DNA from: Geoglobus acetivorans
GTDB taxonomy: Archaea > Halobacteriota > Archaeoglobi > Archaeoglobales > Archaeoglobaceae
Direction of reading: 5' to 3'
Length of the DNA stretch: 64,000 nucleotides
Assembly (NCBI RefSeq): GCF_000789255.1
Contig: NZ_CP009552.1
Span: 1-64,000 of the forward strand
Shown here one piece after another: positions 1 to 64,000 of this stretch (within the stretch, counting starts at the first letter, position 1; the number at the start of each line of letters is the position of its first letter). The notes below the pieces were generated by a model. The model was not told where the DNA came from. It did not search any database and saw only the letters and a list, made by a program, of their open reading frames with translations. Position numbers and translations under genes: made by a program.

Positions 1-50
1 CAATCTTGCTGTTTGGGGGAAAAATTTATCATATATCTTAGTAGCTTAGA

Positions 51-191
51 ATGTTTATGGACTTCAAGGATGATTTTAACGACCTGAGCTTAGATAACGG
101 TGAGCGAAGTATCGATGAATTTGATATAATGTTTGTCATATCAATACTCTTAAGCTTGCTAATCTTTGCATATATTCAGCTTTCATCCTGA
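51..191 (+). CDS. small single-pass membrane protein (hypothetical)
   Basis: A 46-residue ORF with an acidic N-terminal half (about residues 4-26) and one C-terminal hydrophobic segment (about residues 27-43). An AT-rich, TATA-like stretch lies at about 25-38, directly ahead of the ATG, and I see no ribosome binding site, so it would be translated leaderless or nearly so. It ends 76 bases before the next gene, which has its own promoter. I do not recognise a family. The charged head plus single helix is protein-like, but the length leaves real doubt. Confidence 0.35.
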   Translation: MFMDFKDDFNDLSLDNGERSIDEFDIMFVISILLSLLIFAYIQLSS

Positions 192-220
192 TAACATCTG
201 AAAAGGATACATTGGTGAGG

Positions 221-260
221 ATAAATTATAAATTCATTATCGGGTCTGAGTGTGAGAGGG
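221..260 (+). promoter_or_regulatory. promoter and RBS of the winged-helix/M20 gene pair
   Basis: An AT-rich TATA-like element (ATAAATTATAAATTC, 221-235) lies about 30 bases ahead of a purine-rich GAGAGG RBS at about 254-259. The RBS decides for the ATG at 268 rather than the TTG at 262. Confidence 0.5.
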
Positions 261-267
261 ATTGGAC

Positions 268-738
268 ATGAGTGTTGAGAGACTGTTTCTGCACGAGAAG
301 GCTGTGGACATCATAGTGAAGATCTACGAGGCGGAGAAAAACGGAGAACTGGCTTACCCGCTCAGTATATCCAGAGAGGTTGGCTCGCCTTACAGCTACA
401 TTTCCAAGGTTCTGGGAATTTTTGAAGATAATGCACTTGTGGAAAGCGAGTTCGAGGGTAGGATCAGAAAGGTAAAGCTGACGGATGATGGCAAAAAAGT
501 TGCAGAGCTTTTGATTCAGCTGAAGGGTTTACTCAACAGAGATTTTGTTGCAAGAAAAAGATTGAAAATTATCGAAGATGTTTTCATGAGTCTCGACGGT
601 CACAGGGGTGAAAAAGCCCTGAGAATCCTCTTGCCCCTGAAAGCCGAACTTGAGAGAGTTGAGAGCGATGATAGGGAGGTAATCGAAAGAGTTGAAGAAC
701 TGAGAAAGAGAATTGAGGAGATCATAAATGCCCAGTAG
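268..738 (+). CDS. winged-helix (MarR-like) transcriptional regulator
   Basis: 156-residue protein. Residues about 5-85 look like a winged helix-turn-helix: a helix-rich start, a recognition-helix stretch around SPYSYISKVLGIFE, then a beta-wing reading RIRKVKLTDDGKKVAELL. The C-terminal 60 residues are highly charged and helical and may dimerise. GAGAGG upstream favours the ATG at 268 over a TTG at 262. The end overlaps the M20 hydrolase gene by 11 bases, so the two are probably co-transcribed. The ligand and target are unknown; the fold assignment is an inference from the pattern. Confidence 0.7.
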   Translation: MSVERLFLHEKAVDIIVKIYEAEKNGELAYPLSISREVGSPYSYISKVLGIFEDNALVESEFEGRIRKVKLTDDGKKVAELLIQLKGLLNRDFVARKRLKIIEDVFMSLDGHRGEKALRILLPLKAELERVESDDREVIERVEELRKRIEEIINAQ

Positions 739-1945
739 CAGTTTGGTTGATTCACTTAATTCTCTCGATTCGAAAAGGGATTTTGTCATAAATACTCTCT
801 CGAGGTTAATTGAAATCAAAGCACTATCTCCCGAAAATGGTGGCAATGGTGAATGGGACAAGGCAGAGTATGTTGAAGGGCTGCTGGATTTTGCAGATGA
901 AGTCAGGAGATATGATGCTGAAGATGAAAGGGCAAAAAACGGATTGAGGCCTAACATTGTGGCGAAAATAAAGGGCAAGAGCAGCAGAACTCTTTGGGTT
1001 GTAACTCACCTTGATGTTGTCCCTGAGGGCGATCTCTCTCTATGGGAAAGCAATCCCTTCAAAGCCAGAGTGGAGGGAGACAGGATTTATGGCAGGGGTG
1101 CTGAGGATAATGGCCAGGCAATAGTTTCAACTCTGCTTGCAGGAATGTTTCTTGCAGAAAATGAGCCTGACATCAGTTTCGGGATGGTTTTTGTTTCGGA
1201 TGAAGAGACCGGCAGTGATTATGGTATTCAGCACCTGATTAAAGAAGGGGTTTTTGGAAGAAATGATCTTTTTGTCGTTCCTGATGCTGGCAGTCCTGAT
1301 GGCTCTCTGATAGAAGTGGCTGAGAAAACGATTCTCTGGCTCAAGTTTGAAATATTTGGTAAACAGGGACACGCCTCAAGACCAGACACGTCATTTAACG
1401 CAAGCAGAAGAGCCATGAAGATGCTGCTGGAACTGGATGAGCTTCTCCATAAAAAATACGATTACAGAAATGAATTATTTGAGCCGCCCTATTCCACTTT
1501 TGAACCCACCCGAAGGGAGAAAAATGTTGATAACGTGAACACCATACCAGGACTGGATGTGAGTTACATGGATTGCAGGATTCTGCCGGATTACGACGTT
1601 GATGAAGTAATTGAGTTTCTGGAAAACTATTTCGAGAGAAAGAGGAGTGAAGATGGGTACGACTGCAGAATGGAAGTTGTTCAGAAATCGTGGTCACCAC
1701 CTACAAATGAGGATGCTGAGATTGTTTCAAAGCTCAAAAAAGCGATAATGGATGTTAGGGGAATCAAAGCAAGAGCGATAGGTATTGGAGGGAATACCTG
1801 TGCATCGTTCTTCAGGAGAGCTGGCTTTGAAACTGCAGTGTGGAACACGAGTGATGAGACAGCACATCAGCCGAACGAATATGCCAGGATTTCGAATATA
1901 ATTGAGGATGCCAAGGTTTTTGCATATCTTGCTTTTGAGAGGTGA
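728..1945 (+). CDS. M20-family metallohydrolase (ArgE/DapE-like)
   Basis: 405-residue zinc-dependent amidohydrolase/peptidase of the M20 family (ArgE/DapE/ACY1 group). Visible motifs are THLDVVPEGD (His94, Asp96: metal ligand and neighbouring acid), GAEDNGQA (bridging Asp127), the SDEETGSD catalytic/metal Glu pair near residue 160, and the lid/dimer-domain motif KQGHASRPD. Length fits the family. The substrate (acetylornithine, succinyl-diaminopimelate or a peptide) cannot be read from the sequence, because no lysine or arginine genes adjoin it. It overlaps the regulator gene and is followed within 6 bases by the radical SAM gene, suggesting a three-gene operon. Confidence 0.85.
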   Translation: MPSSSLVDSLNSLDSKRDFVINTLSRLIEIKALSPENGGNGEWDKAEYVEGLLDFADEVRRYDAEDERAKNGLRPNIVAKIKGKSSRTLWVVTHLDVVPEGDLSLWESNPFKARVEGDRIYGRGAEDNGQAIVSTLLAGMFLAENEPDISFGMVFVSDEETGSDYGIQHLIKEGVFGRNDLFVVPDAGSPDGSLIEVAEKTILWLKFEIFGKQGHASRPDTSFNASRRAMKMLLELDELLHKKYDYRNELFEPPYSTFEPTRREKNVDNVNTIPGLDVSYMDCRILPDYDVDEVIEFLENYFERKRSEDGYDCRMEVVQKSWSPPTNEDAEIVSKLKKAIMDVRGIKARAIGIGGNTCASFFRRAGFETAVWNTSDETAHQPNEYARISNIIEDAKVFAYLAFER

Positions 1946-1950
1946 TGTGA

Positions 1951-3111
1951 TTGTTTTATGATATCAGAGAAAAACCATTCATAATCTTCTGGGAATTAAC
2001 GAGAGCCTGCATGCTTGCTTGCAGACACTGCAGAGCCAGAGCGATAAGGAAGAGAAATCCAGACGAGCTTACGACCGATGAGGCTTTTGGTGTAATCGAG
2101 CAGATAAAGGAGTTTGGCAGACCATATCCGCTCGTCGTTTTTACAGGTGGAGATCCTCTGATGAGGGAAGATGTCTTTGATATTGTTGAATATGCAACTT
2201 CCAGCGGTATCAGAGCAGCAATAGCTTTCAGTGGAACAAAGCTTGCTACGAAAGAAAGACTTGGGAAGCTAAAGGATGCAGGCATCTCCAGAATAGCAAT
2301 AAGTCTCGATGGCAGCAATCCCGAGATACATGATCATTTCAGGGGTGTTGGTGGAACGTTTGAAACAAGTCTGGAGATTCTTGAGATGGCCAGGGAGCTT
2401 GAAATATCCCGGCAGATCAATACAACTGTGACGAATTTTAACATGGCCGATCTGCCGAATATAGCGAAAATCGGGATTGAGAACGAAATCGCTCTCTGGG
2501 ATGTGTTCTTTGTTGTGCCTACCGGAAGGGCAAAGGCCGAGTACATGCCAACTTCACAGGAATTTGAGGACATTCTCAACTGGCTGTACGATTTATCTAA
2601 GGAAACACCTCTCAACGTTAAAAGCTCTGCAGCCACACACTTGAGGAGAATTGAGTACATGAGGGACAGCGGAACCTATGATTTGCCTCATGGGGAGCTT
2701 TACCACAGGCTTGCAGAGTCTCTGAGAGATATGCCTGAAGGAAGCTCCAAAGAGATAGTTTCCGGGGCGCATGGTAGGAGCATGGCAAGGGACGGCATCA
2801 GGAGAATGATGGGCATAACCGACGGGAGAGGGATGTTCTTCATCAGTCATGTTGGGGAGGTTTATCCGAGCGGCTTCCTTCCGCTGGTTGCGGGGAATGT
2901 CAGGACGAGAAGTCTGAAAGATATTTACGGAAATTCAGACATATTTGTCAGCCTGAAAAACCCGGATAATCTCAGAGGCAAGTGCGGAAAATGTGAATTC
3001 AGGCACATCTGTGGTGGTAGCAGAGCCAGAGCATATGCGATGACTGGCGATTATCTTGCAGCAGAGCCAAGATGCGTTTACAGGCCTAAAGGGACAGAAG
3101 TAATAATGTGA
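1951..3111 (+). CDS. radical SAM/SPASM-type protein (AhbC/NirJ-like or TIGR04053-like)
   Basis: 386 residues. The radical SAM cluster motif is CMLACRHC (Cys20, Cys24, Cys27), followed by the SAM-binding FTGGDPLMR. The C-terminal CGKCEFRHICGG plus a later Cys (EPRC) is an auxiliary-cluster, SPASM-like ending. The WELTRACxLxCRHC start resembles the haem-biosynthesis and thioether-forming radical SAM proteins (AhbC, AhbD, NirJ). No haem gene adjoins, so the reaction is unassigned. The TTG start at 1951 is set by GAGGTGA 6-7 bases ahead. T-rich tracts follow the stop. Confidence 0.8.
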   Translation: MFYDIREKPFIIFWELTRACMLACRHCRARAIRKRNPDELTTDEAFGVIEQIKEFGRPYPLVVFTGGDPLMREDVFDIVEYATSSGIRAAIAFSGTKLATKERLGKLKDAGISRIAISLDGSNPEIHDHFRGVGGTFETSLEILEMARELEISRQINTTVTNFNMADLPNIAKIGIENEIALWDVFFVVPTGRAKAEYMPTSQEFEDILNWLYDLSKETPLNVKSSAATHLRRIEYMRDSGTYDLPHGELYHRLAESLRDMPEGSSKEIVSGAHGRSMARDGIRRMMGITDGRGMFFISHVGEVYPSGFLPLVAGNVRTRSLKDIYGNSDIFVSLKNPDNLRGKCGKCEFRHICGGSRARAYAMTGDYLAAEPRCVYRPKGTEVIM

Positions 3112-3118
3112 CTGCTCA

Positions 3119-3169
3119 TTTTTTGCTGATTTTTCTCTTTTATTGGCTTTTTGAATTTTTTCTGTTTTT
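3119..3169 (+). terminator. T-rich terminator after radical SAM gene
   Basis: Six or so consecutive T-tracts of 4-7 bases start a few bases after the stop codon at 3111. This is the usual archaeal intrinsic termination pattern, with no obvious hairpin. Confidence 0.6.
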
Positions 3170-3199
3170 AATACCATGCCCCAAAAATATCACGATTTT

Positions 3200-3262
3200 A
3201 AATTATAATAAATCCGGTCGATAAATTTAGCAAAACTTATTAATCATGGTCTTAATGGCTGG
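3200..3262 (+). promoter_or_regulatory. fqo operon promoter
   Basis: Two AT-rich TATA-like elements lie ahead of fqoJ: one at about 3200-3212 and AAAACTTATTAATC at 3232-3245. The second is 21-34 bases from the ATG and would give a short leader. No palindromic operator is evident. Confidence 0.5.
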
Positions 3263-3265
3263 GGT

Positions 3266-3718
3266 ATGGAAGCGGTTATCGTCCTTTTGCTCTCAGTGAT
3301 TGCCTTAATCTTCGCACTGGGCGCATGGATCACTCGCGATAACTTCTATTCAGCACTATTCATGTCTGCAACGATGCTGGCCGTAGGTGCAATATATGCC
3401 TTCCATGGTATCTATTCGGTTTTCGTCCTGATTGCTTTCATATTCATTGGTGCCGTGGGTATTGTTACTGTGGCTCTTGCAGCAACATACCGTTTTGTCA
3501 ACCCGAGGAAGGTCGATGAACGGTGGCTTGTCGTTGGTGAGGTTATTGCGGTAATTCTCGCTGTGACGGTTGGACTGAATACATTTATGGCAGGAGAGTT
3601 TTCAGATGCGTTTGATAAGATGCTCACGGATTATTCTGTTCTTGTTGCATTTCTGATCGTTCTGACGGCTCTACTCATGCTCTCTGCAATAAGCATGCTG
3701 AGGAGGGATAGCGCATGA
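3266..3718 (+). CDS. fqoJ: F420H2:quinone oxidoreductase subunit J (NuoJ-like)
   Basis: 150-residue membrane protein with about five hydrophobic segments. It contains the NuoJ-type helix FIFIGAVGIVTVALAA, with the pi-bulge-like glycine-rich stretch. It is the first gene of an eleven-gene operon whose order J-K-M-L-N-A-BC-D-H-I-F is that described for the Archaeoglobus fulgidus Fqo complex. The complex oxidises F420H2, reduces a membrane quinone and translocates ions. The stop overlaps the fqoK start in an ATGA arrangement. Confidence 0.88.
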   Translation: MEAVIVLLLSVIALIFALGAWITRDNFYSALFMSATMLAVGAIYAFHGIYSVFVLIAFIFIGAVGIVTVALAATYRFVNPRKVDERWLVVGEVIAVILAVTVGLNTFMAGEFSDAFDKMLTDYSVLVAFLIVLTALLMLSAISMLRRDSA

Positions 3719-4014
3719 TTGAAACCGCAACGTCTGTCGGGCTGCTCGTAATCGGGTATCTGATTGCCACATCTGCAAAGGATGTTATCAGACTTCTGAT
3801 ATCTCTCGAGCTGATGTTCTCGGCAGTATTTCTGTCAGTTGTGCCTCTCTTCACCAACCCTTCTCTGATAGCTGAGGGCAATGCCATTACGCTGATAACG
3901 GTCTTTACGAGCGCAGGAGAATTGCTGATTATGATCTCGGCAATAATATTCCTCGACAGGAAGTTCAGAAAAACGACAGTGGATGTGATAACTACAGGAG
4001 GGGATGAGCTATGA
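3715..4014 (+). CDS. fqoK: F420H2:quinone oxidoreductase subunit K (NuoK-like)
   Basis: 99 residues and three transmembrane helices, the standard NuoK size. An acidic residue sits inside helix 2 (LLISLELMFSAVFL), matching the conserved membrane Glu of the NuoK/MrpC family that takes part in proton transfer, and a second acidic residue lies in TSAGELLIM. The start and stop each overlap a neighbour (ATGA with fqoJ and fqoM), so translation is coupled. Confidence 0.9.
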   Translation: MIETATSVGLLVIGYLIATSAKDVIRLLISLELMFSAVFLSVVPLFTNPSLIAEGNAITLITVFTSAGELLIMISAIIFLDRKFRKTTVDVITTGGDEL

Positions 4015-5441
4015 GTCTTGCACTGTATGCATTTTTGATTCCGCTTGTGGCGATAGTTGCTGCGCCATTCATAAGGGGGAAGGGTGCATCGTACCTGTCC
4101 TCCATTGCCTTCATTCTGTCCTTCCTATTCATACTTTCGGATTTCGTAACGAAAAGCAGCTTTACTCTACCGCTATTCAATGCGCTTGAACCGATTGGAA
4201 AGATATACCTGCTTGGTGATGCAATAAGTCATGCCTTCGGGTTCACTATAGCTTTCGTTTCTGCAATGGTTGCTCTGTATTCATATCCGTATATGAAACA
4301 CAGGTTCGAGGAGATGGGTCTCAACTCCGATGTGGAATTCAGGAAATACTGGTTCCTCTATAACCTGTATGCTGCATCAATGCTCTGGCTGGTATATGCC
4401 GGAAATCTCATTCTGCTCTACATCTTCCTTGAAATTTCTCTTATTGCATCGTTCCTCCTGATCTACTACTATGGCTATGGAAACAGGGTGTGGGTGGCGA
4501 TTCTTTACTTTGTATGGACCAACATAGCTGGAGTTCTCGCGCTGGTGGGAATTCTGCTGATAGGTTTTGAAAACAAAACACTCGCGCTGGACAGCATCGC
4601 CGGAGTGAGCATGCTTGCGTGGACCCTGATTTTCATCGGCATGATGGTGAAGCTTCCTGGGCTGGGCCCGCATGTATGGCTGCCCTGGGCTCATGCTGAG
4701 GCACCCACTCCTGTCAGCGCTCTTCTGAGTCCTCTCACGGTCGGTCTTGCAGCTTATATTCTTCTCAGAATCTACCTGATCGATCCTTCCTTCATTCTGA
4801 CTTACAGGTGGGAGATTTTCATATATGGTGTCATTACAAGCATTGTGGCTGGCTTTGGCGTGTTCAAGCAGACTGATCATAAAAGGCTGTTGGCGTACTC
4901 GACGATATCCCAGATGGGTTACATTCTAATTGCATTTTCACTCGGAACTGCTGGAATTGTTGGAGTTATCATTCAGTACATCAGCCACGCTTTCGGCAAG
5001 TCAATACTCTTCATGAGTGCTGGGGCAATCATAGCAACATATCATGGCCTGAGAGACCTCGATAAGATGAGCGGATTGCACGAGCAGGTTCCAACCATTG
5101 CAAATGCCGCTCTGATTGGCTTCATGAATCTGAGTGGTATCCTTACCATAGGAATGATTGGCGAGTTCTTTATTCTTAAGGGACTGGTTGACACCTATGG
5201 ACTGTCTCTCGATACCATGCTCCTCGTGGTCTTCGTCTTCATAATTTCCGGGCTTTACAGCTTCTACACAATGAAGCGGATTTACTACGGCAAGGTCAGA
5301 GATTATGATAAAGTGAAGGTGAACAGGTTGCTTGACACGCCCCTCTACCTCATAGGTGCGATTTCGTTCCTCTTCATCCTGCCCCCACTTGCCACATGGT
5401 TTGTTGATGCGATATTAACATTCCTGGGAGGTGGAATCTGA
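4011..5441 (+). CDS. fqoM: F420H2:quinone oxidoreductase subunit M (NuoM-like antiporter subunit)
   Basis: 476-residue, roughly 14-helix antiporter-type subunit. The motif KLPGLGPHVWLPWAHAEAPT is the NuoM/Mrp signature around the key membrane Lys, and GFGVFKQTDHKRLLAYSTIS is the second conserved block. It lies before fqoL, the reverse of the bacterial L-M order but the order described for Archaeoglobus. The gene ends with TGATG, overlapping the fqoL start by one base. Confidence 0.92.
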   Translation: MSLALYAFLIPLVAIVAAPFIRGKGASYLSSIAFILSFLFILSDFVTKSSFTLPLFNALEPIGKIYLLGDAISHAFGFTIAFVSAMVALYSYPYMKHRFEEMGLNSDVEFRKYWFLYNLYAASMLWLVYAGNLILLYIFLEISLIASFLLIYYYGYGNRVWVAILYFVWTNIAGVLALVGILLIGFENKTLALDSIAGVSMLAWTLIFIGMMVKLPGLGPHVWLPWAHAEAPTPVSALLSPLTVGLAAYILLRIYLIDPSFILTYRWEIFIYGVITSIVAGFGVFKQTDHKRLLAYSTISQMGYILIAFSLGTAGIVGVIIQYISHAFGKSILFMSAGAIIATYHGLRDLDKMSGLHEQVPTIANAALIGFMNLSGILTIGMIGEFFILKGLVDTYGLSLDTMLLVVFVFIISGLYSFYTMKRIYYGKVRDYDKVKVNRLLDTPLYLIGAISFLFILPPLATWFVDAILTFLGGGI

Positions 5442-7363
5442 TGGAAGCGCTGATGGAGCTCGAGCTGAGTCCAGTGATCTGGCTTGCTTTGTTCTTCACA
5501 CCCATACTTGCAAGCTTCCCTATAGCACTGATATGGCCGAAGAGACAGGATGAATTTGCCAGAAAACTGCCGTATCTCAGCGTCTTTGGACTGTTCGTGT
5601 CATTCCTGATCACTCTTTTTATTCTCTTCAGAGTCGAAGAAGGAAGGTATGTTTATCCCTGGCTTACTGCTCTGGGTATAAACTTCACCTTTGTTGTGGA
5701 TTATCTCAGCAAATACATGGGCGCTCTGACGGGCTTTATCGCCTTTGTGATCGGAGTATATGGTACAGAATACATGAAGGAGGACTACAGGCTTGGATGG
5801 TACTGGTTCTTCTTCAACCTTTTCACGGCAAGCATGCTGCTTGTAGTTTACAGTGATAACCTGTTCATGCTGCTCATTGGCTGGGAAGGACTGGGCATTG
5901 CATCATGGGGTCTTATTGGCCACTGGTTCAGAGATGATGATGAAATCAGCTATGTCGGTGTGCTCAACAGGGTTGTTGGACCCCTCAAAATGTTCTGGAG
6001 CCCAAGCACGGGTGGATGGAGGGCCATATCGACGATCAGAGTTGGGGATATGCCCATGTTTTTTGCAGTGGCGGCAATTTTCGCTCTGACCGGGACCCTT
6101 GACATTTCACAGATCAACTGGGGTGGTCTGTTCGAGCATATCGGAACTTTGGGAACTGTGGTATTGCTGGTAGCGTTCCTCATGGGTCCATTCACAAAAT
6201 CTGCACAGCTTCCGTTCAGCGAATGGTTGATGACTGCCATGACCGGTCCAACAACCGTTTCGGCATTGCTCCACTCCGCAACAATGGTCGCTGCCGGAAC
6301 TTACCTGTTCATGAGGATAAGCTGGTACATTCAGCCATGGACACAGCATGCTGAGGGGCTTGAGTATGTGTATGCTTTTGTTCTCTTCCTTGGGCTTATA
6401 AGCAGCCTTTACGGTGCGCTGGTTGCTCTCGCGAGCCGGGAAAGGAAGGTGCTTCTCGCTGCCTCAACAATGTCGAGTCTTGGATTGATGTTTGCTGCAG
6501 CAGCATCCAGCATGTGGGTTGGCGAGTTTGCAATAATCGTTGCGTTCTGGTATCTCATCACCCATGCCTTTGCAAAAGCCACTCTGTTCCTTGTCGCCGG
6601 ACACATAATCCATGAAACTCATGACAGATTCCTGTGTGGTGATAGGGAAGTTTTCAGCAAGATGAAGGTTACAGGCATTGTAACCCTCTTTGCGACCGTA
6701 ACTCTCGCAGGCATACCTCCGCTCACCGCATACTGGGTGAAGTCGGGAATGGATGAGGTGCTGCACGAACTTAACCATGAGTTTGGTTTTATTCCCCTTG
6801 TCTTGCTGATAACAATATCTGCAATTTATGCAGCGTTCTTAGCCAAGTTCTTCGCTCTCAACTTCTGGAAGGGTAGGAAGGTACACCTGCACCTGCATGG
6901 TGGGAGGGTGATGACGACTGCATACACTGCAATGGTTTCCATGCTTCTCGTTCTTCTTGCCGCAATCTTTTATGGATTGGACAGTAATGCGGCGGAGTTT
7001 GTTCCTGCTGGCTTAGCCACGACATCTTTTGCCGTTGGACTGCTGGTTCTCACGACATATACGATAGGTTTCATGAAGCCAGAATACTACTCACCAGTTG
7101 GACAGGTTTTCTATGATAGGTTCTACATGATGGCCCTGAACGACTATATAGTGCCAAGAATCGGCTGGTTAATTGCACAGGTTGTGGATGTGTTCAACAG
7201 GACTCTTGACTTCATAGCTCACAGCTTCATTCCGGGGCTGTTTGAGGCGTTCTCATACGGTATAAGAGTGATTCAAAATGGAAGTCTTGAAAGGTATGCT
7301 AAGATAGTTGTGAGCTTGGTACTGGCTGTCTTGCTGATAGTTTCAATAACGGGGTGGTGGTAA
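5441..7363 (+). CDS. fqoL: F420H2:quinone oxidoreductase subunit L (NuoL-like antiporter subunit)
   Basis: 640 residues. The NuoL signature KSAQLPFSEWLMTAMTGPTT is followed by VSALLHSATMVAAGTYLFMR, and the N-terminal block LIGWEGLGIASWGLIGHWF is present. The C-terminal 150 residues carry the extra hydrophobic segments typical of NuoL, where the long lateral amphipathic helix is expected. GGAGGTGG precedes the ATG. It is an ion-translocating antiporter-like subunit of the membrane arm. Confidence 0.92.
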   Translation: MEALMELELSPVIWLALFFTPILASFPIALIWPKRQDEFARKLPYLSVFGLFVSFLITLFILFRVEEGRYVYPWLTALGINFTFVVDYLSKYMGALTGFIAFVIGVYGTEYMKEDYRLGWYWFFFNLFTASMLLVVYSDNLFMLLIGWEGLGIASWGLIGHWFRDDDEISYVGVLNRVVGPLKMFWSPSTGGWRAISTIRVGDMPMFFAVAAIFALTGTLDISQINWGGLFEHIGTLGTVVLLVAFLMGPFTKSAQLPFSEWLMTAMTGPTTVSALLHSATMVAAGTYLFMRISWYIQPWTQHAEGLEYVYAFVLFLGLISSLYGALVALASRERKVLLAASTMSSLGLMFAAAASSMWVGEFAIIVAFWYLITHAFAKATLFLVAGHIIHETHDRFLCGDREVFSKMKVTGIVTLFATVTLAGIPPLTAYWVKSGMDEVLHELNHEFGFIPLVLLITISAIYAAFLAKFFALNFWKGRKVHLHLHGGRVMTTAYTAMVSMLLVLLAAIFYGLDSNAAEFVPAGLATTSFAVGLLVLTTYTIGFMKPEYYSPVGQVFYDRFYMMALNDYIVPRIGWLIAQVVDVFNRTLDFIAHSFIPGLFEAFSYGIRVIQNGSLERYAKIVVSLVLAVLLIVSITGWW

Positions 7364-7364
7364 A

Positions 7365-8588
7365 ATGGAGTTTGTCATTTACTCGCTATTAATTCTCGCG
7401 GTTTCAGGAGCCCTGTCAATGAAAAACAAGTACATCGGACTTGCTGGAGCGCTGATAGCAGCTCTACTGACGGCCGTCAACAATCCACTTCTGCTCATGA
7501 TCCTGGTCATTGCAATAATTAATCTTGCTTCCCTTGATCTGATGAAGGGCTTTTTGAGGGGAGTGGATTACACACTTGTCGGATTGATCTTTGTTGCAAC
7601 AGTGTACGCATTCTACTCTCAGAGTCTCGCGTTCCTCCTCGGTATGTTTGTGGTGGCGAGTGTTCCCACGTACATGATGGTGATGGCCAGTGATACCGGA
7701 ATGAGGGTCGAGGTGGGTATAAAGTACATGACCTTCATGGTAATTGCAACAGTTCTTTTCCTGATCGGAGCAGTTTTGATGGTTCATGCAAGCGCAACTT
7801 CGAGTCTCGCCCTTTACTACATAGGATTTACAATGCTTATCGTTGGACTCGCAATAGAGGTTGGAGCCGGCCCCTTCCATGAATGGGTTCCGGATGTTTT
7901 TGACACAGCCGATCCAATCCCCGTCTCTGTTATAGCGAGCATTGCAAAGTTCGTTCCCTTTGTGGTTGCATTCAAGATCGTGTCATCCACCCACATGGGT
8001 GATGAGGTCATAACGCTGATCGGAAGTATTCTTGCGGTCGTCTCTATGCTGGTGGGCAATATTGGTGCATTGACCAGCCAGAAACCTGCGAGGATTCTTG
8101 CATACTCCACAGTTGCAAATATGGGTTATATAATCGCAGCTCTGATTGTGGCCGTAAAGGAAGAGTTCATCTATCTGGCGTTTGCAGGAGCAATGCTTCA
8201 GCTTCTCACAAACTCACTTGGTAAGATTGGCTTTTTCATTGGAATTAAGGAGAAAGCCATGCCAACTGTAGAAACATACGTGCTGGCTCTATCCTTCATA
8301 GGCCTGCCGCCTCTGATGGGATTCTGGAGCAAGCTGTACATCCTTTCTTCACTGGTTTATGCGAACTTCATATGGGTTGCTGTGCTGCTCGTTTTGAATT
8401 CGGCCATGTCTGTCCCGTATTATGTCAGACTGATGAAAACTTTTGAGGGAACGAAGGGCTACCGGAAAGTAGCGGCGTATCTGATCACACTGACTGCGGT
8501 ACTGATGTTGCTGACGGTTGTTCCGCCCAACTGGATAATCGAGTCGAGCAAGCTGCTCATGAGCTATCTTGCAATCGGAGGTGTCTGA
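7365..8588 (+). CDS. fqoN: F420H2:quinone oxidoreductase subunit N (NuoN-like antiporter subunit)
   Basis: 407 residues, a short NuoN. The block GAGPFHEWVPDVFDTADPIP with the following VSVIASIAKFVPF is the NuoN signature, and LTSQKPARILAYSTVANMGY is the second conserved region. It has about twelve hydrophobic segments. It is the third antiporter-like pump module of the complex, lies one base after the fqoL stop and is followed directly by fqoA. Confidence 0.9.
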   Translation: MEFVIYSLLILAVSGALSMKNKYIGLAGALIAALLTAVNNPLLLMILVIAIINLASLDLMKGFLRGVDYTLVGLIFVATVYAFYSQSLAFLLGMFVVASVPTYMMVMASDTGMRVEVGIKYMTFMVIATVLFLIGAVLMVHASATSSLALYYIGFTMLIVGLAIEVGAGPFHEWVPDVFDTADPIPVSVIASIAKFVPFVVAFKIVSSTHMGDEVITLIGSILAVVSMLVGNIGALTSQKPARILAYSTVANMGYIIAALIVAVKEEFIYLAFAGAMLQLLTNSLGKIGFFIGIKEKAMPTVETYVLALSFIGLPPLMGFWSKLYILSSLVYANFIWVAVLLVLNSAMSVPYYVRLMKTFEGTKGYRKVAAYLITLTAVLMLLTVVPPNWIIESSKLLMSYLAIGGV

Positions 8589-8589
8589 A

Positions 8590-8952
8590 ATGGAGGAAGT
8601 CATTGTCGTCGCATTTGTTGTGGTGGTCAGCTTCATTGTGGATGTGGCAGTGTATCTGCTTGCTAACCTACTCCCGAAGAAAAACCCCACTCCTCTGAAG
8701 TATGAGCGCTGGGAGTCTGGAAACATATCTGTTGGATTTCCAAAATACACTCTTCCAATGCAGTATTTTGGTTTTCTTGTGCTTTTCATGGCTTTCGAGC
8801 CTGTCGTTGTTCTGATACTGCTGTTTGCAATGTTTCCGGGTCTTGATTACCTGAAATTCCTCGCCATAGCGCTCGTGGCAATGCTTCCTGCATTTTACTT
8901 TGCATATAGGTTAGCTGATGAGGCTTCCCACAGGAGGGATGTGTATGGATGA
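8590..8952 (+). CDS. fqoA: F420H2:quinone oxidoreductase subunit A (NuoA-like)
   Basis: 120 residues with three hydrophobic helices. The loop KYERWESGN takes the place of the usual NuoA YExG-type motif, and the second helix carries the expected acidic residue (LFMAFEPVVVLILL). GGAGGTG at 8577-8583 places the start at the ATG at 8590, not at upstream TTG or GTG codons. The gene overlaps the start region of fqoBC. Confidence 0.88.
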   Translation: MEEVIVVAFVVVVSFIVDVAVYLLANLLPKKNPTPLKYERWESGNISVGFPKYTLPMQYFGFLVLFMAFEPVVVLILLFAMFPGLDYLKFLAIALVAMLPAFYFAYRLADEASHRRDVYG

Positions 8953-10024
8953 AATGATTGAGTTCCTTCATAAGGGTCCACTTGCACCGCTCAAGAAATG
9001 GGGTACCAAGTACAGCATATGGCCAACTCACCTCGTTACCGCTTGCTGTGGTGTAGAGCTGGCCCATGCGTTTGCGAGCGGTTATGATGGTGAGAGGCTT
9101 GGAGTGCTGAACTTTGGAATGGCCAGACAGACGAACTGCATTGTGGTGGAAGGTGCGATAACGAGAAAGATGGCGAGAGCTCTGAAGATAACGTATGAGC
9201 AGATGCCAGATCCAAAGTTTGTGATTGTTATGGGCGTCTGCGGTATCAAGGGCGGCCTCTTCTGGAACGGATACAACATGGTAAAGCCTTTTGAAGTCGT
9301 TCCTGTGAAATACTATGCGCCCGGCTGCCCCCCAACTCCAGAGTCCCTGCTCAGATGTTTCAGAGCGTTGCAGAATGAAATTGATACGGGTGAGCCGAGA
9401 AACACAATAGTTTATCCCACTGTAAGGGAAGCTGTTGAAGAGGGTAAGAAAAAGAAGAGGCCGAAAAAAGTACCTCCTCCTCCAAAATATGTGGCAAGCA
9501 ACCCGTCTGTTGTCGTTGATGTGCCGAGAGAGGACGGATGGCCCGAAGGAAAGGAAATCGTTGCAAAGCTTTCAGAGGTGTTGGGGGAGCTTGGCGATAG
9601 GATCACAATAACCGGCAGGAACAGAGTGGCTGTTAGAGTTAACAGAGATAATTTTGTTGAAGCTGCCAGAAAATTACTTGAAGCGGGTTTTGACCACATC
9701 AAATCCGTTAATGTGATCGATGTCCCTCATGAAGGTAAGTTCATTGTAGAATATGTTGCATCGAGTTATCTCAATCCTGAATTCACCACACTGCTCGTTA
9801 CAATGATTTCTGAAATTGACAGAAACGATCCGGTTTTCCCGAGTTTGATTGAGGTATGGCCTGCCGCGGATTATCTTGAACGAGAGCTACACGACCTCTT
9901 TGGAGTGTGGTTTGAAGGAAATCCCTGGATGGGCAGGAAGTTCCTTCTGGCTCCAGACACTCCGGAAACACCACTCAGAAAAGACTTCAAGCTTCAGGAT
10001 GATGTTTACATAGGGGGTGAGTGA
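8945..10024 (+). CDS. fqoBC: fused F420H2:quinone oxidoreductase subunits B and C
   Basis: 359 residues made of two complex I subunits. The N-terminal half is NuoB-like: VTACCGVELAHA, GVCGIKGG and APGCPPTPES supply the four Cys of the N2-type [4Fe-4S] cluster next to the quinone site. A Lys/Pro-rich linker (KKKKRPKKVPPPPKY) leads into a NuoC-like C-terminal half ending WPAADYLERELHDLFGVWFE, the conserved NuoC signature. AGGAGG at 8932-8937 fits the ATG at 8945 better than ATGs at 8918 or 8939. A B-C fusion is known for the Archaeoglobus enzyme. Confidence 0.92.
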   Translation: MDEMIEFLHKGPLAPLKKWGTKYSIWPTHLVTACCGVELAHAFASGYDGERLGVLNFGMARQTNCIVVEGAITRKMARALKITYEQMPDPKFVIVMGVCGIKGGLFWNGYNMVKPFEVVPVKYYAPGCPPTPESLLRCFRALQNEIDTGEPRNTIVYPTVREAVEEGKKKKRPKKVPPPPKYVASNPSVVVDVPREDGWPEGKEIVAKLSEVLGELGDRITITGRNRVAVRVNRDNFVEAARKLLEAGFDHIKSVNVIDVPHEGKFIVEYVASSYLNPEFTTLLVTMISEIDRNDPVFPSLIEVWPAADYLERELHDLFGVWFEGNPWMGRKFLLAPDTPETPLRKDFKLQDDVYIGGE

Positions 10025-10025
10025 G

Positions 10026-11261
10026 ATGAAAGAGTATGCGCTTGACCTTGCCGTTGAACCTCCTCAGGAATATCAGTCTTATTTCGTCCCGGTTTCAAAG
10101 GAATTTCTTGAGGATGCTTACAAAAGTGATGACTTTGTGGTCTTTGTAGGGCCCCAGCATGGTGGAAGCGGACACATGAGGCTTATTGTGAGGGTAAAAG
10201 GGGATTTCATTGTGGAGGTCATTCCGGATCCTGGCTATGTCCACAGATCCATGGAAAAGCTTGCAGAAACAAAGCTCTACGTCCAGAACATCCCTCTCTT
10301 TGAGAGGCCTTCAATAATCGATTTTGGAAATTACAACCTCGGTTATGTCAGAGCAATTGAAGATGCTCTGGGAATTGAGGTTCCGGAAAGGGCCAAGTAC
10401 ATCAGAACCATCCTCGCTGAGCTTGGAAGAATCGGAACGCACCTCTATGATGCAGGCATTCTTTCCGTGTTCATTGGCCATACAACCGGTTTCATGTGGC
10501 CCTTTGCAATGAGAGAGTTCATAGTTGAAATATTTACGAGAATTACTGGAACGAGGATTACAGGTTCCTTCATCGTGCCGGGTGGTGTGAGAAGGGACGT
10601 TGACGGGAAAACACTGGATGTCATAAAGAGGATGACCTATGCCCTTGAGCACAGAATAAAGAAATTCGAGAGAGTGTTCATCAGAAATCCAACAACGATT
10701 GCAAGGCTGAGGGAAGTCGGTGTGCTGAACAGAGAGGATGCGGTAAAGTACGGACTTGTAGGACCATTCATTCGAGCTTCTGGAGTCGAATACGATGTCA
10801 GAAAAATTGATCCGTATGAAGCCTATGAGGAAATAGACTGGGATATGGTGGTCGGAGAAGATGGTGATGGATACACGAGACTTCTCGTGAGAGCTGAAGA
10901 AATCGCTCAGAGCATTCGCATGATAAGGCAGCTCGTCGATAACATTCCTGAGGGAGATGTATTGAGCGACGATATTGTGGCATTCAATAAAAAGGATATT
11001 AGGGGCAGCTTTTTCGAAGCATATTCGAACATTGTGCTTCCTGAGGGAGAATACACAACCCTGACTGAATCTGCAAGGGGTACACTGCTGTTCTCCATTG
11101 TGAGCGATGGTGAATCGACGACTCCGTACAGGGTTAGAGTGGTGACTCCGAGCTGGATGTACCTAAAGGGATTCATGGAAGCCTGTAAGGGTCACAGGCT
11201 TGCAGATTTGCAGGCGATTTATGGCAGCTTTGGATATTTCCCTCCTGAAGCTGACAGGTGA
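10026..11261 (+). CDS. fqoD: F420H2:quinone oxidoreductase subunit D (NuoD-like)
   Basis: 411 residues, homologous to the [NiFe]-hydrogenase large subunit but without its nickel-binding cysteine pairs, as expected for NuoD. Typical blocks are AELGRIGTHLYDAGI, VPGGVRRDV, GPFIRASGVEYDVR and the C-terminal YGSFGYFPPEADR. It forms the quinone-binding cavity with the B part of FqoBC. A GTG at 10017 is in frame, but GGGGGTGA at about 10013-10020 best serves the ATG at 10026. Confidence 0.9.
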   Translation: MKEYALDLAVEPPQEYQSYFVPVSKEFLEDAYKSDDFVVFVGPQHGGSGHMRLIVRVKGDFIVEVIPDPGYVHRSMEKLAETKLYVQNIPLFERPSIIDFGNYNLGYVRAIEDALGIEVPERAKYIRTILAELGRIGTHLYDAGILSVFIGHTTGFMWPFAMREFIVEIFTRITGTRITGSFIVPGGVRRDVDGKTLDVIKRMTYALEHRIKKFERVFIRNPTTIARLREVGVLNREDAVKYGLVGPFIRASGVEYDVRKIDPYEAYEEIDWDMVVGEDGDGYTRLLVRAEEIAQSIRMIRQLVDNIPEGDVLSDDIVAFNKKDIRGSFFEAYSNIVLPEGEYTTLTESARGTLLFSIVSDGESTTPYRVRVVTPSWMYLKGFMEACKGHRLADLQAIYGSFGYFPPEADR

Positions 11262-11272
11262 GGTGGTAAGAT

Positions 11273-12376
11273 ATGGAATCTGACGTGATATTCGTACTGC
11301 TTGATAGGATCCTGAGCGTGTTCACTTCAGAGATGATACACATTCCAGCAATACAGCCGATTGTCGATAAGCTGATGAATATACCTCTGGTTAATCTGCT
11401 GGTGGCGTTCCTCCTGTGGAAGCCCATATTTCACATGGTCTTCTTCCCCGGGCTTATCGGCATAACGCTTGTGCTTCTGTGGATTGTTTACTTTGAGAGA
11501 AAGCTTACGGCAAGAGTTCAGTGGAGAATTGGACCAAAAGAAGTGTCCAGGAGAACAGGAGGGTTGATTCAGACGCTCGCAGACGGTATGAGATACTTCT
11601 TCCAGGAGGTAATCATACACAAGGGTGCCAACAAATTCTACTTTGCACAGTTCCCACTGCTGTCTTTCCTGCCGGTTCTGCTCCCCATACTTTTCATACC
11701 TGCCGGCGGCTCATATGGTATTGATACATCGTACGCCCTCTTCGCGGCTGTCGCTCTTGTATCACTCATTCCTGTCTTTATAATGGGTATGGGGTGGGCA
11801 TCCAACAACAAATTTGCCTTCATTGGAACTGTCAGAGAGGCATTCATTTACTTTGCCTACGAAATTCCCTTCATTCTTGCAGTTGCCTCGATGGTTCTCG
11901 TTTATCAGACTGCCAATCCCTTTGAGATAGTTGCAAGGCAAACCATTCCGGGAGTATTTCTGAATCCGATAGCGTTCCTGGTGTTCTTCATAACCACTCT
12001 CATTGCAACGGGCAGACTTCCGTTTGATATTGCAGAGGCTGACCAGGAGGTAGCTTTTGGGCCTTACGTTGAGTATTCTGGCATCTTCTTCGGTCTTACA
12101 ATGACTCTGCCATACGAGAAGGTTTACATACTCTCGATGCTCATGACTCTGCTCTTCTTTGGAGGGTGGAATGGACCATATATAGCGCCTCTGGGGGAGT
12201 TCTCTTACGTTCTCTGGTTCTACATAAAGACGTTCGTTATTGTGAGCGTGATTGCTCTTGCGAGATCGATATACGCAAGATACAGGATTGATCAGACCCT
12301 GAGGCTGGGATGGAGTGTTCTGTTCTGCCTCTCGTTAATCAGTCTTGTAATTTCAGCGGGGTGGGCCGCATGGTGA
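11273..12376 (+). CDS. fqoH: F420H2:quinone oxidoreductase subunit H (NuoH-like)
   Basis: 367-residue membrane subunit with about eight helices. Signatures are YFERKLTARVQWRIGPKEV, GGLIQTLADGMRYFFQE and FDIAEADQEVAFGPYVEYSG, the charged E-rich loop of NuoH that lines the quinone channel. The stop overlaps the fqoI start. An RBS-like GAGGTGG lies 5-11 bases ahead of the ATG. Confidence 0.92.
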   Translation: MESDVIFVLLDRILSVFTSEMIHIPAIQPIVDKLMNIPLVNLLVAFLLWKPIFHMVFFPGLIGITLVLLWIVYFERKLTARVQWRIGPKEVSRRTGGLIQTLADGMRYFFQEVIIHKGANKFYFAQFPLLSFLPVLLPILFIPAGGSYGIDTSYALFAAVALVSLIPVFIMGMGWASNNKFAFIGTVREAFIYFAYEIPFILAVASMVLVYQTANPFEIVARQTIPGVFLNPIAFLVFFITTLIATGRLPFDIAEADQEVAFGPYVEYSGIFFGLTMTLPYEKVYILSMLMTLLFFGGWNGPYIAPLGEFSYVLWFYIKTFVIVSVIALARSIYARYRIDQTLRLGWSVLFCLSLISLVISAGWAAW

Positions 12377-13113
12377 AGCGAGTAAAGGCACCGGAAAAAA
12401 GCATTATTCGGAGTGCAGTTGGACATTTGAGGGCGATTACTGAAGTTACGAAAGAGGCAATCAATCCCGGAACGATAACGATAAGCTATCCTCATGAGAG
12501 GAGAAAACTTCCTGAGCACTTTAGAGGAATAATCCTTTTTGAGAAGGAAGACTGCATAAGCTGTTTCAGATGCGCACACATCTGTCCTGCTAACGCCATT
12601 CAGATGTACCCTAACGAGGAAGGCAGATACTATCCGGGTGTGGATTATGCAAAGTGCATACTCTGTCACTTCTGTGTGGACTCATGTCCGACTGCAGCTC
12701 TGAGGCCATCCAAGATTCATGATGTTGCGTTCAAGGATGTTGAGTCGATGCTGGTTACCGCCAGACAGATGGAGCACGTTCCTGAGGTTGAGAGGGAGGA
12801 CAAAGCAACCGTCGAGTACGATTTCGATGGGGATATCAAGCTGATAAAGCGAAAAGAGTTTGAGGAACTTACAGTTGAGTTTGACCGTCCAGATAAACCG
12901 GACTTTAAAGCTGCTCCACTGTATCCAGAAAACTGCATTGGATGCAGACTCTGCATGTTCTCCTGTCCTGTTGATGCGATAAAGTCGAAATTGGAGGGCA
13001 ACAAGGTTACCTTGGAAACGGATTTTGAGAAATGCACTGGATGCGGAATATGTGCGAGGATATGTCCAACAGAAGTGCTTGTGCTTACGCCCGTGAGGGG
13101 AGGTGAGGAATAA
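12370..13113 (+). CDS. fqoI: F420H2:quinone oxidoreductase subunit I with four [4Fe-4S] motifs
   Basis: 247 residues. The N-terminal part is a NuoI-like double-cluster ferredoxin: CISCFRCAHICP and CILCHFCVDSCP. A charged linker of about 75 residues leads to a second double-cluster ferredoxin: CIGCRLCMFSCP and CTGCGICARICP. NuoI/FpoI proteins usually carry only the first pair, so this subunit holds twice the clusters. The start is taken at the ATG at 12370, overlapping the fqoH stop in ATGGTGA; an upstream ATG at 12310 would add residues that do not look like NuoI. It should wire FqoF to the FqoB cluster. Confidence 0.88.
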   Translation: MVKRVKAPEKSIIRSAVGHLRAITEVTKEAINPGTITISYPHERRKLPEHFRGIILFEKEDCISCFRCAHICPANAIQMYPNEEGRYYPGVDYAKCILCHFCVDSCPTAALRPSKIHDVAFKDVESMLVTARQMEHVPEVEREDKATVEYDFDGDIKLIKRKEFEELTVEFDRPDKPDFKAAPLYPENCIGCRLCMFSCPVDAIKSKLEGNKVTLETDFEKCTGCGICARICPTEVLVLTPVRGGEE

Positions 13114-14198
13114 TGCCTGTGCCAAAGAACTGGGTATCCATCGAAGTCAAGGAACTTGAGGATCTGCCGTGCCTCAGGTATGCAGAAAAGCCTGAGAGGG
13201 CGAGCAGCTGGAGGCTGCTCAAGGAGAGGGTTGTTGAGGCGGGAATATGCAGTCACTGCGGGACATGTACTGTTTGTCCGGTGGATCTGATCATTCTCGA
13301 GGACAGACCGGTGGACTTTGACCCGAAGAAGGGTTGCATGGGATGCGGAGTATGTGTCGCGGTTTGTCCGAGATATAATTACTCTCCGTTAAACGGAGTT
13401 GGAGAGTATATTGAAGCTACTGCCGGGAAATCAAAGAGATTCATCGGCCAGGACGGAGCCATGGTCACAGAGTTCATGGCCACAGCCCTCGAAATGGGGG
13501 AGATAGAAGTTGCACTGTTTGTTGCGAGAGATGAAATGTTCCGGCCATACATAGTTCACGTCAGGAGTTCCGATGAACTTCTGAATACCAGAATCACGGG
13601 AACGAAGTACAGCTATGCTCCCGTCATGCCAGAGCTTCACAGAATTATCAAGAGATATGAAAGCATTGGTTTTGTTGGGACACCATGCATGATTTCAGGC
13701 ATCAGGAAGCTTCAGCAGAAAATTCCACTCTACAGGAAGAAGGTCAGACTCGCTGTTGGTCTGTTCTGCACTGAAAACTTTTACTGGCACCAGCTTTACG
13801 ACTATCTGAAAGAGAGAGGTGCTGATTTGAAGAATGCCGTGAAGACTGACATAACCAAGGGTAACTTCATTGTTACCTTCAGGGATGGTTCAGAATTCAC
13901 CATACCGGTTAAGGAGATGGAGGAGATCGTTCCTGACGGATGTCATGTGTGCCAGGATTTTTCTGCTGTGGAAGCAGATGTCAGCATCGGAAGTGTGGGC
14001 AGCGATCCGGGATTTTCGACGGTTCTGATCAGACAGGAGAACGCAAAGAAAATTTTTGATTACATGGTTGAGAAGGGCTATGTGGAAACAGGAAAGGCGA
14101 AGATGAAAATAGTTCAGAGACTGTGCGATTTCAAGGTCAAGATTCACCCATATCCTCCAAAGGAAGAAGAGCCTGAAAACTCTGAAAGCACCCAGTAA
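13113..14198 (+). CDS. fqoF: F420H2 dehydrogenase subunit F (FpoF/FrhB-like)
   Basis: 361 residues. The N-terminal CSHCGTCTVCP and CMGCGVCVAVCP motifs bind two [4Fe-4S] clusters. The rest is the FrhB/FpoF flavoprotein domain, with GTPCMISGIRKLQQ and the Cys-containing FCTENFYWHQL and CHVCQDFSAVEADVSIG blocks. It is the F420H2-oxidising, FAD-containing input module that replaces the NADH module of complex I. The start overlaps the fqoI stop (TAATG). The operon ends here, followed by a T-rich stretch. Confidence 0.92.
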   Translation: MPVPKNWVSIEVKELEDLPCLRYAEKPERASSWRLLKERVVEAGICSHCGTCTVCPVDLIILEDRPVDFDPKKGCMGCGVCVAVCPRYNYSPLNGVGEYIEATAGKSKRFIGQDGAMVTEFMATALEMGEIEVALFVARDEMFRPYIVHVRSSDELLNTRITGTKYSYAPVMPELHRIIKRYESIGFVGTPCMISGIRKLQQKIPLYRKKVRLAVGLFCTENFYWHQLYDYLKERGADLKNAVKTDITKGNFIVTFRDGSEFTIPVKEMEEIVPDGCHVCQDFSAVEADVSIGSVGSDPGFSTVLIRQENAKKIFDYMVEKGYVETGKAKMKIVQRLCDFKVKIHPYPPKEEEPENSESTQ

Positions 14199-14199
14199 A

Positions 14200-14217
14200 T
14201 TTTTTATTCTTTTTCTT
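14200..14217 (+). terminator. T-rich terminator of the fqo operon
   Basis: Two T-tracts (about 14200-14205 and 14210-14214) lie immediately after the fqoF stop codon. Confidence 0.55.
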
Positions 14218-14227
14218 AATCAATCAT

Positions 14228-14300
14228 GTTAACCCGCCGTTGCGGCTGGAGTCAGCAGTCGCTATGCGATGAAACGCCGTCGGCAAGCCGTCAATCACAC
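14228..14300. other. GC-rich intergenic segment with short hairpins; possible IS605 end or small RNA
   Basis: This 70-base stretch lies between the convergent fqoF and NIF3 genes and is visibly richer in G and C than its surroundings. It holds TCGCTATGCGA (a small hairpin), a GATGAAAC block and repeated GCCGT words. One plus frame reads PPLRLESAVAMR before a stop, which loosely recalls the end of TnpB-type genes, with the GC-rich part where an IS200/IS605 right end would lie. A structured RNA is the alternative. Neither is proven. Confidence 0.25.
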
Positions 14301-14307
14301 TCTTCTT

Positions 14308-15051
14308 TCAGAGGTCTGTGGGAATATCCAGAAACTCAACATCTACTCCCAGCTTGTCCCCAGCGACGTTCATCAACGCCTTCACTCCGGGGGTTTCGCT
14401 GTTGTAGTGGCCGAGATATATGATATTCATTGCACAATCTTTTGCAGCGTGATATGCAGTATGCTCGATTTCTCCCGTGATCAGTAAATCTACACCTTCT
14501 TTTTTCGCTTCCTCAATGTATCCTGCACCTCTCCCGGAAATCACGGCTATTTTTTCCACGTAATCGTCGCCGAATTTCATGTATCCCACTTCGCCAAACC
14601 GGTCTTCGAGGATCTCAAGTATCTCTTCAAATTCGGAATTTGCATAGCCTGCATAACCTATTTTCGTGCCTTTATAATCTCCAAATCTGTCTTCGGGCTC
14701 GATGCCGATGTATCTGAGGATCATTGCATTGTTCCCGATTTCTGGATGGGCATCAAGTGGTATGTGTGCTGCGTAAAGAGAGAGCTCGTTTTCCAGCAGA
14801 AACTTCAGCCTCTCCTTCATCAGTCCGGTAACCCTGTCGACTCCGTTCCAGATTATGCCGTGGTGCACAATGAGCATCTCTGCCTCGCATTCGAGAGCAT
14901 AGGTGAAGCTCTGCATCGAGGCATCCACAGCAAATGCAATTTTTTCGACGTCATGGCTGCCTTCAACCTGCAATCCGTTCGTACTTGCGTCAGGGAAGTC
15001 ATGAACTTTGAGGTACTCATCAAGAAATCCTTCGATAAGTTTGAGATCCAT
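14308..15051 (-). CDS. NIF3/DUF34-family dinuclear metal protein
   Basis: 247 residues, the compact NIF3-like form without the inserted PII-like domain. Metal-binding motifs include LIVHHGIIWNG near residue 62, AHIPLDAHPEIGNN near residue 95, and the C-terminal LLITGEIEHTAYHAAKD and GHYNSETPG. Family members bind two metal ions; some are annotated as GTP cyclohydrolase I type 2 without firm support, so the physiological reaction remains open. A TATA-like stretch lies at about 15070-15085 on the minus strand. Confidence 0.87.
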   Translation of the reverse strand: MDLKLIEGFLDEYLKVHDFPDASTNGLQVEGSHDVEKIAFAVDASMQSFTYALECEAEMLIVHHGIIWNGVDRVTGLMKERLKFLLENELSLYAAHIPLDAHPEIGNNAMILRYIGIEPEDRFGDYKGTKIGYAGYANSEFEEILEILEDRFGEVGYMKFGDDYVEKIAVISGRGAGYIEEAKKEGVDLLITGEIEHTAYHAAKDCAMNIIYLGHYNSETPGVKALMNVAGDKLGVDVEFLDIPTDL

Positions 15052-15131
15052 AGGTAGAGACTGTCAGCAATTTAAAAACATTATCGAAAGATTTTTTTGC
15101 ATCCATCACGATAAAAAAACGGGGTGATAAT

Positions 15132-16583
15132 GTGAGAAAGGTTATTTTTATACTAACTGCAATTATGCTCGCTCTGGTTACAGATGCTGGGGCAGTCTCG
15201 GTCGACTACACGGTCAATCCTTCAACTCCACACCCCGGCGACGTCTTTACCATTGGCGTTTTTGTATCCTCTCAGGGGTCGGTTTTGAGAGATTTGAAAA
15301 TAACTTTCATGGAACAGGAGGAAAATCTTGCGATTCTCAAGGATGGAGAGGAAGTATCCAGGCTTACCAGAGATGTTGGAGACGTTTACGGGAACGCAAA
15401 AACTTCAATAAATCTAATCGCCCACTCTGGCGGAGTTTACAACCTCAGGGTCAAGGTTGTCTACGACTACGGGACAAAAAGCTTTGAAGAGGTACTATCA
15501 ATTCGAGTTCTCGAGAAGCCTTCGTTCAGGGTGTCTCAGTACACCATCCCCGAGCTGTTTCCGGGGTCCCAGTCAAACGTGTCCTTCAGCATATTGAACA
15601 GTGGGGGAAAAGCCAGGAACCTTGTGGCCGAGCTTGTAACGCCGAAAGGCATAATTTCTTCTGGAAAAATTGAGAAGGATGCGGTCGATAAGGGGGAGGC
15701 TTTCAATCTGATGTTCAATCTGAGCGCAGTACAGTCTCTGAAGCCCGACATATATCCGATGACTCTTTCCCTGAGGTTTGAAGACACCTTCGGGAATCCA
15801 TACTCTGAAAACTACTCGTTTTCAGTCAGGGTTGAAGCAAAACCGGCAGTAATCATCTCTGACATATCCACGAACCCTGACAGCATATATCCCGGAGATA
15901 GCTTCACCCTTTCTGTGACAATCCAGAATTCCGGAAAAGGAAAAGCAGAAAATGTCAGAGCTGTGCTCTCATATCCGGCTGGCTTCTCGGGTGAGACTGA
16001 AGGATTTGCAGGAGACATCGAGTCCGGGACTGCAAAAACGGTAAACTTCAGGATTAAGGTCAGCAAGGATGTTGAAAGCGGAACATATCCGTTCAAACTT
16101 TCGGTGTATTCTGACAGCTTAGGCGAAGTAAAGGAATTCGAATTCAGTATTTTTGTTAACGACTTTGGGGATATAGACCTTGAAATTTCTGGAATTTACT
16201 TCTCTGAGAGACCTCTTACGGGTTCGGAATTCACACTTTCCTTCCAGCTCGAAAACGTTGGGCAGCAAACTGCAAAAGCCGTCAGCATAGAACTGGAACT
16301 TCCTGATGGATTCGAGGGACGAAATCAGTATTTCACCGGGACCATTGAAGGTGGAGACTCAGCAACTGCATCATTTGACCTCAAGGCTCCCGAAAATCCT
16401 GGAGACTATATTATCAGGGCAAAAATATCGTATCTGGATTCCAGGTATGAACGGCACGAAGTTGAAAGGACATTCACCCTGCATGTTTACTCGACAGAAA
16501 GCATGGGCGCACTTTATGCTGGAGTTCTGGCTGTTATTTTGGTCATTGCTGCCACACTCCTCTGGAGGAGAAGCAAAAAATGA
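15132..16583 (+). CDS. secreted CARDB/NEW3-type surface protein with C-terminal anchor
   Basis: 483 residues. A hydrophobic signal peptide (about residues 4-21, ending near AGAVS) is followed by three or four tandem beta-sandwich repeats. These can be seen as recurring NPDSIYPGDSFTLSVTIQN-type starts (near residues 28, 138, 248 and 350), typical of CARDB/alpha-galactosidase NEW3-like (COG1361) domains. A transmembrane helix near residues 457-477 and a basic tail RRSKK close the protein. GTG start with GGGGTGAT ahead. The stop overlaps the ABC ATPase start (ATGA), so it is likely the extracellular partner of that transporter. Confidence 0.8.
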   Translation: MRKVIFILTAIMLALVTDAGAVSVDYTVNPSTPHPGDVFTIGVFVSSQGSVLRDLKITFMEQEENLAILKDGEEVSRLTRDVGDVYGNAKTSINLIAHSGGVYNLRVKVVYDYGTKSFEEVLSIRVLEKPSFRVSQYTIPELFPGSQSNVSFSILNSGGKARNLVAELVTPKGIISSGKIEKDAVDKGEAFNLMFNLSAVQSLKPDIYPMTLSLRFEDTFGNPYSENYSFSVRVEAKPAVIISDISTNPDSIYPGDSFTLSVTIQNSGKGKAENVRAVLSYPAGFSGETEGFAGDIESGTAKTVNFRIKVSKDVESGTYPFKLSVYSDSLGEVKEFEFSIFVNDFGDIDLEISGIYFSERPLTGSEFTLSFQLENVGQQTAKAVSIELELPDGFEGRNQYFTGTIEGGDSATASFDLKAPENPGDYIIRAKISYLDSRYERHEVERTFTLHVYSTESMGALYAGVLAVILVIAATLLWRRSKK

Positions 16584-17281
16584 GTCTGATCTCTCTCGAG
16601 GATGTCTGGAAAACCTACAGGATGGACAGAGTAGAGGTTCATGCTTTGAGGGGAGCCACCCTCGAGGTGGGTGAAGGTGAGTTTGTTGTCATTCTTGGAC
16701 CTTCAGGTTCGGGGAAAACGACCCTGCTGAATATAATTGGCGGGATAGATCTGCCCACGAAGGGGAAGGTGTATTTCAGGGGTAGGGATATCTCGAAACT
16801 CGATGACCGGGAACTCACTCTCCACAGAAGGAAGAATGTGGGTTTTGTTTTTCAGTTTTTCAACCTTCTTCCAACCCTGACAGCGAGAGAAAATGTTATG
16901 ATTGCTCAGGAACTTGTTGATAATTCCAGAGACGTCGATGAGGTTCTGGAGTTTGTGGGGCTTGGGGATCGAGCCAGTCATTTTCCCTCCGAGCTTAGCG
17001 GTGGCGAGCAGCAGAGGGTTGCAATAGCAAGGGCGCTTGTAAAAAATCCGCCACTCATTCTTGCAGACGAACCCACCGGAAGTCTTGATCTTGAAACGGG
17101 AAAGCGGGTTTTGAGGGTTATGAGGGACATAAACAGGGAAAGCAAGATAACGTTCATCCTTGTTACGCACAATTCAGTCATAGGAGAAATGGCTGACAAA
17201 ATCGTAAGGCTTAGAGATGGGAAGGTTGCTGACATTAAAATAAACGAATCTCCGCTTGAACCGGAGGAGCTTGAATGGTAG
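16580..17281 (+). CDS. ABC transporter ATP-binding protein (MacB/LolD type)
   Basis: 233 residues. Walker A GPSGSGKTT, Q-loop FQFFNLLP, signature LSGGEQQRVAIARAL, Walker B LILADEPTGSLD and H-loop VTHN are all intact. The EPTGSLD form and size mark the MacB/LolD/FtsE subfamily, which powers FtsX-type permeases rather than importers. The gene overlaps the CARDB gene upstream (4 bases) and the permease gene downstream (7 bases). Confidence 0.92.
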   Translation: MSLISLEDVWKTYRMDRVEVHALRGATLEVGEGEFVVILGPSGSGKTTLLNIIGGIDLPTKGKVYFRGRDISKLDDRELTLHRRKNVGFVFQFFNLLPTLTARENVMIAQELVDNSRDVDEVLEFVGLGDRASHFPSELSGGEQQRVAIARALVKNPPLILADEPTGSLDLETGKRVLRVMRDINRESKITFILVTHNSVIGEMADKIVRLRDGKVADIKINESPLEPEELEW

Positions 17282-19602
17282 CGATTCTACATCTGAAGGT
17301 ATTTAGGGACATAAAGGCTCAGAAATATCAGTTTCTGGCAATTATCTTTCTGATCGTGGCAGGAGTTGGGCTTTTCTCAGCATTTTACATGGCCTATCTG
17401 AATTTGAGCACCACTTACCATCATTTTTATAACGAAATGGATTTTGAGGACCTTTCTGCCACGTTCCTTCCAATCAGTCAGGAAAAGCTTGAGAAGGTCA
17501 AGAGAATAGATGGAATAAAGGACTTTGTCATAAGGACGACGCTGTATGGCGTTTACGAAAGAGAAAACAGAGAAATCACTCTAAGAATCGTTACAATGCC
17601 TGATAAAATGGCAGTTAACAGACTGTACCTTGTGGAGGGCAGGTTTCCGGACAAGGGCGAAAACGCAATTCTGCTGCTGAAGAATTTTGCAGACTTTCAC
17701 GGGATAAAACCCGGTGAAGTTATTGAGGCAACTGTGGATGGAAAGAAGGTAAAATTTACGGTTTCTGGGATAGTCTATTCTCCCGAATTTCTCTGGATAT
17801 TTGAGTCCGGGAGCTGGATCACAACCCCTGAGAACTATGGTGTTGTTTTTGTCAACCACAGAACACTTGAAAAAGCGCTTGGGAAGGAATTGCCACCAAC
17901 GGAAATTCACATAACTGTGGTTGATAAAAGCAGGGTGGAAGGGGTCATAAACAGAGTTTCGGATGTGATTGGCAAGGACAATCTGATCACAATTTACAAA
18001 AGAGAAGATCAGCCAAGCTATCGGGCGCTAAAAATGGATCTCGATGGATTCAGGGAGATGGCAGTAATGTTCCCCGCTCTTTTTTATCTCATCTCTGCCA
18101 TGATGATTTACATACTGATGTCCCGTCTTGTCAGAGAACAGAGAAGAGTTATAGCAGTTTTGAGAGCCACTGGATATACTAAGACAGAGATACTTGTTCA
18201 CTATTCCCTTCACTCAGTAATCTCAGGAATTGTGGGAACTGCTGGAGGAATTGTACTGGGCTTTGTGCTATCTTCCGTAATAACTGATGTTTATGTGGGT
18301 TATCTCAACATCCCGTATTCTATAGTGGGAATTTATCCTGATGTCATCATGTTCTCTTTTGTTATGGGTATGGGCGTCCCAGCATTTGCAGGTATATTGA
18401 CTGCATTGACTGCGGCGAAGGTCGAGCCGGCTTCAGCACTGAGGGGCATAGAGGTCAAATCTGAAGGCATCAGGGCTGAAAAACTCTTTGCAATTTTTTC
18501 GAGAGCATCGCTTCTCACAAAGTTTGCAGTCCGAAATATGTTCAGAACTCCCCGGAGGACTGTTTACTCTATTTTTGCAGTAATGTCGAGTGTCGTGCTA
18601 CTCCTTGTATCTCTTTCGTTTGTTGATGCGACCAATTATGTTCTTGACACACAGTTTAATGAAATCACAACCTACAACGTAAAGGTGAAAACAGGCAGCG
18701 AGGAGATTTACGACAGGATAAAGAAAATGGAAGAGGTTGAGGAAGCCATAAAATTCATTGAAGCAGGAGTTGTTATAGAGAAGGATGGTAAAAGGAAAGC
18801 GACTGTTCTTTATGCTCTGCCTGCTGACCAGAATCTTATCAATATATTTGATATGGAGGGGCGGCGGAGGTTACCTCCATCAGATGGTGTTGTTTTGCCA
18901 GAAATAATTGCCAGGGAGCTCAGAATTTCTCCGGGTGAGGTAGTTTACCTGACTTCCCCCGAATTTGGAAAAATAAAGGTTAGGGTGTCGGAGATCTATG
19001 ATCAGCCAATGATTCCTGCAATGTATTCAGACATTGACTATTTTTCGAGAATTTCTGGACAGAAATTCAACACAATTGCAGTAAAATTCAGAGATGGCAT
19101 GGTGAATGAAGGGAAAACACGTATTTCAGAACTTGAAGGAGTCAGGATAGATTCAGTGGATGAACTGAAGGATTACATTGATCAGGTTATGGGTCTGATG
19201 TATGCTTTTACGGGTTTTGCACTTATTTTTGGTGGGTCCATTGGTTTTTCGGCAATCTTCAACACCGTAACTATAAGTGTTATGGAACGAAGGGTCGAAA
19301 TAGCAACCCTTAAGATGCTGGGATTTACGGATGGAGAAATCTTCAAGACTCTGGTACTGGAGGTCGTTTTAATGGGATTTGCAGGTATAGTTCTTGGCAT
19401 TCCTGCTGGTTACTATGTGGCTGGAAAATTCTTTGAGTCATTTGAAAGCGAGCTGTATCTGATCCCGATGAGGATTTCTCTTGGAAGTTATGCGATCTCC
19501 GTGATCTTTGTTCTGATGGTCATATTGCTGTCAATGGTTCCTGCATTCAGGTATATCAGGAAAATGGATATTCAGAAAATTGCAAGCGAGTTTGTTGGTT
19601 GA
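17275..19602 (+). CDS. ABC transporter permease with two FtsX domains
   Basis: 775 residues. The arrangement is: an N-terminal membrane helix (about 20-42), an extracellular MacB-like domain, an FtsX core with three helices (about 260-385), a further helix near 430-450 starting a second extracellular domain, and a second FtsX core (about 645-765). It thus joins two half-permeases in one chain, as in the LolE/MacB-like duplicated permeases. With the ATPase and the CARDB protein it forms a probable mechanotransmission or lipoprotein/peptide export system; the substrate is unknown. Confidence 0.88.
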   Translation: MVAILHLKVFRDIKAQKYQFLAIIFLIVAGVGLFSAFYMAYLNLSTTYHHFYNEMDFEDLSATFLPISQEKLEKVKRIDGIKDFVIRTTLYGVYERENREITLRIVTMPDKMAVNRLYLVEGRFPDKGENAILLLKNFADFHGIKPGEVIEATVDGKKVKFTVSGIVYSPEFLWIFESGSWITTPENYGVVFVNHRTLEKALGKELPPTEIHITVVDKSRVEGVINRVSDVIGKDNLITIYKREDQPSYRALKMDLDGFREMAVMFPALFYLISAMMIYILMSRLVREQRRVIAVLRATGYTKTEILVHYSLHSVISGIVGTAGGIVLGFVLSSVITDVYVGYLNIPYSIVGIYPDVIMFSFVMGMGVPAFAGILTALTAAKVEPASALRGIEVKSEGIRAEKLFAIFSRASLLTKFAVRNMFRTPRRTVYSIFAVMSSVVLLLVSLSFVDATNYVLDTQFNEITTYNVKVKTGSEEIYDRIKKMEEVEEAIKFIEAGVVIEKDGKRKATVLYALPADQNLINIFDMEGRRRLPPSDGVVLPEIIARELRISPGEVVYLTSPEFGKIKVRVSEIYDQPMIPAMYSDIDYFSRISGQKFNTIAVKFRDGMVNEGKTRISELEGVRIDSVDELKDYIDQVMGLMYAFTGFALIFGGSIGFSAIFNTVTISVMERRVEIATLKMLGFTDGEIFKTLVLEVVLMGFAGIVLGIPAGYYVAGKFFESFESELYLIPMRISLGSYAISVIFVLMVILLSMVPAFRYIRKMDIQKIASEFVG

Positions 19603-19625
19603 AATAAATCAAAATTTAAAAAAGC

Positions 19626-19979
19626 TCAGGTTCTGTAAGCTTCACCAAAGTCGAAGTCCAGTTCCTGGCTTATCAGGTCTCCTACTTCCCCGAGCAAACT
19701 TACCAGTCTGTTGTAGGAGTCCATAAAGTTCCTGACACTCTCAAGCTCGTTCAACTTTCCCTGAATTTCGGTCAGGGAGTTCAGTAAAGCCTCATCTACT
19801 TCTCCCATGAGCTGTTTTGAGAGGAATTCCTGCTGCTTTTCCTGAAATTCTATCAGAAGATTCTGAGCAACTTCATCCTGCTTTAAAACTTCTTCTGTGG
19901 CAATAAATTCCCTATATTCCTCGCTCTCGGATATAGATTTTGCAAGGGCTATTGCCCTATCTCTAATTACGTCATTCAT
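19626..19979 (-). CDS. YlbF-family protein
   Basis: 117-residue all-helical, charged protein with the YlbF/YmcA (DUF964) pattern: SESEEYREFIATEEVLKQDEV followed by a Q-rich helix FQEKQQEFLSKQLMGE. In bacteria such proteins act with RNase Y; in archaea the role is not known. It has its own minus-strand TATA-like element at about 20015-20025 and converges with the ABC permease gene. Confidence 0.75.
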   Translation of the reverse strand: MNDVIRDRAIALAKSISESEEYREFIATEEVLKQDEVAQNLLIEFQEKQQEFLSKQLMGEVDEALLNSLTEIQGKLNELESVRNFMDSYNRLVSLLGEVGDLISQELDFDFGEAYRT

Positions 19980-20074
19980 TTATTTCACCTTCCTTTCTTC
20001 CCCGCTTGCCTTACAAACTATTTTAATGTTTCGCTGTTATCTTGGCATGAGGTTGTGGATACGCTGTGTTCTCC

Positions 20075-20087
20075 GATATATTTATTA
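20075..20087 (+). promoter_or_regulatory. TATA box of the ribosomal protein L15e gene
   Basis: GATATATTTATTAAG-like element about 45-60 bases ahead of the L15e ATG. GGAGGG follows at about 20122-20128. It may drive the whole downstream information-processing gene run. Confidence 0.55.
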
Positions 20088-20133
20088 AGCCATTTAGAAA
20101 AGCTCGCTTAATCACGCTAATGGAGGGTTAAAA

Positions 20134-20715
20134 ATGAAATCAGCTTACGCGTACATAAGGGATGCATGGAAAAGACCCTGGGATGGCTATGTTGGCCAGC
20201 TGATGTGGGAGAGATTGCAGAAGTGGAGAAGAGAGCCAGCCATAGTCAGGGTCGAGAGACCCACGAGACTTGACAGAGCAAGAGCCCTTGGATACAAGGC
20301 CAAGAAGGGAGTTGTAGTAGTGAGAGTCAGGATTAGGAGAGGTGGAAGGAGAATAAGCAGGCCTAACAAAGGCAGGAAGACAAAGAACCTCATGGTAAGC
20401 AGACTGACGCCCAAGAAGAATCTCCAGTGGATTGCTGAGGAAAGGGCAGCAAGGAAGTATCCAAATATGGAAGTGCTCAACTCCTACTGGGTTGGAGAGG
20501 ACGGCAGATACAAGTGGTTTGAGGTAATTCTCGTTGACAGAGCACATCCAGCTGTTCTGAGTGATCCGCAACTTTCCGGAGTGGCGAATCAGAAGGGCAG
20601 GGTTTTCAGGGGGCTAACCTCTGCGGGGAGGAAATCAAGAGGTCTGAGGAAGAAAGGCAGGGGAGCTGAGAAGGTCAGACCAAGCTACCGGGCCAATTTC
20701 AGAAGAAAAGATTGA
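20134..20715 (+). CDS. rpl15e: 50S ribosomal protein L15e
   Basis: 193 residues, very basic. The start [20 protein letters not shown] and the tail [19 protein letters not shown] are typical of L15e, and the length is standard. GGAGGG sits a few bases before the ATG. It heads the run of RNA-processing and translation genes. Confidence 0.96.
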
Positions 20716-20731
20716 TTCCCAATCTATTTTT

Positions 20732-21169
20732 ATGAAAATTGACAATATCGTTCTTTCAGCGATTGTTTATTCTACGGAGGATCCAGATAAGGTTTCTCAG
20801 GCCTTATCCAACCTCATTCCATTTGAGTTTGAAATCCTTGTGAGCAGGGCAACCGGACACTTTGGAAACCCTCTGGAGTTTCTTGAGGTGGAGCTGAAAA
20901 GAAAAAGGGAGATAAAGGAATTCTGGAACAATCTCGTTGACCGTCTTGGAGATCAGAGGGAAGTTCTTGTGGAATTCATTGAAGATGTTGTCGATGAGGA
21001 AGGTGTGTTTCACATAAGGCTCAACAAACAATCTGTGTATCTTGGAAACGTTGAGCTTGATTTTGGTGGGGACTCAATACTTGTCAGAGCAAAACTCGTT
21101 ACGTTTCCAGCAAGAAGGGAAAAAATTATTGATTTCGCAAGGAAGATAATCTCTGAAGGTTATGATTGA
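20732..21169 (+). CDS. exosome-associated RNA-binding protein (COG1325/DUF54)
   Basis: 145-residue protein with the COG1325 pattern: IVYSTEDPDKVSQALSNL at the start, and GNPLEFLEVELKRKREIKEF with FHIRLNKQSVYLGNVEL in the middle. This family neighbours exosome and RNase P genes in many archaea and is predicted to bind RNA. It lies 16 bases after L15e and overlaps the Rpp30 gene by 8 bases. The exact biochemical role is inferred from context. Confidence 0.82.
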   Translation: MKIDNIVLSAIVYSTEDPDKVSQALSNLIPFEFEILVSRATGHFGNPLEFLEVELKRKREIKEFWNNLVDRLGDQREVLVEFIEDVVDEEGVFHIRLNKQSVYLGNVELDFGGDSILVRAKLVTFPARREKIIDFARKIISEGYD

Positions 21170-21740
21170 CTTCATAAGGTTTGATTATAAGGGAAATGTG
21201 GATTTCGGGTTTAAAACATATGTTGTTTTTGGAGAAGAGACTGAAAGCAATTATCAGGGCTGCATGATTTATGCATCTTCCACAAAAGAGCTGAGAGGGA
21301 AGCTAAGGGGTGTGGATGGATTAATAGGCGTTATGAGTGAGAGGGTTGATGTTAACAGGTATGCGGTGATGCGAAAGAAGGTGGATGTTCTGCTGGATTT
21401 TCCGGGCAGAAAGCTTGATTATCCAACTTTTAAGCTTGCAAGAGAGAAAGATGTTCTCGTTGAGATATCTCTTTCAACGCTCATGAGTTTTGAAGGATGG
21501 CGAAGAGTGGGTTATCTGGATGAGCTGAGGACGATGTTCAGAGTTATAAACAAATTCGACACACCCTTTATACTTACAAGCGGTGCGGAGAATATTTACA
21601 GCATGCGGAAAATGTCTCAGATTTATCATGTGTTTGATTTTCTCGGGGCAGATGTGGAAAGGGCAAAATTCTGGGCGGAAAGGCTGTACAGAAGGCTATA
21701 CGACGACAGTTACATTATGGATGGAGTTGAAATCCTATGA
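21162..21740 (+). CDS. rnp3: RNase P protein component 3 (Rpp30)
   Basis: 192-residue TIM-barrel-like PHP relative. Landmarks are GVMSERVDVNRYAVMRKKVDVLLDF, then ARExDVLVEISLS and FILTSGAENIYSMR, matching archaeal Rpp30. It works with Pop5 as the catalytic-domain pair of archaeal RNase P, which removes 5 prime leaders from pre-tRNA. It overlaps the genes on both sides (8 bases upstream, 4 downstream). Confidence 0.9.
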   Translation: MIDFIRFDYKGNVDFGFKTYVVFGEETESNYQGCMIYASSTKELRGKLRGVDGLIGVMSERVDVNRYAVMRKKVDVLLDFPGRKLDYPTFKLAREKDVLVEISLSTLMSFEGWRRVGYLDELRTMFRVINKFDTPFILTSGAENIYSMRKMSQIYHVFDFLGADVERAKFWAERLYRRLYDDSYIMDGVEIL

Positions 21741-22093
21741 AAGCACTACCCCCCTCACTCAGGAAGAGAAAAAGATATATTGCTTTCAGATTTATTGGAA
21801 CTGGAAATATAGAAAAATCTGAAGTTTCAGATGTGCTGAAAAATACCACGATCCAGCTGTTTGGGGAATTGAATGCCCCAAAACTCCGTTTGATTGAGTT
21901 CGACGGTGAAGCTGGAATGGTAATGTGCGAGCATAGTGAAGTGGATAAAATAAAAATAACCCTAACGCTGATTGAGGAAATAAATGGTAAAAAAGTAATC
22001 CCGCTGATATTAGGTGTCGCAGGGACAATTAAAAGCTGTAGAAGAAAATATCTGGAGGTGTTAAGAAATGCAGATTCCGCAAATGGGATATGA
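21737..22093 (+). CDS. rnp2: RNase P protein component 2 (Pop5)
   Basis: 118 residues. The start LPPSLRKRKRYIAFRFIG and the end GTIKSCRRKYL are characteristic of archaeal Pop5, which pairs with Rpp30 (the preceding gene). The gene overlaps psmA by 26 bases, so translation is tightly packed. Confidence 0.9.
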   Translation: MKALPPSLRKRKRYIAFRFIGTGNIEKSEVSDVLKNTTIQLFGELNAPKLRLIEFDGEAGMVMCEHSEVDKIKITLTLIEEINGKKVIPLILGVAGTIKSCRRKYLEVLRNADSANGI

Positions 22094-22808
22094 CCGGGCG
22101 ATAACGATTTTCAGCCCAGATGGTAGATTGTATCAGGTTGAATATGCAAGAGAGGCTGTGAAAAGGGGGGCAACCGCAATCGGAATTAAAACAAAGGAAG
22201 GAGTAGTTGTTCTGGCGGATCGGAGAGTGGGTAGCAGGTTGCTCGAGGCGGATACAATTGAAAAAATTTACAGGATCGATTCTCACATCTGTGCTGCAAC
22301 TTCCGGACTGGTTGCAGATGCAAGAGTGCTTATAGCAAGAGCGAGGCTCGAGGCTCAGATTAACAAGCTCACCTATGATGAGCCAATCGGTGTGAAAGAG
22401 CTTGCAAGAAAAATCTGCGATTTCAAGCAGCAGTACACTCAGTATGGTGGAGTCAGGCCTTTTGGTGTCTCTCTTCTGATAGCCGGTGTTGACGATGAAC
22501 CCAAGCTTTTTGAGACTGACCCAAGTGGTGCTTTGTTAGAGTATAAGGCCACCGCAATCGGTTCGGGAAGAAATGAGGTTATGGAGTATTTTGAGAAGGA
22601 ATACCGTGAGGACATGTCTCTGGATGATGCAATCCTTCTCGGTCTGGTGGCGATGGGCAAGGCCATAAACAGCGAGCTTGACGCTGAGGGAATCGAGGTG
22701 GGAACCGTAAGGGTCGACGATAAGGAATTCAAACTTCTGACGTATGAGGAACTCGGGAGCTACATTGAAAAGGCAAACCAGATAATCGGCGAGGAGCTCG
22801 GCAAGTAA
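22068..22808 (+). CDS. psmA: 20S proteasome alpha subunit
   Basis: 246 residues. The N-terminal gate region [20 protein letters not shown] and the [10 protein letters not shown] block are the alpha-subunit signature; no catalytic N-terminal Thr is expected. It forms the outer rings of the 20S core. Its place between RNase P and exosome genes is a conserved archaeal arrangement; the beta subunit is not in this window. Confidence 0.96.
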
Positions 22809-22821
22809 AGGGGGCTCCGGC

Positions 22822-23523
22822 ATGGTATCCTTAGAGAAGGCAGTGATTGCAAGGCTTCGAAAGGGTGGCGAAAACTTCGAAGTTCTTGTGGACCCATACC
22901 TTGCGAGAGATCTGAAGGAAGGCAAGGAAGTGAACTTCGATGAACTTGTGGCGGCTGAAGAGGTGTTTCATGATGCAAAGAAGGGAACAAGGGCATCTGT
23001 GGAGGATCTGCAAAAGGTCTTTGGCACATCCGATATAACCGAGATCATAAGGACGATAATTCTTGAGGGAGATGTTCAGATAACTGCAGAACAGAGAAAG
23101 GAGATGCTTGAACAGAAGAAACGGCAGGTTATTGAGTACATCCGTAGGAACGCAATTGATCCGAGAACGAATGCTCCCCATACGTATTCGAGGATAGAGG
23201 CTGCTCTTGAGGAAGCAAGGGTGAACATAGACATTTTTAAGCCTGCTGAGGCACAGGCGAAGGAAATTGTTAAGGCTTTAAAGCCAATTCTGCCTCTGAA
23301 GTTTGAGGAAGTTGATATAGCAATAAAGATTCCTCCAGAATATACTGGCAAGGCCATATCAGCTCTCTATAACTTTGGAACCGTTATTAGGGAGGAATGG
23401 CAGAGAGACGGGAGCTGGGTATGTGTGATGAGAATTCCTGCAGGAATGCAGGCAGATTTAATGGACCTGCTCGGCAGGGTTGCAAAAGGGGAGGCGCTGA
23501 CAAAAATACTGAGCCGGAGGTGA
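22822..23523 (+). CDS. sdo1: ribosome maturation factor SBDS
   Basis: 233 residues, three-domain SBDS size. The N-terminal FYSH domain contains [19 protein letters not shown], and the middle and C-terminal domains include [18 protein letters not shown]. With EF-2-like GTPases, SBDS releases aIF6 from the large subunit. A GGGGGCTCCGG spacer precedes the ATG. It is followed after one base by rrp4. Confidence 0.95.
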
Positions 23524-23524
23524 A

Positions 23525-24202
23525 ATGATGACAAGGCCTATAGTGTTGCCCGGAGAACTGCTCGCATCAAATCCAAAGGTTGCGGGAGCCGGCACGTATG
23601 TTGATAAAGGGAAGGTTTATGCAAAATTCCTGGGATTGCTTGATAAATCGGAAACGTCTGTAAGGGTAATCCCTCTGAAAGGCAGGTACATCCCATCTGT
23701 GGGGGATGTCGTTATTGGTATTGTCAGGGAGGTTACGTCCAACGGATGGGCGGTGGATATAAATTCGCCCTACCAGGGGTTTTTACCCGCTGCAGAAAAC
23801 CCCGAGATGAGACCAAACAGAAAACCGAACGATATCCTTGAGATAGGTGATATAATAATTGCCAAGGTCGTCAATATCGATCCTAAAATGAAGGTTACGC
23901 TCACGATGAAGGATAGAATGTGCAGGGCGGTCAGGTTTGGGAGGATAGTTCCAATAAACCCTGCAAGAGTGCCAAGAGTCATCGGAAAAGGAGGTAGCAT
24001 GATTAAGCTCTTTAAAACCGAACTTGGAGTTCAGATTATCGTTGGCAAGAACGGACTCATCTGGATAAGCGGTGACAGGAGGAAGGTAAATATTGTGGAA
24101 GAGGCAATATATATTATCGAGTCTGAAGCCCATACTGAGGGGCTTACAGATAGGATTACGGAGTTTGTTAAGAGGAGGAAAGGTGAATTAAATGGTCAGT
24201 GA
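23525..24202 (+). CDS. rrp4: exosome RNA-binding subunit Rrp4
   Basis: 225 residues. The N-terminal domain ([12 protein letters not shown]), the central S1 domain ([21 protein letters not shown]) and the KH domain ([20 protein letters not shown]) are in order. It forms part of the trimeric RNA-entry cap of the archaeal exosome. GGAGGTG lies just before two adjacent ATGs (23525 and 23528); either may start. Overlaps rrp41 by 11 bases. Confidence 0.96.
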
Positions 24203-24962
24203 GGATTTGAACAGGCTTAGTGGAGATATTCAGCTAATTGTTGATGGGAAGAGACTGGATGGTAGAGGCTTTGATGAACTCAGGCCAATAAACATCAAGG
24301 TCGGCGTTCTGAAGAGGGCCGACGGTTCGTGCTACCTTGAAATGGGTAAGAACAAGGTTGTTGCCGCGGTTTATGGGCCAAGAGAGGTCCATCCGAGACA
24401 TCTTGCCGATCCCGTCAAGGCTGTTGTGAGGTACAGGTACAGCATGGCTCCGTTCAGTGTGGAGGAGAGAAAGAGACCCGGTCCTGACAGAAGGAGCATA
24501 GAGATATCCAAGGTGAGCAGAGAGGCCATAGAGGCGGTTGTAATGAAGGAACTTTTTCCGAGAAGTGGGATAGATGTCTTTGTTGAGGTCCTTCAGGCAG
24601 ATGCTGGAACAAGGACTGCATGCCTTAATGCAGCAAGTGTGGCTCTGGTTGATGCTGGCGTGCCAATGAGGGGACTGATTTCGAGTGTTGCAGTTGCGAA
24701 GGTGGATGACGTTCTCGTTTTGGATCCCATGAAAGAGGAGGATAATTACGGTCAGGCAGATATCCCCTTTGCCTTCTTCATCAGAAATGACAAAATCGAG
24801 TCCATTGCACTCCTGCAGATGGATGGCAGGGTGAGCAGGGACGAGTTCAAAGAAGCACTTGAAATGGCAAAAAGAGGGGCAATGGAGATTTACCAAATGC
24901 AGAAAGAGGCGATAAAGGCGGAGTACATGATTGAGAGTGAAGAGGTGAACAGCGATGAGTGA
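24192..24962 (+). CDS. rrp41: exosome catalytic subunit Rrp41
   Basis: 256-residue RNase PH domain. [32 protein letters not shown] and the acidic active-site region [18 protein letters not shown] identify the phosphorolytic subunit, which degrades RNA 3 prime to 5 prime. It forms the hexameric ring with Rrp42 encoded next, overlapping by 8 bases. Confidence 0.97.
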
Positions 24963-25734
24963 AGACATTTTGCTTGACATAAAACGAGATTATATCCTGA
25001 GCAAGCTTAGAGATGGGGAGAGGATTGATGGCAGGGCTTTTGATGAATACCGGAACATTGAGATAGAAACGGGACTTGTGGAGAAGGCCGAAGGATCAGC
25101 GTTAGTCAAAATCGGAAACACTCAGGTCATTGTTGGAGTGAAAATGCAGCCTGGTGAACCCTTCCCCGACACCCCCGATAAGGGCATCATAATCACGAAT
25201 GCAGAACTTGTACCTCTTGCATCACCCACATTTGAGCCGGGACCTCCAGACGAGCATTCCATTGAGCTTGCAAGGGTTGTTGACAGAGGCATCAGGGAGA
25301 GCGAGGCAGTTGATCTGTCAAAGCTTGTTATTGAGGAAGGGGAGAAGGTGTGGATGGTCTTTATAGATGTCTGGGCTCTTGACGATGATGGCAACCTGAT
25401 GGATGCCTCAGCCCTTGGAGCCATTGCGGCCCTCCTTAATACAACGGTCCCCGCTGAGAGGTTTGAGGCTGGAGATGACTTCCCTCTTCCGGTCAGGGAT
25501 CTGCCTGTGGCAGTAACCACCCAGATTATTGGAGACTATGCAGTGGTTGACCCGTGCAAGGATGAGGAGAATGCGTCGAAAAACTTTATAACCGTAACCA
25601 CCGACAGCGAGGATAACATTGTGGCCATGCAGAAAAGCGGAAGCCATCTGCTTGATGAGGACAGGCTGATCGAAATAGTTGATATGAGCATAAGAAAAGC
25701 CAAGGAGAATAGAAAACTGCTCAAAGAGGTGTGA
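24955..25734 (+). CDS. rrp42: exosome structural subunit Rrp42
   Basis: 259-residue RNase PH-like partner of Rrp41. The N-terminal helix region and [18 protein letters not shown] are present, while the C-terminal [15 protein letters not shown] lacks the acidic catalytic arrangement of Rrp41, as expected for the non-catalytic ring subunit that still helps bind RNA. Confidence 0.96.
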
Positions 25735-25737
25735 GGA

Positions 25738-26004
25738 ATGGCGAGAACAAAAAAAGTTAAAATGGCTGGGAGGTACGGGCCCAGATATGGTCTCAGAGTT
25801 AGAAGAACGCTCATCGAGATTGAAACCGCTCAGAGGAAGAAATATGTGTGCAAGAAGTGTGGGAAAAAGGCCGTGAAGAGAGTTGGGACTGCTATTTGGG
25901 AGTGCAGAAGCTGCGGATACAAATTTGCGGGTGGGGCATACATACCAACGTCACCCTCAATGAAACTTGTTGAACAGGCTCTGAGCAAAGGTAGAAGCCT
26001 ATGA
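25738..26004 (+). CDS. rpl37ae: 50S ribosomal protein L37Ae
   Basis: 88 residues. A basic N-terminus (KMAGRYGPRYGLRVRR) precedes a zinc ribbon with CKKCGKK and CRSCGYK, and GGAYIPTSP follows, all typical of L37Ae. GAGG-like spacing sits before the ATG. The stop overlaps the rpo12 start (ATGA). Confidence 0.95.
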   Translation: MARTKKVKMAGRYGPRYGLRVRRTLIEIETAQRKKYVCKKCGKKAVKRVGTAIWECRSCGYKFAGGAYIPTSPSMKLVEQALSKGRSL

Positions 26005-26144
26005 GCGTTTTTATCTGTGTTTTCTGCGGGTCCGAAGTGGATATCGATCTGGACAGGAATCACATCCAGTGCACGAAATGTGGTAGCAGGGTTGTAATGA
26101 AACCCAAGCCACCCGCATTGAAAAAACGAGTAAAGGCAGTATAA
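26001..26144 (+). CDS. rpoP: DNA-directed RNA polymerase subunit P (Rpo12)
   Basis: 47 residues: a zinc ribbon with CVFCGS and CTKCGSR, then the basic tail KPPALKKRVKAV. Size and tail fit archaeal Rpo12, the small zinc-binding polymerase subunit usually encoded after L37Ae. It is translationally coupled to that gene by ATGA. Confidence 0.9.
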   Translation: MSVFICVFCGSEVDIDLDRNHIQCTKCGSRVVMKPKPPALKKRVKAV

Positions 26145-26185
26145 AAACAGAAACCATTTTCTAACCCATTTTCAAAAATAATTTT

Positions 26186-26413
26186 ATGGATACGAAAGTA
26201 TGTCCGTTCTGTGGAGGGGAAATGCTGAAAGGTAAAACGAATCTCTATGGTCATGCAAGATATTTCTGGATGAAACCCTGGGCAGGATTTTTTTCCATGT
26301 CGGTAAATGCTCACCCCTGGCTGTGCATCCGATGTGGAGTGATTCTGCCTTATGTCGAGGAACGGGAGCTTGAAAAAATAAGAATGGAATATGAGCGTCA
26401 GAGAATGGGATAA
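26186..26413 (+). CDS. small zinc-ribbon protein (DUF6487-like)
   Basis: 75 residues with two CxxC pairs (CPFCGGEM at residues 6-13 and CIRCG near residue 47) that would bind one zinc. The CPxCGxxM-G-K start is like short bacterial and archaeal zinc-ribbon proteins of unknown role. An AT-rich stretch AAAAATAATTTTATGG runs into the ATG, suggesting a leaderless start or a very short leader. It converges with aroC. Confidence 0.65.
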   Translation: MDTKVCPFCGGEMLKGKTNLYGHARYFWMKPWAGFFSMSVNAHPWLCIRCGVILPYVEERELEKIRMEYERQRMG

Positions 26414-26418
26414 ATCCA

Positions 26419-27507
26419 TCAGAGAAATCTCGGCACAAGTCCCTGCAGCATCATGAGGTCGAGGATTGCTATTGCTGTCATCGCCTCTGCAACAACAACC
26501 GCTCTCGGTACTATGCAGGGGTCGTGCCTCCCCCTGACGGATATTTCCTCGTTTTCCAATGTTCTGAGATTCACGGTCTTTTGAATTTTTGAAATGCTTG
26601 GGGTTGGTTTTACTGCGAGCCTTATGAGTATGTCCTGACCGGTTGTTATTCCACCGAGGACGCCACCGGCATTGTTCGTGAAGAACCCGACTTGTCCCTT
26701 TTCCACATACATTTCATCGTTGAATTCACTTCCTTTCAATCTTGCCGATTCAAAGCCTGCTCCAAACTCAACTCCCTTCACGGCCGGAATGCTCATGAGT
26801 GCGTATGCGAGGTAAGCTTCGGCCTTCATGAATACTGGCTCTCCGAGTCCTGCGGGAACCCCTTTGACAACGATTTCGACAACCCCTCCAACACTGTCTC
26901 CCTCTCTCATTGCTTCCCGGATTCTCTCCAAAGCAAGTTCTTCTTTTTCGGCATCTGGAAACCTTATTTCGCTCTTCTCTGCTTTTTCGAAAATTTCCTC
27001 GATTTCACCATCGACCTCTGCTCTCACTCCAGCAATTTCTCCGGAGTAGCCATACACCCTGATTCCGAATTTTTCGAGAATCTTTTTCGCTATCGCTCCG
27101 CCAGCAACTCTTGCAACGGTCTCCCTCCCTGATGCTCTGCCTCCCCCTCTCCAGTCCCTGATGCCAAACTTTGCGAAGTATGTGTAGTCTGCATGGCCCG
27201 GTCTCGCAAGGTCTTTAATTCCCTCATACGCTCTGGAGTCTGCATCTTTATTTTCTATGATGATTGCGATAGGGGTTCCGAGGGTTTTACCTTCAAACAC
27301 GCCAGAAATTATTTTTACCTCGTCTTTTTCCTTTCTTGGCGATGCAAATCTGCCTCCTGGCCTTCTTCGCCTCAGCTCCCGGTTTATGTCCTCTTCATCG
27401 AGGCTCAATCCTGCGGGGCACCCATCGACAACACAGCCCACAGCATAACCGTGGCTTTCACCGAATGTCGCAACCCTGAACACTCTTCCAAACGTGTTTC
27501 CAGTCAT
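26419..27507 (-). CDS. aroC: chorismate synthase
   Basis: 362 residues. The signatures [18 protein letters not shown] (N-terminal), the internal [20 protein letters not shown] and the C-terminal [12 protein letters not shown] are the family blocks that bind FMN and EPSP. It converts 5-enolpyruvylshikimate-3-phosphate to chorismate, the last common step to aromatic amino acids. The start overlaps the aroA stop, so the two shikimate genes form one operon. Confidence 0.96.
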
Positions 27508-28739
27508 AACACCTCAACTCCTGCACCGAGTTTTTTCAAATCCTCAAAGTAATTGGGATATGATATGCTCACGCATTCAGCATTTTTCACAGTAACCTCC
27601 CCTACGAGACCGAGCAGAGAAAATCCCATTGCAATCCTGTGGTCTCCATGGCTGTCAACAGTGCCTTTACTCACACCACCACCTCTGATTATCATCCCGT
27701 CTTTCGTTTCTCTCGCTTCGACGCCAAGTCTCTTCAGGTTCTCCACCACTGTTTTTATTCTGTCTGTCTCCTTTATCCTGAGATGCTCCGCGTTGTAAAT
27801 TACTGTCGTCCCTCTCGCCACAGCACCGAGAACCGCAACAGTGGGTACAATGTCGGGTGTATCCCCTGCGTCGAATTCAATCGCCTCAAGTTCAGAGTTC
27901 TCGGCAATAATCTTATTGCCCCTCTTTTTTACTGTGCCGCCCATCTCCCTTGCAACTTCTATGAATCTTTTATCTCCCTGTTTCGAGTCGATTGCATTTT
28001 CAATAACTACTTTTCCGGCCAGAAGCCCCGCTGAGATTAGGTAGCTCATCGAAGAGTAATCCGGTGGAATGGTGAACTCTCTGAGCCTGAATTCGGATGG
28101 ATATATGTAAAATGTGCTACCTTCGGTTTCTATACTTATGTTACTCTGTTCCAGAACATCCAGTGTTATGTCGATGTATGGTCTGGATTTGATTTCACCT
28201 ACTTTCAGTGTGGATTCTCCCTCGAGGAGTGGAAGAGCAAACAGAAGTGATGTTACAAACTGCGAGCTCTTACCTGAAATCTCCAATTGGCCGGGATTGA
28301 TTTTTCCTCTGACCCTTAAAGGGGCGTTGTAGTCATGGCTTCCATGAATTCTGGCCCCGAGCTTTTTCAGCACTGAAACAAGCTCCCTGTTTGGCCTTTT
28401 TCTCAGAGACTCATCTCCATCGATAACCGAGCTGTGCGGGATTGTTGAGAGCAGAGATAGTAAAATTCTCAGAGTAGTGCCTGAATTCATTGTGTTGTAG
28501 TACCCCGGCTTAATGGTTTCTGTGCCGAGAAAGTAGACGTTTCTGTTTTTTTTAACAAAGTCTGCTCCCATTTTTTTGCAGGATATCAGCGTTGCAATCG
28601 TGTCTTCCGATATAAGTGGGTTATAGATCACAGATTTTGGTGAAAGCGATGATGATATGAAAGCACGATGTGTGTAGCTTTTTGATGGAGGGGCAGTAAT
28701 CGTCCCATTTATATTGCTTTTTGATATCTTTACGTTCAT
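27504..28739 (-). CDS. aroA: EPSP synthase (3-phosphoshikimate 1-carboxyvinyltransferase)
   Basis: 411 residues from this start. GTITAPPSKSYTHRAF carries the substrate-binding Lys-Ser pair, NSGTTLRIL and DGDESLRKRP are the next conserved blocks, and RIKETDRI and GDHRIAM complete the active site. The ATG at 28739 gives the usual family N-terminus; an in-frame ATG at 28763 adds eight residues and may be used if the mRNA is leaderless, because GAGGTG lies only 2 bases ahead of the inner ATG. The gene feeds aroC. Confidence 0.95.
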   Translation of the reverse strand: MNVKISKSNINGTITAPPSKSYTHRAFISSSLSPKSVIYNPLISEDTIATLISCKKMGADFVKKNRNVYFLGTETIKPGYYNTMNSGTTLRILLSLLSTIPHSSVIDGDESLRKRPNRELVSVLKKLGARIHGSHDYNAPLRVRGKINPGQLEISGKSSQFVTSLLFALPLLEGESTLKVGEIKSRPYIDITLDVLEQSNISIETEGSTFYIYPSEFRLREFTIPPDYSSMSYLISAGLLAGKVVIENAIDSKQGDKRFIEVAREMGGTVKKRGNKIIAENSELEAIEFDAGDTPDIVPTVAVLGAVARGTTVIYNAEHLRIKETDRIKTVVENLKRLGVEARETKDGMIIRGGGVSKGTVDSHGDHRIAMGFSLLGLVGEVTVKNAECVSISYPNYFEDLKKLGAGVEVL

Positions 28740-28820
28740 CACACCTCTTTCCCGCCCTGCCATAATATCTTTTTCGCAAAAATCACAATCTTTTTTAGGG
28801 CTTATCCGAGATTGGTCTGT

Positions 28821-29723
28821 ATGAGCATCCTCAGGTTTTCGGATGACCTTTGCCTCATTGATCTCCCGCAGAAGCTTGAAGGATTCAGGAAGTTTATCAG
28901 TGCATGGGTGTACACCGGAGACGAGTACACTCTTGTGATCGATCCGGGGCCCAAAAGCACGATCCCCCTCCTTGTGACGTCATTGAGGGACATGGGTATC
29001 CGGGATGTGGACTACGTTCTCATCACTCACATTCACATCGATCATGCTGGTGGGCTGGGAGAGTTTCTGAGACACTTTGAAAATGCAAAGGTGCTCGTTA
29101 ACGAAAGGGGGAAGGAACACCTCATAAATCCTGAAAAACTCTGGCGTGGTAGCCTTAAGGTTCTGGGAAAGGTGGCCGAGCACTACGGTATTATTGACCC
29201 GGTCCATCCTGAAAGGTTTGTGGACGCCATAGATGGTGTTGAGGTCCTCTACACTCCCGGTCATGCCGTGCATCACCAGAGCTATATTGTTGGGGATTAC
29301 CTCTTCGTTGGAGAGGCCTTTGGAGTAACTCATGAAGTATGGGACGATGTATATCAGAGGCCTGCAACTCCGCCGAAATTTGTTCATGAAATTGCCATGG
29401 ACTCGGTTAAAAAGCTGAAGTCCGTCGGAAAGAAAAAAGCATGTATGGGACACTTTGGAATGCTTGAAAACAGTCTTGATGTGGCAGAATATGCTGAAAA
29501 ACAGCTGGATCTCTGGACAGATGCAGTTTTCGATGCCATTTGTTGCTCATCTGTTGAAGACTTTGAGTCAGTTTATGGAATCGTTGTGCATGAATTGCTT
29601 AATAAGGATCCCAGATTTTCTAACCTGGAAAAACTCGACGCCGATGTGAGAAAGCGAGAAGAGTATTTCATAAGAAACTCTATCAGGGGAATGTATGAAT
29701 ATGTTAAAGAAAACAGGATATGA
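28821..29723 (+). CDS. MBL-fold metallo-hydrolase
   Basis: 300 residues. The metal-binding motif HIHIDHAGG lies near residue 73, TPGHAVHHQSYIV supplies the next His, and VGEAFG and GHFG give further ligands. The C-terminal 90 residues are helical. The overall pattern matches archaeal and bacterial MBL proteins annotated only as hydrolases; the substrate is unknown. The start at 28821 is preferred over a TTG at 28812. It is divergent from aroA, and its stop directly abuts the stop of the convergent L40e gene. Confidence 0.82.
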   Translation: MSILRFSDDLCLIDLPQKLEGFRKFISAWVYTGDEYTLVIDPGPKSTIPLLVTSLRDMGIRDVDYVLITHIHIDHAGGLGEFLRHFENAKVLVNERGKEHLINPEKLWRGSLKVLGKVAEHYGIIDPVHPERFVDAIDGVEVLYTPGHAVHHQSYIVGDYLFVGEAFGVTHEVWDDVYQRPATPPKFVHEIAMDSVKKLKSVGKKKACMGHFGMLENSLDVAEYAEKQLDLWTDAVFDAICCSSVEDFESVYGIVVHELLNKDPRFSNLEKLDADVRKREEYFIRNSIRGMYEYVKENRI

Positions 29724-29873
29724 TTACTTCCCTCTCCTCTCCTTTGACTTTGGCCTCAAACCCTTGTACCCGCACTTTCTGCAGACCTTGGCCTTTATGG
29801 GATTCCTTGCATTGCACCTCATGCATATCTTGACGTTGAATAGCCTTGCTTCAGCCTCTGGGAATCTTGCCAT
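29724..29873 (-). CDS. rpl40e: 50S ribosomal protein L40e
   Basis: 49 residues: [20 protein letters not shown], then an [20 protein letters not shown] zinc ribbon and a basic tail. The CMRC and CRKC pairs and the ARNP motif are diagnostic of archaeal L40e. AT-rich stretches at about 29895-29930 can serve as a minus-strand promoter. No base separates it from the MBL-fold gene on the other strand. Confidence 0.93.
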
Positions 29874-30001
29874 AATGGCAGCAAGGGGGGAGTGTATTTA
29901 ATACTTGCGATGTTTAAGGCGTTAAATATGAGTAGCTTAAAATAGCGATAATCCGAGAACAATAAAAGGGGACATGATTCTCGATCTGGAATTCTCCTGT
30001 T

Positions 30002-30841
30002 TTATTCCTCAAAATTCTCCAGAATCACCTCTCTTATCTCTTCAAAGACCCATCCATCTATAGCCGGTTGAAATCCGATATAGGTCAGATTGTCTTTTTC
30101 TCTGGTGTACTTTACATAGAGGATGGGGAATTCGATTGTTGCATTTTTGGCTCCATTGCTATAGGAGATGGTAAGGTTGGCTTTATAGATCATTGTTTCA
30201 TTCTCCATCAACCCATCTCTGGCAAAGAGCTTTTCATTTGGAGCTAATGAGATGTTGTGGTTTTCTGCAAAGCTCAGCTCTTTCTCTGTGTCTTCAATAG
30301 ATCTATTCATTTTTATCCTGTCAGAAAACATTTCGTAGAGTTCTGTTGCATTTCTTTCGTTGTAGAATTTGATGAAATCCATAACAATCTTTCCCGGATG
30401 GATTGGAGTCATAACAAGTGGAGGAGGGGTGAGGAGTGGTGCTGGTTTTTCTGGAGGTAGAGGCTGCCTCTTGTACACAGTCCCTATATTCACAACCGTT
30501 TCGTTCTCTATATCGACGTAAATGTAGTTGATGGAACTTTTTGTATCCACAACGACCACAGGATAATCTTTGGAAATTCTAACACCCTTGTAGATCCTTT
30601 CTAAGTGGGACATCGTCACATTGAGAATTCTGTAATTAGTGCCAATTATCTTCTTAACCTCACTATCGTTTAGGGCTATTTCAAGAGCTTTTTCACTAAT
30701 ATTGATTTTTTCACTTTCATTGCCTTTAGTATGTAAATTTGATTTCCTTTCACTATCCAAACAGCCAGATAAAGTTAACGAGGACAAAATAATTAAAATT
30801 AATAATGAATGTTTTATTAAATCCACGTCCAGTACGCCCAT
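30002..30841 (-). CDS. lipoprotein with PepSY-like and NTF2-like regions (hypothetical)
   Basis: 279 residues. A hydrophobic signal with lipobox LTLSGC (Cys about residue 26) marks an exported lipoprotein. Residues about 45-135 look like a PepSY-type repeat (YKGVRISKDYPVVVVDT), a Pro-rich linker follows (PLPPEKPAPLLTPPP), and the last 120 residues (NERNATELYEMFSDR) resemble NTF2-like/DUF3887 domains. GGAGGTGA fixes the ATG at 30841; a longer in-frame reading upstream is not needed. It overlaps the end of the next upstream gene by 25 bases. Function unknown. Confidence 0.7.
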   Translation of the reverse strand: MGVLDVDLIKHSLLILIILSSLTLSGCLDSERKSNLHTKGNESEKINISEKALEIALNDSEVKKIIGTNYRILNVTMSHLERIYKGVRISKDYPVVVVDTKSSINYIYVDIENETVVNIGTVYKRQPLPPEKPAPLLTPPPLVMTPIHPGKIVMDFIKFYNERNATELYEMFSDRIKMNRSIEDTEKELSFAENHNISLAPNEKLFARDGLMENETMIYKANLTISYSNGAKNATIEFPILYVKYTREKDNLTYIGFQPAIDGWVFEEIREVILENFEE

Positions 30842-31590
30842 GAACTCACCTCCAGTTTGTGGTATTCTTTCACCGGACACGGGTCTGGAGAATGCCACCA
30901 GTCCGTATTTACATTGTCGTCCCACCACACAGCGTAATCTTGGATGTATAGGAATGGATCGTCGTGCTTTGCAACGCCGTAATCGTCTGTATAGCTTCCG
31001 GTATCTGTCCACACTTCATTCGCCTGATCGATGTTGTTCTCTCTGTACCATAAATGCCCACTTCTAACCCACTCTCCGTTAATCCAGATATTGTATATGT
31101 AACCCCACGCACCAACTTGATCTGTCACGTAGACCAAGTAATTTGTGAAAGCGGAAGAATTTGTTGTGCCGTGCCATTTCCACTGCCCCTCGTCGTTGTC
31201 ATAGGTAAATATGTACATTTCTGTTGGTTCTCCATCAACGAGCCACCTAACAACACCAGCTTCAGTCCAGTAATCTTCGCCAACAAGCTTTCTACCGACA
31301 TGAGTTGTTATTACGTGCTGAACAGTCCCATTTGGCTCAAGTCTCATTTCGTTCGGCCTCAAATTCGTGTTTATTCCTCGATAAACATTATCTGGAACCA
31401 CCTCCATAACCTGATTGGCTTGACTGGATGTCTGACTTATGCTTGCAGAATTCTTGTTTGGAACTCTGAGTGGCTTTAAGAATGACATCTCTTTTGTAGA
31501 TGGTTTTTTGAACTCTCTCCAAGCCGCTCCTGTTTTGGGATCCCAACCCAGATTATATTTTTCTAATATTTTCGATAATTTCTCCGTCAC
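30817..31590 (-). pseudogene. C-terminal part of a frameshifted secreted protein
   Basis: 257-codon frame beginning TEKLSKILEKYNLGWDPKTG with no signal peptide, and rich in Trp, Tyr and Asn (for example WYRENNIDQANEVW). An in-frame TGA lies immediately before its first possible start (GTG). The preceding frame (31553-31822) has a signal peptide and ends in GLSDGEIIENIRKI within the overlapping DNA. Removing one base from the A-rich stretch around 31555-31575 would join them as ...SDGEIIENI-EKYNLGWDPKTG.... I read this as the rest of that gene. The family is not recognised. Confidence 0.65.
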
Positions 31591-31822
31591 TCAATCCCCG
31601 AGCTTTTAGAGCTTTAACTATTTTAGTTACTGGATTTACATAGATGTTTAGCTGTTCTATTTCTGCCTTTGATGGAATTTTGTCTGATTGGATATTTATT
31701 TTAGTTTCTTCACCCAAAATTTTTTCGACAATTATAGTTATGTCTGCCGGATACTCGTTCCCTGCTGTAATTCCCATACATAGTGTCACCAAAACCAGCA
31801 ACATCGCCAATGCTCTTCTCAT
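31553..31822 (-). pseudogene. N-terminal part of a frameshifted secreted protein
   Basis: 89-codon frame with a clear signal peptide (MRRALAMLLVLVTLCMGITA) and then a mature region ADITIIVEKILGEETK. GAGGTGG sits 5-6 bases ahead of the ATG. It stops inside the A-rich overlap with the 257-codon frame that should carry the rest of the protein. A sequencing error or a programmed shift are the alternatives to true inactivation. Confidence 0.6.
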
Positions 31823-31875
31823 CTAACCACCTCTTTTACCACATAACAGTATTACATCATACTGACATATAACAA

Positions 31876-31933
31876 TTCTGACCATATTTTAAGAAAATAT
31901 TATTAATTTTATATTCTCAAAACATGGTCAGAA
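31876..31933. repeat. inverted repeat flanking an AT-rich promoter region
   Basis: TTCTGACCAT (31876-31885) and its exact complement ATGGTCAGAA (31924-31933) face each other across 38 AT-rich bases. Extended inwards, the arms match at 14 of 15 positions. The pair brackets the likely TATA element of the secreted protein gene ending at 31822 and may be a paired operator, or the ends of a small element. Confidence 0.5.
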
Positions 31934-31973
31934 AGTTTATATTCCTTTAACGTGAATGTCAAATAACTTGACC

Positions 31974-32362
31974 GGGGCTGTCAAGAATAACATTAAAAAA
32001 TAAAAAATCCAAATAAAACACATGCACCCCGCAATAACCCAGCTAATAGAAGAACTCAGGGTTAAAAAAGTCTTTCGAAGGAACAAGAAGAAAGTTGAGC
32101 TAAAATACTCTCAGCCCCACTCTACTTCTACGGACTCTCTTTGGGAAAAGCACAGGTGGGCTTTATAAAGACTGGAATTATGTTACAGGCATGAGACCTT
32201 TGGAACAAGAAATGCTGTTGAGGGATTCTTTTCTATTATGAAGGGGAGAACAAAGAGGTTCTTTAACAGGTTTCCCTTTAACAGTTCCTTTGATTCCGTT
32301 CAGAGCTGGCTGGAGAGCTTTGTTGGGTTGTGTAATCTGGGGGTGTTAATTTGACAGTCCCC
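31974..32362 (+). mobile_element. internally deleted IS6-like insertion sequence
   Basis: About 389 bp bounded by matching ends: GGGGCTGTCAA (31974-31984) and, on the other side, TTGACAGTCCCC (32351-32362). The similarity continues inward for about ten more bases. Inside, 32022-32168 encodes the start of a transposase (MHPAITQLIEELRVKKVF) and about 32190-32355 its end (RNAVEGFFSIMKGRTKRFF, then FNSSFDSVQSWLESFVGL). The end block resembles archaeal IS6-type DDE transposases. The middle, with most of the catalytic core, is missing. No target duplication is evident. Confidence 0.65.
32022..32355 (+). pseudogene. transposase remnant (IS6-like)
   Basis: The 5 prime fragment runs from the ATG at 32022 to a stop at 32168 (48 codons). 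The 3 prime fragment (about 32190-32355) carries the C-terminal helix block with the glutamate region GFFSIMKGRTKRFF. Together they are well short of the roughly 230 residues expected, so the element cannot move itself but could be mobilised if an intact relative is present. Confidence 0.6.
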
Positions 32363-32483
32363 ACCAAACCTCTTTTGGAAGTAGTTTTGCCTTTAAGTAT
32401 TTTTCGAATATGTTAGATATGAATGTAACAAAATCGTCGGCTTCAAATGCTCATTCAACAACGATGCCTTGGATGAAATTCAT
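32351..32483 (-). pseudogene. truncated protein fragment next to the IS remnant
   Basis: Reading on the minus strand from an ATG at 32483 gives MNFIQGIVVE, a TGA, and then in the same frame AFEADDFVTFISNIFEKYLK continuing to KLLPKEVWWG at the edge of the IS end. The second part is strongly protein-like but carries no start of its own. It is probably a small gene broken by a nonsense change and by the IS boundary. I cannot name a family. Confidence 0.35.
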
Positions 32484-32516
32484 CAATCTTGATAATTTGG
32501 GCTGGAGGTGCTGCAC

Positions 32517-33284
32517 ATGCTGTTGAAACGACATCGCCTTCTTCTAATTATGTCTTTAACAGCACTAATGATTTTTACATTCTGGAAAGTCATTTCTCCA
32601 GCAGCTATACCAGTCATGTCGCCCATAGGCTTTGTCAAGCTCAAAACCACGTTTCCGGAAGCTCCTGAAAGAATGCCAGTTTACAGGGTCGTTGGAGGGG
32701 AGATCATTGAAACAATTTCGAATTCGAGTCCGGAGTACTGGAAAGTGAGGAAAAACCTGCCGTCGGAAGAGGAGGCAGTCGAGATCGCCCTGAAAGCCCT
32801 TGAAAGGTATGGTGGTGTTCCCGAAGATGCTGTGCTGCGTGGAGTGAGAGCAGAGTACGTTTCGTACATGGACTCTTCAGCAGGAGAGGTTGGACGAGAG
32901 CCGACACTCGTTGTGGTCAGCTTCAAGCGAGAAATAAACGGATTCCCGGTTGTTGGGCCGGGTGGAGAGATAACCGTGTTCATCGGGGAAAACGGAACAA
33001 TCGTGGACCTCGTAAAAATATGGAGAAAGCTGGAATACACTAAAGATGTGAGGATAATTTCTCCGCAAAAGGCCTGTGAGCTTCTCCAAAATGGAGAAGT
33101 CCTCAGGAAGCCAATGGGTAAATTAAATCTTGAGGTTGTGAAAATTGAGCCCGGATACTACGCAGGAGGGATAGGGGAAAGGCAGGAGTACTATTATCCA
33201 GTATGGATCTTCCACTGCAGGGATGGCTTTGGAAAGAACATTACTCTTGCGGTGAGTGCATTGGCCGAAGTTGTAGGGAAATAA
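32517..33284 (+). CDS. membrane-anchored hypothetical protein with PepSY-like region
   Basis: 255 residues. Residues about 8-27 form a signal anchor, and the rest is extracytoplasmic. PSEEEAVEIALKALERYGG and the later VRIISPQKACELLQNG look like PepSY-like repeats, which bind or inhibit partner proteins in some families. GGAGGTG at 32504-32510 sets the ATG at 32517. The architecture recalls the lipoprotein at 30002-30841, with which it flanks the IS remnant. Function unknown. Confidence 0.65.
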   Translation: MLLKRHRLLLIMSLTALMIFTFWKVISPAAIPVMSPIGFVKLKTTFPEAPERMPVYRVVGGEIIETISNSSPEYWKVRKNLPSEEEAVEIALKALERYGGVPEDAVLRGVRAEYVSYMDSSAGEVGREPTLVVVSFKREINGFPVVGPGGEITVFIGENGTIVDLVKIWRKLEYTKDVRIISPQKACELLQNGEVLRKPMGKLNLEVVKIEPGYYAGGIGERQEYYYPVWIFHCRDGFGKNITLAVSALAEVVGK

Positions 33285-33717
33285 CTACTCCTCAATATTT
33301 TTTAGAAGACTCCTGATCGCTTCTGAAGGATTCCACACCTCTATCAAACCCGCCTTCTTGATCGGATCAAAGTGTTTGTCATTTGTAATAGGAACTGCAT
33401 TTGTTTTAAGGCATTTGGCAGCATGAACTGCATCAGCAACCTCATTTTCTGGAAAATACTGCCTGCACACTTTGATCTCCTCATCTTGAAGGATTTACGA
33501 TAATAACTCTGAGCCTCATAAACTCAAGAAAATTCTCGGCATCAAACGCCTTGGCATATTTTTCATACTCTGCAAGCAAAACGTCATTTGCCACCAGAAC
33601 AAATTCTGGATTGGGGAGAAGGCATAGAACTAATTCTGTTGTTTTCGTCCATCCTTTTTTAATCGCGGCTATGAAAACGTTGGTATCAATCAGAAATTTT
33701 GTGTTTTCTTCTTGCAA
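33285..33717 (-). pseudogene. frameshifted PIN-domain toxin (VapC-like)
   Basis: Two frames together make one PIN protein. The first (33481-33717) gives KFLIDTNVFIAAIKK, with the first catalytic Asp, and LLAEYEKYAKAF, with the Glu. It runs into a stop after VIIVNPSR. The other frame, open from just before that point, continues DEEIKVCRQYFPENEVADAV and then AKCLKTNAVPITNDKHFD, with the remaining acidic residues. Stops in both frames confine the shift to about 33488-33500, so a single-base change explains it. It is downstream of, and overlaps, an intact AbrB-type antitoxin gene. Confidence 0.75.
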
Positions 33718-33946
33718 TTCTGTTCCCTTCCTCTTCTATTTCTCTTTCCAGCTTTTCCAGATCAATTGATTTTGCTTTTTCTATAAGATTCTCAAGCATC
33801 TTTCTAACGTCAATTCTCCTGAGCACAACTGCATTTTCATCTAAATCTGCCACCAGAAACTCCTCTCCTGGTTTTATGTTCATTCTATCCCTTATTTCTT
33901 TGGGCAGCAGAATCCTGCCCTTCTCGTCAATTTTTGCCACTGGCAT
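33686..33946 (-). CDS. AbrB/MazE-type antitoxin (VapB-like)
   Basis: 86 residues. The N-terminal swapped-hairpin domain is clear: AKIDEKGRILLPKEIRDRMN, then IKPGEEFLVADLDENAVVLRRI. The C-terminal half is helical and charged and would wrap the toxin. It overlaps the PIN gene start by up to 32 bases, the usual arrangement. With the toxin frameshifted, this antitoxin may be a solitary survivor. Confidence 0.82.
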   Translation of the reverse strand: MPVAKIDEKGRILLPKEIRDRMNIKPGEEFLVADLDENAVVLRRIDVRKMLENLIEKAKSIDLEKLEREIEEEGNRIARRKHKISD

Positions 33947-34066
33947 TTTCCCACATTTCCCACTTGGTTTGAGAGGTTATAAAAGGTTTTGTAATGGTAT
34001 GAATTTGGTTTACTGAACTAAATTATGAGAGTAAAATCTTTTAAAGTTGTCTGAGAATATTGCCCT

Positions 34067-34231
34067 ATGGCCTCTGATATCATGAACAGGATAGAGCGAC
34101 TTGAGAATAAAATCGATAGGATTCTTGAGTTGCTGGAAGACCTTGTTATTACCGAAGAAGAGATCAGCCTGATCAAAGAAGCTGATGAAATTGTATCCAG
34201 AAAGGAGTTTGATAGGCTGGTCAAATTATGA
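34067..34231 (+). CDS. RelB-like antitoxin
   Basis: 54 residues, almost entirely helical and acidic: NRIERLENKIDRILELLEDL is a coiled coil, and EEEISLIKEADEIVSRKEFD is the toxin-binding region typical of short archaeal RelB-type antitoxins. It overlaps the toxin start by ATGA. An AT-rich stretch around 34020-34045 could be its promoter. Confidence 0.75.
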   Translation: MASDIMNRIERLENKIDRILELLEDLVITEEEISLIKEADEIVSRKEFDRLVKL

Positions 34232-34479
34232 GTTATGAAGTTTACATGCTTCCAAAAGCAAAGAAAAAGCTCGATAAGTTTCCGGATTCCCATAGAATAA
34301 AACAAAAGCTTGAAGAACTTGAAAATTTCCCCAACGTTCGCAATGTTGTTAGAATTTCCGAAAATATTTACAGAATGAGGATAGGTGATTACCGAGCGCT
34401 TTTCAAAGTTTATGAGGAGACTTCGGTTATTGTTGTGGTAAATGTGGATGTCAGAGGAAGGATTTACAAAGGATTGTAG
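34228..34479 (+). CDS. RelE/ParE-family toxin
   Basis: 83 residues with the RelE fold pattern: VYMLPKAKKKLDKFP, a helix, then RISENIYRMRIGDYRALFKVYEE and the C-terminal IVVVNVDVRGRIYKGL. The basic residues needed for ribosome-dependent mRNA cleavage are present. It is intact and coupled to the antitoxin gene, unlike the broken PIN locus next to it. Confidence 0.85.
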   Translation: MSYEVYMLPKAKKKLDKFPDSHRIKQKLEELENFPNVRNVVRISENIYRMRIGDYRALFKVYEETSVIVVVNVDVRGRIYKGL

Positions 34480-34620
34480 ATTTGAGTTAACGTGGAGGCT
34501 TGCACTAAGCTGTTAAAGTTTGTTTGCTTCATGGTCCCTGTCTATTTGAAAGCAATTCCAGAATGAATTTTACCGAACTTCTTCAAAAGTAATTTATCCA
34601 TTCACGAATTTCTTCTTTCA

Positions 34621-35193
34621 ATGGGCATTCTCGAAAAGTTCGAAGAATTTGAAGGTGAGGGTGCGAGGAGGTACGATAAGGCTGTTAGCAGGGTATCGTC
34701 GATTCTCTACTGGCATGCGATCAGGGATCTGAAGAGGCTGGGGGTGAAAGGAAAATATCTGGAAGCTGGCTGCGGGCCCGGAATTCTCGCCGTGAGGGTT
34801 GCGAAGGAGCTTGGGGTGAATGTTACAGCCTTTGACCTCTCTGAAGATATGATAGCGATTGCAAGGGAAAGGGCGAGAGACACGGGCGTTAATGTGCAGT
34901 TCAGGACCGGAGATGTGGAGAGCGATTACTTCGGCGAGTTTGACGTGGTCTATTCCACCTTCTCCCTGCATCACTGGAACAATCCGGAAAAGGGGCTGAA
35001 GAATCTGTGGAGGATGGTGAAGTCAGGAGGTGTGCTTTACATTCTGGATGCGAGAAAGGAGGGATTTATAGGGCACGGTCTGAGTTTCGATAGGCTCAGG
35101 TCGCTTTTTGAAAGTCTTGAAAATGCCGAGAAACTTGAGATCAGGAGGAGGTTTCCGCTGATGACTTCTGCGGTCGCTGTGAAACGGGTTTGA
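34621..35193 (+). CDS. class I SAM-dependent methyltransferase
   Basis: 190 residues. Motif I is LEAGCGPGILAVRVA, motif II FDLSEDMIAIARERA, motif III TGDVESDYFGEFDVVYSTFS, followed by LHHWNNPEKGLKNLWRMVKSGG, a UbiE/type-11 pattern. The substrate is unknown. A TATA-like TAATTTATCC lies about 25-35 bases ahead, and no RBS is visible, suggesting a short leader. Confidence 0.82.
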   Translation: MGILEKFEEFEGEGARRYDKAVSRVSSILYWHAIRDLKRLGVKGKYLEAGCGPGILAVRVAKELGVNVTAFDLSEDMIAIARERARDTGVNVQFRTGDVESDYFGEFDVVYSTFSLHHWNNPEKGLKNLWRMVKSGGVLYILDARKEGFIGHGLSFDRLRSLFESLENAEKLEIRRRFPLMTSAVAVKRV

Positions 35194-35228
35194 CTTGGTT
35201 GATGCAGTTACCTGTTCGTTATGTGCCT

Positions 35229-35302
35229 ATTCTCTGGAGAATAATTCCGGCGGGAATATATGGGCTGGAGTGTTCACTCCCTTCAAGATTCCTTTAAATC
35301 TT
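35229..35302. other. array of four short inverted repeats upstream of L10e
   Basis: In 74 bases there are four potential hairpins: ATTCTC-TG-GAGAAT (35229-35242), ATTCC-GGCG-GGAAT (35244-35257), GGAGTG-TT-CACTCC (35267-35280) and AAGATT with AATCTT (35285-35302). This density is not seen in the other gaps here. It lies ahead of the likely L10e TATA element, so it is either a terminator or processing zone of the methyltransferase mRNA, or a small RNA. Confidence 0.35.
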
Positions 35303-35330
35303 AGGCCGTCCGGTTTTACACATTCAGGTT

Positions 35331-35345
35331 AAACTTAAATACCCT
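35331..35345 (+). promoter_or_regulatory. TATA box of the L10e gene
   Basis: AACTTAAATACCC about 20-30 bases ahead of the ATG at 35364, implying a very short leader. Confidence 0.5.
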
Positions 35346-35363
35346 AAGTTTCCCCTCAACACT

Positions 35364-35888
35364 ATGGCAAGGAGACCAGCAAAGATGTGGAGAAGGCTGG
35401 AGAGACCATACACGAGAACAGAGTACATTGACGGTGTGCCAGGAATAAGGCTCAGACAGTTTGAGATGGGTAATAAAAATGCTGAATTCCCTGTCATGCT
35501 CACACTTGTAGCAAAAGAGTCTGTTCAGGTAAGAGATACTGCTCTGGAGGCTGCGAGAATTGCTGCCAACAAGTACATTGCAAGGAGAGCCGGTTCGAGC
35601 AACTACTTCCTCAAGGTCAGAATCTACCCGCATCACGTGCTGAGGGAGCACAGAATGGCTACCGGAGCAGGAGCAGACAGAATTTCGCAGGGTATGAGGA
35701 GAGCCTTCGGAAAACCGGTTGGCAGAGCAGCGAGAGTCTTCCCGGGAACAAGGATCATCAGCATCTGGACGAAGCCTGAACATTTTGAGGTTGCAAAAGA
35801 AGCTCTGAAGAGGGCCGGACAGAAGATGCCAACTCCCGTGAGTGTGGTGGTGGAGAAGGGTCGCGAGCTTCTTAAAGGGAAAGTTTAA
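35364..35888 (+). CDS. rpl10e: 50S ribosomal protein L10e (L16 family)
   Basis: 174 residues. MARRPAKMWRRLERPYTRTE at the start, RAGSSNYFLKVRIYPHHVLR and TGAGADRISQGMRRAFGKP are diagnostic. Length is standard. It converges with ribB, and the two stop codons overlap. Confidence 0.97.
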   Translation: MARRPAKMWRRLERPYTRTEYIDGVPGIRLRQFEMGNKNAEFPVMLTLVAKESVQVRDTALEAARIAANKYIARRAGSSNYFLKVRIYPHHVLREHRMATGAGADRISQGMRRAFGKPVGRAARVFPGTRIISIWTKPEHFEVAKEALKRAGQKMPTPVSVVVEKGRELLKGKV

Positions 35889-36577
35889 ATTTTTATCTTA
35901 ACTAAACTTTCGTAGTATTCCACTATCTCTTTTCCCCCTACAAACGGGATTCCGTGCTTCTCTGCATATTTTATTGCATCGGCTTTCGGAAGCGCTTTTC
36001 CGGTCCTTTCATCAAGCATTTCACATATCGTGACTGCCGGGACTATGCCTGCCATCTCCGCTACTGCAATGCTCAGCTCTGTCTGTCCCACCCTCTCAAA
36101 GACCAGACCTTTCGATGCCTTGAGTACTGCAACGTGTCCCGGACTCCTGAATTCTGCACCAAAATCGAATTCTTTCCCTTTTTCAACCGCAGCAACTGCC
36201 TCACCAATCTTCCTTATTGTCAGAGCTCTGTCGGTATCTGTAATGCCGGTGTATGTGTCTCTGTGGTTTACCCACAGGCTGAATGATGAGCGGGAATCGT
36301 ATTTTATGTCAAAATGGGCGAGTTTTTCAAGGTCGGGAAATCTGCTTGATGAAGCTTCAAGAATTTCGTGCATGAAGGGCAAGCCAAGTTTTTCCGCTGC
36401 CCTGAATGGAATTGAGACACATATAAGCCCTCCACCATCTCTTCTCAGCATGGCAACATCTTTTGGCCGGACCTCAACGGCGGGTATTGCTATGTCTGTC
36501 TCCCCCTCCCGGTGGTCAAAATCGTAGATCAGCACGGGTTTTCCTTCCCTGAATGCATCTATTGCTTCCTCAATCAT
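35885..36577 (-). CDS. ribB: 3,4-dihydroxy-2-butanone 4-phosphate synthase
   Basis: 230 residues. The DHBP synthase blocks are all present: IYDFDHREGETDI (metal/substrate acid cluster), LRRDGGGLICVSI, VNHRDTYTGITDTDRALTI and FRSPGHVAVLKA. It converts ribulose 5-phosphate to the four-carbon precursor of riboflavin. It overlaps the rbkR stop by 4 bases and so lies in one operon with riboflavin kinase. Confidence 0.95.
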   Translation of the reverse strand: MIEEAIDAFREGKPVLIYDFDHREGETDIAIPAVEVRPKDVAMLRRDGGGLICVSIPFRAAEKLGLPFMHEILEASSSRFPDLEKLAHFDIKYDSRSSFSLWVNHRDTYTGITDTDRALTIRKIGEAVAAVEKGKEFDFGAEFRSPGHVAVLKASKGLVFERVGQTELSIAVAEMAGIVPAVTICEMLDERTGKALPKADAIKYAEKHGIPFVGGKEIVEYYESLVKIKI

Positions 36578-37221
36578 AAGATCACCTCTATTTCCACATT
36601 ATCTCCGTCCCTGAGACCGAGCTTTTCCCTCAGTTTTTCGGGGGCGATAATCTCGAGAACGTCCTTGCTGTAGTGAGTTCTCTTCGGGATTATGACTGCC
36701 CCTTCAATTCCATCAATTCTGCATCTGAACGCCTTCACGTCCCCAAATGTTCGGTCTTCGGTTTTGAAACCCTCTATTAGGATACCATCTTCTTCGTCAA
36801 GAACTCTCCTGAAATACATCTGCTCTTTCGGGATTTTCAGATTCAGAGTTCCAGGATATGGGGCGAATCCAAGTTTTTCTTCAAACTGCCTTTTATACCC
36901 ATCTAAGCTGACGTAATATTTCCCTTCGCCGACTCCGCTCATCACTCTGCCGGTTATGCAGATCTTCTCCTCACCTTCGAAGATTTTTTTCAGTTCGAGG
37001 TATTCTCTGTAGAGCAGTTCCTTTCCCTTTTCTGTAATCACAACATACTGGCCGTCACTATCGATTATCCTTTCTATGTATCCGTTTTCTTCCAGTTCTT
37101 TGAGCTTTCTTGCTGCCGTTTGCAAGCTCTGATCTATCTTCTCTGCAAACTCCTTGGAGCTTATCTTGACGACTTTTCTGGTGGCATTCATCATTGCAAG
37201 CTTTTTAAGCTCGGTCAACAT
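36574..37221 (-). CDS. rbkR: CTP-dependent riboflavin kinase with N-terminal HTH (RbkR)
   Basis: 215 residues in two parts. Residues 1-85 are a winged helix (FAEKIDQSLQTAARKLKELE, then a wing YVVITEKGKELL). Residues 90-215 are the archaeal CTP-dependent riboflavin kinase domain, with GRVMSGVGEGKYYVSLDGY, GFAPYPGTLNLKI and the C-terminal KLGLRDGDNVEIEV. This fusion is the known RbkR type, both FMN-forming enzyme and transcription regulator of riboflavin genes. It sits with ribB, and its own promoter carries a palindrome array, so autoregulation is likely. Confidence 0.93.
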   Translation of the reverse strand: MLTELKKLAMMNATRKVVKISSKEFAEKIDQSLQTAARKLKELEENGYIERIIDSDGQYVVITEKGKELLYREYLELKKIFEGEEKICITGRVMSGVGEGKYYVSLDGYKRQFEEKLGFAPYPGTLNLKIPKEQMYFRRVLDEEDGILIEGFKTEDRTFGDVKAFRCRIDGIEGAVIIPKRTHYSKDVLEIIAPEKLREKLGLRDGDNVEIEVIL

Positions 37222-37256
37222 CTTCTCAAAATTGAGAAGCTTCTCATATAAACTTA
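37222..37256 (-). promoter_or_regulatory. rbkR promoter with palindromic operator
   Basis: The 18-base inverted repeat CTTCTCAAAATTGAGAAG (37222-37239) abuts the rbkR ATG. It shares its right arm with a second palindrome, GAGAAGCTTCTC (37234-37245), giving three half-sites. On the minus strand a TATA-like AAGTTTATATG (about 37246-37256) lies just upstream, so the operator covers the start site of a leaderless transcript. Binding by RbkR is an inference. Confidence 0.65.
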
Positions 37257-37280
37257 TTGGTGGAGTGAGCTATGCAGAAA

Positions 37281-38027
37281 TCATGGGGTATTCTCGAAAA
37301 ATGAGACGATCCTTTCAAAAACGTCCTCCCGTGTTCCGGAGGATATGAGTACGATCTTTCTGGCTTTTATTCTCATGAAATTCTCTATCATCGCTCTGAA
37401 TGTATCGTCGTCCAGCCCTCCGCCTGAATACTCCAGCTCATGGAGATCCTGACCGAGATACCAGATCACTATTTCTGGACTGTCATCCTTTATCAGATCC
37501 ACGACTCTCGAAAATCTTTTCAGGTAATTTTCTTTATCCAAGCCTCTCGAAATTCTGCATTTCATTTCCTGAACGATTTCGCACTTTCTGTCTCCGTTTA
37601 TGCAGTAGAATGAGGCGCTGCATATTCTGTATGTGTCGCTGTGATGAGCATCGGTCTCAAGCACTGCAATTTTTTCGTATCCCTTATCTTTGAGCCTTTC
37701 AACTAGAACAGTTATGTCATTAAAAAAGCTGTACCCCTGCCATTTTTCCCTTCCGGCCTGATGACCTGTGGCGGTGGTTGGAACGATGACAAGATTGTAA
37801 TTTTCAATTTCCTCTGCTGAGGAGAGAACACACCTTATGGATTCATATGCAATTTTGAAAAACGGAGTATTCTTAACTTTCTCGTAATACTTTCTGGAGT
37901 GGATTTTGAGTATGTAACTTTCGGGATTGATGTGGCGTGCTGCGAAATGCACCGGACCCTTCACTCTCTTTGAAGATGGCATCCAGTCCGATTCGATTTC
38001 TTGATTATAAATTATAACAAATTCCAT
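37281..38027 (-). CDS. histone deacetylase-fold protein
   Basis: 248 residues of the arginase/HDAC superfamily. Visible blocks are TTATGHQAGREKWQGYSFFN (residues 84-103), ETDAHHSDT (metal-site Asp126 and His128) and LGQDLHELEYSGGGLDDDTF near residue 205 (third metal ligand). The usual GHHA active-site pair reads GHQA, so one general-base His is replaced by Gln. The protein is shorter than typical HDAC-like amidohydrolases (about 340). The substrate, perhaps an acetylated small molecule, is unknown. It is the gene immediately upstream of rbkR on the same strand but separated by the rbkR promoter. Confidence 0.75.
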   Translation of the reverse strand: MEFVIIYNQEIESDWMPSSKRVKGPVHFAARHINPESYILKIHSRKYYEKVKNTPFFKIAYESIRCVLSSAEEIENYNLVIVPTTATGHQAGREKWQGYSFFNDITVLVERLKDKGYEKIAVLETDAHHSDTYRICSASFYCINGDRKCEIVQEMKCRISRGLDKENYLKRFSRVVDLIKDDSPEIVIWYLGQDLHELEYSGGGLDDDTFRAMIENFMRIKARKIVLISSGTREDVFERIVSFFENTP

Positions 38028-38063
38028 ACTACATTCTTCGGGAAAACCAATAAATAATTTGTG

Positions 38064-39857
38064 ATGGATGCAGGAATGATGATTAAAGTGGTTTTCCTAC
38101 CCTCTGGCAAGAGAATTGAGTGTGAAGCTGGAAAGTCCATTCTTGAAATTGCTCAGAATGCCGGTGAGGGAATCAGAAGTCTTTGCGGAGGTAAGGGTGC
38201 CTGCGGTAAGTGCCGGGTTATTGTAAGAAAAGGTGATTTCAGAATAAATCCCGAACCGCATGAAAAGTTTCTTTCCGAAGAAGAGAGAAACGAGGGAGTT
38301 GTTCTGGCGTGTCAGGCCTTTCTTTCCAGTGATGCTGAAATATTCATTCCTGTTGAATCCCGCCTTGAAAAGCAGCAGATTCTTTCAGATTTTATTGTTT
38401 CGGCCGGTGAACTGTCCCCTTACGTCTGGAAGGAGTTTTACCGGGATTCTTTCCTTCCTGAGATAATCTCACAAAGGGGTTATGTTCTCTCATGCAATCC
38501 CGTGGTTGAAGATGGCGATTTCACTCTGGTTTTGAGGGGAAAAGAGGTCATAGCTGTTGAGGAAGGAGATACGAGAGATGAGTGCTTTGGGCTTGCCATT
38601 GACATTGGTACAACAACTCTTGTCGCTGCCTTGATAGACCTCAATACCGGAAAGGTGGTGAACATAGCTTCGGATTACAACGGACAGATAGTGTACGGTG
38701 AAGAGGTACTCTCAAGAGTCGAGTTCGTCTTCAGCAGAAAGGATGGGCTCGATATTCTCCAAAGAGCAGTTGTAGATTCGGTAAACGCTCTCATAGATAG
38801 ATTGTTAGAAGGCTATTCTTCTCCGGAAAAAATCTATGACGTGGTGGCAGCCGGAAACACGTTGATGACTCACTTCTTCCTGAAAAGAGATATCGATTAT
38901 CTCTTCAGATCTTCCAGAGTCAGGGTGGAAAAGAAAGGTTTTGTTGACAGGGCGAAAGGGATGGGATTGAACGTGAACGAGAACGCTCTTGTATTTGCAC
39001 TGCCGCCGGTAGGACGGTATGTTGGAGGAGACATAGTGGGTGACGTTCTCGCGGCAGGCATCGCCGATTCCCCCTATCTCTCACTGATGGTCGATCTCGG
39101 CACGAACGGTGAAATCGTTCTGGGAAGTGAGGGCTGGGCAATCTCCACGAGTGTCGCCTCTGGCCCCGCTTTTGAGGGTTATGAGATAAAACATGGCAGC
39201 AGGGCGGTGGAGGGCGCGATAGATCACGTCGAGATAGACAGCAGTGGGGTGAAGTATACTGTAATCGGCGGGAAAAAGCCCAGGAGTATCTGCGGGAGTG
39301 GGCTTATAGATCTGCTTGCAGAGCTTTTCAGGAACGGAATTGTTGATTTTCAGGGCAATCTTGACAGAGAGCATGAGCGTGTGAGGAAGGGTGAGTCCGA
39401 TTACGAATTTGTTGTTGCTTACGCCGATGAAACCGAGACAGGAAAGGATATCGTTCTTACCCAGACCGACATTGACACACTCATCAAATCGAAAGCGGCG
39501 GTGTGTGCCGGGATAGCGGTGCTGATCAAGAAGGCCGGAATAAGTCCTGCTGATGTGGAGCGGTTTTACATTGCCGGTGGCTTTGGATACTACATCGATT
39601 TCGAAAATGCTATCACAATTGGGCTTTTTCCGGAGCTGCCAAACGCTGAGGTGAAGCAGATAGGTAACGGCTCACTGGCAGGAGCGTATCTTGCTCTGAC
39701 CTCACAGAAAAAAAGAAATCTTGCCGAAACAATGGCTAAGCTTATGACTTACTTTGACCTCAGCACAGATGCGGATTTCATGGATGAATACAATGCTGCT
39801 CTCTCGCTGCCCGGAAAACCTGAACTCTTTCCAACGATCTATGACCGATATGTTTGA
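38064..39857 (+). CDS. corrinoid-protein reductive activator (RACo/RamA-like, DUF4445)
   Basis: 597 residues. The N-terminal [2Fe-2S] ferredoxin domain has SLCGGKGACGKC and a fourth Cys in VVLACQAF. The central and C-terminal parts are an ASKHA ATPase: LAIDIGTTTLVAALIDLNTG, LMVDLGTNGEIVLG, SVASGPAFEGYEI and FYIAGGFGYYIDF. Such proteins use ATP to drive reduction of inactive Co(II) corrinoid to Co(I) in methyltransfer or acetyl-CoA pathways. No corrinoid protein or methyltransferase adjoins. The start is uncertain among the GTG at 38061 and ATGs at 38064 and 38079. Confidence 0.85.
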   Translation: MDAGMMIKVVFLPSGKRIECEAGKSILEIAQNAGEGIRSLCGGKGACGKCRVIVRKGDFRINPEPHEKFLSEEERNEGVVLACQAFLSSDAEIFIPVESRLEKQQILSDFIVSAGELSPYVWKEFYRDSFLPEIISQRGYVLSCNPVVEDGDFTLVLRGKEVIAVEEGDTRDECFGLAIDIGTTTLVAALIDLNTGKVVNIASDYNGQIVYGEEVLSRVEFVFSRKDGLDILQRAVVDSVNALIDRLLEGYSSPEKIYDVVAAGNTLMTHFFLKRDIDYLFRSSRVRVEKKGFVDRAKGMGLNVNENALVFALPPVGRYVGGDIVGDVLAAGIADSPYLSLMVDLGTNGEIVLGSEGWAISTSVASGPAFEGYEIKHGSRAVEGAIDHVEIDSSGVKYTVIGGKKPRSICGSGLIDLLAELFRNGIVDFQGNLDREHERVRKGESDYEFVVAYADETETGKDIVLTQTDIDTLIKSKAAVCAGIAVLIKKAGISPADVERFYIAGGFGYYIDFENAITIGLFPELPNAEVKQIGNGSLAGAYLALTSQKKRNLAETMAKLMTYFDLSTDADFMDEYNAALSLPGKPELFPTIYDRYV

Positions 39858-39890
39858 AAAGCTTTATTTTCTTAAATCAGCATTTGAATC

Positions 39891-40535
39891 ATGGATGTCG
39901 ATATAATCCATTTTAAGAGGCCAGAAAAGCACAACGCTCTCGATCTTGACCATTTGAAGGAAATCTATGACGAACTGTGTAATTGCAGTAATCCTGTTGT
40001 CATTTACGGGGAACCGAGCTTCTCTTCCGGGCTCGATCTGAACTTCGTCCAGCATGCCAGCGAGCCTGAAATAATCGAATTCGCAGACATCGCCAATGAT
40101 CTGATTCTAAGGATAGCATCCCATCCAAAACCGGTTGTTGCTTTTGTTAAAGGTTACACCTTTGGAGCTGGATTCAGCATAGCTCTGGCGTGTGATGCAA
40201 TAGTGGCGGATGAAAGTGCAGTCTTTTCAACCGGATTTGCCAAGCTTGGAATTGCACCGGACATGGGAGTGTCTTTCCTCCTGCCCAGGATAACGGGATT
40301 GAAGAGGGCGCTGAGGCTGCTCAGCACTGCCGAAAGATTTGGGGTTGATGAGGCAATCAGACTGGGGATAGTTGACAGAAAGGGAAATCTGGATGATGCT
40401 GTGGATCTTGCCAGGAGAATGGATGGGAATTCAATAAAATACATAAAGGAGCTGGTTTATTCAGGTTTCAGAGAGCATGTAATGAGAGAGAAGGAAATGG
40501 CTTTAAAGTCAATCGAAGATATGAGGAATGTCTAA
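39891..40535 (+). CDS. enoyl-CoA hydratase/isomerase family protein
   Basis: 214 residues, a short crotonase. The CoA-binding RPEKHNALDLDHL start, SSGLDLNFV (oxyanion hole), GYTFGAGFSIALACDAIVAD and FAKLGIAPDMGVSFLLPRI blocks are clear. The usual catalytic Glu positions are not obvious, so hydratase and isomerase activity cannot be told apart. It overlaps the region just before argC but is functionally unrelated to it. Confidence 0.85.
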   Translation: MDVDIIHFKRPEKHNALDLDHLKEIYDELCNCSNPVVIYGEPSFSSGLDLNFVQHASEPEIIEFADIANDLILRIASHPKPVVAFVKGYTFGAGFSIALACDAIVADESAVFSTGFAKLGIAPDMGVSFLLPRITGLKRALRLLSTAERFGVDEAIRLGIVDRKGNLDDAVDLARRMDGNSIKYIKELVYSGFREHVMREKEMALKSIEDMRNV

Positions 40536-40569
40536 ATCTCTTCGTTTTACCCAGAATGGAGGTGGAAAA

Positions 40570-41571
40570 TTGATACATGCAGGAATAATTGGAGGTACAG
40601 GATACACGGGTGGTGAGCTTTTAAGGATTCTCTCAAAACATCCCGAGGTTGAAGTTGTGGCCGTAACATCAAGGAGAGAGAAGGGCAGAAAAATTCATGA
40701 GGTTCATCCGCATCTTAAGGGATTTTACGAGATCGAGTTCATCGAGCCTGATATTGATCACCTTTCCGAATGCGATGTGGTGTTCACCGCAGTGCCCCAT
40801 GGAGAGGCAATGAAATACGTTCCCGAACTTTACGAATCCGGTTTAAGGGTGGTGGATCTTTCGGCAGATTACAGGCTCAGCAGGGATAAATACGAGGAGG
40901 CTTATGGGAAAAAGCATGAGGCGTACATAGAAGCAGTTTACGGACTTACCGAGCTCCACAGAGAAGAGATTCCGAAAGCCCGGCTTGTCGCAAATCCCGG
41001 ATGCTATCCCACCGGAGCAATTCTCGCAGCAGCTCCGCTTGCAGAGCTGGAGCTGATTGAAAGGGTTATTTTCGATTCCAAGAGCGGAATAAGCGGGGCG
41101 GGAGTAAGCCCGACGGAATTCACTCACTATCCCAACCTTCATGAGGCGATCGTTCCATACAAGATCACAGACCACAGGCATTATTATGAAATGGAACAGG
41201 AGCTGAGCAGATTTCAGGACGACGTGAGGGTCTCATTCACTCCTCAGGTTTTTCCCGGATCGAGGGGTATACTGACCAACGCTCACATATTCCTGAAAGG
41301 AGAGCTTGAGCAGGACGAACTGGAGAAAATTTACAGGAAATTCTATAATAGCTCCTATTTCATAAGATTTCAGAAGGCTGTGAGGCTCAGCTATGTCCGA
41401 GGAAGCAATTTTGCTGACATTTCCATAAATAAGGGTGCTGACAGGGTTGTCGTCGTCTCTGCAATAGATAATCTTGTTAAGGGGGCAAGTGGACAGGCTG
41501 TGCAGAACATGAATGTAATGTTCGGGCTTGATGAATGGATCGGACTGGATTTCCCACCACTCTTCCCGTAG
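40570..41571 (+). CDS. argC: N-acetyl-gamma-glutamyl-phosphate reductase
   Basis: 333 residues. AGIIGGTGYTGGELLRIL binds NADP, and VANPGCYPTGAILA holds the catalytic Cys. SGISGAGVSP, NLHEAIVPYKITDHRH and VKGASGQAVQN complete the family pattern. GGAGGTGG (40558-40565) points to the TTG at 40570, giving MIHAGIIGGTGYTGGEL, the normal ArgC start; the ATG at 40528 is too far upstream. It acts in arginine (or LysW-linked lysine) synthesis. Confidence 0.93.
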   Translation: MIHAGIIGGTGYTGGELLRILSKHPEVEVVAVTSRREKGRKIHEVHPHLKGFYEIEFIEPDIDHLSECDVVFTAVPHGEAMKYVPELYESGLRVVDLSADYRLSRDKYEEAYGKKHEAYIEAVYGLTELHREEIPKARLVANPGCYPTGAILAAAPLAELELIERVIFDSKSGISGAGVSPTEFTHYPNLHEAIVPYKITDHRHYYEMEQELSRFQDDVRVSFTPQVFPGSRGILTNAHIFLKGELEQDELEKIYRKFYNSSYFIRFQKAVRLSYVRGSNFADISINKGADRVVVVSAIDNLVKGASGQAVQNMNVMFGLDEWIGLDFPPLFP

Positions 41572-41583
41572 AGGTGAGGTTTT

Positions 41584-43080
41584 ATGGGCGAGGTGTTTCA
41601 GAACGAACTGGTAAAAGAGCTTGTTGAGAAATACAGGGTTCTTTGGGCAATAAACCACGCGAAAGCCCTCATGGCATGGGATAATGAAACATACATGCCG
41701 AAGGGCGGAGTAGGAGAGAGGGCAATGGCCATGGCCAACCTCAGCACACTTGAGCAGAAGCTGATGCTCGACCCCGACTTTGTATCTTTGCTTGAAAGGG
41801 CAGAGGGAATTGAAGACCTTAATGAGTATGAACGGGGCGTTTTAAGGGTATTGAGGAGGAATATAGACTACCTCAGAAAGATACCTCCCGAGATTGTCTT
41901 TGAGATAGCCAAAACGTCTCAGGAAGCTGTGCAGGTTTGGGACGAGGCCAAAAGAAAGAATGATTTCGAGAAGTTCAGACCCTACCTTGAAAAGCTCTCC
42001 AACCTCGCAAGAGAGGTTGCTGAAAAGCTGGGGTATGATGACAATCCATACAGTGCTCTGCTCGATCTTCATGAAGAGGGACTGGACATCAAAAAGGCTG
42101 ACAGGATATTTGATAAGGTCATTCCCGCATCCAAGAAAATACTCGAAAAAGTCAGGGAAGATGATCTGTTTCCGGATTCGCACCCGCTTGAGGAGGTAAA
42201 GTATGAAACAACTGTTATGGAAAAAGTGAACAGAGAACTTCTCGATTTGCTTGGCTATTCCTGGGAAAGAGGACGACTTGATGTCAGCCCGCATCCGTTC
42301 ACGATTACTCTGGGAATAGGTGACGTGAGAATCACGACCCGGTATGAGGGGTTTGATTTCAAGAGAGCGATGTTCTCGACAATCCATGAATTCGGACATG
42401 CTCTGTATGAACTTCAGGTGGATGAGAGGCTGAAAATGTCCCCCATCGCAGGTGGAGTGAGTCTCGGAATTCACGAAAGCCAGAGCAGACTAATGGAGAA
42501 CATTGTGGGGAGAAGCAGAGCCTTTGTATCACTTATAAGGCCATTGCTGGAGAAACATCTTGATTTTGTGAGGGATTACGATGATGACGAGCTTTACAGG
42601 TACTTCAACACGGTGAAGCCGGGCCTCATAAGAGTGGATGCAGACGAGCTTACGTATAACTTCCACATTTACCTCAGGTACAAGCTTGAGAAGCTGCTCA
42701 TTGCAGGCGAAATTGGTGTGGATGATTTACCAGAACTCTGGAATGAGGAAATGGAGAATCTGCTTGGAATAAGACCGACAACTTACAGTGAAGGGGTGCT
42801 TCAGGACATCCACTGGAGCCATGCCTCCTTCGGCTACTTCCCGTCATACACTCTGGGGAACGTGGTTGCAGGACAGATCTGGACAGAGATTGTAAAGGTG
42901 ATTGATTTCGAGGATACAATACAAAACGGAAAATTTGAGGAAATTTACGGTTTCCTGAAGGAGAGGATCCACAGGTGGGGTGGCACCTACTCGCCTCAGG
43001 AATTGCTGAAGAGGAACTTTGGAAGGGACTACGATCCGGAATCACTGATAGCATACCTCAGGCAGAAGTACACAGGTTGA
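41584..43080 (+). CDS. M32 family thermostable carboxypeptidase
   Basis: 498 residues, the usual M32 length. The zinc site STIHEFGHALYELQ (HExxH) near residue 265, and the downstream SLGIHESQSRLMENIVGRS, which supplies the third ligand, are both present. DELTYNFHIYLRYKLEK and the C-terminal YSPQELLKRNFGRDYDPE are further M32 blocks. It trims C-terminal residues from peptides in the cytoplasm. GAGGTGAGG precedes the ATG. T-tracts at about 43087-43101 follow the stop. Confidence 0.93.
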   Translation: MGEVFQNELVKELVEKYRVLWAINHAKALMAWDNETYMPKGGVGERAMAMANLSTLEQKLMLDPDFVSLLERAEGIEDLNEYERGVLRVLRRNIDYLRKIPPEIVFEIAKTSQEAVQVWDEAKRKNDFEKFRPYLEKLSNLAREVAEKLGYDDNPYSALLDLHEEGLDIKKADRIFDKVIPASKKILEKVREDDLFPDSHPLEEVKYETTVMEKVNRELLDLLGYSWERGRLDVSPHPFTITLGIGDVRITTRYEGFDFKRAMFSTIHEFGHALYELQVDERLKMSPIAGGVSLGIHESQSRLMENIVGRSRAFVSLIRPLLEKHLDFVRDYDDDELYRYFNTVKPGLIRVDADELTYNFHIYLRYKLEKLLIAGEIGVDDLPELWNEEMENLLGIRPTTYSEGVLQDIHWSHASFGYFPSYTLGNVVAGQIWTEIVKVIDFEDTIQNGKFEEIYGFLKERIHRWGGTYSPQELLKRNFGRDYDPESLIAYLRQKYTG

Positions 43081-43124
43081 GAAACCTTTCATTTTCTTTT
43101 TAACCCGGACAATGGATTCGGTAG

Positions 43125-43205
43125 CGCCGGGGGTGGGATTCGAACCCACGCGGGCATAGCCCACGCGCTCTCCAGGCGCGCGCCTTACCACTCGGCAACC
43201 CCGGC
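43125..43205 (-). tRNA. tRNA-Ser (anticodon GGA)
   Basis: On the minus strand the 7-bp acceptor stem GCCGGGG pairs with CCCCGGC, the discriminator is G, the T-arm is GTGGG-TTCGAAT-CCCAC, and the anticodon loop CTGGAGA gives anticodon GGA. A variable arm of about 15 bases (GTGGGCTATGCCCGC) makes it a class II tRNA, as for serine. No intron and no encoded CCA. A TATA-like CTTATATTT lies at about 43229-43241, just upstream on that strand. Confidence 0.95.
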
Positions 43206-43308
43206 CTGCCAGCGACTATGTGGAGTTGAAATATAAGTATTGTGCTGAGCAACCATTGCATGCATCTGCAGCATTTATTTATTGTCACGCCGGCAAAAAT
43301 TGGGAATC

Positions 43309-43815
43309 TCAGAATTCTCTGAACATCTCTTTGGAAATGCTGCAGAGCGGGCATATCTCGGGAGGAGTACCGGTAAAAATGTATCCGCAGTTGGGGCACA
43401 CGTAGATTCTATCATCGAATGCTTTATCTCTGCCGCTCTCCACGAGGACTCTGAGCTTTCTGTAAACTTCTGCATGTTCTTTTTCGGCTTCAAGAGCCCA
43501 TCTGAATGATGTTGCAGCCCTTTTTCTGTTTTCCCTTATCGCAGTATCGTAAAATTCAGGATACATTGTCTCGATCTCGTGGGTTTCACCCCTTATCGCT
43601 TCATCTATGTTCTTCAGAGGATCTTCGATCTCTTTTTCTTTCAGGGCTTTCAGGTGGTTCTTTGCATGCACGAATTCTGAAAATGAGAACGCTTCGAAAA
43701 CTCTTGCGAGGTTTTTCAGACCCTTTTCCTTTGCCACTTCTGAAAAGATTCTGTACTTTATGCTGGCCTGACTTTCTCCAGAGAAGGCATTTTTCAAATT
43801 GTCCTCGGTGGACAC
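43309..43815 (-). CDS. rubrerythrin
   Basis: 168 residues from the GTG at 43815. A diiron four-helix bundle (NAFSGESQASIKYRIFSEVA, EFVHAKNHL, GETHEIETMYPEFYDTA, EAEKEHAEVYRKL) is followed by a rubredoxin-like zinc/iron site, CPNCGYIF and CPLC. It is a peroxide-reducing enzyme used in oxidative stress defence by anaerobes. GGTGATAA ahead of the GTG and family alignment both argue against a longer start at 43869. TATA-like ACTATTTATCAGG lies at about 43846-43860. Confidence 0.92.
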   Translation of the reverse strand: MSTEDNLKNAFSGESQASIKYRIFSEVAKEKGLKNLARVFEAFSFSEFVHAKNHLKALKEKEIEDPLKNIDEAIRGETHEIETMYPEFYDTAIRENRKRAATSFRWALEAEKEHAEVYRKLRVLVESGRDKAFDDRIYVCPNCGYIFTGTPPEICPLCSISKEMFREF

Positions 43816-43865
43816 TTTTATCACCGCAGATTGATATGAAAAATCCTGATAAATAGTTTTCGCGA

Positions 43866-44393
43866 TCATTTCATGTACTGTAAAATTTGCGTCCTCAGCT
43901 CTCTGTAGCTCTCATCGTCAAACCCCTTTTTGTATTCTCTCAGAAGCTTTTTCAACTCCTCATTTTTCATGAGTCTTAGCCTTGAGTTCAGATACACTGC
44001 GAACTGCGTGAGATTGGACGGTCTGCATTTTATGACGCCCCTCTCGAAGTCTATGAACACGATTCTGTCAGAAATGATTATGTGTCTGTCGGGGTGGTTC
44101 ATTTCTTCCTTCTGGATTCCCAGCACGTCCAGTTTCCTGCAAATATCCAGTATCCTGCCGATGGTTTCGCTGTTCAGCTCATTGATCACGTCCTTTATTG
44201 GTCTGCCTTCTATGAACTCCATTTCGATTTCAAGTTTTTCCGGATTTATTGAGTACAGCCGGGGTACAAAATCGAACTCCTGCAGAAGGCTGAGAAATCC
44301 TGCCTCCTTCCAGAAATTGTATCTGTACGCTGGAAAGAACTGCTTTATCGCTCTGTCTCCCTCCACCCTTACTACTGAGTGTCTGCCCCTCAT
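43866..44393 (-). CDS. predicted small Ser/Thr kinase (COG2112)
   Basis: 175 residues, a minimal kinase-like protein. VVRVEGDRAIKQFFPAY provides the Lys strand, FWKEAGFLSLL the helix-C Glu, NHPDRHIIIS the catalytic-loop equivalent, and VFIDFERG the DFG-like metal-binding Asp. The fold resembles RIO/bud32-like kinases of archaea grouped as COG2112. It is third in the feoB-dtxR run, with a 4-base overlap, so a role linked to iron supply is possible but not shown. Confidence 0.75.
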   Translation of the reverse strand: MRGRHSVVRVEGDRAIKQFFPAYRYNFWKEAGFLSLLQEFDFVPRLYSINPEKLEIEMEFIEGRPIKDVINELNSETIGRILDICRKLDVLGIQKEEMNHPDRHIIISDRIVFIDFERGVIKCRPSNLTQFAVYLNSRLRLMKNEELKKLLREYKKGFDDESYRELRTQILQYMK

Positions 44394-45001
44394 ACTCTCA
44401 TTACATGGATGCTCTCGGCGATTTTCTCGTCTATGGCAATCTGGGAGTTTCCGAGCTGTATTAAATAGGCAGGATAGACTCTCATAACTCTGATTCTTTT
44501 TCCTGGCAGGATTCCCAAGGATATCAGTTTCTTGATGGTCGATTCATCTCCTGAAATATATTTGATCTCACCATGCTCTCCAGGGGATAGAGAGGTGAGC
44601 CTTACGACAAGGCTCTTGACTTCTTCCTCTCCCCTCAGACAGCACTCTCCCCTGGGTATCTCTCTGCCGTGAGGGCATATGGATGGGTGGCCGAGAAGCG
44701 TGCAGATAGCCTCTTCAACCTCCTCGCTGATGACATGCTCAAACCTGCATGCTGAGCTCTCCACTTCCCTGTCGCTTGCCCTCAGCACATCGTGTAAAAG
44801 CCTTTCAGCAAGTCTGTGCAGTCTGATTATTTTCTTTGCCCTTTCATGGCCTTTTTCAGTGAGTGTCTTCCCGTCGATGTATTCTTTCTTTTGCAGCTCA
44901 GACAGGGTTTCGCCGTCAAGTTCGGGAAACTCCTCATTTCTTTCAACGGTTCTGACATAGATTTCCTTCAAGGCATTTTCAATTCTTTCGTCATTTCTCA
45001 T
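44390..45001 (-). CDS. DtxR-family iron-dependent regulator with FeoA domain
   Basis: 203 residues. Residues 1-60 form the winged helix (here with a short N-terminus, IENALKEIYVRTVERNEEFP). RLLHDVLRASDREVESSACRFEHVISEEVEEAI is the metal-binding/dimerisation domain. The C-terminal TSLSPGEHGEIKYISGDEST to the end is the SH3-like FeoA domain. A Cys/His cluster HPSICPHGREIPRGECC fits a further metal site. It overlaps feoB by 4 bases, so the repressor and the iron transporter are one operon. Confidence 0.88.
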   Translation of the reverse strand: MRNDERIENALKEIYVRTVERNEEFPELDGETLSELQKKEYIDGKTLTEKGHERAKKIIRLHRLAERLLHDVLRASDREVESSACRFEHVISEEVEEAICTLLGHPSICPHGREIPRGECCLRGEEEVKSLVVRLTSLSPGEHGEIKYISGDESTIKKLISLGILPGKRIRVMRVYPAYLIQLGNSQIAIDEKIAESIHVMRV

Positions 45002-46929
45002 AACAGCACCTCAAGAATTTCTCTTACTATAAATCCTGCTGTGAATGCTATTGTCAGTGCAGTTAATGCGGTTATGACTGCAAACTTCCAGCCCCTTTCC
45101 TTTCCGATTACGGAGAACTGGGCTATACATGGTACAAAGAGAGTTAGAACGACCATTGAAACTATTGTCTGATTGTAATCGAGCAGACCTCCTGAGACCA
45201 GATCGTAGAGACCTGCAGTGCCGTAATCTCTTCTGAAGAACCCGTACAGAAATATTTCACCCATTTTGGGTGGGAGCCCGAGAACTTCAGCGGGTCGTCC
45301 AAGGAGTCCAACAACCAGATCGAAGACTGTTGTGATTCTCCCCACCCATATCGCAACGCTTATGAGCAGAAATATTGGCAGCACCTCTTTAAAGTACCAT
45401 TCGAGTCTTGATACGGTTTTCATCATGATGTTGGACAGTGACGGGATCCTCAGAGGGGGAATTTCCATGTAGAATGATGGCGCCTCACCGGGGAGATATT
45501 TTCCTGCAAGCAATCCAATCGCGAGCAGTATGGTGAATACCGAGAACGCCCATACGGCAAGAGCGAAAGAATCTGGAACGATTCCGAGGATTATTCCAAG
45601 CTGTGCCGAACAGGGTATTGCGACTGCGAGCATGAGTGTTGCGATTATTCTCTCTCTCCTCGACTCAAGCACCCTCGTAACGATTACGGCCATTGTCCCG
45701 CAGCCGAGACCGAGCACCATGGGTATGATTGCCCTGCCACTCAGGCCTATTTTCTTGAAAAGCCTGTCAAGCAGCATGGCCATTCGTGGGAGAAATCCTG
45801 AGTCTTCCAGTATTGAAAATGCAAGGAAGAACATTGTAACGATGGGGAAAATTATCGCCAGAGCATACCTCAAACCGAGTGTTACCACCCCGTATTCCCC
45901 ACCTATAAGTTCTCTTATCCAGTAATTCGGAATGCTGGACTCCAGCCAGGTATTGAGCGGCACGTTTATGATTGTTTCATACCAGGATTCAATTGCATCA
46001 ACCATTATCTGGGCGCCTATGACGCCAGCAAAAATGTATAGGAAGTACAGCGCCGCTATACTCATCGGAATTGCGGTAACCGGGTTGAGGCTCAGCTCAT
46101 TTATTTTGTCGTATATTCTCCTTTTTTTCTCGATCTGAACCACTGCGTCTTTTAGTAACTCTTCTGAGAGTCTCTGGTATTCCATCGCCAGCAGGTATGC
46201 TATAGACCTTCCCATCCTCCTTCTCAATTCGGAGAGTTTGTTTTCGTCTATGTTCAGTTTTTCTATCACATCTCTGTCGTTTGAAAGGGCGAGAATCGCC
46301 AGCAACTTCTTGCTGATGGTGCTCTCCTGACCAATCAGACCTTCGGCCTCTTTTATTGCCTCTTCCAGTACTGGTGAAAATTTAAACGTTCTTTTTTCGA
46401 GCCGGATTTTGCTCAGCTCTTCAATTTTCTTCAAAAGCTCTTTTATTCCTTTCCCCTTTACAGCGACTGTTTTTATCACCGGAATTCCAAGTTTTTCCTC
46501 AAGTTTTTTTTCGTCTATTACCATTCCGGCCTTTTCGGCTTCATCCACTGCATTCAGAACAAGGATGACGTTAAAACTCGTTTCAAGTAACTGCAGTGTC
46601 AGCGGCAACCCCCTTTCGATATTCTTGGCGTCAACGACGTTTACTATGACTTTCGGCTTTGAATTGAGGATTATATCTTTTGCAACTCTCTCCTCCTCTG
46701 TTATGGAGAACAGAGAATACATTCCGGGCAGATCCGCAACTGTGAGGTTCAGACTTTTTATCTTTCCTGTGAGGATATCCACTGTCGTGCCAGGGTAATT
46801 GGAGACATCTGCGTATCTCCCTGTGAGCTTGTGGAAAATTACACTCTTTCCAACGTTCGGGTTCCCGACAAGAAGGACATCGTAATCTGGGTGTGTGTGC
46901 TGTGTGGACTCTGTGCCGTGACAGTGCAT
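44998..46929 (-). CDS. feoB: ferrous iron transporter FeoB
   Basis: 643 residues. The His-rich N-tail MHCHGTESTQHTH precedes the G domain: G1 GNPNVGKS, G3 DLPGMYSL, G4 NAVD. The transmembrane core carries two Gate-type regions, PCSAQLGIILGIV and VPCIAQFSVIGKERGW, with the conserved Cys. It imports Fe(II) through the membrane, with GTP binding as control. It is transcribed with the DtxR-FeoA regulator; its start lies just downstream of a palindrome. Confidence 0.95.
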   Translation of the reverse strand: MHCHGTESTQHTHPDYDVLLVGNPNVGKSVIFHKLTGRYADVSNYPGTTVDILTGKIKSLNLTVADLPGMYSLFSITEEERVAKDIILNSKPKVIVNVVDAKNIERGLPLTLQLLETSFNVILVLNAVDEAEKAGMVIDEKKLEEKLGIPVIKTVAVKGKGIKELLKKIEELSKIRLEKRTFKFSPVLEEAIKEAEGLIGQESTISKKLLAILALSNDRDVIEKLNIDENKLSELRRRMGRSIAYLLAMEYQRLSEELLKDAVVQIEKKRRIYDKINELSLNPVTAIPMSIAALYFLYIFAGVIGAQIMVDAIESWYETIINVPLNTWLESSIPNYWIRELIGGEYGVVTLGLRYALAIIFPIVTMFFLAFSILEDSGFLPRMAMLLDRLFKKIGLSGRAIIPMVLGLGCGTMAVIVTRVLESRRERIIATLMLAVAIPCSAQLGIILGIVPDSFALAVWAFSVFTILLAIGLLAGKYLPGEAPSFYMEIPPLRIPSLSNIMMKTVSRLEWYFKEVLPIFLLISVAIWVGRITTVFDLVVGLLGRPAEVLGLPPKMGEIFLYGFFRRDYGTAGLYDLVSGGLLDYNQTIVSMVVLTLFVPCIAQFSVIGKERGWKFAVITALTALTIAFTAGFIVREILEVLL

Positions 46930-46930
46930 A

Positions 46931-46959
46931 TTTTAGGGTAACCTAAAAATTATATAAAC
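46931..46959 (-). promoter_or_regulatory. feoB promoter with DtxR-like operator
   Basis: The palindrome TTTTAGGGTAACCTAAAA (46931-46948) has 7-base arms TTTTAGG/CCTAAAA and fits the core pattern TTAGGxTxxCCTAA known for DtxR/IdeR sites. On the minus strand the TATA element TTTATATAATTTT (about 46946-46958) directly abuts it, so a bound repressor would cover the transcription start. The ATG is 2 bases past the operator, suggesting a leaderless mRNA. Confidence 0.7.
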
Positions 46960-46960
46960 T

Positions 46961-47617
46961 TTATGGCTCCACACCCCTGTTCGTAATTTTGAAGAAACAG
47001 TAAATGCCCTCTGGCATGGACCTGTGCTTTACGAGCCTGGCTATTCTTTCATCTCTGGTTTTTTCCAGCGAGATTATAGTTTTTGATAGATGGTCAATAC
47101 TCGGACCACCTATTGGTCTGATCTCTCCGCTGTTTACGTCTGTGAACATTTGATTCGTGAATACCACTGCCAGGTCGTGTTTTCTCGCCAGTCCCAGCAG
47201 GAATGTCAGCTGGGATGTGAGCTCCCTTTTAACCCTGATCTGCCGGCTCTCGTCTTCAAGCTCTGAACGATACAGGGCTGTCAGCGAGTCGATGATTATT
47301 AATTTAATCTCCCGGCTCTTCAGCAGTCTTGCAAGCTCCTTTACGGCTGTGCTTTGCTGCCTGAAATCAAAAACCTCGTAAATGTAGATGTTTGACAGCA
47401 CTGATTTGTCCTCAAAAATCTGATCTATTCTTTCAGCCGAAAGCCCCTCTGTGTCAATGTATGCAACGCTGAACTCTTTTGCGGTGTTGTATGCGAGCAT
47501 CAGGCAGAGCGACGTCTTGCCTGTTCCACTCTCACCGTATATCTGGGTGATGGTCCCGGTTTCGACTCCTCCTCCGAGGATATCATCGATGCATTTACTT
47601 CCCGTTTCAAGCTTCAT
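46961..47617 (-). CDS. radB: DNA repair and recombination protein RadB
   Basis: 218-residue RecA/RadA-like core without the N-terminal HhH domain, the mark of RadB. Walker A GESGTGKTS, Walker B LIIIDSLTAL and TNQMFTDVNSGEIRPIGGP are present. It assists RadA in recombination in euryarchaea. It overlaps the larC end by 11 bases and ends just before the feoB operator. Confidence 0.93.
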   Translation of the reverse strand: MKLETGSKCIDDILGGGVETGTITQIYGESGTGKTSLCLMLAYNTAKEFSVAYIDTEGLSAERIDQIFEDKSVLSNIYIYEVFDFRQQSTAVKELARLLKSREIKLIIIDSLTALYRSELEDESRQIRVKRELTSQLTFLLGLARKHDLAVVFTNQMFTDVNSGEIRPIGGPSIDHLSKTIISLEKTRDERIARLVKHRSMPEGIYCFFKITNRGVEP

Positions 47618-48755
47618 TGATTTTCTCCTCTATGATTTTTCTGACCTTAATAACCGGAATTCCCGTTTCCCGGGAAATCTGCTTGATGTCCTCGAATTCA
47701 GGCTTGGTTCTGTAATCGGAAACCTTGACTCTTACGATATACTTTTTTCCACCCACTTCAACTTCAATTTTTTTGATGTGCCTGCTCGCTTTAATCCTGT
47801 GGTGGACAGGAATAATCCTCACCCCTATGCTCGTGGTCTCTTTCATAATTGTTTCTGCTACCTCTTCAGCCCTGCTGTGGTCTGCAATAGCTTTCAGTAT
47901 CCATGCGGGTCTGCTTTTCTTGCCAGTTGCGGGGATCAGGGAGACATCGTGGCAAATCTTCGAAAGAATCTCCATGGCATTTGCTATGTCTTCCCCACTC
48001 ATGTCGTCTATGTTGGTCTCCACAATCACCACGGAATCTGCTTTACTCCCTTCTGCAAGTATCAATCTCAGAAGATTCGGTTTCTCCAGTTCCCTCGTTC
48101 CAGCACCATAATTTATGTTTTCTACGCGGAAGGGCAGGTTTGGGACTCCCTCTGAGAAATGAGACAGTATTGCCGCACCTGTGGGAGTCAGGAGTTCTCC
48201 TTCTCCATCCATCAGCACTCTCAGTTTGCTGTTCTTAACGATTTCAAGAGTCGCGGGAGCCGGAACCGGAAGAATACCGTGATGTGTTTCGGCAAAACCT
48301 CTACCTGCGTAAACTGGAGTCGTAAAAATCCTGTATCCCTTGTTTTTCAACCTTGTAATGCCCGTTACGGCACAGACGACATCGAATATGGCGTCATCGC
48401 TCCCAACTTCGTGGAAAATGGCGTTTCTGTAATCTGTCCCATGTATTTTTCCTTCAGCCTTTGCAATACGCTCAAAAATCTGCAGGCTTTCTTTCTTCAC
48501 GACTTCTTCGATATCTGCCCCGGCAATGAGCTTAACGACCTCTGAATACCTCCTGCTCTTTCCTCTTTCTTCCACTTCGACGAGATTGGCTTTTATTCCG
48601 TTTCTCTTAACCTCTTTCAGTCTGAGCTCAATGTTCAGACCCATGGAGTTTACCACATCCAGCAGATCATCCTGACTAAGTGTAACGTTCAGGAGTGAGC
48701 CAGTAATCATGTTGCCGCTCGCCCCAGAGAAGCAGTCAAATATGGCCATCTTCAT
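47607..48755 (-). CDS. larC: nickel-pincer cofactor biosynthesis protein LarC
   Basis: 382 residues. The N-terminal AIFDCFSGASGNMITG with GAGTRE and FHEVGSDDAIFDVVCAV is the DUF111/LarC signature, and the C-terminal half supplies the CTP-using metal-insertion domain. It inserts nickel into the pyridinium dithioacid made by LarB and LarE. The larE gene is at 61172-61981 of this window, but larB is not seen here. ATG starts at 48755 and 48749 are both possible; GGTGAT favours 48755. Confidence 0.92.
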   Translation of the reverse strand: MKMAIFDCFSGASGNMITGSLLNVTLSQDDLLDVVNSMGLNIELRLKEVKRNGIKANLVEVEERGKSRRYSEVVKLIAGADIEEVVKKESLQIFERIAKAEGKIHGTDYRNAIFHEVGSDDAIFDVVCAVTGITRLKNKGYRIFTTPVYAGRGFAETHHGILPVPAPATLEIVKNSKLRVLMDGEGELLTPTGAAILSHFSEGVPNLPFRVENINYGAGTRELEKPNLLRLILAEGSKADSVVIVETNIDDMSGEDIANAMEILSKICHDVSLIPATGKKSRPAWILKAIADHSRAEEVAETIMKETTSIGVRIIPVHHRIKASRHIKKIEVEVGGKKYIVRVKVSDYRTKPEFEDIKQISRETGIPVIKVRKIIEEKINEA

Positions 48756-48801
48756 CCTATCACCACAACACTTTTTACTCAGTTTCCTTTAAATTGTTAC
48801 C

Positions 48802-51213
48802 ATGGAAGAAATCGCACTCAAGGTTAATCAGGCTTACCCAAGTGATTCAGGAAGGGGTATAGCCAGACTTGATCCCGAAACAATGTTCAGGCTCAACATT
48901 TCACCGGGAGATATAATTGAAATAGAAGGCAGGAAAAAGACGGTTGCGAAAGTCTGGAGGGCTCCGAAAAGAGACTGGGGTAAAGGAATAATAAGGATTG
49001 ACAGGTTCATCCGGGAAAATGCTGGCGTTGGTATTGGTGACACGGTCAAGGTCAGGAAAGCAGATTACAGCATTGCAAAGCAAATAATCCTCGCCCCGCT
49101 GAAGAAAATAGATTACCGGCTCTTTGGTGCAGACCCGGAAAGCTATCTGAAGCATCAGTTTCTCAAGAGGCCTGTTGTTGAGGGGGACATCATCCCCCTT
49201 GTTGGTGCAACAGTGACGTTTGGGAGGCAGCCCCAGCAGCCGGTTCTGCTTGCGGTTGTCAAGACCGATCCGAAAAGTGCAGTCATCATCGATGAAACCA
49301 CGAAAATAGTCCTGAGAGACAAGCCCGTGAGAGGTTTTGAAAGGTTTGGGAAGGCAGGAGTTACTTACGAGGACATAGGCGGCCTCAAGAAGGAGCTGCA
49401 GAAGGTCAGGGAGGTTATAGAGCTACCTCTCAAGTATCCTGAGCTGTTCCAGAAGCTTGGGATCGATCCACCAAAGGGTGTGCTGCTTTACGGTCCACCC
49501 GGCACCGGAAAAACGCTCATCGCAAAGGCCGTGGCGAATGAAATCGGGGCAAGCTTCTTTACCATTAATGGACCCGAAATCATGAGCAAGTTTTACGGTG
49601 AGAGTGAACAGAGGCTCAGAGAGATTTTTGAGGAGGCGAAGGAGAACTCTCCAAGCATAATTTTCATAGACGAAATTGATGCAATAGCTCCCAGGAGAGA
49701 TGAGGTTACAGGAGAGGTTGAGAGAAGAGTCGTCGCCCAGCTCCTCACTTTGATGGACGGCCTCGAGGAGAGGGGGCAGGTAATAGTCATCGGTGCAACC
49801 AACAGAATCGAGGCAGTCGATCCCGCTCTCAGAAGGCCCGGAAGGTTTGATAGAGAAATCGAAATAGGTGTGCCTGACAGGGAAGGCAGGTATGAAATTC
49901 TTCAGATACACACAAGAAACATGCCTCTCGAGCCTGATTACTCTCTTGAATTCGTTATCCCCTCCCTTGAGAGCCTGAGAGAGATACTAAGAGAGAACGG
50001 GGATGTAAGACATGCAGACATCGAGTTCATAATCGAAGAGGTAAAGGACCTTGAGAAAAGGGACGAAATAAGGTCTGCGATAGAGAGCATACTGCCAGGG
50101 GATCTCAGAGAGGAGCTGGAAAGGGAGATTGTAAAGACGATGCTCCGGTATCTTGCCGACCAGACCCACGGTTTTGTTGGTGCGGACATAGAGGCATTGT
50201 GTAAGGAAGCTGCAATGAAGGCTCTGAGGAGGATAATTCCTCATATAGATCTAAACGAAGACACCATACCTCCAGAGCTTCTTGAAAACCTGAGAGTTAC
50301 CATTGATGATTTCAGGGAGTCTCTGAAGGAAATTGAACCTTCCGCAATGAGGGAGGTGTTTGTTGAAATTCCAAAGGTTACCTGGGACGACGTTGGTGGG
50401 CTGGACGACGTAAAAAGGGAAATCATTGAGGCTGTGGAGTGGCCATTGAAGTATCCTGAGAAGTTCAAGAAGTTCGGCATCAAACCACCAAAGGGTGTGC
50501 TGCTTTACGGTCCACCCGGCACCGGAAAAACGCTCATCGCAAAGGCCGTGGCGAATGAAAGCCAGGCCAATTTCATCAGCGTTAAGGGAAGCGAACTGCT
50601 CTCAAAGTGGCTTGGTGAGAGCGAGAAAGCCGTGAGAAAAATCTTCAGAAAAGCCAAGCAGGTCGCTCCGTGTATTGTGTTCTTTGACGAGATAGACGCC
50701 ATAGCTCAGATGAGGGGGTTCGACGAGGGCAGCAGAGCTGTGGAGAGGGTTGTCAATCAGATTCTGACTGAGATGGACGGCCTTGAGGACCTTGATGGTG
50801 TTGTGGTAATCGGAGCAACAAACCGCCCCGACATTCTCGATCCTGCTCTGCTCAGGCCCGGTAGATTCGACAGGCTGGTTTACGTGAAACCGCCAGACAA
50901 AATGAGCAGGCTGGCCATATTCAGGATCCATACGAAGGGTATGCCTCTTGCGGATGGCGTGGACCTTGAGGAGCTTGCTGAGGTTACAGAGGGCTATGCC
51001 GGGGCAGACATAGAGGCAGTCTGCAGGGAGGCGGTTATGCTTGCTCTGAGAGAAAACATAAACGTGGAAAGGATAGAGATGAGGCATTTCCTTGAGGCCA
51101 TCAGAAAGGTGAAGCCCAGCATAACGGATAGCATGCTGAGCTTCTACGAAAGGTTTGAGGAGAAGGCAAAGGAGGTTAAGAGAACACAGAAGGCCATGCT
51201 GGGTTATGGTTAG
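48802..51213 (+). CDS. cdc48: Cdc48/VCP-like AAA ATPase with extended D1 domain
   Basis: 803 residues. The N-terminal double-psi barrel (about 1-190) precedes D1 (Walker A GPPGTGKT at 231-238; Walker [11 protein letters not shown]) and D2 (Walker A at 570-577; Walker [11 protein letters not shown]), both with Arg-finger stretches RRPGRFD or LRPGRFD. D1 has an insertion of about 65 residues between [13 protein letters not shown] and [15 protein letters not shown] (helical, acidic), which makes the protein longer than standard 730-residue Cdc48. The Walker A segments of D1 and D2 are identical at the DNA level over 76 bases. It unfolds and extracts substrates, probably for the proteasome. Confidence 0.94.
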
Positions 51214-51260
51214 CGAAACATTTATACCTTTTTTCATTTCAATTTTAAAAGGTGGTGATA

Positions 51261-51494
51261 ATGGTTTTTGCAAGAGAAATGCTCAACAAGGTGGTTTTGC
51301 TGAGCGATGGAACTGTTGTTGGTGTCGTGCACACTCTAACCTTTGACTTCAAAACAGGGAGTCTCGTCAATGTTGTGGTGAGGCCGAAAAATGAGGTCGA
51401 GGGATTGAAAAAGGAGGATGGTTACTACATCATTCCGTTTGAAAGTGTTAGGTCCGTAAGTGATTATGTGGTAGTGGACAGGAAGAGAGTTTGA
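51261..51494 (+). CDS. PRC-barrel domain protein
   Basis: 77 residues: LLSDGTVVGVVHTLTFDFKT then LVNVVVRPKNEV and YYIIPFESVRSVSDYVVVD, the PRC-barrel pattern seen in small archaeal proteins and RimM C-termini. GGTGGTGAT supports the ATG at 51261 rather than the GTGs just before it. It follows cdc48 by 47 bases, with an AT-rich stretch (51218-51250) that may be its own promoter. Confidence 0.8.
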   Translation: MVFAREMLNKVVLLSDGTVVGVVHTLTFDFKTGSLVNVVVRPKNEVEGLKKEDGYYIIPFESVRSVSDYVVVDRKRV

Positions 51495-52180
51495 TGAGGG
51501 AGTATCTCTTTCCGCCCCTGATTTTACCACTATTTATTGCAATCATCCTGCTGCCATTTTTTGCGATCCTCTTTGCCTTCGGTGCCACCTCAGCACTTTC
51601 AATAGTTCTCGGAATGTCCGTTAATGAGGCAATGATAATATTCACCATGATCGTGATTGGGTCCCTCATAAATATCCCTGTTTATGAAAAGGCAGGCAGG
51701 ATCATTGAAAGGAGGTTCAGCTTTTTCGGACTTATTTACTCTGTAAGGCGAAGGGAAAAGATAGTTGTGGCGGTAAATGTCGGTGGGTGTCTGATTCCAT
51801 CGTTCATTTCTCTCAAGCTCCTTTCGGAGATGGATATCTCCGCATTTCTTCTGGCGTTTTTCATAACTTCCGCTGTTACCTATGCCGCTGCAAAACCGGT
51901 GCCCGGTGTGGGCATAACAGTTCCAATGCTCGTACCTCCCCTGACTTCGGCTCTGGCATCCTATCTTTCGGTTCTCCTCTTCTCTCTCCCCCTGATGGAT
52001 GTACCAAGGCTGGCCTTTGCGAGCGGAGTCCTTGGCTCACTTTTCGGAGCGGACATATTTCATTTAAGGGATCTTGAAAAAATAGGTTCCGGGGTCGTGA
52101 GCATAGGTGGTGCCGGCACATTCGACGGGATTTTTCTGACCGGCCTGTTTTCGGTTCTGTTTGCAGTGTGGCTCATGTGA
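51494..52180 (+). CDS. DUF1614 membrane protein
   Basis: 228 residues with about six or seven hydrophobic segments. NIPVYEKAGRII, AVNVGGCLIPSFISLKLL and the C-terminal SIGGAGTFDGIFLTG are characteristic of archaeal DUF1614 proteins. The start overlaps the PRC-barrel stop (TGATG). Function unknown; the two may act together at the membrane. Confidence 0.8.
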   Translation: MREYLFPPLILPLFIAIILLPFFAILFAFGATSALSIVLGMSVNEAMIIFTMIVIGSLINIPVYEKAGRIIERRFSFFGLIYSVRRREKIVVAVNVGGCLIPSFISLKLLSEMDISAFLLAFFITSAVTYAAAKPVPGVGITVPMLVPPLTSALASYLSVLLFSLPLMDVPRLAFASGVLGSLFGADIFHLRDLEKIGSGVVSIGGAGTFDGIFLTGLFSVLFAVWLM

Positions 52181-52181
52181 C

Positions 52182-53018
52182 CTACGGTTTCAGAATTTCT
52201 ATATCCAGGACGTATCTGTTGACTCGAGGAGCAAAGTTTCCACATTCTCTCCAGAACAGAATCCTGGCATTGTAACCCGTGTCCTCAATTTTTCCGACAA
52301 TCTCCTTTTTTTTGTTTTCAATTTCTTCTTCCCCGCTGAACGTGTAGAAATGGAGTGTGCCACCACTTCTGATTTTTTTGAGTGCGATGTCGAGGAAATC
52401 TCCGGCATTGTAGGGGGCAGGCATTAGAATTCTGTCAAATGCACCGTCAAGCTCCGGCACGACTTCCCTCACGTCTCCTTCAACGACCTTTACGACATTC
52501 TCGACTTTATTGATTTTCACATTCTCTCTGAAATACCTTACCGCTTCCGGATTAAGCTCGACGCCGATAACCTCTGAGGGCCGTGCCAGCTTTGCGATGA
52601 CGATTGCGTATGGCCCGACGCCTGCAAACATCACGAGAACACGCTCTCCATCTTTTACAAGCCTTGCGACTCTCTCCCTCTCTCCAGAAAGCTTTACCGT
52701 GTAGTAAGCTTTCGTCGGGTCAACTCTGAATCTGCAACCGTGCTCTTTTGCCACCGTTTCGGTCTCTCCGCCATAAATGACCTCGTATCTTGCAACCCTG
52801 AATTCGCCGCTGACCTCTCCGGTTTTTCTGAGGATGGTTTTGACGTGCTTGTGCTTCAGCCTGACCCATTCAACGATATCATTTTTCAGATACATCAGCT
52901 GTTCCGGCAGATCGATTATCATCACATCTCCAATAATTTCAAAACCTCGTCTCAGCAGGGCTATGTCCGAATCCCTTGCTTTACCTTTCAGATAGTCTTT
53001 CAGCGTCATTCTCTCCAT
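52182..53018 (-). CDS. Trm5/Taw2-family tRNA methyltransferase or aminocarboxypropyltransferase
   Basis: 278 residues. A Trm5-type N-terminal region (SDIALLRRGFEIIGDVMIIDLP) precedes a SAM domain: VLVMFAGVGPYAIVIAK (motif I), VIGVELNPEAVRYFRENVKINKV (motif II) and DRILMPAPYNAGDFLDIAL (motif IV). EVIYGGETETVAKEHGCRF is the typical Trm5/Taw2 linker. Members modify G37 of tRNA, by N1-methylation or in wyosine synthesis; the two cannot be told apart here. Confidence 0.83.
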   Translation of the reverse strand: MERMTLKDYLKGKARDSDIALLRRGFEIIGDVMIIDLPEQLMYLKNDIVEWVRLKHKHVKTILRKTGEVSGEFRVARYEVIYGGETETVAKEHGCRFRVDPTKAYYTVKLSGERERVARLVKDGERVLVMFAGVGPYAIVIAKLARPSEVIGVELNPEAVRYFRENVKINKVENVVKVVEGDVREVVPELDGAFDRILMPAPYNAGDFLDIALKKIRSGGTLHFYTFSGEEEIENKKKEIVGKIEDTGYNARILFWRECGNFAPRVNRYVLDIEILKP

Positions 53019-53117
53019 TCAGGACTACCTTTAAGGTTCTGTTAATTACACTTTTCGCCATACTGTTCATCTGCCAAAACCGGTAAAGCTTAATTATTGC
53101 CCTCTGTGAATGGGATC

Positions 53118-53867
53118 ATGGTCAAGCTTGCCGTGTCTGGAAAAGGTGGTGTTGGAAAAACTACTCTCACAGCTGTCTTGGCTCATCTCTTTGCGAGAGA
53201 TGGTTACAATGTCATCGCGATTGATGCTGATTCTGATATGAATCTGCCATCTGCCCTTGGCGTGAAGCAGGTGAAACCTCTCTCCGGGCTGAAAGATGTT
53301 ATTGAACAGCGGGTTAAGGGCCCTCTCGGAACTTACAAAGTAAATCCCAGGGTTGATGACGTTTTTGAGGCATATTCTGTGAGAAATGAGGATGGTGTTA
53401 GGGTTGCAGTTCTTGGAACGATTGAGAAGGGCGGAGATGGATGTTTCTGCCCTGAAAACGCTTTTTTGAGGGCAATACTGAGGCATGCCATCTTCAGAGA
53501 AAAGGACGTTCTGCTCATTGACATGGAGGCAGGAATAGAGCATCTGGGCAGGGGAACAGCTAAGGGAGTTGATCTGCTAATTGCAGTTGTTGAGCCTGGA
53601 GTGAGGAGCTTTGAAACTCTTTCAAGAATAGAAAAGCTTGCTGAGGATATAGGGATAGATCGGGTCGGAGTGGTGGTGAACAAGTATATAGAGACTGAAA
53701 GGTCTAAGGAGCTTGTTGAAAATCTGGATAAACCATTGCTTGGAGTAATTCCATACAGTCAGGCATTTATAGAGGCAGACCTTGAAAATCTGCCCCCGTA
53801 CAGGGTTGTGGATCTTGAACCCTTCATCGAGATAAAGAACAACATAATGCGGATGGTGGGCAGATGA
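53118..53867 (+). CDS. cooC: CooC-type nickel-insertion ATPase
   Basis: 249 residues. A deviant Walker A (AVSGKGGVGKTTLT), the switch IDADSDMNLPSALG, and the CxC-containing GGDGCFCPENAFLRAILRHA motif distinguish CooC from MinD and ArsA. VLLIDMEAGIEHLGRGT is Walker B. CooC loads nickel into CO dehydrogenase. No CODH gene is in the window. A TATA-like AAGCTTAATTATT at about 53085-53097 would give a leaderless start at the ATG at 53118. It overlaps the DUF166 gene (ATGA). Confidence 0.9.
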   Translation: MVKLAVSGKGGVGKTTLTAVLAHLFARDGYNVIAIDADSDMNLPSALGVKQVKPLSGLKDVIEQRVKGPLGTYKVNPRVDDVFEAYSVRNEDGVRVAVLGTIEKGGDGCFCPENAFLRAILRHAIFREKDVLLIDMEAGIEHLGRGTAKGVDLLIAVVEPGVRSFETLSRIEKLAEDIGIDRVGVVVNKYIETERSKELVENLDKPLLGVIPYSQAFIEADLENLPPYRVVDLEPFIEIKNNIMRMVGR

Positions 53868-54526
53868 GGGTTGCAATCCTGCTCAGGAAAAAATATGGGA
53901 AAAGAGCTGTGGAGCAGATTTCGAAGAAATTTGACGTAGTAACATTCAGGCTACCCGATGAGCTGCCGGAGCTGATTGATGAACCTGAAGAGATAGAATT
54001 GCCGGATGAAATTTTTGATAGTGACATCATTCTGAGCTATGCTCTTCATCCTGATGTGAGCTACGAGCTGATAAGGAGGTCTGAGGGGAAAAACGTGAAA
54101 GCTGTAATTCTGCCTGGCGGGCCAAAAAGTGGCTCAAGAACTCAGCTAAAAGAACTTGGTGAGAAACACGGTGTGAAGGTAATATGGGAGGATGTGTGCT
54201 GCGCTACACCATTCATGGACGATGAGGGTATTGCAGAATTCTTTGCAGAGTTCGGCCTTCCTGAATTTGAAGTTGATGTCGAGGATGGAAAGATCAAAGA
54301 CGTCAGGGTAAAGAGATCTGCAATCTGCGGTTCAAGCTATTTTGTTGCTGAGAAAATCAGAGGGCTGGACATTGATGAAGCCCCGGCAAAGGCAGGATAT
54401 TTCACCCAGATCTATCCGTGCTTCGCTTCAAGGGGCATTGATGGAAAAATCCACCGCGCTGCACACATCCACAAGAGACAGGTGGAAAGGGCAATTGAAA
54501 GGGCTAAAGAAAAATATCAAGAATGA
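53864..54526 (+). CDS. DUF166 family protein
   Basis: 220 residues with a conserved Cys-rich centre: WEDVCCATPFMDD, RSAICGSSYFVAEKI, GYFTQIYPCFASRG. That pattern matches archaeal DUF166 proteins, which are confined mostly to anaerobes and are of unknown function. The conserved Cys residues suggest metal or cluster binding. Coupling by ATGA to cooC hints at a metal-centre maturation role, but this is inference. Confidence 0.8.
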   Translation: MRVAILLRKKYGKRAVEQISKKFDVVTFRLPDELPELIDEPEEIELPDEIFDSDIILSYALHPDVSYELIRRSEGKNVKAVILPGGPKSGSRTQLKELGEKHGVKVIWEDVCCATPFMDDEGIAEFFAEFGLPEFEVDVEDGKIKDVRVKRSAICGSSYFVAEKIRGLDIDEAPAKAGYFTQIYPCFASRGIDGKIHRAAHIHKRQVERAIERAKEKYQE

Positions 54527-55376
54527 TTGAAATCAGCAGGACTGAGCTTAAAACGGCGTTCAGATAGAAAAACGAAATCTGAATTGCTTTTTCATCCTTC
54601 CAGAGCCAGACTATGCTGTGTTCAATTAAGAGCAGGATTGCAATGGCGATCAAACCGGCTTTTGCAAAACTCCCGGGAGTGTAGATTTCGATGACTGCAT
54701 AGCTTAAAAGTGTGAAAAATATTGCGTGGTTCATGGCGGAGACGATTTTGCCTGTCGTTATGCCAAACCTGGCCGGAATGCTGTGCAGACCATGCTTTAT
54801 GTCAAATTCGTAATCCTGAAGAGCGTATATGATGTCAAAGCCTGCCACCCAGAAAATCACCGCCATACCGATTAAAAAGGGCAGGAAATCCTTTCCGAGA
54901 AAATCGAAGGAATTGGTTACGGCGATCCAGCCGCCCATGGGGGCGTAGGCAAGGTTCAGTCCCAGAATGTAGTGCGAGATGGCAGAGTATCTTTTTAGAT
55001 ACGGGTAAAGGTAGGCTGTGAGGACGGGAATGGGAGACAGGATGAATGTGAGCTCATTTATCAGATATGCTGAGAGAAAGTAAACGATCAGACTCATAAG
55101 GGTTATCGCATATGCCTCCCTCAAACTTATCAGACCTGCGGGCAAATGTCTCTTTGCTGTTCTCGGGTTCAGTGCATCAATCTCTCGATCTATTATCCTG
55201 TTCAGTGTCATGGCAGCAGTCCGCATGCTGGTGAAGGCCAGTGCTATCAACACGAAAGTTCTGATGTCAATCATTCCGCCTTCTGCCAGAAACGCTCCAA
55301 GGTATGCAAACGGTAAGGCAAATAGAGTGTGCTCTATTTTGATGAAATCCATGATGAGCCTAAGTTTTTTAACCAT
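54504..55376 (-). CDS. UbiA-family prenyltransferase
   Basis: 290 residues, about eight helices. The first Asp-rich motif NRIIDREIDALNPRT and the second QDYEFDIKHGLHSIPARFG bind prenyl diphosphate through Mg2+. It is most like the 4-hydroxybenzoate/aromatic polyprenyltransferases; in this organism a menaquinone-type quinone for Fqo is the likely product, perhaps via the futalosine route, which is inference. The real start is the ATG at 55376, followed by a normal N-terminus; the frame extends further without similarity. It converges with DUF166 (23-base overlap). Confidence 0.88.
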   Translation of the reverse strand: MVKKLRLIMDFIKIEHTLFALPFAYLGAFLAEGGMIDIRTFVLIALAFTSMRTAAMTLNRIIDREIDALNPRTAKRHLPAGLISLREAYAITLMSLIVYFLSAYLINELTFILSPIPVLTAYLYPYLKRYSAISHYILGLNLAYAPMGGWIAVTNSFDFLGKDFLPFLIGMAVIFWVAGFDIIYALQDYEFDIKHGLHSIPARFGITTGKIVSAMNHAIFFTLLSYAVIEIYTPGSFAKAGLIAIAILLLIEHSIVWLWKDEKAIQISFFYLNAVLSSVLLISIILDIFL

Positions 55377-55414
55377 GCTTCCAAAACTGATTGACGATTT
55401 AAAAAGGTGATAGG

Positions 55415-56257
55415 ATGGATGAGGAAAATATCTCATCAAAGGCAGTGCTTTCGATGCTCCTCGAGGTGTCTGCCAATCCCAAACCCGGGAATGTGGACAG
55501 GTTTCACAACTTCGATGATCTGAAATATGAACATTTCCTTGTTTCAGCATCATCAGCCTTTCCTGTCTTTCTCAGAATTGCTGAAAACAGAGTCTCCATT
55601 GGCAGAGGTGTTTACGATCTTGTTGCTACGACAAGAGAGTGGCATGAGGCTGGAAACGTTCATTTTGGAGCTTTCCTCCTTCTAACACCACTCGTCTATT
55701 CTGGGGGGGACGTTGACGAAGCCTTCAGGGCCGTCAGGGATTCCACATACGAGGATTCTCTCTGGGTGAAAAGGGCATTTGATATGTCTGAGGCAAGGGT
55801 TATGAAAGCGGAAAAACTCGACCTGGTGGATGACGTTGAGGAAGAAATTGTGCGGGAAAAGCTGAACCTTTACGACTGGATGAAGCTCGCTCCTGAGGAG
55901 AATTTCATTGCCAAGGAATACGTATCAGGGTTTGAGCTTTGCAACAGCGGAAAAGAAATGCTGCTCTCATACCATTCGGAAACAGGCGATGTGAATCAGG
56001 CGATAGTTCTGACCTACATGTCTTTTCTGGCAGAATTGCCCGATCCTCTGATTGTTGCCAAGAAGGGTATGGATGAGGCATGCAGGGTTAAAGCTCTTGC
56101 TGAGGAGGCAATGAATGTTTACAGAGAGACAGAAAACTTTGCTGTATTCGAGGAACTTGATGTGCTGCTCATCTCAGAAGGAATTAATCCGGGAAGTGTG
56201 GCTGATCTGACAATAGCGTCCATTTTTCTCGCTCTTGTGGAGGGGTGGAGATTTTGA
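55415..56257 (+). CDS. triphosphoribosyl-dephospho-CoA synthase-like (CitG/MdcB) protein
   Basis: 280 residues. Conserved blocks are LEVSANPKPGNVDRFHNFDD and NVHFGAFLLLTPLVYSG, and LFLALVEG-like endings, as in COG1767. In bacteria this activity makes the prosthetic group of citrate lyase, but no citrate lyase gene is here. The direct fusion-like overlap with DUF447 recurs in archaea, so a different cofactor job is likely. GGTGATAGG precedes the ATG. Confidence 0.82.
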   Translation: MDEENISSKAVLSMLLEVSANPKPGNVDRFHNFDDLKYEHFLVSASSAFPVFLRIAENRVSIGRGVYDLVATTREWHEAGNVHFGAFLLLTPLVYSGGDVDEAFRAVRDSTYEDSLWVKRAFDMSEARVMKAEKLDLVDDVEEEIVREKLNLYDWMKLAPEENFIAKEYVSGFELCNSGKEMLLSYHSETGDVNQAIVLTYMSFLAELPDPLIVAKKGMDEACRVKALAEEAMNVYRETENFAVFEELDVLLISEGINPGSVADLTIASIFLALVEGWRF

Positions 56258-56796
56258 TCGAGAAATTTGGGCTGTATGAGGGGATAAACGAGGTCATAGG
56301 AATCACTTTTGGCGAATGGATAAATACGGCGCCTGTCGGACTAATCGTTGGTGATGATGTCCGGGTGAGGCTGTACAGCAACCATACGAGAGAGTTTGTG
56401 GATAAAAGTGGGACGCTCTATGTGAACGTCATTTATGACCCTCTCGTTTTTGTCATCTCTGCTTTTGAAGATCTTGGTAAGGAGTGGTTTGAGAGCCTTG
56501 ATCCGCCAGTTATAAAGGGCAGTCTGAGCTGGGTGAAGTTTAGAGCAATGCTTGATGGAAATTTTGCCGTTCTCGAGTTTCTGGAAGGAGATGTCCTGAG
56601 AAAGGAGGTGAGGGCAGTTAACAGAGGATTCAACGCCCTCATTGAGGCAACGGTCCACGCAACGAGGTACGTTCTGACGGGAAGTAAAACTCTGGCGGAT
56701 AAAATCCGGTATTACGGCAGGATAGTGGAAAGGTGTGGAGGCAGCAGGGAAAAGGAGGCTTATCGCCTGCTTGTAAAGTATGCCGGACTTGACTGA
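56254..56796 (+). CDS. DUF447 family protein
   Basis: 180 residues, with a flavin-reductase-like split-barrel pattern: GINEVIGITFGEWINTAPVG, then LYVNVIYDPLVFVISAFE. Members are archaeal or C1-metabolism linked. GGAGGGGTGG at about 56240-56249 best serves the TTG at 56254, overlapping the CitG-like stop by 4 bases. Function is not established; coupling implies a shared pathway with the CitG-like protein, perhaps synthesis of a C1-carrier cofactor. Confidence 0.8.
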   Translation: MIEKFGLYEGINEVIGITFGEWINTAPVGLIVGDDVRVRLYSNHTREFVDKSGTLYVNVIYDPLVFVISAFEDLGKEWFESLDPPVIKGSLSWVKFRAMLDGNFAVLEFLEGDVLRKEVRAVNRGFNALIEATVHATRYVLTGSKTLADKIRYYGRIVERCGGSREKEAYRLLVKYAGLD

Positions 56797-56848
56797 TGTT
56801 ATTTAAACAAAGTCCAGAAAAGAGAATGTAAAAAGTGAGAAAACAATA

Positions 56849-57736
56849 TCAGACCTTCGGGTGTCCTGAAACGTCTTCGATGTTCTTCGCTCCGCTTTCG
56901 GTGTGGCAGCTCGAACAGTGCATTTTTCCTCTCGTGTTCTCAATCAGGCTGCCCTTGTTGGAGTGGCATGATCCGCACGTGTTCAGGTCATCATCCATTT
57001 CGTAGTACACATAGGCGAAGGTTCCGTCGTGCATGGCATTGATAAGCTCAACAGCCTTTCTTGCAACATCTGCCGTAAGTCTCGCGCACCTCTCGCTTCT
57101 TTCTGGTGAGAATGCTTTGTATCCAGAAACTTCGCACCAGTTTGTGACTGAAGCGTGGCACAGCGGTGAGTTTGCCACAGAACTGGGCATTGGGTCAAGC
57201 TCAGCCTTCATGGCCTTCGGTGGCTTGTATTTGGGCAGTTCCTCGACCTGATACCATGCATAAAGCTCGTTCACGACCTTGTCAGCCTCTTCTTCAGGCA
57301 GGCACAGATATGCGGCCCATGCGGCACCGTTTAGGGTTCCACAGAGTGTACCCCATCCCACAACTCCACCCTTTCCAACCGTTGCTATGCTTGCCACTGG
57401 CAGGAATTCTTTATATGGTGAACCGACCTCGTCTGCAAGAGCCTTTACTATTGCGTAGAATGAACCGAAACAGCAGTGCGCTCCGGGAAGCTCTTCCCCG
57501 TCGAAGGTCTTTCCGCAGTAACCCTGGTATCCGAGGTCTGCAACCTTGTCCAGGTCGAGTTTCTTGTATGTCCATGGTGGCTCTGGCAGTGACGGGGCTT
57601 CTTTCTCCACAACCTCCGGGGTTGGTGTGCCTGCTGGCTTTGGCGTTGTGGATAATCTTTCCTCCTCCTGCGCACACCCCATCAAAGCAGTCGCAAAAGC
57701 GGCCCCCATCATCCCGAGGAAACTTCGCCTGTACAT
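56849..57736 (-). CDS. split-Soret-type c-type cytochrome lipoprotein
   Basis: 295 residues. The N-terminus has a twin-arginine motif (YRRSFLGMMG) and a lipobox (ALMGC, Cys21). The central domain holds a C-GCAxxG-C-C-like redox motif (YCGKTFDGEELPGAHCC, then TLCGTLNGAAWA). Two haem c sites close it: CGSCH (254-258) and CSSCH (274-278). The match is to split-Soret cytochromes of sulfate reducers, which use two stacked haems. It should act outside the membrane as an electron carrier. GGTGAT precedes the ATG. Confidence 0.87.
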   Translation of the reverse strand: MYRRSFLGMMGAAFATALMGCAQEEERLSTTPKPAGTPTPEVVEKEAPSLPEPPWTYKKLDLDKVADLGYQGYCGKTFDGEELPGAHCCFGSFYAIVKALADEVGSPYKEFLPVASIATVGKGGVVGWGTLCGTLNGAAWAAYLCLPEEEADKVVNELYAWYQVEELPKYKPPKAMKAELDPMPSSVANSPLCHASVTNWCEVSGYKAFSPERSERCARLTADVARKAVELINAMHDGTFAYVYYEMDDDLNTCGSCHSNKGSLIENTRGKMHCSSCHTESGAKNIEDVSGHPKV

Positions 57737-57766
57737 ATTATCACCATTATGATTGTGGACATCGAT

Positions 57767-57802
57767 GCATATAAACATTTTGAATGTTCGATATGTAACA
57801 TT
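57767..57802 (-). promoter_or_regulatory. split-Soret promoter with three AACATT half-sites
   Basis: The TATA-like GCATATAAAC is at 57767-57776. Overlapping and upstream, AACATT (57774-57779), AATGTT (57783-57788) and AACATT (57797-57802) form two overlapping inverted repeats with 3- and 8-base spacers. Their position around the TATA box suits a repressor or activator binding site. The binding protein is unknown. Confidence 0.5.
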
Positions 57803-57888
57803 TAACAATGAATAATAAAAACAGGTGGATTAATGTCGCAATTGCGCTCCGACTCGATTGTGCCAAAATTAATTCCAAAAAAGTGTGA

Positions 57889-59061
57889 TTAAACTATGAA
57901 TTCTCTCAGATCCCACAGAAGTCTTGGATGTTTTTTAAACAGCTCGAAAGCAAGTCTCCTAACACTCATCTCTTCGATTGGCATACCTTCAAGACTTTTT
58001 GCCAGCCTGTCCAGTGTTGGATCATCGAGTCTCATCATTTTTTCCTGAAGCTTTTTGTTTCTCACGAGACTCTCTCCGAAGTCCGACTTCCATTTTTCGT
58101 CGTACCTTTTCAGAGTCTCTTTGCTGTAGTCCTTTGCTTTGATAGCTTCATAAGCGGCTATGGCCGCGTGATGGCCAGCACTCATTGCATTGATTATTCC
58201 ACCTCCTGTTATTGGGTCCGTGTGCCTGGCAGCATCACCTGCGAGCATGACGTTGTCTGCCACTGCAGTATCGATTGCCCCTTTAACCGGCACACCGCCA
58301 ACAACAACTTCGACTATCTCCCCTTCAGGAAAATGTTCCTCGACAAACCTGTCAAGATACCATTTTGCACTTTTCTCTGCGAGACTTGGCATAACGCCAA
58401 TACCAACATTCGCTGCATCTTTTCCCTTGGGGAACAGCCAGATATAGCCACCCGGAGCGTACTTTCTGCCAACCCAGAAGTAGGTCGTGTCATCATCGAA
58501 CTCTATGTTGGTCATGAGATACTGCACGCAGCTTTCTATTTCATTCAGCTTCAGAGTGGTGTCTATCCCGGCCCACTTCGCAACCCTGCTCTCTACACCA
58601 TCTGCACCTATAACAATCTTTGCGGTAATCTCGCTGAACTCGCCCATACTCCTTATCCCGAGCTTTACTGTACCGTTTTCTCTTTTGAACGATACTGCGG
58701 ATGTCTTCGTCAAAACATCTGCACCGGCTTTGGAGGCGAGTCTTGCAAGATATCTGTCAAAAATCTTTCTTTCAAGGACGTATCCAACCTCATTTCCGGC
58801 ATTTTCAGCGGAGAGAACAACTTTATGGTTTGAGGGAGAGATGATTTCTGCATTTTCTATCTCACTGGCAATCCACTTGCTGTCGGGATTTACAAACTTT
58901 TCAAGTCCTTCTCTGCTCACACCTTCAGCACATCTTACTGGAACGCCTATCTCCTGCCTTTTTTCAATCAGCAGGACGTCAAGCCCCTTCTCAGCGGCAG
59001 TTTTTGCAGCTATGCTTCCGGCAGGCCCTGCTCCAACGACAACAACATCGTAGTCAGTCAT
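57889..59061 (-). CDS. geranylgeranyl reductase family protein (digeranylgeranylglycerophospholipid reductase)
   Basis: 390 residues. FAD-binding [46 protein letters not shown] and the C-terminal helix DLREFIV define the family. It saturates the isoprenoid chains of archaeal lipids. GAGGTGG puts the start at the ATG at 59061. The gene overlaps the ferredoxin gene by 4 bases; such a ferredoxin is required as the electron donor in the enzyme of Methanosarcina, so the pair is functionally linked. Confidence 0.9.
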
Positions 59062-59237
59062 TCGACCACCTCTAAAGCGTTCATCGGACAGGTTCTGACA
59101 CAAGCCTGACATAATGTGCATTTATCTTCATAAATTTCGAGATATGTTTCAACAAGCTCGTTGGCGTTGAATTTACAGACTGCAACACACGCTCCACAGT
59201 AGCCACACCTGTATCTGTTTACTATGAGCTTTTTCAT
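59058..59237 (-). CDS. 2[4Fe-4S] ferredoxin, partner of geranylgeranyl reductase
   Basis: 59 residues: [11 protein letters not shown] and [12 protein letters not shown] give two cluster sites, with the first missing the usual Pro after the fourth Cys. The ATG at 59237 ([14 protein letters not shown]) is the natural start. It lies immediately upstream of, and overlaps, the reductase gene. Confidence 0.9.
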
Positions 59238-59258
59238 GATTCGGAAATAGAACATTTA

Positions 59259-60152
59259 TTAAATAATCTTTTCTGCTTTTGCGGTGGCATAAGCGAGCAG
59301 GAGAACTATCTGAACAAACTGATGAAACATGACATAAACTGCGTAGAGGGGTGAAAGTGCGAGTGTTAGAATTGCTATTACTGTGGAATTGTTTTTTCCA
59401 GTGCTGAGAAACACGTATGAGAGATGCTCTTCTCTTTTAATCCTGAACAGTTTTGATAGCATCTCTGAGAGGAATATTGACGAGAGTATGAATCCGGCTG
59501 AATACGGAAGCTGAAAAATAAAGCTGGTGGGGTGAATCAAACTGGCCTTCGACAGAAATATTGTGAACACGAGAGCACTCAGGCTGACTTCGGTGAACTT
59601 TGAAACCATCTCCCTTGAGGGCGTTACAAATTTTCTTAACACCTGTCCGAGAAGAAGGGGCAGAACAATCACAATCAGGAGGGTTTTTGAGATCTGAAAT
59701 GGATCAATTCCGAGGTTGTGAATACCGGAGATTGTGGAGAGGAGAAGAGGATATAGCGCCACTCCGGCGAGAAAGTTTACTGCCATGAGTGATACGGTCA
59801 GTTCGAGATTTCCTCCTGAAATGATAACATATGCTGAATTCATGCTCGGAACGGGCATGAGCAATGATGCGGCGAGAGCTACCTTCATTATGTGGTTGCC
59901 TCCTGTTTTGAGGATCATCAGGGCAAATAGGGGAGAGTAGACGAAATTTACAAGCAGTGAAGCTAACATGGGTCTTTTCGATACTCCTGCAGATTCGAAC
60001 CTGAATAGGATCATCGACGGAAATATTGTTGTGAATACAAGGGCTGTTATGAGTGTGGACAGCAGGCCCTGAACTCCGCCCGTATCCACAAGCCTCCCAA
60101 GGGTGTATCCCGTCAGGGCAGAAATGAATATGGGCAGCAGCTTAGCTATCAA
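59259..60152 (-). CDS. SBF/BASS-like membrane transporter
   Basis: 297 residues with about nine or ten hydrophobic segments. [23 protein letters not shown] and [20 protein letters not shown] are the paired crossover motifs of the bile-acid-sodium-symporter/ACR3 fold. The transported substrate is unknown. It overlaps the purM end by 11 bases, so it belongs to that transcript, and is followed closely by the ferredoxin gene. Confidence 0.75.
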
Positions 60153-61122
60153 TTCTCAATTCCTCCAAGTACGCTCCCTCCCCCTCCTCAACATGACCAA
60201 CAACGTCTCCTTCAAGCTCCTTCCTCAGCTCTTCAGCTGTGCTTTCACCGCATATCAGCATGAACCCCATTCCCATGTTGAACGTCCTGTACATCTCATC
60301 CGTCTCTATGTTTCCAAGCTCCTGCAGGAAGGTGAAGATTTTCTGGGGTTTGAGGGGGCTATCGATCACGAATTTTACCTTTTTCAGCCTTTTCAGGTTC
60401 AGCAATCCTCCGCCAGTGATGTGGGCCATTCCGTGGATGTCGTGTTCCCTTGCAACACCAAGCACCTCAGAGTAGATTCTCGTTGGAACCAGCAGCTCCT
60501 CGCCAATGGTGTGGTTCTCGAATTTGTCGAAGTAGCTGAGACCATTTTCCTCTACGAGCTTTCTTGCCAGAGTCAATCCGTTGCTGTGAATTCCGGAACT
60601 TGGGATTGCGAATATAACATCTCCCGGCTTGATTTTTTCACCGGTGATCATCCTTTTCTTGTCCACGAAGCCTATCACCGTGCCGGACAAATCCCAGCCG
60701 TTGACTATGTCGAGGGTCGCTGTCTCACCACCAACCAGCGTGATGTTTGCCATCTCACACCCCCTGTTCAGCCCTTCTCCGATTTCGCCCATTATTCTCT
60801 CGTCCGGTTTGTTTGTGGCTATGTAGTCCACCATCGCAACCGGCTCGGCGTTTATGGCGTAGAGGTCGTTGACGTTCATGGCGACGCAGTCAATGCCTAT
60901 GGTCCTGAAGTTGTTCATGATCTCGGCGACCTTTATCTTCGTTCCAACTCCGTCCGTGGTTATTGCAATGCCCATACTGCCAGCGTCAATCACGCTTGCA
61001 TAGTGGTTTGTGAGGATGGGCTGCCCCGGTCCCTTTCTGATGAATTTCAAACCAGAGATCAGGCTTTTTACGGCTTTTTCCTCCTTTCTTATGTCCACAC
61101 CGGCATCAGCGTAAGATTTCAT
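60142..61122 (-). CDS. purM: phosphoribosylformylglycinamidine cyclo-ligase
   Basis: 326 residues. [57 protein letters not shown] and [15 protein letters not shown] are PurM blocks. It makes aminoimidazole ribonucleotide (AIR) in purine synthesis. It diverges from larE, and the 49-base gap holds both promoters. Confidence 0.95.
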
Positions 61123-61171
61123 GCTGAGACATCTACCTAAACCTTAAAAAATCTATGCACAAGTAGTGGCG

Positions 61172-61981
61172 ATGGAAAAGCTTGAAAGGCTGAAGTCGTT
61201 CATAGCAGAATTTGAAAGTGTTGCGGTTGCCTTCAGCGGTGGGGTTGACAGCGCAACACTCCTTGCGGTCTCGAGGGAGGTTCTCGGTGAGAGAGTTGTT
61301 GCTGTTACTGCCAGAAGCCCCACAGCACCCTCCAGGGATCTGAAGGATGCGAGGATGTTCGCGGAAGAAATCGGGGTGAGACATGTTTTCATCGAGCTGA
61401 ACGAGCTTGAGGATGAGAACTTCAGGAAGAATCCTCCCAACAGGTGTTACTTCTGCAAGAGGATGCTCCTCTCGAGGATAACCGAGTTTGCAAGAAAGGA
61501 GGGGATACAGGCGGTCTTTGAGGGCACCAATGCTGATGAGCTCAGGGGGCACAGGCCGGGATATAAAGCAATAGCGGAGTTTGATAACGTCTATTCTCCC
61601 TGGGCGATGTTCGGCTTCACCAAAGACGAGATAAGAGAGATAGCAAGAAGCATGGGTTATGAGTTTGCGGACAAACCGTCAATGGCATGCCTCTCGTCAA
61701 GAATCCCGTTCGGAATGGAGATTGACGAGGAGAGGCTCAGAAGAATTGATGCAGCCGAGAATCTGGTCATCGCAATTGCCGGGGTTAAGCAGGTGAGGGT
61801 CAGGGATTTCGGCGAGAACGCGGTAATCGAGGTGGGCAGGGAGGAGAGAAACAGGATTTTCATTGAGGGGATTGCAGACAGGATTGTCGAGGAGCTGAGA
61901 AAGCTCGGCTACAGGAATGTGCTGATGGATCTGGAGGGGTACAGGACCGGGAAGCTTTCTGAGGGCTCTGCAAGACCGTAA
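61172..61981 (+). CDS. larE: sulfur transferase LarE (three-cysteine form)
   Basis: 269 residues. PP-loop SGGVDS (22-27) adenylates the substrate. Cys92 and Cys95 (NRCYFCK) together with Cys173 (SMACLSSRIPFG) make the three-Cys arrangement that binds a [4Fe-4S] cluster in some LarE proteins, in place of the single sacrificial Cys. It supplies sulfur for the nickel-pincer cofactor finished by LarC. TATA-like ACCTTAAAAAATC at 61139-61151 indicates a leaderless start at the ATG at 61172. Confidence 0.92.
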   Translation: MEKLERLKSFIAEFESVAVAFSGGVDSATLLAVSREVLGERVVAVTARSPTAPSRDLKDARMFAEEIGVRHVFIELNELEDENFRKNPPNRCYFCKRMLLSRITEFARKEGIQAVFEGTNADELRGHRPGYKAIAEFDNVYSPWAMFGFTKDEIREIARSMGYEFADKPSMACLSSRIPFGMEIDEERLRRIDAAENLVIAIAGVKQVRVRDFGENAVIEVGREERNRIFIEGIADRIVEELRKLGYRNVLMDLEGYRTGKLSEGSARP

Positions 61982-62290
61982 CCTGCAATTCTGCTGACCT
62001 GTGACAGGGTTGGGGGACAACAGCCTCAGAAAAGCTGATTTATATGCGTATTGCCTGATTGAAGGTTTGGTAAGGCCATAAACTGAATAAATGAGTTACA
62101 GCAGCTTTAAAATGTTCCACAACTGATACGCTCCGAACAGCGCAGTCGGAATTAAAGCACAGATGAAAGGTTTTTCCAAACCCGATCTACCTTGAGTGTT
62201 TAATTGCCAAAGTCCATATTACGAGATTTCAGTCCAAACAATTTAGACACATTCAATACTTTTGGAAGATTTCAAAATTTTTAGACAAGA
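61982..62290. other. intergenic region with a possible gene remnant
   Basis: No complete gene is visible. On the minus strand a frame ending with a stop at 62096-62098 reads ALIPTALFGAYQLWNILKLL, like the end of a membrane protein, but it opens only at a stop near 62215 and has no start. This may be a decayed gene end. The rest is AT-rich with no repeat or RNA I can support. Confidence 0.25.
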
Positions 62291-62294
62291 AAAA

Positions 62295-62308
62295 ACTTTT
62301 ATATGAGA
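62295..62308 (+). promoter_or_regulatory. TATA box of the peptide/SpoIIM locus
   Basis: AACTTTTATATGAG-like element about 45-55 bases ahead of the first gene's ATG, leaving a leader of roughly 20-25 bases. A GAAGGGA sequence 8-14 bases ahead of the ATG can serve as RBS. Confidence 0.5.
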
Positions 62309-62351
62309 ACAGTAAAGAATAAGTGGGACAAAAATTGAAGGGAATAATAAG

Positions 62352-62630
62352 ATGTATGCTGTAAGGAGGTGGGATGAAGAAGTTGTGAAGTGGCTGGCTG
62401 TGGGAATGGTTTTAGGGATGGTTGGGTTGACGATAGTTGGAGGCACTTTCCTTGATTTGTACGGGCAGTATTTATTGGTAAGCAAGGATCCGGCATCAGC
62501 AGTGCCTACACTCGGCTTCATGATTTCAGATGCGGCTACTTTTGGGGTTCTCATTTACGCAGGTTTAGCAGCCGGACCTGCAGGATGGGCTGCAGCAGGG
62601 ATAATTGCTGCAGGGGCAGCATTATGGTGA
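62352..62630 (+). CDS. small hydrophobic peptide, possible circular-bacteriocin-like precursor
   Basis: 92 residues. A charged start (MYAVRRWDEEVVKW) leads into three hydrophobic stretches (about 14-31, 52-70 and 72-91), the last almost pure Ala/Gly/Ile and ending in Trp (GIIAAGAALW). There is no conventional leader or Gly-Gly site. The alanine- and glycine-rich helices with an aromatic C-terminus recall circular bacteriocin precursors, and the third gene of the set encodes a SpoIIM/DUF95 protein, a component common to those clusters. Holin-like or other membrane peptides are alternatives. Confidence 0.5.
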   Translation: MYAVRRWDEEVVKWLAVGMVLGMVGLTIVGGTFLDLYGQYLLVSKDPASAVPTLGFMISDAATFGVLIYAGLAAGPAGWAAAGIIAAGAALW

Positions 62631-63085
62631 CGCACGACGTTAAAATAGAGAAAATTAAGGAATGGAGAACGATTTCAGCGATAATGTTTCCGATCTCTTT
62701 TTTATTTGTTTTTTTAGCGTATTTCATAGCTTATATTTTTAAAGATAAGCTGCTTATTTTGTCACCATATTTAACGACTTACGTTATTGGTTTTGGTGTG
62801 GGATATTTCTTCACGGAGAAATTTTCGAAATTCAGTGAATGGCTGACTCATGCGGAAGGTCAGCCCAATATGCGATTTTGGTTTTTGTTTGGAGTAACCA
62901 TCAGTTATTTCATTGCAGTATCTGTTTCGTTCATATATGCCACTTTGCTCAGAATAGAGTACACTCTTGACAAGTGGTTGATAGGTTGGGGACTGTTGTT
63001 TGGAGTTACAACATTCATGGGATATTATGGTGGTGCATCTCTCTACATATACAAGAAAACTGGAGAAGTGATTGATGTTGTATGA
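62624..63085 (+). CDS. four-helix membrane protein of the peptide locus
   Basis: 153 residues. After a charged N-terminus (THDVKIEKIKEWRTISAIMF) there are four hydrophobic segments (about 16-38, 43-63, 84-107 and 117-137). I do not recognise the family. It starts at the ATG inside ATGGTGA, overlapping the peptide gene stop by 7 bases; a longer in-frame start at 62585 is unlikely. Tight coupling suggests export, maturation or immunity for the peptide. Confidence 0.65.
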   Translation: MVTHDVKIEKIKEWRTISAIMFPISFLFVFLAYFIAYIFKDKLLILSPYLTTYVIGFGVGYFFTEKFSKFSEWLTHAEGQPNMRFWFLFGVTISYFIAVSVSFIYATLLRIEYTLDKWLIGWGLLFGVTTFMGYYGGASLYIYKKTGEVIDVV

Positions 63086-63641
63086 AATCATTGCTTTATT
63101 TTTTGCCAATAATCGTTTTTTTATGGGTTTTATCGTGGGATTAAAAAATTACAATACAGTTGATCTTCCAAAATCACGTATTATTATAATACCTGAATTT
63201 GACAATTTTACACATGAAAGTTTATCTTTTGGACTTATTCTTACCAACAACGTCAAAGTTGTGTTAGTCTGCATTTTTGGCTCCCTATTTTTGTCAGTTC
63301 CAACCTTATTAACGCTCTTTAGAAACGGATTTATTCTCGGCTATCAAACTGCCAGTTCCTTATCTACAATCGGTTTCCAAACGTTTGCTTATGTTTTTCC
63401 CCACGGCATCTTCGAAATCCCAGCAATAATCATAGCGGGAGCAGCGGGCTTCAAAATCCCCTATGAAATCATCAGATACTTAGCGGGAAAAAAGGAGCAA
63501 ATACCTACAAGAGGGGAAATAAAAGAGTATCTAACGCTTGCATTAATCTCAATAATCCTAGTCGTAATAACAGCATGGATTGAGGCAAACATAACGCTGA
63601 AAATAGCCAGATCAATGCTCAATTCGACAAAAGGTATTTGA
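63075..63641 (+). CDS. SpoIIM/DUF95-family membrane protein
   Basis: 188 residues, four or five hydrophobic helices. The family blocks are visible: LTNNVKVVLVCIFGSLFL, LFRNGFILGYQ and FPHGIFEIPAIIIAGAAGF. DUF95 proteins occur in sporulation, in unrelated archaeal and bacterial membranes, and as the shared membrane component of circular bacteriocin clusters. It overlaps the preceding gene by 11 bases. A second short frame from 63082 (MKSLLYFLP...) also resembles a SpoIIM N-terminus, so the first 30 residues are uncertain and a frameshift there is possible. Confidence 0.8.
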   Translation: MLYEIIALFFANNRFFMGFIVGLKNYNTVDLPKSRIIIIPEFDNFTHESLSFGLILTNNVKVVLVCIFGSLFLSVPTLLTLFRNGFILGYQTASSLSTIGFQTFAYVFPHGIFEIPAIIIAGAAGFKIPYEIIRYLAGKKEQIPTRGEIKEYLTLALISIILVVITAWIEANITLKIARSMLNSTKGI

Positions 63642-63665
63642 GACATAACGTTGTAAGCGAGTATT

Positions 63666-63890
63666 ATGGAGAGGATAGAAGTTGATTTAGGAAAGCTTGG
63701 CGGTAAACCGGTAATAAAGGGAACGAGGATTCCCGTGCATCTTATTCTTGAAATGCTTGCCAGTGGTATGAGTATCGAAGATATTCCGAAGGAGTATCCG
63801 GAATTATCCGAGGAAGACGTAAGGGAAGCGATAAGGTACGCCTCAAAGATTCTGAGCAGAGAGGAATCATATGAAATTCCTGTTGGATGA
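63666..63890 (+). CDS. DUF433 antitoxin
   Basis: 74 residues. IEVDLGKLGGKPVIKGTRIP and LILEMLASGMSIEDIPKEYP, with LSEEDVREAIRYASKIL, are the classic DUF433 (VapB45-like) blocks, an HTH antitoxin family. The toxin gene overlaps its 3 prime end by 20 bases. Confidence 0.9.
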   Translation: MERIEVDLGKLGGKPVIKGTRIPVHLILEMLASGMSIEDIPKEYPELSEEDVREAIRYASKILSREESYEIPVG

Positions 63891-64000
63891 CAACATTCCG
63901 TTAAGCGTTAAGATTTGGTTTCAGAAAAGAGGAATTTATGCCATTAAGGCATTTGAAGTTGGATTGAAGGGGGCAGACGACGAAACTGTTTACAGATACG
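63871..64000 (+). CDS. DUF5615 PIN-like toxin (partial, runs off the window)
   Basis: 43 residues before the window ends. KFLLDDNIPLSVKIWFQKRG, with its paired Asp residues, and AFEVGLKGADDETVYRY are the usual start of DUF5615 (Mut7-C/PIN-like) nucleases, which pair with DUF433 antitoxins. GAGGAATC precedes the ATG. The rest lies beyond base 64000. Confidence 0.85.
   Translation, partial: MKFLLDDNIPLSVKIWFQKRGIYAIKAFEVGLKGADDETVYRY

Follow-up and report, generated by a model that had tools for sequence, protein, structure and literature searches.

A putative polymorphic archaeocin cassette family in Geoglobus acetivorans and other Archaeoglobaceae

Gene content and distribution of the cassette

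The stretch of DNA analyzed here (the window) comprises the first 64,000 nucleotides of the single-contig Geoglobus acetivorans genome (1,860,815 bp). Near its downstream end, it carries a trio of genes on the plus strand (62352 to 63641) encoding a peptide, a membrane protein, and a DUF95 protein, which overlap by 7 and 11 nt, and the coordinates of this trio given in the initial annotation are confirmed. The peptide gene (62352 to 62630) encodes a 92-residue precursor ending in GAALW that belongs to a family found in Archaeoglobaceae, and the middle gene (62624 to 63085) encodes a 153-residue membrane protein, described in the initial annotation as four-helix, for which a crude hydropathy count gave at least two helices. 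The third gene (63075 to 63641) encodes a 188-residue membrane protein that matches PF01944 with 96.3 bits, against a gathering cutoff of 26.9 (E = 2.5e-27), which upholds its earlier assignment to SpoIIM/DUF95. The gene starts are predicted, and the leader/core border within the peptide gene is placed from conservation. No family was matched by the peptide or the middle protein in profile searches. On comparative grounds, the small 92-residue ORF is not a chance reading frame, because it is conserved with its neighbors in approximately 20 genomes. The TATA-like box TTTATATG (62298 to 62305, plus strand), lying approximately 54 nt 5′ of the peptide ATG, is likewise not a chance match, because a 7- to 8-of-8 match to TTTATATA recurs at the same position (−51 to −58) in cassettes of several genera, 12 of 21 in all, and the proposal that the trio has its own TATA box is thus borne out.

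Upstream of the trio and divergent from the peptide gene lies a 40-codon remnant of a Yip1-domain gene (62099 to 62218, minus strand), recognized by a Yip1 profile match; intact Yip1 (PF04893) genes hold the same place at sister loci. Of the 33 assessable peptides, 15 have a divergent Yip1-domain gene or remnant no more than 1 kb upstream, and several of those without one are internal members of tandem arrays. Downstream of the trio, between two peptide cassettes, a DUF433 gene overlaps a DUF5615 PIN-like gene (63666 to 64000 and beyond the window edge), and the two probably form a toxin-antitoxin pair.

The host genome contains three cassettes, one of which is that of the window, and a decayed fourth. 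The second cassette lies 2.4 kb downstream of the window locus, just past the window edge, and the further peptide copies are located at 65073, at 1686253, and, in decayed form, near 1688670. The copies at 65073 and 1686253 are each followed by a different membrane protein gene and then by a DUF95 gene. The DUF95 gene of the third cassette (~1686850 to 1687413) appears frameshifted near its N terminus, with the first helix in another frame; it was joined for the similarity test only and was omitted from the composition test. Ahead of the second cassette, the Yip1 gene (~64302 to 64959, minus strand) is split into two frames and is probably a pseudogene or the result of a sequencing error.

Related cassettes, often in tandem, are present in approximately 20 Archaeoglobaceae genomes. 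The peptides occur in two families of the order, Archaeoglobaceae being one, with up to five per genome, and in a scan of one genome per species the DUF95 subfamily of the window (DUF95-A) is almost confined to Archaeoglobi. In a phylum-wide search, leader-profile matches outside Archaeoglobi are weak, and one of them (L196) was set aside, as it resembles a signal peptide (MKRLAVGMVLMLVALLIVPAVAAS). Two short contigs with Archaeoglobi-type cassettes (L110 and L113) sit in bins labeled Arcobacter and Desulfurellaceae; they are probably misbinned, and would otherwise represent cross-domain transfer. Isolated fragments of the DUF95 C half are scattered across Archaeoglobaceae genomes (e.g., 1763636 to 1763806 in the host), some of them in frame with unrelated sequence, and are read as signs of fast cassette birth and death.

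The initial annotation had tied its reading to a small peptide gene accompanying the DUF95 gene. This association holds for DUF95-A, where a peptide lies upstream of 26 of 30 near-full-length genes with enough upstream sequence, the exceptions being two truncated genes, a copy accompanied by middle genes but lacking the peptide, and one outlier in a bacterial MAG. It does not hold for DUF95 proteins at large: a single-copy host gene (~785456, minus strand) has no peptide and lies beside another membrane protein gene, whose product we take to be DUF63-like. This gene was excluded from the cassette family, as it belongs to another subfamily (approximately 30% identity) that is widespread in the phylum and presumably has a housekeeping role. 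In addition, an actinomycete-binned contig (L124:1977-4920) carries a DUF95 gene that the archaeal model recognizes at E = 6e-31, flanked by an ABC ATPase gene and the gene for a large membrane protein, probably the permease of that ATPase.

Conserved leader, variable core, and the DUF95 mosaic

Across 28 cassettes, the precursor consists of a conserved leader of approximately 31 residues and a variable core of 56 to 77 residues, with cleavage predicted between them. In the window, the leader (codons 1 to 31, 62352 to 62444) is delimited by the alignment, the identity profile, and a step at the border in GC content at synonymous third positions (GC3s), and the hypervariable, Ala/Gly-rich hydrophobic core comprises 61 residues, the last of which is Trp (62445 to 62627). 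The consensus over the first ~31 residues is MYAVKNWNEEVxKWLAVGMVLAMVGMAVMP. The cores contain 26 to 48% Ala plus Gly, are strongly hydrophobic and mostly net acidic, and contain Cys in 3 of 28 cases. None of 21 precursors matched the circular bacteriocin models in Pfam and NCBIfam at an E value of ≤10, and the precursor matched no circular bacteriocin among PDB sequences. Matches to PetG and Cyclin-C in the Pfam, NCBIfam, and PDB sequence searches are at chance level, and both were rejected as homologs; no known non-bacteriocin family, the kind of match that the initial annotation had set against its own reading, was found for the peptide. The AlphaFold2 model of the precursor, which is of low confidence (pLDDT 65), has helices at residues 5 to 43, 51 to 73, and 76 to 91.

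The leader also bears on a simpler reading, in which the peptide is a linear secreted archaeocin or microcin-like product, with a signal-type leader, an uncyclized core, and a DUF95 protein that acts only as an exporter or chaperone. The hydrophobic part of the leader resembles a signal peptide, as the weak phylum match mentioned above does, no cyclase is known or identifiable, and the ABC ATPase is absent, all of which would suit a linear peptide. However, signal peptides usually have a positive n-region, which the leader start WNEEVxKW lacks. In addition, a published account takes DUF95 as the defining protein of the circular bacteriocin class (PMC13289728), which makes cyclization of the core plausible by analogy and counts against a linear product. 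We consider a linear peptide unlikely, though it is the strongest of the competing explanations.

Divergence among the cassettes is unevenly distributed. Mean pairwise amino acid identities among 21 cassettes, for which each peptide sequence was located in the DNA, are 0.56 for the leader, 0.33 for the core, 0.25 for the middle protein, and 0.31 and 0.81 for the N and C halves of the DUF95 protein. In the window, these halves are encoded by 63075 to 63401 and, beginning at HGIFEIPAIIIAGAAGFKIPYEI, by 63402 to 63638. The similarity of the DUF95 N half tracks that of the core (0.47) and the middle gene (0.49) and not that of its own C half (−0.003). Met and Trp codons were excluded from GC3s, since the leader is Met-rich, and the mean values are 0.50 for the leader, 0.31 for the core, 0.30 for the middle gene, 0.29 for the DUF95 N half, and 0.45 for the C half. 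GC3s is higher in the leader than in the core in 19 of 20 cassettes (p = 4e-6) and higher in the C half than in the N half in 20 of 20 (p = 2e-6); the step between leader and core held after Met and Trp codons were dropped from raw GC3. With the drop in GC3s at the leader/core border and the rise inside the DUF95 gene, the core, the middle gene, and the DUF95 N half therefore appear to constitute a single exchanged unit, with one end within the peptide gene and the other within the DUF95 gene.

Four-fold-site identity of the DUF95 C half is 0.64 within genomes versus 0.38 between genomes, a pattern that would fit gene conversion between copies acting together with purifying selection. Gene conversion as the sole cause of the conservation was rejected: the first two host copies are only 43% identical at the four-fold sites of this half, and therefore purifying selection acts too. 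The AlphaFold model of the DUF95 protein (moderate confidence, pLDDT 74) yielded nothing in a Foldseek search against the PDB.

The middle gene as a proposed immunity gene

The middle proteins are 56 to 194 residues long, all have positive GRAVY values, and 26 of 28 are cationic; that of the window, with 153 residues and a charge of +2, is rather long. Circular bacteriocin immunity proteins are stated to be hydrophobic and cationic as well (PMC6131525). Core similarity predicts middle-gene similarity among 21 cassettes (Mantel r = 0.43, p = 0.0002), and among 28 cassettes r is 0.75, with a partial r of 0.75 given leader and DUF95 C-half similarity (p = 0.0003), a coupling inflated by three near-identical cassette pairs. 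The leader type hardly predicts the middle-gene type. Of the eight pairs with homologous middle genes, seven are homologous in their cores as well (Fisher p = 2e-10); the converse is weaker, with 8 of 15 core-similar pairs lacking a similar middle gene, and the coupling in part reflects physical adjacency. Matched cores and middle genes recur across genomes, mostly of different genera (G006a/G009c; G000c/G009a/G010; G011a/G017a; G028a/L113). In the last of these pairs, the leader DNA is 47% identical over its first 60 columns, whereas most of the remaining cassette is 70 to 90% identical.

Middle genes also occur on their own. A relative of the window's middle protein (68% identity) is encoded in a genome of another genus (G016), where it is placed after the DUF95 gene of another cassette and has no peptide of its own. 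It is directly preceded by the codons for AGAALW and a stop, a sequence identical to the six C-terminal residues of the window peptide, and the two DNAs are identical at 10 of 12 positions just before the start codon and fall to background level further upstream. This stretch, which is a short match and partly overlaps the start of the middle gene, is suggestive of the tail of a deleted cognate peptide gene. Another middle gene type (that of G006b) is found without an intact peptide or DUF95 gene of its own in the host genome (64% identity) and in one other genome (G001, 82%). Survival of a window-type middle gene as an orphan in another genus would be the behavior expected of an immunity gene.

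Matched types of peptide and membrane protein would also fit a ligand and its receptor, and orphan middle genes could then be eavesdropping receptors in a system of self-recognition or pheromone-like signaling, with the middle protein as receptor and not antidote. The middle proteins, however, are small, unrelated among types, and, among those scanned, free of recognizable signaling domains, and we know of no pheromone resembling these very hydrophobic cores of approximately 60 residues; signaling is accordingly rated as very improbable. The function of every member of the locus is putative, which leaves room for a conventional operon whose small membrane proteins serve some non-antagonistic function, for example in membrane stress. 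Divergence concentrated in the core, the middle gene, and the DUF95 N half, together with swapping, remnants, and orphans, would be unexpected for housekeeping genes, and this explanation is given almost no weight.

Relation to known systems and interpretation

Bacterial circular bacteriocin clusters contain a precursor gene, a transporter, a SpoIIM/DUF95 protein, an immunity protein, other hydrophobic proteins, and often Yip1 (PMC8659200, PMC6131525), Yip1 being common in them (PMC8659200). The cassettes resemble these loci in the combination of a leader and a hydrophobic, putatively helical core of approximately 60 residues with DUF95/SpoIIM, a small cationic hydrophobic membrane protein, and a frequent Yip1 gene; bacterial clusters sometimes also contain several precursor genes (PMC6131525, PMC8659200). 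The long leader, low charge, and high hydrophobicity recall the group ii circular bacteriocins gassericin A, acidocin B, and butyrivibriocin AR10. The present loci differ in being archaeal, in having no ABC ATPase in the cassette, in showing no detectable precursor homology, in their mostly net acidic cores, in the leader common to very different cores, in the DUF95 mosaic, and in that cyclization is putative.

The main mismatch is the missing ABC ATPase, as an ATP-binding gene was present in all circular bacteriocin clusters of one survey (PMC8534725). In agreement with the initial annotation, a motif scan detected ABC ATPases in only three cassette neighborhoods; the window locus and most of its sister loci have none alongside. 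In two of the three (L085 and L121), a SalXY/MacB-type exporter operon lies directly downstream of the DUF95 gene, and it is therefore possible that the ATPase is supplied in trans. These two operons (L085:9546-12797 and L121:3261-6242, in Archaeoglobus-type genomes) comprise a surface-protein-like gene, a SalX-type ATPase gene, and a MacB/FtsX permease gene following the DUF95 gene or its remnant, and they are candidates for a transporter or accessory immunity. Given the lack of an adjacent ABC ATPase and of detectable precursor homology, the low-confidence fold model, and a cyclization that is only putative, the locus is not placed in the circular bacteriocin class. Of the earlier proposal of a bacteriocin-like membrane-peptide system, the general reading is supported by the leader and variable core, the core-linked cationic membrane protein, DUF95, Yip1, and the orphans, while membership among the circular bacteriocins is not, there being neither an adjacent ATPase nor a model match.

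We therefore judge from the sequence comparisons that the locus is probably a single member of an Archaeoglobaceae family of polymorphic peptide-toxin/immunity cassettes that work as circular bacteriocin loci do, and the best reading is a polymorphic, secreted, membrane-active archaeocin system with a circular-bacteriocin-like build. The leader would be removed from the precursor, and the core of approximately 60 residues would be secreted by a membrane machine that contains the DUF95 protein and an ATPase encoded at another genomic site, perhaps with head-to-tail closure as well, to permeabilize the membranes of related cells, while the middle protein would protect the producer. Homologous recombination between the conserved ends, namely, the leader and the DUF95 C half, would bring in new sets of toxin, immunity, and recognition. 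In bacterial circular bacteriocins, the leader peptidase and the cyclase are unknown, and the involvement of DUF95 is a presumption (PMC6131525, PMC8659200). A more specific version, offered tentatively, has head-to-tail cyclized archaeocins made by a modular system: the DUF95 N half would recognize its own core, the C half would dock to common machinery, and recombination through the leader and the C half would move the toxin, its immunity partner, and the recognition half as one.

Other known systems share parts of this organization. Polymorphic toxin systems have a constant delivery end and a variable toxin end, matching and orphan immunity genes, and cassette exchange, likenesses that are drawn here from sequence; they differ in that the cassettes encode a small peptide precursor and not a large multidomain toxin, and in that one half of DUF95 belongs to the exchanged unit. 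Bacteriocin loci of the leaderless, aureocin A53-like type likewise pair Yip1 membrane proteins with small peptides active on membranes (PMC11580447), but their peptides have no leader and their loci no class-defining DUF95 protein. Makarova et al. in 2014 listed DUF95/arCOG01996 among archaeal dark-matter islands, with a presence in Archaeoglobi, in which DUF95 clusters with highly variable membrane proteins, and proposed a variable membrane-associated defence (PMC4158269). These islands probably overlap the cassette loci studied here, although the parts of that paper considered here mention neither a precursor divided into leader and core nor a pairing of cores with immunity genes, and neither exchange borders nor orphaned immunity genes.

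The proposal in that paper lends support to a membrane-embedded defence, abortive-infection, or toxin-antitoxin module, in which the peptide would act in the producing cell on infection, restrained by the middle protein and without secretion. Hypervariability and tandem copies would also suit arms races with viruses, and the likely toxin-antitoxin pair adjoins the window copy. On the other hand, one leader shared by very different cores, with DUF95 and Yip1 as neighbors, is a better fit to processed-peptide export, and the cassette contains no nuclease, sensor, or other defence gene. An intracellular role is thus considered improbable, and the secreted archaeocin system remains the preferred reading.

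No report of archaeal circular bacteriocins or similar systems was found in the open literature searched, and to the extent of that literature the exchange architecture of leader, core, and immunity gene is without precedent, although its priority is uncertain. The peptide weapons known from archaea are few. In the natural DUF95 series, peptide-linked variation is confined to one half of the protein, which points to a possible peptide-recognition site and lends itself readily to domain-swap experiments; if the N half does recognize its core, the part of the circular-bacteriocin machinery responsible for core recognition would thereby be located. With tandem cassettes and orphan immunity-like genes, the ecology of an arms race among vent archaea would also become open to testing.
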